A stretch of 38,857 bases of DNA, from positions 1 to 38,857 of IMG/VR virus record IMGVR_UViG_3300023116_000111. One strand, given 5' to 3'. Positions within the stretch are counted from its first letter, which is position 1, and every line of letters begins with the position of its first letter. Made by a program: the position numbers and the translations under genes. Below are positions 1 to 38,857 of this stretch, in pieces. This DNA is from a virus. The notes under the pieces were generated by a model. The model was not told the DNA's origin. It did no database searches and saw only the letters and a list, made by a program, of their open reading frames with translations.

Positions 1-479
1 ACTACGCCAGTCGCGAGCAAGTCATCCACAGGCACGATTAAGTTGCGTGAAAAAAAATTTTTATTTTCAGCCTCTATAATCCTGTATTTATCTTCCCTTA
101 ACCAGTCAACAATAAAGGGTATTAGCTGTTCAGGGTTCCAGTAATAAAGCTGATTAGTTGGGTAAGCCCAGTAAAACATATAGTCAGTAAAGGTTTTGAA
201 TTGGCAACCTGTCTGCATTGTGCCGTCATCCTGTATTATCTGTATCTCTAGAGCTACATTACCTGTATCTTTAGTTTGTGTGTCAGTTTTAACTTCTACA
301 TACTTCATACCTAGTTCATTATTGATTATGAATAGGTCAGCACCCTTTAATTGTTCCTCTCTTCGTGTCTTTCTTACTATAAACTTAGTGGAGCCGTCAT
401 CAGTCTGTCGTTCATAAAATAACTTAACTAATCTTTCTCCTTTTTCTCCTATTGCTAGTTGCTCTTTAAAATCAAACAT
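1..479 (-). CDS. PD-(D/E)XK family nuclease, N-terminal part (runs off the left edge)
   Basis: The reading frame is open from ATG at 479 down to base 1, giving 159 residues with no stop, so the gene is cut by the window edge. The start has a strong ribosome binding site (AAAGGAGG) about 6 bases upstream. A PD-(D/E)XK nuclease core is visible: E15 in an early helix (GEKGERLVK), D48 in GADLF, E62-x-K64 in YVEVKTD, and a following NVALEIQ strand as in phage resolvase or Holliday-junction-type nucleases of this fold. Seen: the motifs and their order. Known: the fold cuts DNA with metal bound by D and E. Inferred: a role in replication, recombination or host DNA breakdown. It is divergent from the plus-strand arm across a 1-kb non-coding region. 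Confidence 0.8.
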   Translation of the reverse strand, partial: MFDFKEQLAIGEKGERLVKLFYERQTDDGSTKFIVRKTRREEQLKGADLFIINNELGMKYVEVKTDTQTKDTGNVALEIQIIQDDGTMQTGCQFKTFTDYMFYWAYPTNQLYYWNPEQLIPFIVDWLREDKYRIIEAENKNFFSRNLIVPVDDLLATGV

Positions 480-810
480 CTATCCTCCTTTAACTTGCTT
501 AAAATTATAATAGTAGTATAGTTTTATACATAGGCATTTGAAATCAGTAGCTCATAAGGAATGGTTTCAAAGAACATACTTAGAAGGATAAAGCCGATTA
601 GCTACACGGTGGTAACTAGCGTTAAAGGCTATTACTTCACATATTTAATTTTTAAGGAAAAGCAAACACAATGTTCACTAAACTTAAACACTTGGTTGGG
701 AGGGAGTGACACAGGGTTCGCTGTACGCACTACACACTGCAAGCGTACTATAGAAAAAAGTTCTTTTTTTCTCTCTCTTTACTAGCAATAGTGTGCTAAT
801 ATAGGACAAT

Positions 811-889
811 AGGAACGGTGGTGTAGATTATCAATCTATACCTTCTTGATTGTTCACAATGCCTGTAAACAAACCTACACCACTTTCCT
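811..889. ncRNA. Candidate structured RNA with two competing stems
   Basis: Bases 820-829 pair with 833-842 (10 bp with one G-U pair, 3-nt loop). The overlapping bases 818-826 (GTGGTGTAG) pair perfectly with 75-83 of the 800s block (CTACACCAC, 875-883), extended by AGGAA 811-815 with TTCCT 885-889. Both stems use 820-826, so they exclude each other. That is the layout of a switching RNA or of nested binding sites. No transcript is proven, and the strand of any RNA is unknown because inverted repeats look alike on both strands. Confidence 0.35.
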
Positions 890-1160
890 TCCTCACAAAA
901 TTACCAGCAATCTTTTCTCTACTTACGTAATGATATATAGGGGAGGCTAGGTTAAATCCCCCCTCTACATACACAAGCGTACCTCACGCACAGTGCAAGT
1001 ACGATAGGGTACTATCTACTAACTTATATGTAATACTTACACGACAATACTATATAGTTACTTAATTTGTCCTACCTTTCCTTAGAAACGATACCCTTTG
1101 TTAAACACCATACATAATCCCCCTACCTAACCGAAAGCTAATATAAAATATAGTCATACA

Positions 1161-1225
1161 CAAAACACACTCATTACTTACGAAGCCACAACCCAACCAC
1201 CACCGCTTCTTTATAGTGTGTTTTG
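1161..1225. other. Long inverted repeat, 11-bp perfect stem followed by a T-rich run
   Basis: CAAAACACACT at 1161-1171 pairs perfectly with AGTGTGTTTTG at 1215-1225. An inner stem GAAGC/GCTTC (1182-1186 with 1205-1209) closes an 18-nt loop. The plus strand continues with a T-rich tract (CTTTTCCTTATTTTA), so it may terminate a short plus-strand transcript from the non-coding region. It could equally be a DNA-level structure. Confidence 0.45.
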
Positions 1226-1263
1226 CTTTTCCTTATTTTATTATCATCTTTCTATTGTGGGTT

Positions 1264-1457
1264 ATATATATAGTTAATGACCCCCAACAAGAACATTTGC
1301 AGTAGCAAATAACCTTTTACTACAATAGTAAAGTTAAATTCCTATAGAAGTACTACACGCACTCTCAATGTACGCCTAAGCATCCAGTAAGGAAAGTACT
1401 TCTAATAGGCGGTTTAACTTGACTTATCGTAGTATGTTGGTCATTAGCTATATATAT
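1264..1457 (+). ncRNA. 194-nt closed multi-stem element upstream of the first plus-strand gene
   Basis: An outer stem joins 1264-1280 with 1441-1457 (17 bp, one U-G pair). Inside it, CCAACA at 1284-1289 pairs with TGTTGG at 1435-1440. Two branches follow: a 6-bp hairpin with a 4-nt loop at 1295-1310, and a long imperfect stem between 1320-1354 and 1395-1432 whose core includes AGAAGTACT with AGTACTTCT, CCTAT with ATAGG, and AAGTTAAA with TTTAACTT. The whole resembles a three-way-junction RNA. It ends 5 bases before ATGAAAGG and 26 bases before the 149-aa gene, so it is a 5' leader or a separate small RNA. Function unknown. The pairings are read directly; transcription is inferred. Confidence 0.55.
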
Positions 1458-1483
1458 CGATATGAAAGGATAAGTGATTAATT

Positions 1484-1933
1484 ATGGCTACAAAAAAACC
1501 TATTCATAGGTTCTACACAAAAGAGGAAGACAATATATGTAATGTATATAAATCTTCTAGAAAATGGTTACCTAAGCCTTATGTCTTAGTTAAACTTAGA
1601 GGTACTTCCTCTTTTGAATTTTCCCCCGAAAGTGAGGGTAAAACACGCTATATGATAGCGACTCAAACTAATGAGGGAAAATTCAAGAACTTAGGGATAC
1701 TAAAACAATATGAGGCAGTTATTCAATTGCAAGAATTGTTTAGAGCATATCCCAAAGTTCTTTCACGAAAGGCTTTCAAGCCTAATAAAGCAGGCACAAT
1801 GTCATCTGCTTTTATGGAAGAGATAGGTACTAACGCGATATCCGATAGGTTCGAAGAAGTGCCTACTTTACAAGAATGTAAAGCCTTTATGAACGCTAGG
1901 TTCAAAGGTAGTGTTCAGGACTATATGTCCTAA
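1484..1933 (+). CDS. Uncharacterised 149-aa early-type phage protein
   Basis: I do not recognise a family. The protein is basic at the N terminus and mixed alpha/beta, with a segment rich in aromatic and basic residues (KPYVLVKLRG) and a helical C-terminal half. There is no signal peptide, membrane span or metal-binding cluster. It stands alone between a 194-nt structured leader and a strong intrinsic terminator 8 bases after its stop, so it is a single-gene transcript. An AAAGGA lies 13 bases before the ATG, rather far for a normal ribosome binding site. Strong isolated expression next to a divergent promoter region suits an early host-takeover or regulatory protein, which is inference only. 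Confidence 0.75.
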   Translation: MATKKPIHRFYTKEEDNICNVYKSSRKWLPKPYVLVKLRGTSSFEFSPESEGKTRYMIATQTNEGKFKNLGILKQYEAVIQLQELFRAYPKVLSRKAFKPNKAGTMSSAFMEEIGTNAISDRFEEVPTLQECKAFMNARFKGSVQDYMS

Positions 1934-1941
1934 TGTTATTA

Positions 1942-1980
1942 GTAGTAGTCGGCTTAATTGTCGGCTACTACTTTTTTTTT
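1942..1980 (+). terminator. Intrinsic terminator after the 149-aa gene
   Basis: GTAGTAG at 1942-1948 pairs with CTACTAC at 1965-1971. The stem continues inward through TCGGC/GTCGG with two G-U pairs, the loop is TTAATT, and nine T follow. This is a classic Rho-independent terminator for plus-strand transcription. Confidence 0.85.
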
Positions 1981-2220
1981 ATATTTGTTTCCTATGTCTA
2001 GTTAGTCATATACACCATAATCTGTTCCTATCTAGTCACTCTATATACTCTCACTATTCATATTTCTCTACACTTGAATTAAAAATTTTTTTTATTTTTT
2101 TTTCTTGATATATATTTAAATATATATCCTTGGCGCGTCTACTGGAGTTATGCATTGGGGTTGTCAAATCCACCTGCTATATACTGAAGTAATATTACTG
2201 AGTTGTGTTAAATTTTTCTC
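1981..2220. other. AT-rich non-coding stretch with palindromes
   Basis: No credible gene: the open frame at 1911-2108 starts inside the previous gene and runs through its terminator. Features are long T runs at 2085-2104, a perfect 18-nt AT palindrome (TATATATTTAAATATATA) at 2109-2126, and a 12-nt palindrome AGTAATATTACT at 2191-2202. The stretch would melt easily and could serve as a DNA-unwinding element or a promoter-proximal region. Confidence 0.45.
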
Positions 2221-2260
2221 AAGTCAAAGTTTTGACTTTTCTTTTAGCTTATATATTTAG
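2221..2260 (+). promoter_or_regulatory. Candidate promoter with an overlapping operator-like palindrome
   Basis: A -35-like TTGACT at 2232-2237 is followed by an A/T-rich -10 region (TATTTA at 2254-2259, 16-bp spacing). The perfect inverted repeat AAGTCAAA-GT-TTTGACTT at 2221-2238 covers the -35, as a repressor or activator site would. It precedes the 144-aa gene at 2285. Promoter assignment by eye is uncertain; the palindrome is certain. Confidence 0.4.
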
Positions 2261-2284
2261 ACTATGAAAGGCAGGTGACTATAT

Positions 2285-2719
2285 ATGGCAAAGAAATACA
2301 GAAACTCTAGTGTTCCTAGAACCAAAAGAGTATATAACGATGAGGATAAAACTATTGTAGATACACGAGTTCCTAATCTAAATGGAGTACGCGAGTATAT
2401 ACAACCAGTTCATAACGCTAAAGATAAGACTTCAGTATGCAAGTACTGTAGCAAGAACTTAGTGCGTGGCTATATATGCTACGATTGCAGGGAGTTAGAA
2501 GCCCCTGTAAAGCGTACCAGTATAGAAGAAAGACTTGCTATAGAAGAAGGCTTAAAACTATTAGCAGAAATTCGTGCTAACGAAAGCGTTATAAGACAAG
2601 ATGATATGGTTAATAATACTATAGCGAAAGCTAGTGTATTAGAAACTATAGATAACTTTTGTAAAAGCTGTGGTATTAATATTGCACCAGACTTACAGGG
2701 TTGCGAGTTTTGTAAATAA
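2285..2719 (+). CDS. Double zinc-ribbon protein, 144 aa
   Basis: Two treble-cysteine clusters are visible: C52-x2-C55 with C65-x2-C68 in the middle, and C126-x2-C129 with C140-x2-C143 at the extreme C terminus. The rest is charged and basic at the N terminus. Such zinc ribbons bind nucleic acid or act as protein docking modules, but no particular family is recognised. The start is supported by AGGTGA 5 bases upstream. The gene sits alone between a candidate operator-promoter and a 430-bp hairpin array. A regulatory or host-transcription role is a guess from the zinc ribbons and the isolated, early-type position. Confidence 0.8.
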   Translation: MAKKYRNSSVPRTKRVYNDEDKTIVDTRVPNLNGVREYIQPVHNAKDKTSVCKYCSKNLVRGYICYDCRELEAPVKRTSIEERLAIEEGLKLLAEIRANESVIRQDDMVNNTIAKASVLETIDNFCKSCGINIAPDLQGCEFCK

Positions 2720-2720
2720 T

Positions 2721-3043
2721 ATATAGCTCGCTATCTACTGCAATTCATAATTCCTGACTAGGTGCCTTTCACTTATTGCACTACCTAGTCGCAGTAGGTA
2801 GCGTAGTACTCATACACCTATGCTGTGTTCTAAAGTAGTATGTGTAAATGTTATCAGCAGTGTGAGTACTACGCTACATTGGTATGTAGCTTGTAGCACA
2901 TAGATAATGTCGGGTACCATAAATATAATGACCTCTATCGTGTGTTACAAGCTATATAAGTAGGTAGCTTGTAGTACATACGCTTACTGCAGTAAGTAAA
3001 AGACAGTAACTCTATGAGCCAATGTATGTACTACGAGCTATAT
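2721..3043 (+). ncRNA. Tandem array of four long hairpins
   Basis: HP1: 2729-2741 pairs with 2791-2803 (13 bp, one wobble) around an inner 8-bp stem 2756-2763 with 2783-2790. HP2: 2798-2812 with 2863-2877, 15 perfect pairs. HP3: 2887-2900 with 2941-2954, 14 bp with one G-U. HP4: 2965-2981 with 3024-3040, 17 bp with one U-G, containing a 14-nt palindrome in its loop. HP2-HP4 are diverged copies of one unit (TAGC, optional TT, GTAG, then AC) at about 80-nt spacing. Their base changes are compensatory, and HP2 lacks two bases in both arms. ATATAGCTCG at 2721-2730 can also pair with CGAGCTATAT at 3034-3043 to close the array. Length, repetition and covariation point to selection on a folded nucleic acid. 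The function is unknown. Confidence 0.6.
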
Positions 3044-3054
3044 GAGGATATAGC

Positions 3055-3149
3055 AAGTGTTAGTAAAATGACACTTATACGTGTAGTGAAGCCGTAGTAG
3101 TAGGAGTAAATACTTTCCCCTGTTGTATGTACCACCGAAACTACGGCTT
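3055..3149 (+). ncRNA. Two further hairpins leading into the zinc-ribbon operon
   Basis: AAGTGT at 3055-3060 pairs with ACACTT at 3071-3076. AAGCCGTAGT at 3089-3098 pairs perfectly (10 bp) with ACTACGGCTT at 3140-3149. The second ends 5 bases before ATGAAAGGATAG and 20 bases before the start at 3169, so it sits in the 5' leader of the operon and may control its translation or stability. Confidence 0.5.
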
Positions 3150-3168
3150 TGCTAATGAAAGGATAGAT

Positions 3169-3324
3169 ATGGTATGTGATAATTGTAGGCAAGGTACTTA
3201 TACCAAGCTAGCAATACATAGCAATGTTAAGAGTAGTGTGCATATTATTGTGCAGTGCTTTGAGTGTGGCTATCAAACTATAAAGAAAGAGAATAGTAAA
3301 AGAAGATTGGAGAATATTGTATGA
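3169..3324 (+). CDS. Zinc-ribbon microprotein, 51 aa
   Basis: The chosen start is ATG 3169, with GAAAGGA about 6 bases upstream. An in-frame ATG at 3127 lies inside the loop of the 3089-3149 hairpin and is less likely. The protein is a four-cysteine ribbon (C3-x2-C6 and C30-x2-C33) followed by a basic tail (KKENSKRRLENIV), a common layout for small nucleic-acid-binding proteins. It opens the operon that runs to 7811 and overlaps the next gene by ATGA. Function is not known; nucleic-acid binding is inferred from the ribbon and the charge. Confidence 0.7.
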   Translation: MVCDNCRQGTYTKLAIHSNVKSSVHIIVQCFECGYQTIKKENSKRRLENIV

Positions 3325-3548
3325 AAGAACCATACGAGATGATAAGTACAAGTAACGAGGACACTAATGTACTTACAATAGACTTCACTTTCACTAGTGA
3401 AGTAGATAAGGAAGATGCAGTAGCTTGCATAGACAATATGGTATCAATGCTAGATGATAGTACTGATGCTACTGCAAAAGAATTGCTTGACCATAAGCCT
3501 ACTTTCTTTGTAACAAGTAGGTGGAATGCTATAGAGGAGAGTGAGTAA
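3321..3548 (+). CDS. Uncharacterised acidic 75-aa protein
   Basis: A small acidic protein with a central beta-type segment (VLTIDFTFTS) and a helical, aspartate-rich middle. No family is recognised, and no cysteines suggest metal binding. The start overlaps the previous stop as ATGA, and its own stop overlaps the next start as TAATG, so it is clearly part of the operon. The high acidity would suit a DNA-mimic or inhibitor of a host protein, but nothing specific supports that. Confidence 0.7.
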   Translation: MKEPYEMISTSNEDTNVLTIDFTFTSEVDKEDAVACIDNMVSMLDDSTDATAKELLDHKPTFFVTSRWNAIEESE

Positions 3549-3688
3549 TGGAAGAAGTAGAAATCATACAGCAACTATGGGAGTGCTTACGCAGAGGATA
3601 TACCTATCGTGAGGCACAACTTCATATGAAAGCGTATGGCGAAGGAAAGAATACAGTTAAGAAAGTAGTAGTGATAGAAGATGCCTGA
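3548..3688 (+). CDS. Small 46-aa protein, possible HTH-like fold
   Basis: This short gene is read from ATG 3548 (TAATG overlap with the previous gene) to TGA 3686-3688, which overlaps the next start at 3681. The sequence is helical with a turn (LRRGYTYREAQLHMKAYG) that looks like the 'resolvase-like' or sigma-type short HTH found in small phage regulators, followed by a basic strand. The overlap on both sides is the best evidence that it is translated. DNA binding is inference. Confidence 0.6.
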   Translation: MEEVEIIQQLWECLRRGYTYREAQLHMKAYGEGKNTVKKVVVIEDA

Positions 3689-3905
3689 TACAAAAAAAGA
3701 GTGTGATATAGTATCGTATTTTCATTGTGCTACTTGCTTACCACAAGTACCAAAGGGTGTATCCCCTGCTGAGTGGAGTAGCCAACAAGCAGGTTGGACT
3801 AGATATGGTATGCAAGTGTGGTGCAATCGTTGTGATAAGGAAATAATTGCTATTGACTTTGATAAGGTTGCAGAACTATTAAACGAGGAGAAGAAAGATG
3901 AGTGA
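3681..3905 (+). CDS. Zinc-ribbon protein, 74 aa
   Basis: C16-x2-C19 and C48-x2-C51 form a likely zinc ribbon, with aromatic residues between (EWSSQQAGWTRYGMQVW). The C-terminal 20 residues are acidic and helical. The family is not recognised. It overlaps both neighbours in the operon. As with the other ribbons here, a nucleic-acid or protein-docking role is possible but not shown. Confidence 0.7.
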   Translation: MPDTKKECDIVSYFHCATCLPQVPKGVSPAEWSSQQAGWTRYGMQVWCNRCDKEIIAIDFDKVAELLNEEKKDE

Positions 3906-4260
3906 AGAAGAGTATATAGAACCTAACGATTGGGTTGTAGTAGAAAACCCTATAAAGCATAGAGAGATAAGTGTTCTCGCCTCTATAAAATTTAGAGAAC
4001 AACAAAGTAAAGCAGATGGTGTCTTCTTTATAGATACATTACTAGACACAGGTATAACTAATGACCTATGGATATGTGATTTCTGTAATAAACAGATACC
4101 AGTACAAGATGAGGAAGGGAAACCTTTGTCAGTAATAATATGGAATAACAGTAGAGCCTTATGTGAAGAGTGCTTAACAGACTTTAAGGGTAAGTGGGCT
4201 ACTGAACAAGACCAAACCTACAACTGCGAGTGTGGTTGTAGTAGAGAGGATAAAAAATGA
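3898..4260 (+). CDS. Zinc-finger protein, 120 aa
   Basis: C60-x2-C63 and C89-x2-C92 make a zinc site with a 25-residue insert, and the C terminus adds C110, C112 and C114. The first half is acidic without metal ligands. The central segment (LWICDFCNKQIP...) resembles small phage zinc fingers, but no named family is recognised. It overlaps the preceding gene by 8 bases and the next by ATGA, so it is co-translated with them. Confidence 0.7.
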   Translation: MSEEEYIEPNDWVVVENPIKHREISVLASIKFREQQSKADGVFFIDTLLDTGITNDLWICDFCNKQIPVQDEEGKPLSVIIWNNSRALCEECLTDFKGKWATEQDQTYNCECGCSREDKK

Positions 4261-4964
4261 GTGATAAATTCGAGATGCCTAGTGAAGATAAGTATAACGA
4301 ATTTGCTGAACAAATGACAGAGAAGATAGAGAACGCAGAAAGATTAGGACTAAAAGATTTTTCTAAACTTACTGCACTAACTCAATTAGAAATGCAAGGT
4401 ATAGGAATGTTCTATCCTGCTGAAGTAGATGAAGATGGTAATACTAAACCTAGTAGAAGGAACGGCAAGTATCATATTGCATCTAGTGATGTTATAGAAA
4501 CTATGAAGTGGGTAGAGAAACACCTATGGCAAAATCGTATGAAAGACTTTGCTACTGGGGTTATGCTATTCGCATCTAATATGATAGCAGAAATGTCTGA
4601 AGGCGAACATAGTGAGGTGCTTATGCAAAGCAAGCAACTATTTAAAGCTGAGTTTCCTAACGATAAGGAACCATCAGACTTTATGTTAGCTTCGTATGTC
4701 GTACAACTAGTACTAGAAATGATACTAGAAAATGAGAAAGCATTTGGAAAGATGTACAAACAAGTAACTACTATACACGAAGAACCAGAGCTAATAACCA
4801 TAGGTGATATTAGAACTGTTAGTGCAATAGTAAGTGGTGGATATACAAGCGACACTATCAGTAAAGAAGAAGTACTTGAAGGTATTAAAAGCAAAGTAAC
4901 TGATAAGGATATAGAAAAGTTCTTGAAAGAAGTAAGCGAGAACGCAGAAAGTGAGGAGGAATAA
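4257..4964 (+). CDS. Uncharacterised 235-aa protein upstream of the AAA-VWA pair
   Basis: A largely helical acidic protein without cysteine clusters, signal peptide or membrane span. Its middle (residues about 80-165) is amphipathic helix rich in Met and Glu. The C terminus is a charged helix ending in EEE. No family is recognised. It is linked by ATGA to the gene before and by TAATG to the gene after, directly upstream of the ATPase. That position suggests a substrate, adaptor or co-expressed partner of the AAA-VWA cassette; this is inference from context only. Confidence 0.75.
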   Translation: MSDKFEMPSEDKYNEFAEQMTEKIENAERLGLKDFSKLTALTQLEMQGIGMFYPAEVDEDGNTKPSRRNGKYHIASSDVIETMKWVEKHLWQNRMKDFATGVMLFASNMIAEMSEGEHSEVLMQSKQLFKAEFPNDKEPSDFMLASYVVQLVLEMILENEKAFGKMYKQVTTIHEEPELITIGDIRTVSAIVSGGYTSDTISKEEVLEGIKSKVTDKDIEKFLKEVSENAESEEE

Positions 4965-5419
4965 TGGCTAAGGATACTGTGCGTGTTTCACAACACATAG
5001 CAATTACTAAGTCTATTCTTGAGTATCTTAATACACTTGCTATTAAGAACGAATACAATAGACAGTTAGCAGAGTGGGTATTTGCTGCTAACCCTATGGG
5101 AGAACTAGATTGCATTGACGCTAGGTTTCCTATATTTCTAAAGATGTCAATGCCTCATTACCATAAGGAAGGTGTGCCTACAGATATGCACTATCGTACC
5201 ATATGGGAAGTGGTGCTGATGAAAGACAATGAAGGTACCCATACAGTTATTGTAGATATACCAAAGGAAGCATTTGATATGCTACCAGAAGTACCTGCAG
5301 TACAAAACATAACTGATGATGTTATGGAAGTATGGAACAATGTACAAGCAGAAGAGCTAACTACAAACTTTATACAAGATGTAGAAAAGATGTTAGCTGA
5401 TAATAGAGAGGAAGAATAA
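4964..5419 (+). CDS. Uncharacterised 151-aa protein upstream of the AAA ATPase
   Basis: An alpha/beta protein with a helical N-terminal third, a central beta-type stretch with aromatic and histidine residues (MPHYHKEG...), and an acidic C-terminal helix. No known family is recognised. It is separated from the ATPase gene by one base and follows the 235-aa gene with a TAATG overlap. The tight coupling makes a shared function with the ATPase likely. Confidence 0.75.
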   Translation: MAKDTVRVSQHIAITKSILEYLNTLAIKNEYNRQLAEWVFAANPMGELDCIDARFPIFLKMSMPHYHKEGVPTDMHYRTIWEVVLMKDNEGTHTVIVDIPKEAFDMLPEVPAVQNITDDVMEVWNNVQAEELTTNFIQDVEKMLADNREEE

Positions 5420-5420
5420 T

Positions 5421-6107
5421 ATGAAAGAAGGACACATTTGGAAATTACTTGCAGAAGTAATTCCTTATACACCAAGAATATTGTTGTTTGGCATACCTGG
5501 TACAGGTAAAACCTTTCAAGCAAATACTCTTGGACTAAAAGAAAATCAAGAAGTGTATAACATTACACTTACACACGACAGTACGGCAGCAGAACTTATG
5601 GGTCACTATGTAGCAACTGACAATGGTGGCTTTGAGTGGCTTGATGGCGTAGGTGTTCGTGCTTGGAAAGAAGGTGCAAGACTAGTTATTAACGAGATAG
5701 ACCACGCTGGTGTAGATGTTATGACTTTCTTACACGCTTTACTAGATGACCCTAAGTTTGCGAAATTCACACTTCCAAACAAGGATAAGGAAACTGTTAG
5801 ACCTAAGGAAGGGTTCCAAGTCGTAGCAACTATGAACGGAGTTCCTGCTGACTTACCTGATGCACTTAGAGATAGGTTCCCAGTTAATCTAGCCATTAAC
5901 GAAGTACATCCATCTGCGTTGGAAAGTCTGCCTAAAAAGTTACAGTCAGTATATCAGGACTATAACGAAGGTAACTTCTCAGTTCGTAAGTGGTCTGCAT
6001 TTGCAGAATTACTAGACAAAGGTTGTGAGTTATCTACTGCTGCTAGTGTAGTATTCACTGATAACTGTGCTGATATTATTGATGCACTAACCGATAGTGA
6101 TGAATAA
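5421..6107 (+). CDS. MoxR/CobS-like AAA+ ATPase
   Basis: Walker A is G24-IPGTGKT31. Walker B is hydrophobic then N91-E92 (RLVINEID), so the usual DE is NE. Sensor 1 is N139 in VATMN, and arginine-finger residues follow at R150/R152 (ALRDRFP). This order is typical of MoxR/CobS-type AAA+ ATPases, which form rings that remodel partner proteins, usually with a VWA-domain protein coded next door. At 228 aa it has a short lid region. The gene is followed in the same frame by a VWA-domain gene, supporting this reading. Substrate unknown. The NE variant of Walker B is worth noting but should still bind metal-nucleotide through E92. Confidence 0.88.
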   Translation: MKEGHIWKLLAEVIPYTPRILLFGIPGTGKTFQANTLGLKENQEVYNITLTHDSTAAELMGHYVATDNGGFEWLDGVGVRAWKEGARLVINEIDHAGVDVMTFLHALLDDPKFAKFTLPNKDKETVRPKEGFQVVATMNGVPADLPDALRDRFPVNLAINEVHPSALESLPKKLQSVYQDYNEGNFSVRKWSAFAELLDKGCELSTAASVVFTDNCADIIDALTDSDE

Positions 6108-6130
6108 CTTATTTAGAAAGAGTGCTACAA

Positions 6131-6156
6131 ATGTAGGTGGTATGTTCCACCTACAT
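6131..6156 (+). other. Perfect 10-bp hairpin between the ATPase and VWA genes
   Basis: ATGTAGGTGG at 6131-6140 pairs perfectly with CCACCTACAT at 6147-6156 around the loop TATGTT. It has no T run, so it is not an obvious terminator. The 5' arm contains AGGTGG, a ribosome-binding-like sequence that would be hidden in the stem. It lies 14 bases before the next start and probably tunes the ratio of the two proteins or protects the mRNA. Confidence 0.6.
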
Positions 6157-6170
6157 TAGTAAATCTTTCT

Positions 6171-7811
6171 TTGCGTGGTGATAAGGTTAGAAAGTTTAGA
6201 GTTCGTAGAGGCACTAGCTTAGTACCTACTAGCAGAAACGAATTGATACTTCCTTATTATCAGTGTGCTAATGAATACAACGAACAAGTATTGCTTAATA
6301 CTGCAATAACAAAGATGAAGTTGTTTAGAGATATGAAGTTTCGTACTAAGGAACTAGACATATTGCACATAGCACAATTCTTATTTGCTAACAAGTACCA
6401 TAGAGAAAGTGCTAAGAGAAGAGCTAATAAGATAGCAAGGTCATTGGGTTATAGCAACTATTGGGAGTATGACAAATACTTAACTGATGTAGAAGGAGTA
6501 AGAGAACTAACTAAAAACGAAAGAAAGTTTATGTCTCTTATGTACAACACATTGGGTATGATGAGGCAAGAACAAGCAGACTTGATAGCCAAAGAGGTAA
6601 TCAAGAAAATACTTGCTGATGATAACATACTAGAAGTATATAAGTATTATGTTAAGAAAACTGCTTTTGCAGGACAACCTAGACTTATAGACTACGAAGA
6701 TGCTAAGTCATACATTAAGTCAATACTAGAAATGAGATACCCTGTAGGTAGTAGGGTACCTACTATGATAATAGACCAAGATTGTTCTAGAGTATATAAC
6801 ATACTGAACTCATTGTTCTATGGTATTCACGAAGCACAGTCTTACATTTATTGGACAAGTTTTCGTGGTTCTATGTATTACGATAGAGATGAACACCTAT
6901 GGCAACATAGGAAAATAAGTAATTCTTCTATAAGGAGAAGAGTTAATAAGCTAGTAAAAATGCTTTCTAATCCATTTGAAGCAGTAAGAAGTAGTATGCG
7001 ATTAACAAAGATGCTTACTTCTGAAGGTACTATCAGACTAGATGGCGAGGAATACCTAGCACAACTAGAAGAAATGGATAGTATTGCTGAGGAAGCTGAT
7101 GGTATTACATTACCAGAAGGAATTAGTGAGGAACTTGCTAAGCAAATCATTGATGATAGTGAGCAACAATATGAAAGACACTTCATTAATTACTGGGGTG
7201 GCGACACTAGTGGTATGCACGGAGTAGCAAAGATACACAAATTCACACCTACTAATACTATACACAAAGCAGTTAGAGAAATTGCTAAGCGTAATAGTGA
7301 TAGAGGTGTTGTTCCTAAACATATGCATCGTATGACTACTGACAAGAAAGTCTTTGCAAATAAGACTACAGTAGCAGGTGGCTCAATGATGATAGACTGT
7401 AGTGGTTCTATGTCTTTATATGAGGAAGACATACGAGAAATTATTGACTATCTACCTGCATCTAACATAGCTGGCTATGTAGGATACAACAGTAAGATAG
7501 ATGGCTACGATGGTATGATAAAGATTATAGCTAAAGATGGTCGTATTGATACTCACGCTATACGAGACCTAGAAGAGTATGGTGCTAACTCAGTAGATTT
7601 AGATGGTCTAAAGTGGCTAGCACAACAACCAGAACCTCGTATATGGGTAAGCGACCAACAAGTAGTAGGTGTAAATGAAAGTGGTACTGCAATAAATCTA
7701 AGCAAAGAAAAGAGAGATGAGATTGCTAGGTTTATGAGAAGACATAACATAATACCTATTCGTGTAGTAGAACAAGTAAAGAAATTATCAAAACAATTAG
7801 GTACTAAGTAA
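6171..7811 (+). CDS. VWA (MIDAS) domain protein partner of the AAA ATPase
   Basis: A 546-aa protein with a basic N terminus, a long helical middle (about 50-330), and a C-terminal von Willebrand factor A domain. The metal site DxSxS is D409-C-S411-G-S413, and D495 in RIWVSDQQ fits the last metal ligand. VWA proteins paired with MoxR/CobS ATPases act as metal-dependent adaptors that pass substrates to the ring, as in CobS-CobT or RavA-ViaA. The start is odd: TTG at 6171 without a visible ribosome binding site. The frame, which equals that of the ATPase, has stops at 6105 and 6114 and no ATG or GTG before 6171. The first in-frame ATG is near residue 49, which would lose conserved-looking sequence. 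Confidence 0.82.
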   Translation: MRGDKVRKFRVRRGTSLVPTSRNELILPYYQCANEYNEQVLLNTAITKMKLFRDMKFRTKELDILHIAQFLFANKYHRESAKRRANKIARSLGYSNYWEYDKYLTDVEGVRELTKNERKFMSLMYNTLGMMRQEQADLIAKEVIKKILADDNILEVYKYYVKKTAFAGQPRLIDYEDAKSYIKSILEMRYPVGSRVPTMIIDQDCSRVYNILNSLFYGIHEAQSYIYWTSFRGSMYYDRDEHLWQHRKISNSSIRRRVNKLVKMLSNPFEAVRSSMRLTKMLTSEGTIRLDGEEYLAQLEEMDSIAEEADGITLPEGISEELAKQIIDDSEQQYERHFINYWGGDTSGMHGVAKIHKFTPTNTIHKAVREIAKRNSDRGVVPKHMHRMTTDKKVFANKTTVAGGSMMIDCSGSMSLYEEDIREIIDYLPASNIAGYVGYNSKIDGYDGMIKIIAKDGRIDTHAIRDLEEYGANSVDLDGLKWLAQQPEPRIWVSDQQVVGVNESGTAINLSKEKRDEIARFMRRHNIIPIRVVEQVKKLSKQLGTK

Positions 7812-7819
7812 GTATCTCG

Positions 7820-7857
7820 TAGCCTAAGTAGTCAATCTCCGTTTCCTGCTTAGGCTA
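7820..7857 (+). other. 9-bp hairpin after the VWA gene
   Basis: TAGCCTAAG at 7820-7828 pairs perfectly with CTTAGGCTA at 7849-7857. It lacks a T run and lies just ahead of the terminator, so it may protect the 3' end of the operon transcript. Confidence 0.5.
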
Positions 7858-7875
7858 TAGGATATTTATTTTAAA

Positions 7876-7927
7876 GGTGGTAGGGGTTTGTCCTTTCGTT
7901 ACCCTACCACCGACTTCCTTTTTTTTA
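7876..7927 (+). terminator. Strong intrinsic terminator of the zinc-ribbon/AAA-VWA operon
   Basis: GGTGGTAGGG at 7876-7885 pairs perfectly with CCCTACCACC at 7902-7911, followed by GACTTCC and a long T run. Together with the hairpin before it, it closes the operon that began at 3169. Confidence 0.85.
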
Positions 7928-7931
7928 TTTA

Positions 7932-7986
7932 TTATGCATATGCATAAGCATTTTATTTTTTTTCTTATATGCATATGCATAAGCAT
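7932..7986. repeat. Two direct copies of an 18-nt palindromic element upstream of the HTH gene
   Basis: ATGCATATGCATAAGCAT occurs at 7934-7951 and again at 7969-7986, 35 bases apart. Each contains the 12-nt palindrome ATGCATATGCAT; in the first copy this extends to a perfect 16-nt palindrome, 7932-7947. The spacing is about 3.3 helical turns. The pair lies directly upstream of an HTH gene, the position of an operator used for autoregulation. Iterons of an origin are the alternative. Confidence 0.65.
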
Positions 7987-8002
7987 AATTGTGTGCTAGC
8001 AT

Positions 8003-8257
8003 ATGAATATGAGTACAAACATAGATATAAACAAATTGCTTGAGAAAGCACTAATACAGAATAGAGGTGGAGTTGCTGCTTGGTATGATAGAATACCTAA
8101 AGAAGCCGAACCCTTTATTAAAGGAATAAAAGATATGGTTGCAGAAGGTAAGCGACCTATACCTAGTAACATAGTCAGAATACTAAACGATGAGTTTGGT
8201 TTTGAAGTCTCTAGAAGTAGAGTTTCAGTCTGGTTACAAGGTTTGCATAATGAATAA
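8003..8257 (+). CDS. Small helix-turn-helix DNA-binding protein, 84 aa
   Basis: The C-terminal half (about residues 50-80) reads as a helix-turn-helix: IPSNIVRILNDEF, a turn, then VSRSRVSVWLQG as recognition helix. The N-terminal part is helical and charged. No ribosome binding site is visible before ATG 8003; an ATG two codons later is equally poor, so translation may be leaderless or weak. It overlaps the phosphoesterase gene by 8 bases and sits just after two palindromic repeats, so it may bind them and control its own operon. A small-terminase-like role cannot be excluded on the HTH alone. Confidence 0.7.
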   Translation: MNMSTNIDINKLLEKALIQNRGGVAAWYDRIPKEAEPFIKGIKDMVAEGKRPIPSNIVRILNDEFGFEVSRSRVSVWLQGLHNE

Positions 8258-9287
8258 AGAACTAGCAAAACTTTTAGCTGAAGCAGAAAGCGAACAGATA
8301 AAAGACCTTAAGCATACTAATCAACGCTTGTTAAAGCAGATTGATAAGTTAAAGGATAAGAAAGCTGACTTAGTTGAAGCAGTATATACAGGTGCAAGAG
8401 ATGGTATCTCAATGCTTGACATACCGAAAGTTAAAGCACCACCTAAAACAAAGGGAAAAGGAGAAGAAATATGTGTTCCCTTACTTAGTGATATACAGCT
8501 CGCAAAGAGAACACCTACTTACAACAGCGAAATAGCTGAAGAAAGAGTTGTTAGATATGCAGAAAAGATAATTAAATTAGCACGCATACAGAGAGCAAGC
8601 CATACTATTAAGAAGTGTGCAGTTCTTTGTCTTGGCGATATCGTGGAGGGTGAACTCATATTCCCAGGACAAGCCCACGAAATTGACAGTTCCTTATATA
8701 AGCAAGTTACTGTTGATGGTCCACGAATACTTTATAAATTCTTTAGTACATTACTAACGGACTTTGAAGAAGTAGAAGTCTATTGGGTAATAGGTAATCA
8801 CGGTGCTTTAGGGGGTAGGTCAAGAAGAGACTACAACCCTGAGAGTAATGCTGACCGTATGTTAGGAAAAATATTAGAGACTATGTTTGCTAATGAAAAG
8901 CGAATTAAGTTTATAGTACCTGACAAGACTTGGTACCTAGTAGCAGACTTAGGCAAGAAAGCAAAGTTTCTTTGCTTTCACGGAGATAACATTAGAGGCA
9001 GTATGGGATTACCTTTCTATGGATACAATAAAAAAATCTTAGGTTGGAAATCTCTTGCAGCTAATAACTTAATGGAAGACTTTACTCACGCAGTATGTGG
9101 TCACTACCACACACCAACAAACTTGTACATAAATGATACAAGAGTGTGGGTTAATGGTAGCACTGAGAGCCACAATGGTTATGCACTAGAACAGTTAGCT
9201 AGTATGGGTAGACCATCACAGCACTGTCTATTTGTAAAACCTAACAAGGGGGTTACTGCTGAGTATTTAGTAAACCTAGAGGAGTAA
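8250..9287 (+). CDS. Calcineurin-like metallophosphoesterase
   Basis: The start at 8250 (ATG overlapping the HTH stop) fits better than an upstream in-frame ATG at 8190 that lies well inside the HTH gene. The 345-aa protein has an N-terminal coiled coil (about 1-45), then the phosphoesterase motifs in order: D81-I-Q83 (usual DxH, here DxQ), G129-D130 in LGDIVEGE, G182-N183-H184, F243-H244-G-D, and G284-H285-Y-H287. Such enzymes use two metals to cut phosphodiester or phosphomonoester bonds; the fold includes Mre11/SbcD nucleases and phage phosphatases. Its place between an HTH and an annealing protein suggests work on DNA or nucleotides. Confidence 0.85.
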   Translation: MNKELAKLLAEAESEQIKDLKHTNQRLLKQIDKLKDKKADLVEAVYTGARDGISMLDIPKVKAPPKTKGKGEEICVPLLSDIQLAKRTPTYNSEIAEERVVRYAEKIIKLARIQRASHTIKKCAVLCLGDIVEGELIFPGQAHEIDSSLYKQVTVDGPRILYKFFSTLLTDFEEVEVYWVIGNHGALGGRSRRDYNPESNADRMLGKILETMFANEKRIKFIVPDKTWYLVADLGKKAKFLCFHGDNIRGSMGLPFYGYNKKILGWKSLAANNLMEDFTHAVCGHYHTPTNLYINDTRVWVNGSTESHNGYALEQLASMGRPSQHCLFVKPNKGVTAEYLVNLEE

Positions 9288-9288
9288 T

Positions 9289-9420
9289 ATGTCACACATA
9301 TGTATGAGTTGTGGTAGTCCTTTATATGCACACAAGGGTTTTCTTAAATGTGTTAACCCTATGTGCAGGAGATATAAAGAGAAAATGTTCACATTAAATA
9401 CTAACGAAGCTAGTATATAA
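9289..9420 (+). CDS. Zinc-ribbon microprotein, 43 aa
   Basis: ATG 9289 follows the phosphoesterase stop by one base and has GAGGAG just upstream. The protein has C5-x2-C8 and C21-x4-C26, a short zinc ribbon (MCKRC-like proteins are common in phages), then a basic tail. It is too short for most gene finders. Its strong ribosome binding site and exact fit between neighbours make it credible. Confidence 0.65.
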   Translation: MSHICMSCGSPLYAHKGFLKCVNPMCRRYKEKMFTLNTNEASI

Positions 9421-9440
9421 GATACAAGAAGGAGGCGTTA

Positions 9441-10226
9441 ATGGCGTTTAATTTAGATAACTACGAAACAGTAGAAGACAGGCTAAAAAAGTTTTGGTCT
9501 GATAATCCTAATGGTAGGATTGAAACTCACGTTGCAAAGATTAATGATGAGGGAACTATGGTAATTGTTAAAGCTTTAATATATAAAGACTTTGATGATG
9601 AGAAAGCCGTAGCAACAGGGTATGCACAAGAATACAAAGGTCAAGGTGGCTTTGCTAATAACGAGGCTTGGTTAGAAAATTGTGAAACATCTGCTATAGG
9701 TAGAGCATTAGCTAACTGGAAGTATCAAGGAACTGATAAAGCTAGACCTAGTAAAGAAGAAATGAAGAAGTCAAGTGGCTCAAGCACGAAAGGTGAAACC
9801 AATATTAAAGCACCGCAAGCAACGCCTAAAGAAGGAGTAGTAGCCGCCTCATCTACTACTCCATCTTTAGTTAAAGGTCCTATAAAGGAACTTACTGATG
9901 CAGGGTATAGCGTTAAAGATAGGAACCATCCAACAGGTGAGTTAGCTATAGATGATATAGGGTTATGGTGTCCTTGTGGTGGTGCAGTTAAGTATGTACC
10001 TGTAGCTGAAAAGAAATCAGATAAGTCACCAGACTTTAGATGCATTATGGCTTCTAAGTGTACAGCAGGAGATACTGTAGATGGTAAAGTATTTTCTAAG
10101 TCTTGGTGGGTAGATAATAAAATTACTCCTAAGTCTTGGAATGACTATGCAGGTGTACAGAATGGTATATTTATGCCTAAAGCTAAATCATTAGATGATG
10201 TTAAGGAAGGCGAGGCACCTTTCTAA
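9441..10226 (+). CDS. ERF-type single-strand annealing protein with C-terminal zinc ribbon
   Basis: The N-terminal 100 residues carry the hallmark of the ERF family of phage recombinases, LENCETSAIGRALA at about 78-91, after a beta-rich start. ERF proteins coat single-stranded DNA and anneal complementary strands. A low-complexity Ser/Thr/Lys linker (about 105-150) leads to a C-terminal domain with C177, C179, C201 and C207, a likely zinc ribbon that could bind DNA. AAGGAGG 7 bases before the ATG is the strongest ribosome binding site of the plus arm, so the protein is probably abundant, as an annealing protein should be. The next gene overlaps by TAATG. Confidence 0.82.
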   Translation: MAFNLDNYETVEDRLKKFWSDNPNGRIETHVAKINDEGTMVIVKALIYKDFDDEKAVATGYAQEYKGQGGFANNEAWLENCETSAIGRALANWKYQGTDKARPSKEEMKKSSGSSTKGETNIKAPQATPKEGVVAASSTTPSLVKGPIKELTDAGYSVKDRNHPTGELAIDDIGLWCPCGGAVKYVPVAEKKSDKSPDFRCIMASKCTAGDTVDGKVFSKSWWVDNKITPKSWNDYAGVQNGIFMPKAKSLDDVKEGEAPF

Positions 10227-10351
10227 TGTGTAAAAGATGTGGCAATAAGCTATCAACAGGGTGGCGTAATGGTGATAAAGATGAAGACCTAGTAGCTTGT
10301 CATACTTGTCAGAAACAATGGGAAGTATCAGATTACTATGGTGAACATTAA
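10226..10351 (+). CDS. Zinc-ribbon microprotein, 41 aa
   Basis: It starts in the TAATG overlap with the annealing-protein stop and ends 13 bases before the terminator. C2-x2-C5 and C25-x2-C28 frame an acidic, tryptophan-containing insert, a typical small zinc ribbon. No family name can be given. It completes the operon, and coupled translation with the annealing protein suggests a helper role. Confidence 0.65.
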   Translation: MCKRCGNKLSTGWRNGDKDEDLVACHTCQKQWEVSDYYGEH

Positions 10352-10363
10352 TAACCGTATATA

Positions 10364-10405
10364 AGCAAGAGCCGAGGTAGAAAGGATAACACCCTCGGCT
10401 TTGCT
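10364..10405. terminator. Bidirectional terminator between converging arms
   Basis: AGCAAGAGCCGAGG at 10364-10377 pairs with CCTCGGCTTTGCT at 10393-10405, with one bulge and one G-U. It lies between the plus-strand operon end (10351) and the minus-strand holin stop (10413). It has no long T run on either side, so termination may be partial or aided by convergent transcription. Confidence 0.7.
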
Positions 10406-10412
10406 ATTGAAA

Positions 10413-10622
10413 CTACTTACTTGCTTTCTTTGGAGTAGGCGATACTTTATTCTTAGCAAAAGATTTTAATACTGATAGTACTGCAGCACCACCAGCTAAA
10501 GCAGCAACTTCTAATGTACTAATATCAACACCTAATGCTGGTGTGATTACTAATGTAGAAGCAAATGTTTCTACAAATGTCCATAAACATCTTTCAATTA
10601 AGTCTTTATATTCTTCACTCAT
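10413..10622 (-). CDS. Putative holin, r1t-like, 69 aa
   Basis: A short membrane protein: a tryptophan-containing first hydrophobic segment (WTFVETFASTLVITPALGV), a short polar turn with ISTLEVA, a second hydrophobic segment (ALAGGAAVLSVLKSF), and a basic tail. This matches the layout of r1t-type holins, known from lactococcal and actinobacterial phages, which open the inner membrane. The adjacent upstream gene codes the amidase and overlaps it by 4 bases, the usual holin-endolysin pairing. It is the last gene of the late transcript. Confidence 0.75.
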   Translation of the reverse strand: MSEEYKDLIERCLWTFVETFASTLVITPALGVDISTLEVAALAGGAAVLSVLKSFAKNKVSPTPKKASK

Positions 10623-11242
10623 TTTATTAGTCTTCCTAACTTTAATTTATTTTCAATGTTCTCTAGTTTAGCAATAATTATATCTAATTTCTTTTCATAT
10701 TTTAAAGGAACATATGCATCAGGTGGACTTTCATTACTGATTGTGCTATTAGGTGTAGCATTTTTTTCTATAATCCATTGTCTAGTTGCATCTCCTGGAC
10801 AATCAGTTTGCTTAAAATCTGAATGAGCTTTAAGTTCTCCACCAACTATTTCAGCTAATCCTTTAATGGAGGCAAGAGCTTCAGCAGAAGGTTTGTCGGT
10901 AGGGTTGGAGCCACCAAGCCAACACACAGCAATATAATGCTTGTTGTTGTAATTAATTTCTTGCCTACTATTACCACCTTGTGCTGCACTTCTGTTTCCA
11001 AAACCTCTGCCTTCATAAATCTGACCTGTATCTCCTACTAAAAAATTATATGCTACATCATTCCAACCTCTATCTTCTTGATGTAATCTTTGTATTTGTT
11101 TACATTGGTCCATCTCTGCTTGGTTACCTATAGCTACAGGATATGCAGACCAATGCACCACTAAACCTTTTACTTCTCCTAGTTTACTAAACTTTGTCTT
11201 GTTAGGTTTAGCTCCCCAACTATCTCTACTTATTATTTTCAC
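10619..11242 (-). CDS. N-acetylmuramoyl-L-alanine amidase (PGRP/Amidase_2 type endolysin)
   Basis: Numbered from GTG 11242, the zinc ligands are H30 (VVHWS), H140 (KAHSDF) and C148 (TDCPG), with Y65 as the catalytic tyrosine (AYNFL). The start VKIISRDSWGAKP looks like the usual first residues of this family. The enzyme cuts the bond between MurNAc and L-alanine in peptidoglycan. After about residue 155 comes a linker and a C-terminal helix (LDIIIAKLENIENKLKLG) that may form a coiled coil. An in-frame ATG at 11257 and an earlier one at 11290 are alternatives, but they overlap a 29-codon gene. It acts with the holin downstream. Confidence 0.88.
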   Translation of the reverse strand: MKIISRDSWGAKPNKTKFSKLGEVKGLVVHWSAYPVAIGNQAEMDQCKQIQRLHQEDRGWNDVAYNFLVGDTGQIYEGRGFGNRSAAQGGNSRQEINYNNKHYIAVCWLGGSNPTDKPSAEALASIKGLAEIVGGELKAHSDFKQTDCPGDATRQWIIEKNATPNSTISNESPPDAYVPLKYEKKLDIIIAKLENIENKLKLGRLIK

Positions 11243-11315
11243 AGTTACTACTTCCATTCTTGCAGTTACATATCTGCACAAATGAACCATCTTCTTTTAC
11301 TTTTACTTTACACAT
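11226..11315 (-). CDS. Possible cysteine-containing microprotein, 29 aa
   Basis: A short frame from ATG 11315, 9 bases after the stop of the preceding membrane-protein gene, to TAG at 11226. It has a coherent composition: an alternating K/V strand (CKVKVKEDGSFV), then CNCKNGSSNC with three clustered cysteines. It overlaps the amidase start in another frame. There is no clear ribosome binding site, so it is a candidate only. If real, the amidase starts at 11242. Confidence 0.4.
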   Translation of the reverse strand: MCKVKVKEDGSFVQICNCKNGSSNCENNK

Positions 11316-11324
11316 ATTTATATT

Positions 11325-11528
11325 CTAGCCATTTAATTTAAATAGTAATTCAGTAAAGTTACTTTCTAACATATCTAATTCACTATTCATTTCTAATACC
11401 ATAGCATCACAAGCGTTCTGATGTGATTTAATTTCTTCTATGGAGTTGAATACCCAACCAAATGCACTAAGCAAAGCTGTTATAACTATTGGTGCTAGTG
11501 TCTTTGTGTCTATCTTTAATGTGGACAT
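11325..11528 (-). CDS. Small membrane protein of the lysis cassette, 67 aa
   Basis: One N-terminal membrane segment (APIVITALLSAFGWVF, about residues 12-27) followed by a long acidic amphipathic helix. No lipobox or signal-cleavage site. It sits between another one-span protein and the endolysin, the usual place of accessory holins, antiholins or spanin-like proteins. Its family is not recognised, so the function is inferred from position and topology. It is separated from the upstream gene by no bases (start 11528, neighbour ends 11529). Confidence 0.65.
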   Translation of the reverse strand: MSTLKIDTKTLAPIVITALLSAFGWVFNSIEEIKSHQNACDAMVLEMNSELDMLESNFTELLFKLNG

Positions 11529-11750
11529 TTAACTTCCTAATGTGAATACACCAACTAACGAAACTACTGTTGCTATTAGTAAAAGTGTTTTATAAAATTC
11601 TGACTTGTCTATTTTTGCATTGACCTTTTCGTGTAATACATCAATGCGTTGATTAATATTTTTTAATTCTGTTTTCAATTCTGCCTGTCCTTCTTTAATG
11701 AGTTCTAAATATTGCTTAGTGGTAAACCCATTACCATTTGATTCAGACAT
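11529..11750 (-). CDS. Coiled-coil protein with C-terminal membrane segment, 73 aa
   Basis: A soluble N-terminal coiled coil with heptad-like repeats (LIKEGQAELKTELKNINQRI, about 17-45) is followed by a single C-terminal hydrophobic span (FYKTLLLIATVVSLVGVFTLG). This is the topology of the XhlA haemolysin-like proteins found beside holins, though identity is not certain. It starts in a TAATG overlap with the 50-aa gene before it. A role in membrane disruption or in regulating the holin is likely. Confidence 0.65.
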   Translation of the reverse strand: MSESNGNGFTTKQYLELIKEGQAELKTELKNINQRIDVLHEKVNAKIDKSEFYKTLLLIATVVSLVGVFTLGS

Positions 11751-11902
11751 TATGGTAGGTCATCTTCCTGGATAGGTGTCATCCAATCCCATTCTTTATC
11801 CCAAGATTTACGATTATCCCAATCCCATTGACTTAATCTTTTAATATAAGAACTAATTTCTTTTAAAAAAATACCTAGTAAAAAACCAATTATAAAATCC
11901 AT
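11750..11902 (-). CDS. Small tryptophan-rich membrane protein, 50 aa
   Basis: A 50-codon gene from ATG 11902 to TAA, whose stop overlaps the next start as TAATG. The N terminus is a short membrane segment (DFIIGFLLGIFL), then a basic stretch, then a tail with tandem Trp-Asp pairs (QWDWDNRKSWDKEWDWM) and an acidic end. No family is recognised, and no ribosome binding site is evident. The overlap and gap-filling position in the lysis cassette support it. Confidence 0.55.
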   Translation of the reverse strand: MDFIIGFLLGIFLKEISSYIKRLSQWDWDNRKSWDKEWDWMTPIQEDDLP

Positions 11903-11922
11903 AAGCAGGATTATAACATGTT

Positions 11923-12645
11923 TTATTTACCTCGCCTATGATATCTACTTCTAAATGTTGTAGCGTTGTTAAACTGTACAGCAAAATGTTTTCTCATTAA
12001 TTTATCTGCACTTTTAAATTTTGTTAGTGCTGTAAGTTTTACTTTTTCTCTTTTAAAAGGTACCAAATAACACAATGGTTCACCTCTTTTAATTAATATT
12101 TCATCTTTTTCAGATGTATAAAGTATTTGTGGATTTACTTCGTGATAATTATCACTGTCTAAAATTCCATAAGGAACATACCAATCTGTGTGGTCAGCAT
12201 ACATGTAAGGTATTTGCCTTATGCTATATCCTTTAGGTGCTTGGAATAAGTATGGCATGTTTATTTTAAAAACTGCTTTGATATCTTTATCGTGATAATG
12301 GTCTAAAAATTGTTCAGGACCATGAAAATCGCTAGTAATGTGTTGAGAGTTAACAGATATTTTAATTTCATAAAAGCCTTCTTTATACGATAAAAATATA
12401 TCGCATGGTGATAGTAAAACTATTCCATCTTCAAACACATCATGAAAACTAGGACAAGTTTTAACAGTTCTACCAAGAGGTAAAAGTTTTTTATAATCAT
12501 TATTATTTTCTAATTTTAATTTTTTGTTGTTAGTTACTGGTGTTTTTTTGTACCAGTCAGGTATATAATTTTTAGCAGGTTGTGGATGTAAATCAGGTAT
12601 GTCCATTAAAGTTTTTTCTAAACTTGTCCATTTAATTTCAATCAC
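11923..12645 (-). CDS. Uncharacterised 240-aa protein, related to its upstream neighbour
   Basis: Landmarks are YIPDWYKKTP near residue 27, KTCPSFHDVFEDG near 62, a beta-rich middle with NMPYLFQAPKGY, then WYVPYGILDSDNYHEVNP and PLCYLVPFKR. This layout of motifs recurs in hypothetical proteins of marine phages, in my recollection, but no function is known to me. The upstream 235-aa protein shares the order (cysteine-proline-histidine, beta strands, proline-glycine-rich loop), so the two look like diverged copies. It lies between the tail-fibre module and the lysis cassette and overlaps its neighbour by 4 bases. Not an enzyme motif I can name. Confidence 0.65.
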   Translation of the reverse strand: MIEIKWTSLEKTLMDIPDLHPQPAKNYIPDWYKKTPVTNNKKLKLENNNDYKKLLPLGRTVKTCPSFHDVFEDGIVLLSPCDIFLSYKEGFYEIKISVNSQHITSDFHGPEQFLDHYHDKDIKAVFKINMPYLFQAPKGYSIRQIPYMYADHTDWYVPYGILDSDNYHEVNPQILYTSEKDEILIKRGEPLCYLVPFKREKVKLTALTKFKSADKLMRKHFAVQFNNATTFRSRYHRRGK

Positions 12646-13343
12646 AATAATTTATTTTTTCGCTTTTTAATAATGGTTTTTATTACACTCTTTTCTAGTT
12701 TTCTACGATAATTTACAATTCTATTAGACATTTGATGATAATCTTTTATATCTTCTGTGTACTCTGTGTACTCTAAATCTATAGGTTTATTAAAATGAAA
12801 ACTTAAAATTGGTTTATCAATACTTAATTTAATTTTTGCAGGTTTAGAAAAATCATCTAATAAATACGCACTGTTTAATGTTCTAATCCAATTTGCAGGT
12901 TTTAAACCTCCTGGTACATAAAAACAATTTTCATATTGTATATTTACAGGGAGAGTATTTACTTCTAACTCTTTGTCATCTGTAACAAAAGCATAAGGAG
13001 TTCCAACTTGTAAATCTAAATAATTTTTTTTTGAGTTTGTTGCTGTATTTAAAAATATATTTTGTTTAATCATGTCATGAACAGCATTTACATTAGGATG
13101 TATTTTTTTGTTATATTCGTATTTAAAATAACTATTACCATCACTGTTAAATCCAAATTCTATCTCCATATCTAGATAAGAATTTACATACCATAGTTTT
13201 CCATCAATACTATGAACAGCAGGACAACCAGTTTTTTTTATAACTTCAGGATATTTTTGTATTTCAGGAAATACACCTAAAGGAATATTAGAAGGATGAA
13301 TTATATATTTTACTTTTGTTTTATTTTGAATATTAAATATCAT
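12642..13343 (-). CDS. Uncharacterised protein, diverged copy of the 240-aa neighbour
   Basis: The start is taken at ATG 13343, preceded by AAGGTGG; an in-frame GTG two codons earlier is possible. It has a beta-rich fold with IHPSNIPLGVFPEIQ at the N terminus, KTGCPAVHSIDGKLW near 36, then NCFYVPGGLKPANWIR and a lysine-rich C-terminal helix (RRKLEKSVIKTIIKKRKNK). It shares motif order with the next gene. The composition is more AT-rich than its neighbours, with many AAA and ATT codons, which may mark a later acquisition. Function unknown. Confidence 0.65.
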   Translation of the reverse strand: MIFNIQNKTKVKYIIHPSNIPLGVFPEIQKYPEVIKKTGCPAVHSIDGKLWYVNSYLDMEIEFGFNSDGNSYFKYEYNKKIHPNVNAVHDMIKQNIFLNTATNSKKNYLDLQVGTPYAFVTDDKELEVNTLPVNIQYENCFYVPGGLKPANWIRTLNSAYLLDDFSKPAKIKLSIDKPILSFHFNKPIDLEYTEYTEDIKDYHQMSNRIVNYRRKLEKSVIKTIIKKRKNKLL

Positions 13344-13363
13344 TTCCACCTTATTTTATAAAT

Positions 13364-13810
13364 CTACTCAGGTGTAGTTACTACCCAACCTGTTGTATTA
13401 TCTGCTTGATATGCACTTTCATCCCATTCATAATGAGTAGTTTCGGCATCAGCAGGTACATCTAAAGGAGCTTTCCACTCGTTAATTGATGTATCTCTAA
13501 CCCATGATTCACAAGACTGACCATCTTTATCTGTAGGTTTTGGTTTCATAGGCATACCTTCATCAGCATTCCATGTTTTACCTTCAGGTATAAATACATC
13601 ATTTGTTGCATCATAAGTCATACCTTTACCTGCATAGGTAAATCTAAATGGTGTTCCACCTAATAAATGAATACCATTTACTGTGTTATAGGAAGTTCTT
13701 TTTACAGTGCAACCAAATTTTTCTGCATATTCTGTTTCTTTGTCATCATCTACTCCACCAATAACTGATGTGACTACATTGTTTTCATCAAGTAAAGCGT
13801 AATGTGCCAT
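13364..13810 (-). CDS. Tail-fibre-associated protein, 148 aa
   Basis: The start is set at ATG 13810, in a TAATG overlap with the fibre gene; an in-frame TTG at 13825 is less likely. The opening MAHYALLDENNVVTSVIGG matches a type of small protein found next to tail-fibre genes in marine phages. The rest is rich in Tyr, Trp and Thr (GIHLLGGTPFRFTYAGKG, GWVVTTPE) and looks like a beta protein exposed on a virion. A fibre tip, adaptor or fibre-assembly role is likely from its position. Confidence 0.7.
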   Translation of the reverse strand: MAHYALLDENNVVTSVIGGVDDDKETEYAEKFGCTVKRTSYNTVNGIHLLGGTPFRFTYAGKGMTYDATNDVFIPEGKTWNADEGMPMKPKPTDKDGQSCESWVRDTSINEWKAPLDVPADAETTHYEWDESAYQADNTTGWVVTTPE

Positions 13811-14811
13811 TATGCTATTGACCAACTAACATTATCAGTACCATCTGTAATAATGGTTCTTTTATTATTTCCAACAGTAGTTGTTGTAGATGCTAATGAA
13901 CCACCAACTGTCATTGTTAGAGCTTTAGAATAAATAAATAAAACAAATCCTTTACCTCCTGCACCACCTGCACCACCTGATTGCGTACCACCACCTCCAC
14001 CAATACCTGTGTTAACATGACCTGCTTTACTTACAGGCATACCACCTGAATTAGTCATCATACCATTAGTTCCACGACTTGTGTGTTCTTCTATAAATAT
14101 GCCACCATAATCAGGAAATCCAGTACCACCATTTCTTGAACCAGTACCACCATCAAATCTAGTATCAAAAGTTCCTGCAGAGGCATTACCTAAATCTCCT
14201 TCAGCAGAGTAACCTCCTCCACCTCCACCATGTGAATGTGCTGTATTTGCAACTCCATCACCACCATCATTACCTTGACCTACAGTTCCTGCACCACCTG
14301 CACCTGCATAGTTAGCACTAGGTCCACCACCTCCACCTGAACCACCTGCTGAACCACTTCCTGCAGCGTACCAGTTTGCAAAACCACCACCACCGCCACC
14401 ACCGACAGCAGTATATGTGCCACCTTCGTAAGCACAAGTAGTATCACTACCATTAGTACCATTACTTGTACCAAAACCATATCCTGCAGCAGCAGGACTA
14501 GAACCTGCACCACCTGCACCAATAGTAATTGCGTAGTTAGTATCTAATTTAAAACTTGTTGTATCTGTTGCAGTAATAAGTCCACCTGCACCACCCATAC
14601 CACCAGTGTGATAGCCAACGCCATGAACCATTCCTCCACCTGCAGCACCACCACCACCTGCAGAAATATAATAAGTTACAGGAATAAAGCCACCTTGTAA
14701 AACTAATTTGTTGTCTGCAACTTGTTGTGCATGTTCTTGTAAACTAAATACACCTGCACTATCACCTACTAATTGTGTAGGTTCTGTACCTATGTAAGAA
14801 AACTTACCCAT
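13810..14811 (-). CDS. Glycine-rich tail fibre / receptor-binding tip protein
   Basis: 333 aa. Residues about 50-290 consist of glycine runs with Ala, Asn, Ser and Tyr (GGGGGG stretches, e.g. GAGGAGS), the low-complexity type that forms polyglycine-II sheets in phage receptor-binding tips and adhesins. The N terminus (MGKFSYIGTEPTQL) resembles the particle-attached end of marine phage fibres. The C terminus is a short beta domain. AGGAGA lies ahead of the ATG. Such proteins recognise the host surface and change quickly by repeat changes. Its neighbour downstream starts within its stop. Confidence 0.8.
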   Translation of the reverse strand: MGKFSYIGTEPTQLVGDSAGVFSLQEHAQQVADNKLVLQGGFIPVTYYISAGGGGAAGGGMVHGVGYHTGGMGGAGGLITATDTTSFKLDTNYAITIGAGGAGSSPAAAGYGFGTSNGTNGSDTTCAYEGGTYTAVGGGGGGGFANWYAAGSGSAGGSGGGGGPSANYAGAGGAGTVGQGNDGGDGVANTAHSHGGGGGGYSAEGDLGNASAGTFDTRFDGGTGSRNGGTGFPDYGGIFIEEHTSRGTNGMMTNSGGMPVSKAGHVNTGIGGGGGTQSGGAGGAGGKGFVLFIYSKALTMTVGGSLASTTTTVGNNKRTIITDGTDNVSWSIA

Positions 14812-14821
14812 GTGTAATCTC

Positions 14822-15151
14822 CTATGTAATTTCTAATATGCCAAGTGTTAATTCTAAATCGCCAGTAGCTGAAGCCCAAGCTCTTAATTCATCAGTAGCT
14901 TCTAATACAAGTTTTCCTCCAATAGGATTAATTGCTGTATCAGCAGGTACTGCAAGAGTTGAAACAACTGCTGCTGCTGTTGTAGCTGAAGTATCATACA
15001 AATCCATACTTAATTCTGCAGAGTTTGTTCCATCTACATTAGCAACTTGACAATGTATAACAATAGCTGTTGTTGAAGCAGCAGGACTATATACTGATAC
15101 ATCAGCAGTATCTCCTAAAGCTACAGTTTTGTTTACAAATGTTTCTGCCAT
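14822..15151 (-). CDS. Small virion protein (tail or decoration), 109 aa
   Basis: A beta-rich, Ala/Thr-rich protein: MAETFVNKTVALGDTADVSVYSP at the start, then ASTTAIVIHCQVANVDGTNSAE, PADTAINPIGGKLVLEATDELRAWAS, and LELTLGILEI at the end. This layout occurs in small structural proteins coded near the tail tip or fibre of tailed phages. No enzyme motif is present. It lies in the tail block between the 67-aa protein and the glycine-rich fibre. Confidence 0.7.
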   Translation of the reverse strand: MAETFVNKTVALGDTADVSVYSPAASTTAIVIHCQVANVDGTNSAELSMDLYDTSATTAAAVVSTLAVPADTAINPIGGKLVLEATDELRAWASATGDLELTLGILEIT

Positions 15152-15170
15152 TTTATCTCCAATTAATTAA

Positions 15171-15374
15171 TTAATTATCTCCCATCACTATAGCACGGAC
15201 ACTTGTCTGTGTCACGCTTGTTACTGAAAGACCTTCGTAACTTATTCTTAGTGCATAACTAAGAGTTCCACCACCAGCATCAGGTAACAAATCTATATCT
15301 TCATCAATAGGTTTATTACCAATAGTGTCTATTCCTAGACTTCCACCTTCTTTAAGCATAAGAAGCATACTCAT
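15171..15374 (-). CDS. Small virion-associated protein, 67 aa
   Basis: A short protein with a Met/Leu-rich start, a glycine-rich turn (DAGGGTLSYALRISYEG), and alternating beta strands (SVTSVTQTSVRAIVMGD). It follows the 203-aa gene by one base and precedes the 109-aa gene by 19 bases. No family is recognised. Its place within the tail block suggests a small structural part. Confidence 0.6.
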   Translation of the reverse strand: MSMLLMLKEGGSLGIDTIGNKPIDEDIDLLPDAGGGTLSYALRISYEGLSVTSVTQTSVRAIVMGDN

Positions 15375-15375
15375 A

Positions 15376-15987
15376 TTATCCTCCCAATGCTAAAACTAAA
15401 CCTACACTTGCACCTAAATTAAGCTGACTTAAATTAACTTGTTTAGCTGTAGTAGTGTCATTATCGTAAACTAAAATATAATCATTTTCGTTATCTACTG
15501 TAATTGAAGTACCATCAGTAGCATTTTCCATCATTGCATCTGCTGATGATGCATTAATAGCTGCTATAGCTGCAGCACCATCTGTATTAAAATCTGATAT
15601 AGCTGTTGTTAATGATGTAATATTTGTAGCTACTCTATCATTTTGGTCATCTATATGCTCAGCTAATACAGCCATTCTAACTGTAGTACCTGATGTATGC
15701 TCAGGTAAACTTGAAGCTGCATATCTTCCTTCAACATCTCTACCTACATTAGTAACTGTAGTTCCTGAACTTTCTTTAATAACTATAACTTCTCTTGAAC
15801 CTGATGTATCAGGGTCAACTACAAGATAATACCAAGTATCTTCATCTGCTAATGTTGCACTAATTGTACTAACACCACCAGCAGAAGGTGCTTGTGATAA
15901 TGTTGTTCCTACTCCACTAGCACCAATCAAACTAGAAGCTAGTGTGCTTTCATAAAAATTTACTATTTGTGTAGCTCTATCTGCCAT
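15376..15987 (-). CDS. Tail-fibre adaptor-like protein, 203 aa
   Basis: The N-terminal two thirds carry a beta module common in phage tail proteins (WYYLVVDPDTSGSREVIVIKE, then NVGRDVEGRYAASSLPEHTSGTTVRMAV), followed by a helical segment (AEHIDDQNDRVATNITSLTTAI) and a C-terminal beta part. It starts in a TAATG overlap with the 659-aa protein. The order after the large tail protein and before the fibre fits a protein linking fibre to tail. Confidence 0.7.
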   Translation of the reverse strand: MADRATQIVNFYESTLASSLIGASGVGTTLSQAPSAGGVSTISATLADEDTWYYLVVDPDTSGSREVIVIKESSGTTVTNVGRDVEGRYAASSLPEHTSGTTVRMAVLAEHIDDQNDRVATNITSLTTAISDFNTDGAAAIAAINASSADAMMENATDGTSITVDNENDYILVYDNDTTTAKQVNLSQLNLGASVGLVLALGG

Positions 15988-17966
15988 TATGCTCCGTATC
16001 TCATTATACCAAAGGCTGCAATACCAGGAGTGTGTATAGATGTTATATCACTAATCACTGGTTGTCTTGTTCCTCTGACAGTTATTATAGCATATTGTAA
16101 CACACTTCCTCTTTCAGGGTTAGATTGTATTGGATAACTTATTCTTTCTACAACACCTTTAATAACTTCTGAAGGAGAATATATTTCTAAAGTTACTGAA
16201 CTACCTTCTAGATTTCTTAATGATGAGTATAAAGTATCACCTAAACCTTTAACCTTTATAGGTTTTCTGTTAGGTCTTTCAACTCTATCTGAAATATTTA
16301 TTGGTATTTGTGCTACTACTAGCTCAGGTCTAGCCAATGCACGAAACTGTATTGATTTAACTTGTGGTGTAGATGTATTAGTTTCATTACTATTAAGAAT
16401 AACTTTACCTACTATGTACCTAGATACTTCCTGTATCTGTTTTTCTTCATCACCATAACCAGATGCTTGTAGTAAAGCTCTAGTATAAGAACTATCATTA
16501 GGGTCATCTAGTGCTTCAAACTTAGTAGAGTATCTTAAATCTACACTTGTTCCACCAGGCAGAGTTAAAGTGCTAATCTCTGCACCAATAAACTGTTTAT
16601 GCTCTGCTGTATAAAAATCTGCTGCAGACATTATTAAGTAACCTGTACTTACATAGTTATCTGTTTCTTTATAAACACCTGCACCTGAAACTGAAGCTAC
16701 AAATTTACCACTGCTTTGTGTTACACCGTATACAAATCCACCAGCATCAAATTCTAAATCTCTAGCTAAACCTCCAGTAGGTAAGTAATATCTCCACAAA
16801 TAAGACTTACTTCCATCTTCTTCTATTCCTACATAAACACTATCTCTAGATACAAACATAGAATGTGGTGTTGTATCTACACTATCTACTACCCATTCTT
16901 TAACTAATTGTCTATTAGCTAGTACATACAAGTCATCAGCTACTACTAAATCAGCACGATATAATCTACCTACATTTCTTGTAAATTCTTTTGTACCAAA
17001 AAATACTATGCCTTCTGCAGCAGCTATTGTATGTACTTCTTCAAATGGTATCTCTGTTTGTCCTTTAAGCTCTGGAGTACCAGCTACATCTTTAATAGAA
17101 TATATATTTCCACTTTCATTAGCAGCAAGTATTACTGAACCTGCATCTACCATACTAGTAAATAAATCTGTTTCACCTGAAACTATTACTTGACTACCAC
17201 CTGTTACTAATTGGTTATTGTAATTTTTAGAAACTGGGTCTGCCCACCACAAGTAGTGAATACCATCAGAAGTTTCTCCTGATATAAATAAATAACCTTT
17301 TTCTATAAACACACCATTTAAAAAACCTGTAAGAGTAGAACCTAAACTTTCTATAGACCAAGTAGAACCATCATAATGTTGTAACTCTAAGTTAGTTCCT
17401 GAACCAGCAGTAACAAATAGTTGTTTACCAAATGGTGCTATTCCTGTAATAACATAAGATGCAGTTAACGATAGTGACCAGTTATCTCCAGCGTCACTAC
17501 TTGTATAAACTTTAGTATTATCTACTAACCACAAGTATTCATTAGCTCCATCTTTTGTTCTTACTAAATAATTGTTAGTACCAGTTAATGTAAGTGCAGA
17601 AGTTTTTTCTGTTGTACTATGCAACAAGTGTATGTGATAAGATACTTCATCATCACCGTGAAATACATCAATACCTTTACTATCCCAAAATCTAGTTGTG
17701 TCATTTGTAGTTCCGTTAGCTCTGTGTGCAGTATCTAATCCTTGTCCACCTTTAAAATTATTTCTAGAATATATACGACCTAAGTTAGAAGTAAAATCTT
17801 CTGGATTTTGTTTAACATTTATTTGACCATCTTCAACATCTGATGATTGTATAGTCATTTCTCTACCAGGTCCTATAGCACTACGATATAAGTTTGTATT
17901 AATTCTTATATCGTATCCGTATCTTTTAGGATTTCTGACGCTTAGGGTATTAGCTATCCTGACCAT
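15987..17966 (-). CDS. Large tail protein with propeller-like repeats, 659 aa
   Basis: The N terminus contains NPKRYGYDIRINTNLYR and FWDSKGIDVFHG; the middle is built of repeating beta strands with aromatic and glycine turns. An Asp-box-like motif, SSDAGDNW at 156-163, suits a beta-propeller. The C-terminal third is a separate beta domain. Such proteins form the tail tube end, nozzle or hub in short- and long-tailed phages; which one cannot be told. It overlaps both neighbours as TAATG and follows the connector gene. Confidence 0.72.
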   Translation of the reverse strand: MVRIANTLSVRNPKRYGYDIRINTNLYRSAIGPGREMTIQSSDVEDGQINVKQNPEDFTSNLGRIYSRNNFKGGQGLDTAHRANGTTNDTTRFWDSKGIDVFHGDDEVSYHIHLLHSTTEKTSALTLTGTNNYLVRTKDGANEYLWLVDNTKVYTSSDAGDNWSLSLTASYVITGIAPFGKQLFVTAGSGTNLELQHYDGSTWSIESLGSTLTGFLNGVFIEKGYLFISGETSDGIHYLWWADPVSKNYNNQLVTGGSQVIVSGETDLFTSMVDAGSVILAANESGNIYSIKDVAGTPELKGQTEIPFEEVHTIAAAEGIVFFGTKEFTRNVGRLYRADLVVADDLYVLANRQLVKEWVVDSVDTTPHSMFVSRDSVYVGIEEDGSKSYLWRYYLPTGGLARDLEFDAGGFVYGVTQSSGKFVASVSGAGVYKETDNYVSTGYLIMSAADFYTAEHKQFIGAEISTLTLPGGTSVDLRYSTKFEALDDPNDSSYTRALLQASGYGDEEKQIQEVSRYIVGKVILNSNETNTSTPQVKSIQFRALARPELVVAQIPINISDRVERPNRKPIKVKGLGDTLYSSLRNLEGSSVTLEIYSPSEVIKGVVERISYPIQSNPERGSVLQYAIITVRGTRQPVISDITSIHTPGIAAFGIMRYGA

Positions 17967-18991
17967 TATGAACTTGGATAGGCAATACTGTTTATAGTTA
18001 CTGGTTCAGGATATCTAGCTCTTAAATCTTTTCTAGCTTGTTGCATAAGTTGTTGCTTATATTGCAATAAACTATTACGAATGTTTGAAGCGGAGTTAAC
18101 AGGAAAGTTTTGTACAGCCATTTGGTCTGTAATATAACTTGTTGTTGCAGTAGGAATATCTCTACCAGCTAACATTTGTGCAGCAGCACCAGCCATAATA
18201 ATTGGCTCATATTCTGTTTGCAATCCTATAGAAGTTAGAGTTGTATTCTCAATATCACCTGAATATGTATAACTATCTTTGTCTAAAAACTTTTTCTTAA
18301 ATGTTACGTGTACTTGAAATCCACTAGATATACCATATGTTTGTAATGCGTGTACAACATTTGGACCAGCATTATAAGTTATAGTTCTTTCTACTCCATT
18401 TTCATCATTGTATGTATAAGGATTAGGTAAGTCTACTAACTCTACTGAAACACCACGCCATTGTACTGATGTGCTATCTGCATTACCATCCCATTGAGTG
18501 TATTGTGATATAGCTTTAATGGGTGCTACTAAATAGTTATAAGTACCAGGTGTATCATAGCTACCAAGAATTGTATACCCTTCTTTGTTTGTAACAGTTA
18601 AAGTTTCTACTGCAAATAATGTTGGATACAAAGTTTCTATTTGGTCTACAACTGCATTGAAAACATTTTCTCTAGGAAATACAGGAGCTATTTTAATTGT
18701 ATCACCTATACTGTGGCTTGTTGCAGTGGTTCCTCTTACACCTCTAGTTACTGTTATTGTGTTAGTAACTGCATTAAGGTCAGTACATAACATAAGTTCT
18801 CTGCCTATTTCAATAACAGTTCCTGCATCTAATGTATCTTCTTCTTCTACAGATAATAAGTCACCATTAAAAGCTATAGATGTATCGCTATTTGAAATTG
18901 CTGTAGTTAATAAAGTATAACTATTTAAATCATCAAGAGGTTCTAAATACTCTCTATAAGTTCTATCTACAAGATTACCAAGATTACTCAT
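17966..18991 (-). CDS. Head-to-tail connector / adaptor protein, 341 aa
   Basis: The start MSNLGNLVDRTYREYLEPLDD, an internal Ig-like module (LMLCTDL...VTRGVRGTTATSHSIGDTIKIAP), and a C-terminal helical part with QQARKDLRARYPEP are typical of connector proteins that follow the capsid gene in many tailed phages. The segment ENVFNAVVDQIETLYPTLF fits the helical core. It lies between a small head protein and the large tail protein, the expected position. Exact class (gp6-like or tail-tube A-like) is open. Confidence 0.72.
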   Translation of the reverse strand: MSNLGNLVDRTYREYLEPLDDLNSYTLLTTAISNSDTSIAFNGDLLSVEEEDTLDAGTVIEIGRELMLCTDLNAVTNTITVTRGVRGTTATSHSIGDTIKIAPVFPRENVFNAVVDQIETLYPTLFAVETLTVTNKEGYTILGSYDTPGTYNYLVAPIKAISQYTQWDGNADSTSVQWRGVSVELVDLPNPYTYNDENGVERTITYNAGPNVVHALQTYGISSGFQVHVTFKKKFLDKDSYTYSGDIENTTLTSIGLQTEYEPIIMAGAAAQMLAGRDIPTATTSYITDQMAVQNFPVNSASNIRNSLLQYKQQLMQQARKDLRARYPEPVTINSIAYPSS

Positions 18992-18999
18992 TGGCTCTC

Positions 19000-19338
19000 C
19001 TAACTTGTTCTAAATATTAATGATATTGTTCTGTCTGCTGCTTCTACTGCATCGGATGTAATTCTTAAATAACCTGATGAAGCAAATGCCCAACCACTAG
19101 GGTCTACTCTTACAACATCTCCTGCAGTAACAACATATGAAACTTCTGTTCCATCTGTTTCTACTACATCTACCCAGTTAGTTCCATCAAATGAAAAATC
19201 AAATGTTACGTTTGCTCCTGTCATTGTTGCAGGAAATAATATTCCTGTTAATAACATAGCGTCTGTTTTAACACCAGCAGAATTACTAGCATCTGTAGCA
19301 ACTGTAATAACAGCGTCTTTACCTATTGTTCTAATCAT
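19000..19338 (-). CDS. Small head decoration or adaptor protein, 112 aa
   Basis: A beta-sandwich-like protein with alternating strands (VTFDFSFDGTNWVDVVE, GYLRITSDAVEAADRTISLIF), no cysteines and no membrane span. It is coded directly downstream of the capsid gene across a hairpin, a frequent place for decoration or head-completion proteins. No specific family is recognised. Confidence 0.65.
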   Translation of the reverse strand: MIRTIGKDAVITVATDASNSAGVKTDAMLLTGILFPATMTGANVTFDFSFDGTNWVDVVETDGTEVSYVVTAGDVVRVDPSGWAFASSGYLRITSDAVEAADRTISLIFRTS

Positions 19339-19356
19339 ATTGTCCTTATCATAGCA

Positions 19357-19393
19357 TACTTAAAGGGGAGTGGTGGAAACTCCCCAATAAGTA
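19357..19393 (-). terminator. Hairpin after the capsid gene, possible partial terminator
   Basis: TACTTA plus GGGGAGT at 19357-19371 pairs with ACTCCCC plus TAAGTA at 19379-19393, 13 bp with an AA/AA mismatch. On the minus strand it is followed only by a weak T run, so it probably stops part of the transcripts or protects the capsid mRNA, keeping capsid expression above that of the downstream tail genes. Confidence 0.6.
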
Positions 19394-19411
19394 TTAATTA
19401 TTTAACAGGGT

Positions 19412-20491
19412 TTATTCAACACCTGTAATCTTTAGATGGTTTTGAGGAGGACCGAAGTCAAATCCCATTTCCATATAAATTGCTTTTGCTACTCGTGCAT
19501 AGTCATCTTGGTCTACGTCACGAACAAAAACTGTACCCTTACCAGGAATGTTTGTAAACACTGGTGAAATAAATGCTAAATCTGCGATGAAGCAAGTATT
19601 GTCTGGAAGAATATCAGGGTCTACGACCATTAATCCGATATTTCCAAATGGTGTGATAACTGTATCAATATCAACACCACCAACGTTTCTATCTCTTGGT
19701 AAGATAGCAGGTGTGATAACCCCTGATACTGTTGGTGCAATTAATTCTTTATTAAGTGCAAGTAATTGTGAAGGGTTAATCAATAGAACTGGTTGCTTCA
19801 TTGCTGCTTTTGCATCATACAAAACCTTCAATGAGTTTGCAATAGTATCCCAGTGTAGAGGTTGGTCAACACCACCTGATTGATTATCATAAGAGTTTCC
19901 TCCAGTTAATCCAGTGTGTGCTAATAGACCTCTCATTTGTCTATCGTTTGTACCTGCAAAGTCTGCGGCTGTACCATCGTTGTAAACACCGTTGATAGCA
20001 AACCATTCAACTTCTTTTGCAAGTTTGTCTAATGCTAGTTCCATTTGCTCTGCAAACTCATCAGTAATTGGGGAACCACCAAACAATGCTAGTTTGTCAC
20101 CAGCAGTGTTTCCTGCGTTTCCATCTGATATGTTGAAAGCATTTGCACTAACGTCAAATACATTTTGGTGGTTAGAAGCTGCCATAGCTGTGTATGACAT
20201 TTTAACACCTTTTTGGAAAATTTGAGTAACGGCTGTGTATGATACTCTATCTCTTCCAAGCCATTCTGTAGGTTGTCCACCTTCAGTTCCAACTGATGGA
20301 GCTGAGGTAACGCTTGCTGTGTCAGCAGTTTGGAATTGCCAGAATGTGGATTGTAATACTTTACCTCCACCTGACATACCACCTACTGCGGCTGTAAAAG
20401 GAGTTCTTTGACCACCTACTCTAAATAATTCACCAGCAAAGTTGTTGATGTACTTAGAGTAAATTGGGTTGGCTGAACCTAATGCTGCCAT
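19412..20491 (-). CDS. Major capsid protein
   Basis: 359 aa. The segment TAVTQIFQKGVKMSYTAMAASNHQ and the preceding FWQFQTADTASVTSAPSVGTEG resemble the SU10-like (DUF5309) HK97-fold capsid proteins. Later parts (VLLINPSQLLALNKEL, GNIGLMVVDPDILPDNTCFIADL) fit the P-domain. AGGAGA lies 8 bases ahead of the ATG, the scaffold-like gene is immediately upstream, and a hairpin follows: all usual for the most abundant phage protein. Codon use is the most C/G-rich of the right arm, in line with high expression. No delta-domain cleavage site was identified. Confidence 0.85.
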   Translation of the reverse strand: MAALGSANPIYSKYINNFAGELFRVGGQRTPFTAAVGGMSGGGKVLQSTFWQFQTADTASVTSAPSVGTEGGQPTEWLGRDRVSYTAVTQIFQKGVKMSYTAMAASNHQNVFDVSANAFNISDGNAGNTAGDKLALFGGSPITDEFAEQMELALDKLAKEVEWFAINGVYNDGTAADFAGTNDRQMRGLLAHTGLTGGNSYDNQSGGVDQPLHWDTIANSLKVLYDAKAAMKQPVLLINPSQLLALNKELIAPTVSGVITPAILPRDRNVGGVDIDTVITPFGNIGLMVVDPDILPDNTCFIADLAFISPVFTNIPGKGTVFVRDVDQDDYARVAKAIYMEMGFDFGPPQNHLKITGVE

Positions 20492-20514
20492 TTTAATTAT
20501 CTCCTAACTTATAG

Positions 20515-20982
20515 TTATTGTTCTTGTCTTTTAATGCCTTCTATCATTTGCATTTTAGCTTTGATAGATGACCTAATATCTCCGTCAGATTGTTTCAAGA
20601 CTTCACTAAAGACATCTAATATATCTTGCGAGTTATTAGACACTCCTAAGTTCTGCAAGTTTTGAACTCTTTGTTGTGCTGAAACTGTGTTATCAACAAC
20701 GCTAGCTTCTTCTTCAGTTTGTGGTTCGGCTGCAACTTCACTGTCGCCTAAACCAAATTCTTCAGATGCATATTGTTTAATAGCATCAACACTAACTGGA
20801 CCGTCATACATCTTAGTTACAGCTTTACCTATACCTTTGTCTGCTTCTAGTCCTAATGATGATAGTGCAGAGTGCATAGCAGAATTTCTAAGTTCTTTGT
20901 TCTCAGCTTTTAGCTTTTTGAACTCAGCCCTTAGCTCTGATATTCCTCCCTGAAAATCATCTTGGTTTTGTTCTTCTGACAT
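20515..20982 (-). CDS. Capsid scaffold-like protein, 155 aa
   Basis: An acidic helical protein: a coiled coil at the N terminus (ISELRAEFKKLKAENKELRN), a middle with predicted turn (GIGKAVTKMYDGPVSVDAIKQY), a Gln/Glu-rich linker, and a helical end (KMQMIEGIKRQEQ). Size, charge and position directly before the capsid gene are the features of internal scaffolds that guide shell assembly and then leave. GGAGAGA precedes the ATG. Family-level identity is not certain. Confidence 0.75.
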   Translation of the reverse strand: MSEEQNQDDFQGGISELRAEFKKLKAENKELRNSAMHSALSSLGLEADKGIGKAVTKMYDGPVSVDAIKQYASEEFGLGDSEVAAEPQTEEEASVVDNTVSAQQRVQNLQNLGVSNNSQDILDVFSEVLKQSDGDIRSSIKAKMQMIEGIKRQEQ

Positions 20983-21176
20983 AATTTATCTCTCCTAGTT
21001 ATCTCAAGCATTACTAACCCTATATACATTCAATTGCTTGGAAATTGAAAAGGGAATTATTTTACGACAAGGATTTTGAACAACTAACAGAATACCTTGG
21101 ATTTTTCTGTTGTATATTGTGACCCTATTTATAACCTGCGGAACTCACCACGCAGTACTATATATGGTACTATGTT
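20983..21176 (-). promoter_or_regulatory. Leader ahead of the scaffold-capsid genes, with hairpins
   Basis: This 194-bp gap is the longest in the right arm. On the minus strand it holds CTGCG/CGCAG at 21136-21155, AACAGAA/TTCTGTT at 21086-21092 with 21105-21111, and CAATT/AATTG near 21031-21047. A TATAAA box-like sequence occurs on the minus strand near 21130. It likely carries an additional promoter or processing site raising capsid expression. I cannot fix a -35/-10 pair. Confidence 0.45.
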
Positions 21177-22295
21177 TTAAATTTCTGTCAAGCCTATTAC
21201 GCCACCTGTTTGTGTTTTAGCTGCACCTGTTTGTACTGAACTAGCAGACAATGCTTGAGCACCTATTGATTTAATTTGACCAGATATAAGCTCATCACCA
21301 AACAATTGTGCTTCTAATACAGCAGTAGCTTTACCTAAAGTTACATCTCTACGTTGTCTTCTTTGCATTCTAGCTAATGCTTTAGCTGTAGCAGATGCAG
21401 TAGCAAACTGACTTTCAGCAGATTGTGTAGTAACACCAGCACCAGTAAGTCTTTGTACTGAACCTAAATCTAATGCATCCCCAGTTACACCAGTGTAAAC
21501 AGCACCTATCTCTGATGCGTTTAATCTACCAGCTAATACATCTTCATTTATATTTGGGTCTATGGCTATAGCTAAAATACTTTCATTACCCATACTTACA
21601 GGTGTACCAGTAGCTTGTGTAAAGTATTCATTGTATTGATTAATGATAGAAGTTTTTAATTCATCATCCATTCTGTTTACAACTCTGTTATATACTAATC
21701 CAATTCTATTAGAATAACTTTCAGCAGATACATTGTTACCTACTAACGTAGCCCATACTGATTTACCTTTAGCAGATGCATAACCGTTTAAGTTATATTC
21801 TGTAAGGGTAGTTAAAACTTTTTCTAATCCTGATATGTATTCTGATTCTGTCATCTTTAATGCACCTGTATCAGGGTCTACAATATTAGCAAATACTCTT
21901 TTGTATGCTTCTGCACTATCTTTACCAAATCTCATTTCAGCTAAAGCAAATTCTGATTTACCACCACTATCGTTATATCCTTTTACATATGCATCAACTA
22001 ATGTATTAGCATCAGCACCAGCATACTTTTGTAGCCAAGGAAGTAATGTATAAACCTGTGACCTAGTTGTAGTCTTGCCATCAGTAGTAGTACTTTGTGT
22101 AGATGAACTAGAAGTATTAGCATATGCTTCTGCTAAACCTTCTGCTTCATCTTTATTAACTGTATAACCAGCCATCTTTGTATAATGTTCTAACTCATTT
22201 CTTTTAATACCATCATCACCAACAATATATTTACTATCATCAGCTACAACATTACCTGATAAATCATCTCTTCTATATAATGTATACTTTGCCAT
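21177..22295 (-). CDS. Uncharacterised virion-type protein, 372 aa
   Basis: N-terminal beta part (KYTLYRRDDLSG), a Ser/Thr linker near residue 60, a long helical body, and a basic stretch near 305 (ALARMQRRQRRDV) followed by an Ala/Gly/Gln-rich tail. No enzymatic motif is seen. It starts in a TAATG overlap with the previous gene and lies in a series of large virion-type genes upstream of the scaffold. Probably an internal or ejected virion protein; not recognised by family. Confidence 0.65.
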   Translation of the reverse strand: MAKYTLYRRDDLSGNVVADDSKYIVGDDGIKRNELEHYTKMAGYTVNKDEAEGLAEAYANTSSSSTQSTTTDGKTTTRSQVYTLLPWLQKYAGADANTLVDAYVKGYNDSGGKSEFALAEMRFGKDSAEAYKRVFANIVDPDTGALKMTESEYISGLEKVLTTLTEYNLNGYASAKGKSVWATLVGNNVSAESYSNRIGLVYNRVVNRMDDELKTSIINQYNEYFTQATGTPVSMGNESILAIAIDPNINEDVLAGRLNASEIGAVYTGVTGDALDLGSVQRLTGAGVTTQSAESQFATASATAKALARMQRRQRRDVTLGKATAVLEAQLFGDELISGQIKSIGAQALSASSVQTGAAKTQTGGVIGLTEI

Positions 22296-23752
22296 TATCT
22301 AATTACTACTCCTCCAAGTGATTGTGATATAGAGTTTGCTAAGTCTTTCATATATTTTTTGTTACCAGTTTTATAACCGTACTCCATATATGATTTCTTT
22401 GCATCTTCATAAGACATATTTAACGAATCCATAAAGATATTACTTGTTTCATCTGCAGCATCACCTAATATAGTTGAGTAATTATTTCTATAATTACCTA
22501 CAATTAATGCGTAGTTTAAACCTTTGTTAGCATATCTTTCAAACAATGGGTCACCATCAAATATCTTTTGATACTCTTGCATTGCAGCATCAGTATCTCT
22601 AGAATATAAACCTATAAGTCTTTGCTTCTCTTCTTCATCTAATGCATTATATTTACCAGGACCTATTATTCTTTTAAGTTCTGATATAGCAGTATTAGAT
22701 AGTTTAAACGAATCAAAATCTATGAAAGCATTAAACTGACCAGGATTATCTACAATGGTATCTATCTTTTTGTAAGTATCGTGAAGTATGCTTTCTTTAT
22801 CTATATTGTATCCATCAATACCTAGTCTATAACCTAAGTACTTTTCAAAATCTGTAGTATCTCTTGTTTCTTTATCATACTCAATATCACCCATAACTAA
22901 TGCACTTAATATCTGTTGATACAATTCAACGTTATCTTGTTTAAAAACATCAGCATTAATACCTATGTTTCCTAATGCTCTATCTATAGCTGAGCTAACT
23001 GTATTTTCTAATGCAACATAGGCTTGGTTAAGTGTTTTAACTTTATTACCATTCTCATCTATTTTATTATAGAAATGACTTTCACCTTCTATAGATGCTA
23101 TGGTTGCATTTAGGTAATCTAGTTTAAGTTTTGTAAATCCTTTACCTACACCTGCAGCAGTTAGCTGGTCAGCAGTAATTTCTTTACCACTTGTAATAGA
23201 GTTAAATATTAAACCTAATGCAGGTAGTCTACCCTCAACTTCATCAAATATAAATGGATACATTTCTTCAAGGCTTTCCATAGTTTCACCTATGTAATTA
23301 CCTAAGTTTACTCCCTGTGCAGTTCTTGCTACAGTAAAGTTTTGCATTGTAAGTTTAGGACCTACTACACCTTCAGAAGTTATTATCTCTCCTGCAGGTA
23401 ATACTGTTTGTAGTGCAGGTCCAACTCTTTCGTTACCTAAACTATCTGCATCCCAATATGTTGAGTAGTCACCAGGTTTTAATCCTGTAGCTTCATAAGA
23501 TATAAAAGTTTCTTCTCCTGTAAGAGAACTTATATCATATAAAAAATAAACTTTTCCGTTATCACGATTGTAATAAACATAATCAGCAACCATTCTGTCT
23601 GAATATAACCAGCCAGTATTTCTAGATGCTGGAGGATTTAATGCTTGTGATGCTTCTTCTACAGTATCGTATATCTGAGTAACACCTTGTGGTATAACGC
23701 TTTTATCTAAAGGTCCTTTAATTACACCATCTTCTATATAATAACTACTCAT
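22295..23752 (-). CDS. Uncharacterised virion-type protein, 485 aa
   Basis: A beta-rich N-terminal 110 residues with many Tyr (WLYSDRMVADYVYYNRDNGKVYFLY) is followed by a helical body (about 150-480). The end contains repeated Tyr/Asn segments (NYRNNYSTILGDA, MEYGYKTGNKKYMKDL). There are no membrane spans or catalytic motifs. It overlaps both neighbours as TAATG, so its production is tied to theirs. Its position after the 1559-aa protein makes it a likely internal virion or ejection protein. Confidence 0.65.
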   Translation of the reverse strand: MSSYYIEDGVIKGPLDKSVIPQGVTQIYDTVEEASQALNPPASRNTGWLYSDRMVADYVYYNRDNGKVYFLYDISSLTGEETFISYEATGLKPGDYSTYWDADSLGNERVGPALQTVLPAGEIITSEGVVGPKLTMQNFTVARTAQGVNLGNYIGETMESLEEMYPFIFDEVEGRLPALGLIFNSITSGKEITADQLTAAGVGKGFTKLKLDYLNATIASIEGESHFYNKIDENGNKVKTLNQAYVALENTVSSAIDRALGNIGINADVFKQDNVELYQQILSALVMGDIEYDKETRDTTDFEKYLGYRLGIDGYNIDKESILHDTYKKIDTIVDNPGQFNAFIDFDSFKLSNTAISELKRIIGPGKYNALDEEEKQRLIGLYSRDTDAAMQEYQKIFDGDPLFERYANKGLNYALIVGNYRNNYSTILGDAADETSNIFMDSLNMSYEDAKKSYMEYGYKTGNKKYMKDLANSISQSLGGVVIR

Positions 23753-26700
23753 TAATAATCCACATCCATTGGTTCATCTTCATATAAATTTAAATAATTA
23801 CTGCTGTAAGTATTATAGTATTTACTCTTATCATTGTCTTTATTGTCTTTATATTTTGCTGTTTGGTTTTGAAAGAATGCACCAAATCTATTGATAGGTT
23901 TTCCTTGTCTTATTTCAGATGCATTTATTTGTGAAAATGCTGGTGAGTACTCAGCAATTACTCTATCGCTAGTTCTATATCCTGGTGCATATTCATACCC
24001 AGGCATTGTAACTCTTTCTTTATCTGCTATTGCACGAGTAACGTATTCATCTGCAGTGCTAGGATACAATGATTTAACTGCATTAACATCATCTATCATT
24101 GGACCTACTAATATATTAAATGGGTCAATCTTTTCAGCAAACTTAATTGCATTGTCTAGCTTTTCATAATCTATTTGACCAGGTTCATCTAATGTGTAGT
24201 TTGTATTTAATACATTATTAGATATATCTTTAACTATATTTTCAAACCATACTGACCATTTGTCTGAAGTTCCATAAGCTAAAGCACCACCCCACAAAGA
24301 TAGTTCGTATATATCTAATAACAAAAATCCTGTTCCTCTTGTACCACGTTTACCAACAGAGTAAGCTAGTCTATTCTTAGATGCCTGTATAGCTCTCCAT
24401 TTACTACTAGCTTGATTATGATATGTAATCATTTCTAATACTTGTTCAGTACCTTCAACACCAGATTTTCTTAATGCATCTATTTTTCCTAATGTTTGAT
24501 AGTATTCATCTTCAGCTAGTGCTGTAACAATTCTTGAAGCCTCTGTAACATCCTCTATAAATTGTGTAGGTATTGGTGTTTGTTGACCAGCTTTCACAAT
24601 CTCTACTGCTTGTGAAGGAACTATACTAGAGTGTCTTATCTCTTCTATTGCTTCATCACTTAATAATCCCATAGCTTCTAATTCAGCATTTCTAAATCCT
24701 TGCTCAAAATTTATTCTTACATCATATGCTTCATCTAAAGCAGTTTGTCTAAGATTAGTATTTATATCTTCATAGTTTCTTAGTGGCTCAGTATCAGGCT
24801 CTACAACTTTGTAACTTCCATTTAATTCTTTAAAGTCATCTTCTGTTATATCTATAATATCTAAAGCTCTACCTACTTGTGATTGGTCATTAGGGTCTAA
24901 TATCATCAACTCTTGAAAGTTATTGTAGTTCAAATTTGGATTGTCTATTATGGCATCAATACCAGCACTTCTTAAAAATCTAGTTAAACCTACACCATCA
25001 CTATTTAAAGGTGGTGCTCCAATAATCCTATTGTATACTTCTTCCATACTTTCTAAGAATTGTCTTGAATCTCTTCGTGACCATACAGTGCCATAATAAC
25101 CACCAGTATCAGATAAACTAATTAAATTAGTTTGTTCTAATGCTTTGTATACTTCTACTGGTGATACATTCAATGATGCAGCAGCATCAACAATACTAAA
25201 CTTGTTTAACCAATTACCATTCATTAAATTAGCTTGTGTCAATACATTATTTGAATTTAATCTTGTAAGAAAATAATTAGGTACGCCTCTTGTAGATTTA
25301 CCTGTTATTTTATCTGCTTCATATTTAATAATATTATTTTCAAATGATGCACTCATACCAACTAACAGTTCTTTATTTCTTCCATCACCACCGACATTAG
25401 TAAACCTTACATCACCTGTTGTAGGGTCAACAACTGGTACACGTGGTGATAATGCACCTGATGTAAACTCATTAATACTAACTGGTACATAAGGAGAGCT
25501 ATGTACTAAACCTAACTCTATTACATTTCCAGTTTCATTTAACAAATGCTTTAAAGTTGGATTAAGAAGTATATCTTCTCTACTAACACCTTGACTTGAT
25601 GCTCCAAGTATAGGATTTAGTACATTACCAGTTGTTATATTATTAAACTCATCATAAAGAGAATTGTAATAATCTAATTTATCTTCAGGTATGTAAGCAA
25701 CTTCATATCTTGATGATGGCAATGCATTTTTAGTATTTCCAAATTCATCTATTAATATCATAGATTGCATTTCCATCTCTGTTAACTTCCAAAGTTTATA
25801 GCCTATATTTCCATTAGGTAATGTTATAGATTCTTTTATGTAAATATTTCTATCAATAACTGGAGCTCCACCAGTTGCTGAACTAGGTAATATATTCTGA
25901 TATTCACTACGCTTTGGATTGTATACACCAGGTGTAAGAAACTCTGTTTGGTTTTTTAAATTAAAATTAATTTCTTTTGTTAATTCTTCAAATGATGCTT
26001 TAGGGTTCTTATCTCTAAACGCTCTTAGGTTTTGTAGTAGTACATTTAATTCTTCATTTATATGTTTATTAAGTTGCTCAATATCTAGCTCAGGTTCAAA
26101 TGGACTACCTGCAGTAAACAATCCTAATGCTTGTTCTAGGATACTATTTTTTCTATTAGATATTTCATTAGTAATTTCTCTTTTTAAATCTTCTACTCTA
26201 CCTATTACTAAATCCATAACTAAAAAATTTGGGTATGCTTCAGAACCTACAGCCTTAATAATGTTGTCTATTTCATTTTGTACTGCTTTATTAGCATCAA
26301 ATGGTTTTATATCTTTAGGACCTATTTCATCATCTGGTCTATTTGTGTCTACAATACCTTGTATTCTTACACCAACACTGTCATCAACAATTAATACTTC
26401 ATCAAAAATTTTTCTTCTAGAGTCTTTCCATTGACCACTATCACTTACTCCGTATGTTTGTACTGCTCCTGTATTATCTAAATATGTAATTTGTCTAGTA
26501 CGACCTGGACCTGTATGAGGATTTAGTACAATTTTAAAATTTCCTAGATTTGGTAAATCTTTTTTAAATTTATACATATCAAAATCTTCAGGTATATATC
26601 CTTTGTCAATTAATAAATTCTTTGAATGTATTAAATAATCTACACTTTTCATTGCTAATTTATCAGTATAAGGTATAGATAATGCGTCCATTATTTCAGG

Positions 26701-28431
26701 ATATATTATTACTGGTGATTGCATATTTAAAATATTATCTGGAGTTATAGGTGTATCATAGCTACCAAGATTTGTAATCTCTAATGCAAACACTTGTCTG
26801 TTCATACCAACAGAACCTACATATTCATATGGATAATTAGCATTAGATGATGCGTAAGATAAACTACCATAACCTGCAACTCTACCACTAAAACCAGATT
26901 GCCTATATGGTTGATAAGCTCTAATACCTAATGCTGCATCTATAGGGGTCATAGCTCTGTATATAACTAGATTACCATCTGCATTAAAATCTAATTGTGT
27001 AGGAAATCTGTAATTTATTACACCAGCATCTTTTAACGCATCTAAAGTACTATCTGCATATAACATTTCAAAAGGTAAACTATTTCTTAATTCAGGTGTG
27101 CCTATTTTACTTGCTAACCAGTTAGCTTCTCTATCAGTAACTTCTTTAAAATCTATATCTTTAATTATAAAAGGTGTATCTTGTTTACCTGCATTGAGAT
27201 ACGCTTGTGCTTGTGGATTGCTAATCATATTTTGTCCACCTTGACCAGGACTATTAGCATCCATAAAACTTTGTAAATCTTTTTCAATTACTTGTTTTAG
27301 TTTTTCAGCAGTAGTAGTAACATTTTTATCATCCATTCTTTGTAACAAATGCCATAAATACATAGTGCCAACTTTAGTTTCTGTAACCCAGTGAAAGAAA
27401 GTTCCTGCTTGTGAAGGTCTACCAGAAAGGTCATCAAAATTTGTATAACTATCAAGTTGTATTGACTTAGCTTGTTCTTTCATTTCTTTAAAGAAACTGA
27501 TTAAATCTTGGTCAGGAGGACCACCTCTTGGTAATCCTGGTGTAGGAGTACTCTGTGGATTTATTTCATATGAATGGTATTTATTTTCAGCCATACCCAT
27601 TCTAAAATCTTCAAATGTTAATCCTTCTCTTATTTCTTTAAATAAATCAACAAGTTTACTATCACCTGATGATTCAGCAGTTGCAATTAATGCTTTGTAT
27701 TCTTCATTGTTTAATGCATTTATTTCAGAAGTGTATTGTGTAAATTCATCTCTAAACCTATCTATTTGTGTTTGAAATACTTTATCTTCAGCAGCTTGTG
27801 CTTCTTCTAGTTTCCAACCAAAGTAATGGTAACCTGATAAAAGTTGTCTACCACCGTATTTTCTCATAGAACGTTGAACAACATTATTAACTGGTATAGA
27901 TATAACGTGTAAATTATTTTCATCCGCATACCTTATAATTTCACCCATAATCATACTTCCACCTTGCTTACCTTGCATTTCAGGTTTAATGGTTACTAAA
28001 TCTACATACAAAAACGTATCGTCTATTATAGATATTTCTAAAGGTTGATTTCCAGCAGGCATAGACCTAAAAGGTTCAGTATCTTCTGGCTTATCAGCTA
28101 TATACTCTTTATATTTATTAAGTAACATCTGTTCAAACTTAGCTGTGTTCTTTTCTAATTCAGTAGTTTGTATTACTCCTAATTCAGGTGTAGGTCTTTC
28201 TCCTGAATAGGTTTCTGGGTTTTCATAGTAGTCGTCTAATCCATCAGCTAAAGATGTTTGCAAATCATACAATTCTTTTATCTCATCACTAAGTTGATTT
28301 ATCTTATCACTAGCTGCTTTGATTTCTTCTTGAGATAATCCTGCTGTTCTTAAAACATTTTCTACTGCTTTTAAATCTTCTTCTAATTTTTTTATTTGAC
28401 GTGCAATTACATCATCTCTATCTTCTGCCAT
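23752..28431 (-). CDS. 1559-aa multidomain virion-type protein with GNAT and possible ART modules
   Basis: Residues 1-60 are a coiled coil. At about 128-207 a GNAT acetyltransferase-like module is visible: VDLVTIKPEM, then the CoA loop Q153-GKQGG158 and MIMGEIIRYADENNL, ending RSMRKYGGRQL. Near 485-560 NLVIYRAMTP (R about 492) and a Ser-rich AGYGSLSYASS (about 520) recall the R-S parts of ADP-ribosyltransferases. Near 975-1165 ELGLVHSSPYVP and FLRSAGIDAIIDNP...ELMILDP resemble the HGS/GYDAI...VVFDP pattern of ART-like toxins. The rest is helical. Known: large phage and plasmid 'polyvalent' proteins string such domains and enter the host with DNA. Inferred: this is such a protein, made with the virion. 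AAAGG precedes the ATG. Confidence 0.7.
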   Translation of the reverse strand: MAEDRDDVIARQIKKLEEDLKAVENVLRTAGLSQEEIKAASDKINQLSDEIKELYDLQTSLADGLDDYYENPETYSGERPTPELGVIQTTELEKNTAKFEQMLLNKYKEYIADKPEDTEPFRSMPAGNQPLEISIIDDTFLYVDLVTIKPEMQGKQGGSMIMGEIIRYADENNLHVISIPVNNVVQRSMRKYGGRQLLSGYHYFGWKLEEAQAAEDKVFQTQIDRFRDEFTQYTSEINALNNEEYKALIATAESSGDSKLVDLFKEIREGLTFEDFRMGMAENKYHSYEINPQSTPTPGLPRGGPPDQDLISFFKEMKEQAKSIQLDSYTNFDDLSGRPSQAGTFFHWVTETKVGTMYLWHLLQRMDDKNVTTTAEKLKQVIEKDLQSFMDANSPGQGGQNMISNPQAQAYLNAGKQDTPFIIKDIDFKEVTDREANWLASKIGTPELRNSLPFEMLYADSTLDALKDAGVINYRFPTQLDFNADGNLVIYRAMTPIDAALGIRAYQPYRQSGFSGRVAGYGSLSYASSNANYPYEYVGSVGMNRQVFALEITNLGSYDTPITPDNILNMQSPVIIYPEIMDALSIPYTDKLAMKSVDYLIHSKNLLIDKGYIPEDFDMYKFKKDLPNLGNFKIVLNPHTGPGRTRQITYLDNTGAVQTYGVSDSGQWKDSRRKIFDEVLIVDDSVGVRIQGIVDTNRPDDEIGPKDIKPFDANKAVQNEIDNIIKAVGSEAYPNFLVMDLVIGRVEDLKREITNEISNRKNSILEQALGLFTAGSPFEPELDIEQLNKHINEELNVLLQNLRAFRDKNPKASFEELTKEINFNLKNQTEFLTPGVYNPKRSEYQNILPSSATGGAPVIDRNIYIKESITLPNGNIGYKLWKLTEMEMQSMILIDEFGNTKNALPSSRYEVAYIPEDKLDYYNSLYDEFNNITTGNVLNPILGASSQGVSREDILLNPTLKHLLNETGNVIELGLVHSSPYVPVSINEFTSGALSPRVPVVDPTTGDVRFTNVGGDGRNKELLVGMSASFENNIIKYEADKITGKSTRGVPNYFLTRLNSNNVLTQANLMNGNWLNKFSIVDAAASLNVSPVEVYKALEQTNLISLSDTGGYYGTVWSRRDSRQFLESMEEVYNRIIGAPPLNSDGVGLTRFLRSAGIDAIIDNPNLNYNNFQELMILDPNDQSQVGRALDIIDITEDDFKELNGSYKVVEPDTEPLRNYEDINTNLRQTALDEAYDVRINFEQGFRNAELEAMGLLSDEAIEEIRHSSIVPSQAVEIVKAGQQTPIPTQFIEDVTEASRIVTALAEDEYYQTLGKIDALRKSGVEGTEQVLEMITYHNQASSKWRAIQASKNRLAYSVGKRGTRGTGFLLLDIYELSLWGGALAYGTSDKWSVWFENIVKDISNNVLNTNYTLDEPGQIDYEKLDNAIKFAEKIDPFNILVGPMIDDVNAVKSLYPSTADEYVTRAIADKERVTMPGYEYAPGYRTSDRVIAEYSPAFSQINASEIRQGKPINRFGAFFQNQTAKYKDNKDNDKSKYYNTYSSNYLNLYEDEPMDVDY

Positions 28432-28510
28432 TACGTGCCTTTACAAGTTGCTTCTTTAATTTAGCTAAGGTAATTTTCATATCCATAATTTCTTTTTTAT
28501 TATTTTCCAT
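28418..28510 (-). CDS. Possible 30-aa basic coiled-coil microprotein
   Basis: A 30-codon frame starting at ATG 28510 inside the end of the lysozyme gene and ending inside the start of the 1559-aa gene. The sequence (MENNKKEIMDMKITLAKLKK) is a plausible short coiled coil with a basic tail. It fills the 70-base gap between its neighbours, but its ribosome binding site is weak. The evidence is position and composition only. Confidence 0.4.
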   Translation of the reverse strand: MENNKKEIMDMKITLAKLKKQLVKARNGRR

Positions 28511-29372
28511 AGACTTGCCTATTAAATTCTTGTTGTTTGTCAATTGGGTTTTCAGTAAAACTATCTCTAAAATTACTAAATGCTTCTTTAAATATTGGTT
28601 TAACTCTTTGATAAGTTTCAACTGCAGGTTCTACTACATTCTTAACCATAAATCTATCTACTAAGTTTAAATTAGAATAGTCACTTCTACCCCAAATAAC
28701 TTTTGCTTTTTCATCAAACTCTGTTACATCAACTGTATCAGGATTAACTGTAGGTCCTATACCTGATAAATCTATATTGTATGATTCTTGTATCTTTCTA
28801 TCCATCATATCTTTTTCAAAGTCTAATGCTGCTAAATGATTTTCTAAATCTTTTTTAGCTTCTTGATAAAATGCTTTAGATGTATCAATCATTCCCACTG
28901 TACTCCAGTTATTTATACCCTGTGTTTCTTCAGGACCTGCTGTTAACTGAGCTATAGCTATAGCAGCTATAGCATTAGCAAATGGGTCATACATCTGGTT
29001 TATCATTTGTTCTTTACTCAATCCTATAAACATAGGTATATTTGCATTAGTTCCATCTTTACCTTGTTGTGATGTTAAATAAGTATATATACTATCGTTC
29101 ATATTTATTTGCCACAATCCGTGGTCATAAGTACCATTACTATTCCTAGCACCTTTAACATTCCTAGCATATCCAGTAGTTTCATTATCACCTGCTCTAT
29201 GTTCAGCTAATGCAATAGCAATTAAAGAGTACATATCTTCTAACTCTCTAGGATTTTTATTTACTTCATTGCTTTGTAAATTCATACCAGTGCTTTCTAA
29301 ATAATGAACAGCACCAATTAATACATAATATAAATCTTTAGCAGAATACTCTTTGTGATAAGAAGAGTGCAT
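28500..29372 (-). CDS. Lysozyme-like / lytic transglycosylase virion protein, 290 aa
   Basis: Catalytic glutamate E57 in IAIALAEHRAGD and DHGLWQIN at about 83-90, then MYDPFANAIAAIAIAQ, are the marks of the SLT/goose-type lysozyme fold that cleaves peptidoglycan glycans. The C-terminal half is helical and charged. The start is ATG 29372, with AAAGGTAG upstream and the previous stop 1 base away. A longer frame from 29480 would add a hydrophobic stretch that looks like a signal peptide, but that stretch is the out-of-frame end of the 582-aa gene. Between large virion-type genes, it probably opens the wall during DNA entry. Confidence 0.8.
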   Translation of the reverse strand: MHSSYHKEYSAKDLYYVLIGAVHYLESTGMNLQSNEVNKNPRELEDMYSLIAIALAEHRAGDNETTGYARNVKGARNSNGTYDHGLWQINMNDSIYTYLTSQQGKDGTNANIPMFIGLSKEQMINQMYDPFANAIAAIAIAQLTAGPEETQGINNWSTVGMIDTSKAFYQEAKKDLENHLAALDFEKDMMDRKIQESYNIDLSGIGPTVNPDTVDVTEFDEKAKVIWGRSDYSNLNLVDRFMVKNVVEPAVETYQRVKPIFKEAFSNFRDSFTENPIDKQQEFNRQVYGK

Positions 29373-29373
29373 T

Positions 29374-31122
29374 CTATCTACCTTTAATGTATCTGCCAAT
29401 GTTACCGAGGTTGGTAAGAAGATTAGCAAAAGTATTATTATAAAGACCTGTAGCTCTCTGACCTTCCAACATTGGACCATATTTATCTCTCACAAACTGG
29501 TCAAACTCTTGACCTATAGCTGCACCCATTTGTTCCTGTGGAACTATTCCCTGCAATTCTACTTCTTGTTGATAATCAGAACCAGTTCTAGCTAACATAG
29601 CTCTATCTCTTTCAGCAGCAATCAATGCTTCTGTGTTGCTTTGATTAATATCAAAGTTAGATTTCTGTATATCGTAAGATAACTTACTTACATAATCTGC
29701 ATAAGCTGCTAGTTCGTAATCACTTGCAGGTCTTCCTAGTCCTTCTTCAATTGCAGCACCAATAGTACTTTTAACTGAATAAGGACTTGGATTAATATAT
29801 TTAAATAAAGATTGGTAATTTAAACCTGAGGCTTCTGAGGCTTCAAACTTATCATTACCATAACTATAATCTTCTAAAGTATCTTTAAAGAACTCTTTAA
29901 TAAATACTGTTAAGTTTTGTGCAGTTGCACCTGGTGTCAACAAGATAGAATATAAATCTTCTTGCGTTATAGTTTCACCATTTAAATTGAATCTAGACAT
30001 TGCAGATTCAATAGCCTGTATTGTTCCACCATCATTATCATCTAGTACTCCATAAACAAAACTAAATGGTTGTAAAAATCCTGCTTCAACTAATAACAAC
30101 TGTATTTCCATTATTTCATCAGGACTTGCATTAGCAAACAATTGCCTACCTAATCCATATTCATATAATGGTTCTTCTCCATCACCATAAACTTCTTGTA
30201 TTAATGGTGTAGATATTCCGTAGTAATCTGTTCCAGTTAAACCTAATGCTTGGCTTCTTAAATAGTTATCTGTAATGTTTTCATTTATTTGAGATAATCC
30301 TGCTGTAATACCTGCAGTACTACCTTCATCAATTATTTGACCTTCCAATGTTTTTATAAATACTTCAGGGTCAATGTTGTTGATTTTAAGTATTCTGTCT
30401 ATTTCTCTTAAATAAGTTTCTTTACTTATTTTACCGCTTTCTAATGCAGCTAATAACCCTTCAGCATTTTCTCTGTCATAGTATTGGAATGCTTGTTCTC
30501 TATACAAATCATCTCTTAAATCTTTTTGTAAATATGCTTTTCTTGCTAAGTCTGATTCTTCTGAGTAATTATTAACAAGTTCTATTGAAGCATCTTCTAC
30601 TGATATAACTATATCTCCTGGGTCTTTACCTTGTAATACAGCGTCTATCATTGCATCGTGATGGTCACCTGCTGCATTTGCAATAGTTCTTAAATCTTTA
30701 GGAGGTGTAATTTCATATAAGTAATTAAAACCTTCTTGTATCTCTGGTTCTAAATCAACCCAAGCTCTACCTAAACTATAAGAAATCATATTAATATATT
30801 GCTGATAACTCATACCTACATCTTCTGTAGGCTTTGGTACATCAACACCTTCAGGTGCCATACCTACTCCTGATACGCCTCTACCTATTGCAGCTATACC
30901 ATCAGCAACAATTTCTTTCCAAAGAATATTAGGAACCCAACCAAATACTTTCCAAAAGTCTGCTAATTTATCTTCATCTATATTTTTTCTATTGAATTTA
31001 ATGTCACGCATAATATCAAGTATTGTTCTTCTATAACTTTGATATGGTATGTTTTTTCTGTTATTTAAAATATCTTCTAAAACATCTTGTTGTTCAGGCG
31101 TTAATTCATTATCTTCAGCCAC
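29374..31122 (-). CDS. 582-aa virion-type protein with a peptidoglycan-binding-like segment
   Basis: Mostly helical. Residues about 330-380 (EIMEIQLLLVEAGFLQ, then FVYGVLDDNDGGTIQAIESAMSRFNLNG) have the pattern of a PG_binding_1-like repeat: a leucine-rich helix, a glycine, an aspartate-rich turn, then a helix with T-x-x-A. The C terminus is rich in Gln and Asn. It ends next to the lysozyme-like gene and overlaps the 2317-aa gene by 8 bases. A role with the lysozyme in crossing the cell wall is plausible. The binding segment is a weak match. Confidence 0.65.
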   Translation of the reverse strand: MAEDNELTPEQQDVLEDILNNRKNIPYQSYRRTILDIMRDIKFNRKNIDEDKLADFWKVFGWVPNILWKEIVADGIAAIGRGVSGVGMAPEGVDVPKPTEDVGMSYQQYINMISYSLGRAWVDLEPEIQEGFNYLYEITPPKDLRTIANAAGDHHDAMIDAVLQGKDPGDIVISVEDASIELVNNYSEESDLARKAYLQKDLRDDLYREQAFQYYDRENAEGLLAALESGKISKETYLREIDRILKINNIDPEVFIKTLEGQIIDEGSTAGITAGLSQINENITDNYLRSQALGLTGTDYYGISTPLIQEVYGDGEEPLYEYGLGRQLFANASPDEIMEIQLLLVEAGFLQPFSFVYGVLDDNDGGTIQAIESAMSRFNLNGETITQEDLYSILLTPGATAQNLTVFIKEFFKDTLEDYSYGNDKFEASEASGLNYQSLFKYINPSPYSVKSTIGAAIEEGLGRPASDYELAAYADYVSKLSYDIQKSNFDINQSNTEALIAAERDRAMLARTGSDYQQEVELQGIVPQEQMGAAIGQEFDQFVRDKYGPMLEGQRATGLYNNTFANLLTNLGNIGRYIKGR

Positions 31123-34100
31123 TATAAACTCCTCCGAGGTTCTCTTCTTCTATTTCAAGTCTAAATAAATCATACCATATATAGTAGAAGTCAGGGTACT
31201 GCATCATAAGTTGTTTAGATATTGTACTTAAATACTGTCTTGCTTGTTTAGCTTCAGACCTATTTAAAGATGCATTAGCACCAAACTCTGATTTTATACC
31301 GTTAAGTATGCTTTGTCTTGCTGCTAAGTATTGCATAGCACCTTGTACTGATGGTAAATCTTCTATCTTTACAGATGAACCATCAGGCAATGTAACTGTT
31401 TTACCTGCTTCATTATTTATCATTGAAACAAATTGTTGTATCTTAGCTTCTGTTTGCATAGGTCTTTGTACAGTAGATGTAGTTCCATATCCTACAAACT
31501 TGTTTTGTAAATCTAATTTAGTTAAATATAATTGTTCAAATTTTTTGTCAATTGGTATAGAGGCATAAACATTTGTATCTAATAACAATCTTCTAGCATT
31601 CTCATAAGCTAAAGAACCTTGTGCTTGTCTAACAGCTTGTTTAAATTGTGTATCAGTTAGGTCTACTCTTTTACCTTCTGTAAATGAATCAGCCCAGGCT
31701 TGATAATCAAATTCACCTAAAGGACTATCAGGGAATAAGTAATATGATATATCTGGGTATCTATCCATTATTTCTTTATTTTGTTTGTAAAAATATCCGC
31801 CTTCTATTGTATAACTTGTAGCTTGTATTTTTTTAGATTTAGATACAAGCAATGCTGAAGGGTCAAAGCCAAATGTTCTTATAAAGTCTGCAGTAGCAGT
31901 AACTCTATCTCCACCTCTACCAGCCAACATTTGATAGTAAGCATCTGAAAATAAAGTATCTGCAAAGTATTTATGACCTGGGTCTGTATTCTTTGCTTTC
32001 CAAGGGTCTAAGAATGCTACACCTTCTGGACCTACTTCATATTCATAATTAACTACAGCAGGAGATGGTGCAACGAATGCAATAAATGCTTGGTATTTAA
32101 GCATTGAGTTAGCTAACTTTCTAGCTTGTTCTAAACTTTTTTGTTCTGCTTCAGGAGTACTATCATCATAAATACCAGATATGAACATAGCTCTCTGTAT
32201 ATCTTTAACTCTATTTGCATAAGCTCTTTGTAGCTCAGGACTAGAACTACCACCTAATGCACGTAATCTATTTATCCAAGTAGGTAATGCAGCATCAACA
32301 TAATATGTTGGGTCTGCTGGTGAATACTGTGGTCTACCATATGGGAACAACGCTTGGTCAATTCCTTTAGTAGAAGGTAATACTGCTGATGCAGGTAGAG
32401 ATACTAGCGGTCCTAAACCAGGAACTACAGAACCTGCAACCATATTTAAACCACTAGCGTAACCTTCTATACGTGCATTAACATTAGGTGCTGTAATATC
32501 TTTTGCACCTGTTACAGGATTTATTATTGAATCTTCAGGATTGAGATTTTTTAATTGTCTATCTAATTTATTATTTAAACCAAATCCAGGTGCATTGTAC
32601 ATTTCTTCCCCTGTCTGTGGGTCAGTAGTAAAGAAACCTTCATCATCTTGTTCTCCAAATATGCTAGGTTCTCTTGCACCTTCTATACCTCTTTGTATTT
32701 TTCTACCGAATAAAGTCTTTTGACCTTTAAGTAATCTAGTCCAAGTACCAGCTATTTCTAGATAAACTTCTGCGAATGGAAATGCTAAACGTAACATATC
32801 AGATATAGCGTGACGTTTATTTAAATCATATAGTAAAGATTTAGTTTCTTCTAATGCATAGGCTTTAGCTAATGTATCTATTTGTTCTATATCGTTAATT
32901 CCTACTTGTTTAGATACATCTGCAAAACCCATACCTTCTAAGTTCTTAATATATTTATCTGCTCTAGAACCTTTTCTATATTTACCCATAGCTTGTTTAG
33001 CTCTTGGTAATATATATGCTCTAGCTGCATCATCCATATTTGCATAGGCACTTTCAATAAATCTCCAGTAATACTGTCTAAAAGCTGTTGACCTAGACAA
33101 TTCATTAGTAGATGCACCCATTAAAGTAGAGAATAAAGTTTCTAATACTTGATTGTATTGACTTAATCTATCTCCATCCATATCGTATCTAGATGCTTTG
33201 ACCTTAAAGTTTTTACTATCAATAACATCTGTTTTAAAGTTTTTAAGCCAAGTACTATATGAGTTAAATTCACTACGTGTCATATTGCGTGTAAAGTTTC
33301 TAGTCACATAGTCATTAGCTTTCTTACTAAATATATTTACAACTCTTTCACCAGGTTTTTCAAATGCACCTGTTGATATATGTTCTATAAGTTCTCTGTC
33401 ACCACTTTCTTTAATTACATATTTTATTGGGTTTTTAATTTCAGTTACAGCAGGATTAGTTGCATCTATTAGTTTTTCTACACCATTAGGTAGTATTTCG
33501 TATGCTTCATACTTACCGCCTGTTTTCACGTGTATTCTTGCAACTATCGAATCAACATAAGAATCAGAGTATGCTCTGTTTTTATTTATTAAGTTTTTTA
33601 AAAATCTACTTGTATCATCTGAGTTACCTACATATGCTTTACGCCATTTACTTAATTCACCATCCCAGAATGATTGTTTAATTTGTGCAACTGACTCTCT
33701 AAATTTAACTGGGTCTTTTACAGGGTCTACATTTATTTTTGCTATAAGAGGTGCAATAGGGTCATCAGCTAATTGTAATAATTCAGATGCCCAACCCCCA
33801 TAAAATCCAGGGTCGCCAACTTTCTTAGTTACAAAGCCACGACTTCTTCTTGGGTCAATACCAAACATAACACCATTATGTGTATTAGACATAGCTTCTT
33901 GATGAAAGAAACTATTTTCCATTGTGTCGTCTAATATATCTGTATTACCTCTACCCCAATTTTCTGTTAACCAATGTCTACCTTTTTCTCTACTACTCAA
34001 AAAGAATTGTCTATTTCTTTGTGGTGTTCTACCAAATATCCAAGCAAAAGCAGATAAAGGATGTGCAAATACATTGTCTAGTCCATCTGCCCACATTCTT

Positions 34101-37100
34101 ATTTGCTCTTCTCCTACGACCCTTGTAACCCAAGCTGGACGTAATAGAATAGAAGGTTTCCATAGTAACTGCATATAGCCATCACCAATAGCTGTAAGCA
34201 TACCTTCAGTAATCTTTGCTACATCTGTACCATCAGTATTTAATTTAATATTAGTTCTAGTCTTACCTACTAATCTTCTTATGCTTTCGTACATATTTCT
34301 ATCAGCACCTTTAACTTCTAGTTTTGCTAAATCAGTTATAGGTTTAGCTAATAACTTGTCATATGCTTCATCTGTAATGTTCTTAGCTCTACCAGTAAGT
34401 CTTAAATGTAAATCTCTCATAGGTCTAAATACTCTTAAAAACAACCTTGCATCAGGCATAGGTATATAACCTTCATCCCAATACTCAGAAAGCAAATGAG
34501 CTGTAGCTCTAGGATTGTATGCTCTTTCAGTTCTTTTACCAGATTTAGTTAAAAGAAATTCTTCATATACAGAGTTAAGTACATCTGCTGTATCATCTTC
34601 TAAAGTAGAAATCTTTCTAAGTTGTGATAAATTTTCTTCTAATACTGTATTTAATTTACCTAAAGTTACTCTTTGATTTTTTGTTTGGAAGTACATTAAA
34701 TCTTCCATCACATTTTTCATTAATGCTTGTTGAACATTATCTATTTCTGAACTACCAACAATATTTAATTTTCTTACTTTATTTCTGTATAAAAATTGTT
34801 GTATCTCTTTTATTTGTTCTTTAGAAGTAGTTTTAGATAAATTAATTACAGCGTATGGTTTATTACCTTGATATACACCTGTCTTTAATTTAACTGGTAC
34901 ATCTTGTAAAGTACCTGTGTCTAAGTAATTCTTAATAGAATTTAAATTTTTACTTGCTGCACCTGTAGTAAATATTAAAGTACCGTCAGTTTGTTCTATA
35001 TTAGATTTAACAACATTACCTAATTCATCTTTAGGATTTATTGCACCCCAATCTTTACTCCAATAATCAGGGTCATAAACTTCTTTGCTTTCTAATATTT
35101 CATTAGCTTTCTTATAAGAAGGTAATGTTTCACCAATCTCTTTATCTAATTTAGCTATTCTTTGTGCTATAAGTTTTCTATCGTTAACTAAATTTTCTCT
35201 AACTGTTTTAATAGGTGGACCTGCTGCTACTTTTGTAACGTCACCTAATTCATCTTGTACTGTATTTTTCGGCTCAATACCTTTTCTAAAATCTCTTGTT
35301 CTATATCTAATATTTGTTTGTATTTCTTTTGTAATTTGATTAAGAGCATCTTCTTTTAATTTATTTAATCCAATAATTATTTCTTCTGGATTTGCTTCAA
35401 CTTCGCTAACCTGCATATAAGTTTTTCTATACCATTGCATATTTGTAGGATTTACTGCATACTCAGCTTCAATACGTGCAATATCAGCATTTATATTTTC
35501 TATAGCATTATCAATAGAGTTAATTACTTTTTTAGCATCTTCTATCTGTTGTATTTTATTTTGTACAGCAGTACGTTCTTTTCTAGGTAGAGAATTTATT
35601 TCATCTTTACTACCTTGTAATGCTTCTTCTCTAATTTTTCCGTATTCAACTTGTGCTTTATATTCGTCTGCATCTTTAAAATCATCTAGACCTAACTCTT
35701 TCATTCTTCTAGACAAATTATCAAATCTTGAACCTTGAGCTACATCAACTTCTATTAATCTAAAAGTTGTACCTTTTTCAGTTTTAACTGCATCAAACAA
35801 TTGTTCTCTAGTTAATCCAGTTTTAGTTAATGTATCTTCTAACAAAACACCTTTATTAGGATTTGTAAATATATCCATAGGTATACTTCTTATTTTTGAT
35901 ATTTCAACAACTGCATTATCGTATAAAAACTTTTCACCTTTTTTCACATTTTTAAATGTTTTTAATCCATCTACTGTATCAGGTATTGCAGATACAGAAC
36001 CATCAGCAATTTTTTCTATTGGTGTAGTTGCAGCATATTTTAAACTTATATCTTGTAAATTTTGCTTATTAGGTATATCTGCATCAGGCACTGTCATACC
36101 TTTAGATACTCTACCTTTAGTATTTATACCTATCTCTTCTGCAATATTTAATGCTTCACGTTCTGCACCGTTATAAAAACCTGACCACAATTCATCAATT
36201 AACAATCTAGTTTCTACAGCAGTTTGGTCATTAGATATTTCTTTTACTTGTGCAACTATATCTTCTACATCTTTTGTTATTACTTCAGAACTACCTTTAA
36301 ATTTACTAAGTACTTTTTCAATAACAGTTACAGTATCATCATCAGTTAAAAATTCAGAAAAGTCTTGTTTAATTAACTTAGGTATCTCTTCAAATTTAGA
36401 ACCAGGAAACCATTCAAGTTCACCTAATTCGTTTACAAAGTATCTATGTGTTTCATCTACAGATGCCATCCATCGTTTAATACCTTTCATAAGTTGTGGA
36501 GGTAAATCTATTGCTTCAAACTTTTCTCCAATGTGATTAAGTACATCATTCCATATATCAAGAATGTCACCCATATTTTGTAATGATTGTGCTTCATCAG
36601 GATTTAACATTTGATTTTCTGCTAAGTCTGCTAATTTATCTAAAGCAGGGTTAGCTATACTATCATCTACTTTTGCCCACTTCATCCATTGTTTTAAATC
36701 AAAGAATGATTGGTTCATATCTTTAACATTTAACTTTGGTACAGGAAACTCAGAAAATAATCTACCTAATGCAGAATCTGCTTGTGTTTTTTTAATTGCA
36801 CCTACTAAACCTGTTGCTTTACCAAAATCACCAGCTACATATCCACCTAATGTACTTGATACAGAACCACGCATTAATAATGAATTAGGGTCTAATCTCT
36901 TAAACTTTACTTGTTCTTCTATAGCTGGTATTAATAAATTGGTAACTTCTTCTCTTGACTTTGCATTCTTTAATCCTTTATGCAATGCAGCATCACCTTG
37001 GTTTTTTAACAATCTACCAACAGTATCAAAATCTTCTGCTAAAACTAATTGGTCAACAATTCTAGTACCACCTTTTGTGCTAGTTAAATATTCTGTAGCA

Positions 37101-38068
37101 GATGGAACGTGTATAGTTTTTCTAACTGCTTTATCAATTACTCCTGCACTCTTTAATACATCAGCTTGTGATAATGACCTAACTGCTTTACCTGCTTTAT
37201 TTAAATAACTTCCTATAAGTATTGATGGGTCTGCAACTAAAGTAAATGCACCATCAATAAGACCAGACATTATGTTGTAACCTTTAGTGCCAGGTTCTAA
37301 TATAGATGCAGTTAATGGTGCAGCAGGTGTTAATTTAGTAGTACCAAATCTAGTTTGTATAGTAAGACTTTCATCACGTTCTCTTTCTCTATTTGTAATG
37401 TCTTGACCATAATATGTTTGCACAATATTCTTTGCAGATTGGTCATCTATTCCTCTACCTACTAATTCTTTATATACATCTGTATCTTCAGCTAAAGTAG
37501 AATTTGGAAAGTAACCTTCACCTAAGTTTACTTTTTTTCCTGCTGCTAAATTTTGTAAAGCTATTCTACCTGTAGAAGGACCTAGCTTATCTCTTACAGC
37601 ACCTAGTTCTTTTCTAGCATCATCACTAATTAGCAGTTGTAATGAAGCACCTAAAATACCAGTACTATCTCTGTATTTTTTTTGGTTTAAATACTTTTGA
37701 TATGCTAATACTGGTTTTTTAACTATCTCATCTTGTAAAGAATCAAATGCAGTAAATGCTGTTCTAATTGTTCCTCTACCAACTGCTTTAACTCTATCCC
37801 ACCAAGTCTTTTCTACATCTAACCAACGTTCAACTATTGTTGCTATCTCTGGCGAATCAGCAGTTAAGTTCATTAAAGATGCACCAACTAATACATCTTT
37901 AGGTAAATAAAAATGTTCATCAACTAATGATTTTAAATTTTGTGCTGTTTGAGGTACAGAGTTAACCATACCTTCAATAACCTTAGCTTGTTCAATACGA
38001 TTATTTTGTTGAGTTTCTTCTATCTCATCTTGTACAGGTGATTGCCACCACCATCTTATTTCAGCCAT
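31115..38068 (-). CDS. 2317-aa giant virion-type protein with an internal YpsA-like SLOG domain
   Basis: The start (MAEIRWWWQSPVQDE) leads into helical regions with a hydrophobic stretch SGLIDGAFTLVADPSILIG near 265. At about 1005-1125 lies YDPDYWSKDWGAINP, NIEQTDGTLIFTTGAASKN, KPYAVINL, and FLYRNKVRKLNIVGSSE. This is the order of the cpYpsA SLOG family (SDGTLIF, KP..V.L, LNVAGPRES), a Rossmann-like domain that senses nucleotide-derived ligands. The later half has segments such as RPAWVTRVVGEEQIRMWADGL and FPFAEVYLEIAGTWTRLL, recalling internal proteins of marine phages. Inferred: an ejected multidomain protein made as part of the virion. It is 6954 bases, about 18 percent of the window. Confidence 0.7.
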   Translation of the reverse strand: MAEIRWWWQSPVQDEIEETQQNNRIEQAKVIEGMVNSVPQTAQNLKSLVDEHFYLPKDVLVGASLMNLTADSPEIATIVERWLDVEKTWWDRVKAVGRGTIRTAFTAFDSLQDEIVKKPVLAYQKYLNQKKYRDSTGILGASLQLLISDDARKELGAVRDKLGPSTGRIALQNLAAGKKVNLGEGYFPNSTLAEDTDVYKELVGRGIDDQSAKNIVQTYYGQDITNRERERDESLTIQTRFGTTKLTPAAPLTASILEPGTKGYNIMSGLIDGAFTLVADPSILIGSYLNKAGKAVRSLSQADVLKSAGVIDKAVRKTIHVPSATEYLTSTKGGTRIVDQLVLAEDFDTVGRLLKNQGDAALHKGLKNAKSREEVTNLLIPAIEEQVKFKRLDPNSLLMRGSVSSTLGGYVAGDFGKATGLVGAIKKTQADSALGRLFSEFPVPKLNVKDMNQSFFDLKQWMKWAKVDDSIANPALDKLADLAENQMLNPDEAQSLQNMGDILDIWNDVLNHIGEKFEAIDLPPQLMKGIKRWMASVDETHRYFVNELGELEWFPGSKFEEIPKLIKQDFSEFLTDDDTVTVIEKVLSKFKGSSEVITKDVEDIVAQVKEISNDQTAVETRLLIDELWSGFYNGAEREALNIAEEIGINTKGRVSKGMTVPDADIPNKQNLQDISLKYAATTPIEKIADGSVSAIPDTVDGLKTFKNVKKGEKFLYDNAVVEISKIRSIPMDIFTNPNKGVLLEDTLTKTGLTREQLFDAVKTEKGTTFRLIEVDVAQGSRFDNLSRRMKELGLDDFKDADEYKAQVEYGKIREEALQGSKDEINSLPRKERTAVQNKIQQIEDAKKVINSIDNAIENINADIARIEAEYAVNPTNMQWYRKTYMQVSEVEANPEEIIIGLNKLKEDALNQITKEIQTNIRYRTRDFRKGIEPKNTVQDELGDVTKVAAGPPIKTVRENLVNDRKLIAQRIAKLDKEIGETLPSYKKANEILESKEVYDPDYWSKDWGAINPKDELGNVVKSNIEQTDGTLIFTTGAASKNLNSIKNYLDTGTLQDVPVKLKTGVYQGNKPYAVINLSKTTSKEQIKEIQQFLYRNKVRKLNIVGSSEIDNVQQALMKNVMEDLMYFQTKNQRVTLGKLNTVLEENLSQLRKISTLEDDTADVLNSVYEEFLLTKSGKRTERAYNPRATAHLLSEYWDEGYIPMPDARLFLRVFRPMRDLHLRLTGRAKNITDEAYDKLLAKPITDLAKLEVKGADRNMYESIRRLVGKTRTNIKLNTDGTDVAKITEGMLTAIGDGYMQLLWKPSILLRPAWVTRVVGEEQIRMWADGLDNVFAHPLSAFAWIFGRTPQRNRQFFLSSREKGRHWLTENWGRGNTDILDDTMENSFFHQEAMSNTHNGVMFGIDPRRSRGFVTKKVGDPGFYGGWASELLQLADDPIAPLIAKINVDPVKDPVKFRESVAQIKQSFWDGELSKWRKAYVGNSDDTSRFLKNLINKNRAYSDSYVDSIVARIHVKTGGKYEAYEILPNGVEKLIDATNPAVTEIKNPIKYVIKESGDRELIEHISTGAFEKPGERVVNIFSKKANDYVTRNFTRNMTRSEFNSYSTWLKNFKTDVIDSKNFKVKASRYDMDGDRLSQYNQVLETLFSTLMGASTNELSRSTAFRQYYWRFIESAYANMDDAARAYILPRAKQAMGKYRKGSRADKYIKNLEGMGFADVSKQVGINDIEQIDTLAKAYALEETKSLLYDLNKRHAISDMLRLAFPFAEVYLEIAGTWTRLLKGQKTLFGRKIQRGIEGAREPSIFGEQDDEGFFTTDPQTGEEMYNAPGFGLNNKLDRQLKNLNPEDSIINPVTGAKDITAPNVNARIEGYASGLNMVAGSVVPGLGPLVSLPASAVLPSTKGIDQALFPYGRPQYSPADPTYYVDAALPTWINRLRALGGSSSPELQRAYANRVKDIQRAMFISGIYDDSTPEAEQKSLEQARKLANSMLKYQAFIAFVAPSPAVVNYEYEVGPEGVAFLDPWKAKNTDPGHKYFADTLFSDAYYQMLAGRGGDRVTATADFIRTFGFDPSALLVSKSKKIQATSYTIEGGYFYKQNKEIMDRYPDISYYLFPDSPLGEFDYQAWADSFTEGKRVDLTDTQFKQAVRQAQGSLAYENARRLLLDTNVYASIPIDKKFEQLYLTKLDLQNKFVGYGTTSTVQRPMQTEAKIQQFVSMINNEAGKTVTLPDGSSVKIEDLPSVQGAMQYLAARQSILNGIKSEFGANASLNRSEAKQARQYLSTISKQLMMQYPDFYYIWYDLFRLEIEEENLGGVYSG

Positions 38069-38069
38069 T

Positions 38070-38396
38070 TTATAAATTCTTTAGTAAGGCTGCAATCTCC
38101 TTGCTAGGTAAAATTTTATACATAGCTTGCAAAATCATATCTGCATCAGGAGCAGCAGCAAATCTGCTAGTACTGTCTTCTATGCCTGCTAGTGGACTCA
38201 TCATTGGGTCTTCTTCAGGTCTAGTTGCATCTTGAACAAATTGACCTAAATTTTGTACAGGTGCTTGTTGTGCTTCAACTACAGGTGATTCTGCTACTTC
38301 TAAAGGAGCAGCATCCTGTAATGTTTCCAACTCTTGTGCCTGTCCTTTAAAGTCTTCTGCTTTATATTCTGCTTTGTTTTTTCTTAATCTACTCAT
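38070..38396 (-). CDS. Uncharacterised 108-aa protein upstream of the giant gene
   Basis: A basic start (SRLRKNKAEYKAEDFKG), then an acidic Ala/Glu/Pro/Gln-rich linker (APLEVAESPVVEAQQAPVQ), and a short C-terminal helix (DADMILQAMYKILPSKEIAALLKNL). No family is recognised. The intrinsically disordered middle and terminal helix suit a chaperone-, scaffold- or docking-type structural helper. One base separates it from the next gene. Confidence 0.65.
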   Translation of the reverse strand: MSRLRKNKAEYKAEDFKGQAQELETLQDAAPLEVAESPVVEAQQAPVQNLGQFVQDATRPEEDPMMSPLAGIEDSTSRFAAAPDADMILQAMYKILPSKEIAALLKNL

Positions 38397-38397
38397 A

Positions 38398-38604
38398 TTA
38401 ATAATCTGGTGTAAACACTATATCTATTTTTCCAAGACCAGGTATCCAAGCAACTGTAAATGTTTCAGGTTTGCCTGAATTTCTCATCTCTGTAAAATCC
38501 ATATCTTGTATGTGTATATACTCACTTTCTACTTCTTCGTGTATTATTTCTTCAGGAAAATTTCTAGCTATAATTTTTGCAAATTCTGTAAAATCTTCTG
38601 GCAT
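38398..38604 (-). CDS. Uncharacterised 68-aa protein
   Basis: A small acidic alpha-beta protein: EFAKIIARNFPEEIIHEEVESEYIHI, then PETFTVAWIPGLGKIDIVFTPDY. No cysteines or membrane segment. The start lies in a TAATG overlap with the probable portal gene, with GGAGGTGG upstream. The family is not recognised; it is probably a structural helper. Confidence 0.65.
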   Translation of the reverse strand: MPEDFTEFAKIIARNFPEEIIHEEVESEYIHIQDMDFTEMRNSGKPETFTVAWIPGLGKIDIVFTPDY

Positions 38605-38857
38605 TATCCACCTCCAAGTAGTGCTTGTAAATTAGGTGGACCAGCTTGTTGTTGTGCTGCAGCTTGTTGCATTAGAGCTTGTTCCTGCATAGATGGTTGT
38701 TCACCTTGTGCTGTAAAATACTTTTCTAGTATTTCACCTTTATTTTTTGGATTATTATAAATTTCTACTATAGCCATCATTGCAGACCTATCGCCCTGTT
38801 GAGAAGCCTGTATTAACATTTGGTCCATAATATCTTCTGATTTCTGTTTAGTAATTC
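38604..38857 (-). CDS. C-terminal end of a larger protein, probably the portal (runs off the right edge)
   Basis: The frame is open to the window edge: the ten codons before the Met at 38828 read without a stop, so this is the tail of a longer gene. The end is helical then Gln/Ala-rich (MQQAAAQQQAGPP) and finishes NLQALLGGG, a low-complexity tail often seen at the end of phage portal proteins. Position at the head of the virion block, before the capsid-related genes, supports this. The identity is not proven by the short piece. Confidence 0.5.
   Translation of the reverse strand, partial: ITKQKSEDIMDQMLIQASQQGDRSAMMAIVEIYNNPKNKGEILEKYFTAQGEQPSMQEQALMQQAAAQQQAGPPNLQALLGGG

Follow-up and report, generated by a model that had tools for sequence, protein, structure and literature searches.

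Which molecule is read from a chain of hairpins lying between two phage genes, and what keeps its folds in place, is the question raised by the window, by which we mean the whole stretch of 38,857 nucleotides that was analysed (IMG/VR record IMGVR_UViG_3300023116_000111).

Extent and fold of the array

A sequence-only reading of the window had placed four hairpins, HP1 to HP4, in 2721-3043 and regarded HP2, HP3 and HP4 as diverged copies of one unit. All four were recovered where that reading had placed them. The element was found to continue to approximately 3165 through HP5, HP6 and a terminal domain termed module A, which the earlier reading had missed. The array thus consists of seven hairpins, and linkers between them are nearly absent. 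Its parts are as follows.

2720..3165, + strand: whole hairpin array, seven near-abutting hairpins, reaching from the stop codon of the ORF at 2285-2719 up to the next gene's ribosome-binding site
2730..2802, + strand: HP1, arms 2730-2741 and 2791-2802, retained in four diverged relatives
2798..2877, + strand: HP2, arms 2798-2815 and 2860-2877, with a conserved segment at its apex around GUGUUCUA
2887..2954, + strand: HP3, exchangeable unit with arms UAGCUUGUAGCACAUA and UGUGUGUUACAAGCUA
2965..3040, + strand: HP4, exchangeable unit whose insert is a cassette
3037..3054, + strand: HP5, 7-bp hairpin with a GAGG loop (GCUAUAU-GAGG-AUAUAGC), overlapping the 3' arm of HP4
3055..3076, + strand: HP6, short hairpin with both-side changes at 4 of 5 compared pairs
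3086..3152, + strand: module A, with a covarying outer stem, an AGUA/GAA internal loop, GG:CC, a second stem and a CCCUGUU apical loop
3158..3172, + strand: ribosome-binding site (AAAGGA) directly after the array, followed by what is likely the true start of the next gene, an ATG at about 3169

Folding of the 441-nt array gave -160.3 kcal/mol on the + strand (z -9.1), as opposed to a z of -5.2 on the - strand. For 2700-3060 the corresponding values were -129.3 kcal/mol (z = -6.2, with none of 100 shuffles as good) and -108.3 kcal/mol (z = -5.0). No tandem direct repeats were reported by Tandem Repeats Finder in 2600-3300.

The length and content of the array differ widely among relatives. Its smallest form, in L012, is approximately 255 nt long and contains HP1, HP2, HP5, HP6 and module A with hardly any linker. 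Relative to L012, the window carries HP3 and HP4 as additions between HP2 and HP5, while L004 and L002 have one unit at this site. Two further proposals of the sequence-only reading, a closing pairing of 2721-2730 with 3034-3043 and mutually exclusive HP1 and HP2 stems that share an overlap, apply to the window and its nearest relatives but not to the diverged L012, L005 and L010, where the hairpins simply abut. The arms of adjacent units match, so that stems next to each other can swap partners, the HP1/HP2 overlap being one case of this.

Relatives of the array

Among isolate phages there was no DNA match to the window and no near relative. Relatives were sought with the two flanking proteins as queries and by pattern scans of IMG/VR. 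The proteins led to 16 loci with an equivalent intergenic region, some of these loci being one contig; scanning for the pattern of module A added about 20 contigs, that of a second conserved domain (module B, below) added 12, and that of the arms common to HP3 and HP4 returned at least 120 stretches. Once near-identical arrays had been removed, about 107-115 remained. The major capsid protein of the window is encoded by 24 of 29 contigs tested, at 39-89% identity, which indicates that array carriers belong mostly to one phage family. The carriers are a family of phages of roughly 40 kb, whose capsid protein, as represented by that of the window, is only about 28% identical to those of actinobacterial phages; other proteins gave mixed distant matches.

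Two carriers deserve separate mention. The IMG number of L213 (IMGVR_UViG_2823602183_000220) is unlike that of a metagenome, and unlike nearly all others, and may indicate a host. The contig of L111 (G028, 61,944 bases) has two capsid genes, 89% and 64% identical to that of the window, and its assembly may be mixed or joined.

Covariation of the stems

The stem of HP2 was compared in four diverged relatives. In these, 47 of 48 cells were paired and both sides had changed at all 12 positions, the letters of the stem in L012, L005 and L010 being wholly unlike those of the window. In HP1 both-side changes were observed at 5 of 11 base pairs in the same four relatives, with one bulged base in L010. 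Variants of HP5 are GCUAUCU..AGAUAGU and GCUAUGU..ACAUAGC.

The outer stem of module A was compared over 51 distinct sequences in an alignment fitted to the model. Standard pairs were formed in 96.2% of cells and both-side changes were found at 13 of 13 pairs. The stem had 272 both-side changes, whereas shuffles averaged 74, with none of 500 reaching 272, and slid controls gave 3-53; these pair counts refer to model R2, for which the structure was given by hand. A hand alignment of 14 module A sequences agreed, with eight consecutive pairs of three to five pair types each and none broken.

The selected structure that the sequence-only reading had inferred from copies within the window is accordingly supported by covariation across related phages, in the stems of both HP2 and module A. 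Its account of the individual arms was also accurate: two bases are missing from both arms of HP2, and from HP3 to HP4 a C-G pair becomes U-A, G-U becomes G-C and U-A becomes U-G. The description as diverged copies of one unit holds for the arms of HP3 and HP4 but not for their inserts, which are unrelated, nor is HP2 a plain copy of the two, as its apical part rides on quite different stems in relatives. The absence of a named family was borne out by Rfam, none of whose families reached threshold either for the window or for 25 related loci.

Evidence for RNA of the sense strand

The + strand folded better than the - strand in 20 of 20 arrays. When folding was performed with G-U pairs forbidden, the mismatches remaining inside helices were G-U in 53 cases and A-C in 1; in a G-U-blind fold of the same type, restricted to one array per group, the ratio was 33:1 (p = 4e-9). 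Neither DNA palindromes nor antisense RNA would produce such a ratio.

This count weighs most heavily on the proposal that the units are palindromic mobile or recombining DNA repeats (MITE- or REP-like) without function as RNA, or a cruciform in the DNA (an origin or packaging site, for instance). Inverted-repeat arms with variable inserts, in units that duplicate and swap, are what such elements would produce. A preponderance of G-U over A-C is unexpected for DNA palindromes. Further points against the proposal are that units, with few exceptions among the cases examined, keep to a single array on each contig, that the covariation of module A surrounds invariant unpaired loops, and that the stems of HP2 diverge completely yet continue to pair. 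We regard the proposal as very improbable. A cruciform or palindromic mobile element is thus strongly disfavoured, mainly by the 53:1 count. With respect to its anatomy, the locus is almost certainly a conserved structured RNA array read from the sense strand.

An invariant domain present at most once per contig

AGUA, opposite GAA, was present in 51 of 51 distinct module A sequences and CCCUGUU in 48 of 51, although these counts are not independent, as both motifs were in the search patterns, and are thus in part so by construction. In sequence, AGUA/GAA corresponds to the bulged-G (loop-E) motif known from folded RNAs. No contig examined had more than one module A. Of 79 contigs that bear arms or cassettes, the domain was detected in 38; those without it may be fragments or diverged. 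Some arrays carry it at their 3' end, others at their 5' end. A consistent complement to the apical CCCUGUU was not found within arrays, and a scan of bacterial genomes returned three matches to module A, all without the flanking stem. Module A is the invariant core, or hallmark domain, of the array and probably binds a fixed partner via its AGUA/GAA and CCCUGUU loops.

Exchange of cassettes between conserved arms

Units of the HP3/HP4 type have in common the arms UAGCUUGUAGCACAUA and UGUGUGUUACAAGCUA, in which G-U and U-G pairs are kept, while their inserts differ and span 30-173 nt. A total of 293 such units was counted over both strands, corresponding to about 146 distinct units; after the same halving, the inserts fall into about 75 families, roughly half of them singletons. 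The insert of HP3 is replaced in L002 and L004. That of HP4 recurs in six other phages (L117, L122, L133, L169, L172 and L099), and the inner stem of this cassette covaries (CUUACUGCAGUAAG / CUUUCUGCAGAAAG / CUUAUUGCAAUAAG).

Comparison of individual arrays indicated how inserts move. L045 and L057 differ by a replaced insert, on whose two sides they are 92% and 95% alike. Conversely, L103 and L032 have a 152-nt cassette that is 97% alike, in arrays that are otherwise unrelated. Module B, a second highly conserved domain of the form AAGGUUGGAAAC..CAUAUAAACA..UUCCAGUUUG with covarying inner stems, was located in HP3 of L002 and in L025, L030, L032, L041 and L094-L105; it recurs at 89-96% on unrelated outer stems and had no Rfam match. 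Matches to the arms were confined to one array per contig in the 21 contigs searched, and in a few loci, e.g. L151, the units are spread over about 1.7 kb. The hairpins other than module A are exchangeable cassettes mounted between conserved arms.

tRNA- and tmRNA-like cassettes

At a permissive threshold the 3' ends of the L131 and L195 arrays matched tmRNA (RF00023) with 38.2 and 37.9 bits (E 8.9e-12 and 6.5e-12), scores that lie below the Rfam gathering score. T-arms were also identified in other inserts. The two sets of loci are given here.

L131 1584-1666 and L233 3312-3394 (part of the L195 contig), minus strand: tRNA-like domain of tmRNA, 83 nt, at the 3' end of the array
L123 about 3240-3345 and L205 about 3665-3765: insert with a tRNA-like fold that includes a T-arm; ARAGORN made no call there

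In L131 and L195 both ends of the tmRNA model are matched, and an acceptor stem with G3-U70 (read from the sequence), a D-loop region and a T-arm are present. The domain ends in CUU in place of CCA. An mRNA-like tag frame and pseudoknots were absent from it, the matched ends being separated by 36 nt as compared to 326 in the model. The helix in between covaries between the two loci (GAGUAUG/CAUACUC and GAGUGUG/CACACUC). Some phages are known to carry a complete tmRNA gene (PMC9004378); the cassette has the tRNA-like acceptor and T-arm in common with tmRNA (ssrA) but lacks the tag part and pseudoknots and is embedded at the end of an array.

The T-arm of L123 is GUAGG-UUCAAAU-CCUAC, and the insert in L123 and L205 has an 8-nt loop where an anticodon loop would be. 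Over 107 arrays, 12 T-arm motifs were found in sense and 1 in antisense, with a mean of 1.0 and a maximum of 6 in shuffles; several of the 12 are homologous and make up about five families. ARAGORN called no tRNA gene in the window and 40 array loci. Most cassettes showed no resemblance to a known RNA, and the remaining Rfam matches, to miRNA precursors, were read as generic matches to long hairpins.

Genomic context and a possible role in cis

Arrays are located mostly inside a gene cluster, on its sense strand and between co-directional small early genes. Based on coding density this was the case in 98 of 115 raw calls, a count that is a lower bound because some calls are opposite-strand duplicates or chance pattern matches. 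Their start lies about 10-20 nt past a stop codon, and several phages have a ribosome-binding site where the array ends. Given co-directional genes on both sides, a stop codon before and often a ribosome-binding site after, the arrays are probably co-transcribed. In the window an ORF called at 3127-3324 overlaps module A; its real start is probably the ATG at about 3169, after AAAGGA, and alignments with homologues mostly begin at residue 12-15 of the ORF as called.

The array comes before a 65-aa zinc-ribbon-like gene in the clade of the window and is found farther downstream in G009-G011; the proteins that flank arrays belong to many families. Because neighbours vary among relatives, a fixed role of the locus for one neighbour gene is unlikely. 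The gene nearest the array had no Pfam match, and PADLOC returned no match, to a defence gene or to a toxin gene, among ten neighbouring proteins.

The setting suits a cis-acting operon element, in which RNase III-type processing or stability sites, or sites of termination or antitermination, would set the flanking early genes and the inserts would be passengers. Such a role is the main rival to action in trans, which is taken up below, and is a possibility that we consider real, if less than probable. It is consistent with the co-directional flanking genes, with the stop codon a few nt before the array and the ribosome-binding site at its end, with a T-run after module A in the L025 group and with outer stems that reach 18-29 bp at their longest. 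Neither processing nor termination, however, needs invariant AGUA/GAA and CCCUGUU loops or a single module A per genome, and swapped structured cassettes with tRNA-like members are not required for either. The changing neighbours of the array and the 3'- or 5'-terminal position of module A also speak against this role, as does the window itself, where no terminator-like site was found in 2400-3400.

Possible role in trans

In view of the tmRNA-like domain in two relatives and the T-arms of other cassettes, the reading that we tentatively favour is that of a structured RNA acting in trans and presenting protein-binding or decoy domains. The array RNA would be made from the sense strand as part of the early operon transcript, and module A would bind one fixed partner through its internal and apical loops. 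Recombination at the conserved stem arms would account for the duplication, loss and swapping of cassettes among phages. The RNA would then act in trans, its long stems possibly protecting or releasing the domains, and the cassettes, some of them tRNA- or tmRNA-like, may bind, or act as decoys for, the RNA-handling or RNA-based defence machinery of the host. The data above show structure at the RNA level in the sense strand, its conservation, a core present in one copy, the exchange of cassettes and the existence of tRNA-like members; action in trans, the partners, the decoy role and processing are what we infer. The location of the array amid a gene cluster, shortly after a stop codon and ending at a ribosome-binding site, suits a role in cis as well and to that extent counts against action in trans. 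The lack of a defence-gene match beside the array, the dissimilarity of most cassettes to known RNAs and the detection of module A in 38 of the 79 contigs likewise count against a trans-acting decoy.

A more specific form of the trans-acting model is an RNA cassette island, that is, an invariant-core scaffold loaded with exchangeable domains, several of them tRNA- or tmRNA-like, that would act as changing decoys against RNA-dependent machinery or defences of the host. This we consider unlikely, and if true it would represent an RNA counterpart of anti-defence gene islands.

Precedents for phage RNA mimics are provided by pseudo-ToxI (PMC3475682) and the RNA anti-CRISPRs (PMC10651486). Pseudo-ToxI of phage PhiTE is a non-coding RNA that mimics an antitoxin and evolves by repeat expansion and recombination (PMC3475682). 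It and the array are alike as phage RNAs with recombining units, although mimicry belongs to pseudo-ToxI and is for the array part of the trans-acting model, and ToxI consists of 36-nt pseudoknot direct repeats, whereas the array consists of long hairpins with no tandem direct repeat and no toxin gene match. RNA anti-CRISPRs (Racrs) are phage-encoded small RNAs that mimic host RNA (PMC10651486); they are solitary units resembling CRISPR repeats and not a chain of hairpins. REP and MITE palindromes occur as dispersed copies, unlike the arm matches in the 21 contigs searched.

Comparison with large phage RNAs

The array was compared with GOLLD and ROOL, with which it has in common that it is phage-encoded, non-coding, elaborate in its covarying structure and not assigned a function. 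An "ornate" RNA of this type would assemble into one compact particle or cage with peripheral domains that can be exchanged, and after a role in cis it is the next alternative to be weighed, albeit an improbable one. In its favour the array is phage-borne, non-coding, highly structured and present at a single locus per genome, and GOLLD sets a precedent of a conserved 3' part and a variable 5' part, sometimes with tRNAs in the linker (PMC12286853). Against it, no gathering-level Rfam match to GOLLD, ROOL or OLE was obtained in the window or 25 related loci, and none was listed for 2600-3330 at E up to 10. The apical CCCUGUU lacks a consistent partner within the array, and length and content vary widely, down to the minimal form of L012. 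Whereas GOLLD and ROOL each form one large fixed fold, the array strings separable hairpins together, with cassettes that can be exchanged and a single small domain that is invariant.

A description of such an array was not found in the open-access literature, subscription journals being outside the scope of the search, and Rfam 15 holds no fitting family. As an architecture, exchangeable RNA-hairpin cassettes combined with an invariant core appear, within that scope, to be of a new kind. If large phage non-coding RNAs without assigned function are counted as one kind, the array would be another form within that kind. The array belongs to a class of structured RNA that had not been catalogued. 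Many IMG/VR phages of one family carry such RNA, and its defining features are a small invariant domain and the exchange of cassettes between structured hairpins. Should the cassettes be functional mimics, these phages hold a recombining store of RNA effectors in which each cassette family points to a testable host RNA-binding target. Even with a role in cis, the array would add a new case of modular RNA evolution and provide annotation with a clear covariance model.

Other features of the window

A G+C-rich hairpin at 10365-10404 is located exactly between rightward genes that end at 10226 and a leftward block that starts at 10413, and is likely a shared terminator; it also gives a weak chance match to the R2 model. 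Further inverted repeats with arms of 15-26 bp, at 6126-6161, 7806-7871 and 7932-7982, lie in the gaps between early genes or at gene ends, and at first sight have no sequence kinship to the array. In the structural gene block, 31115-38068 encodes a 2317-aa protein with a match to a SLOG-like cpYpsA domain (Pfam, E 1.8e-8).
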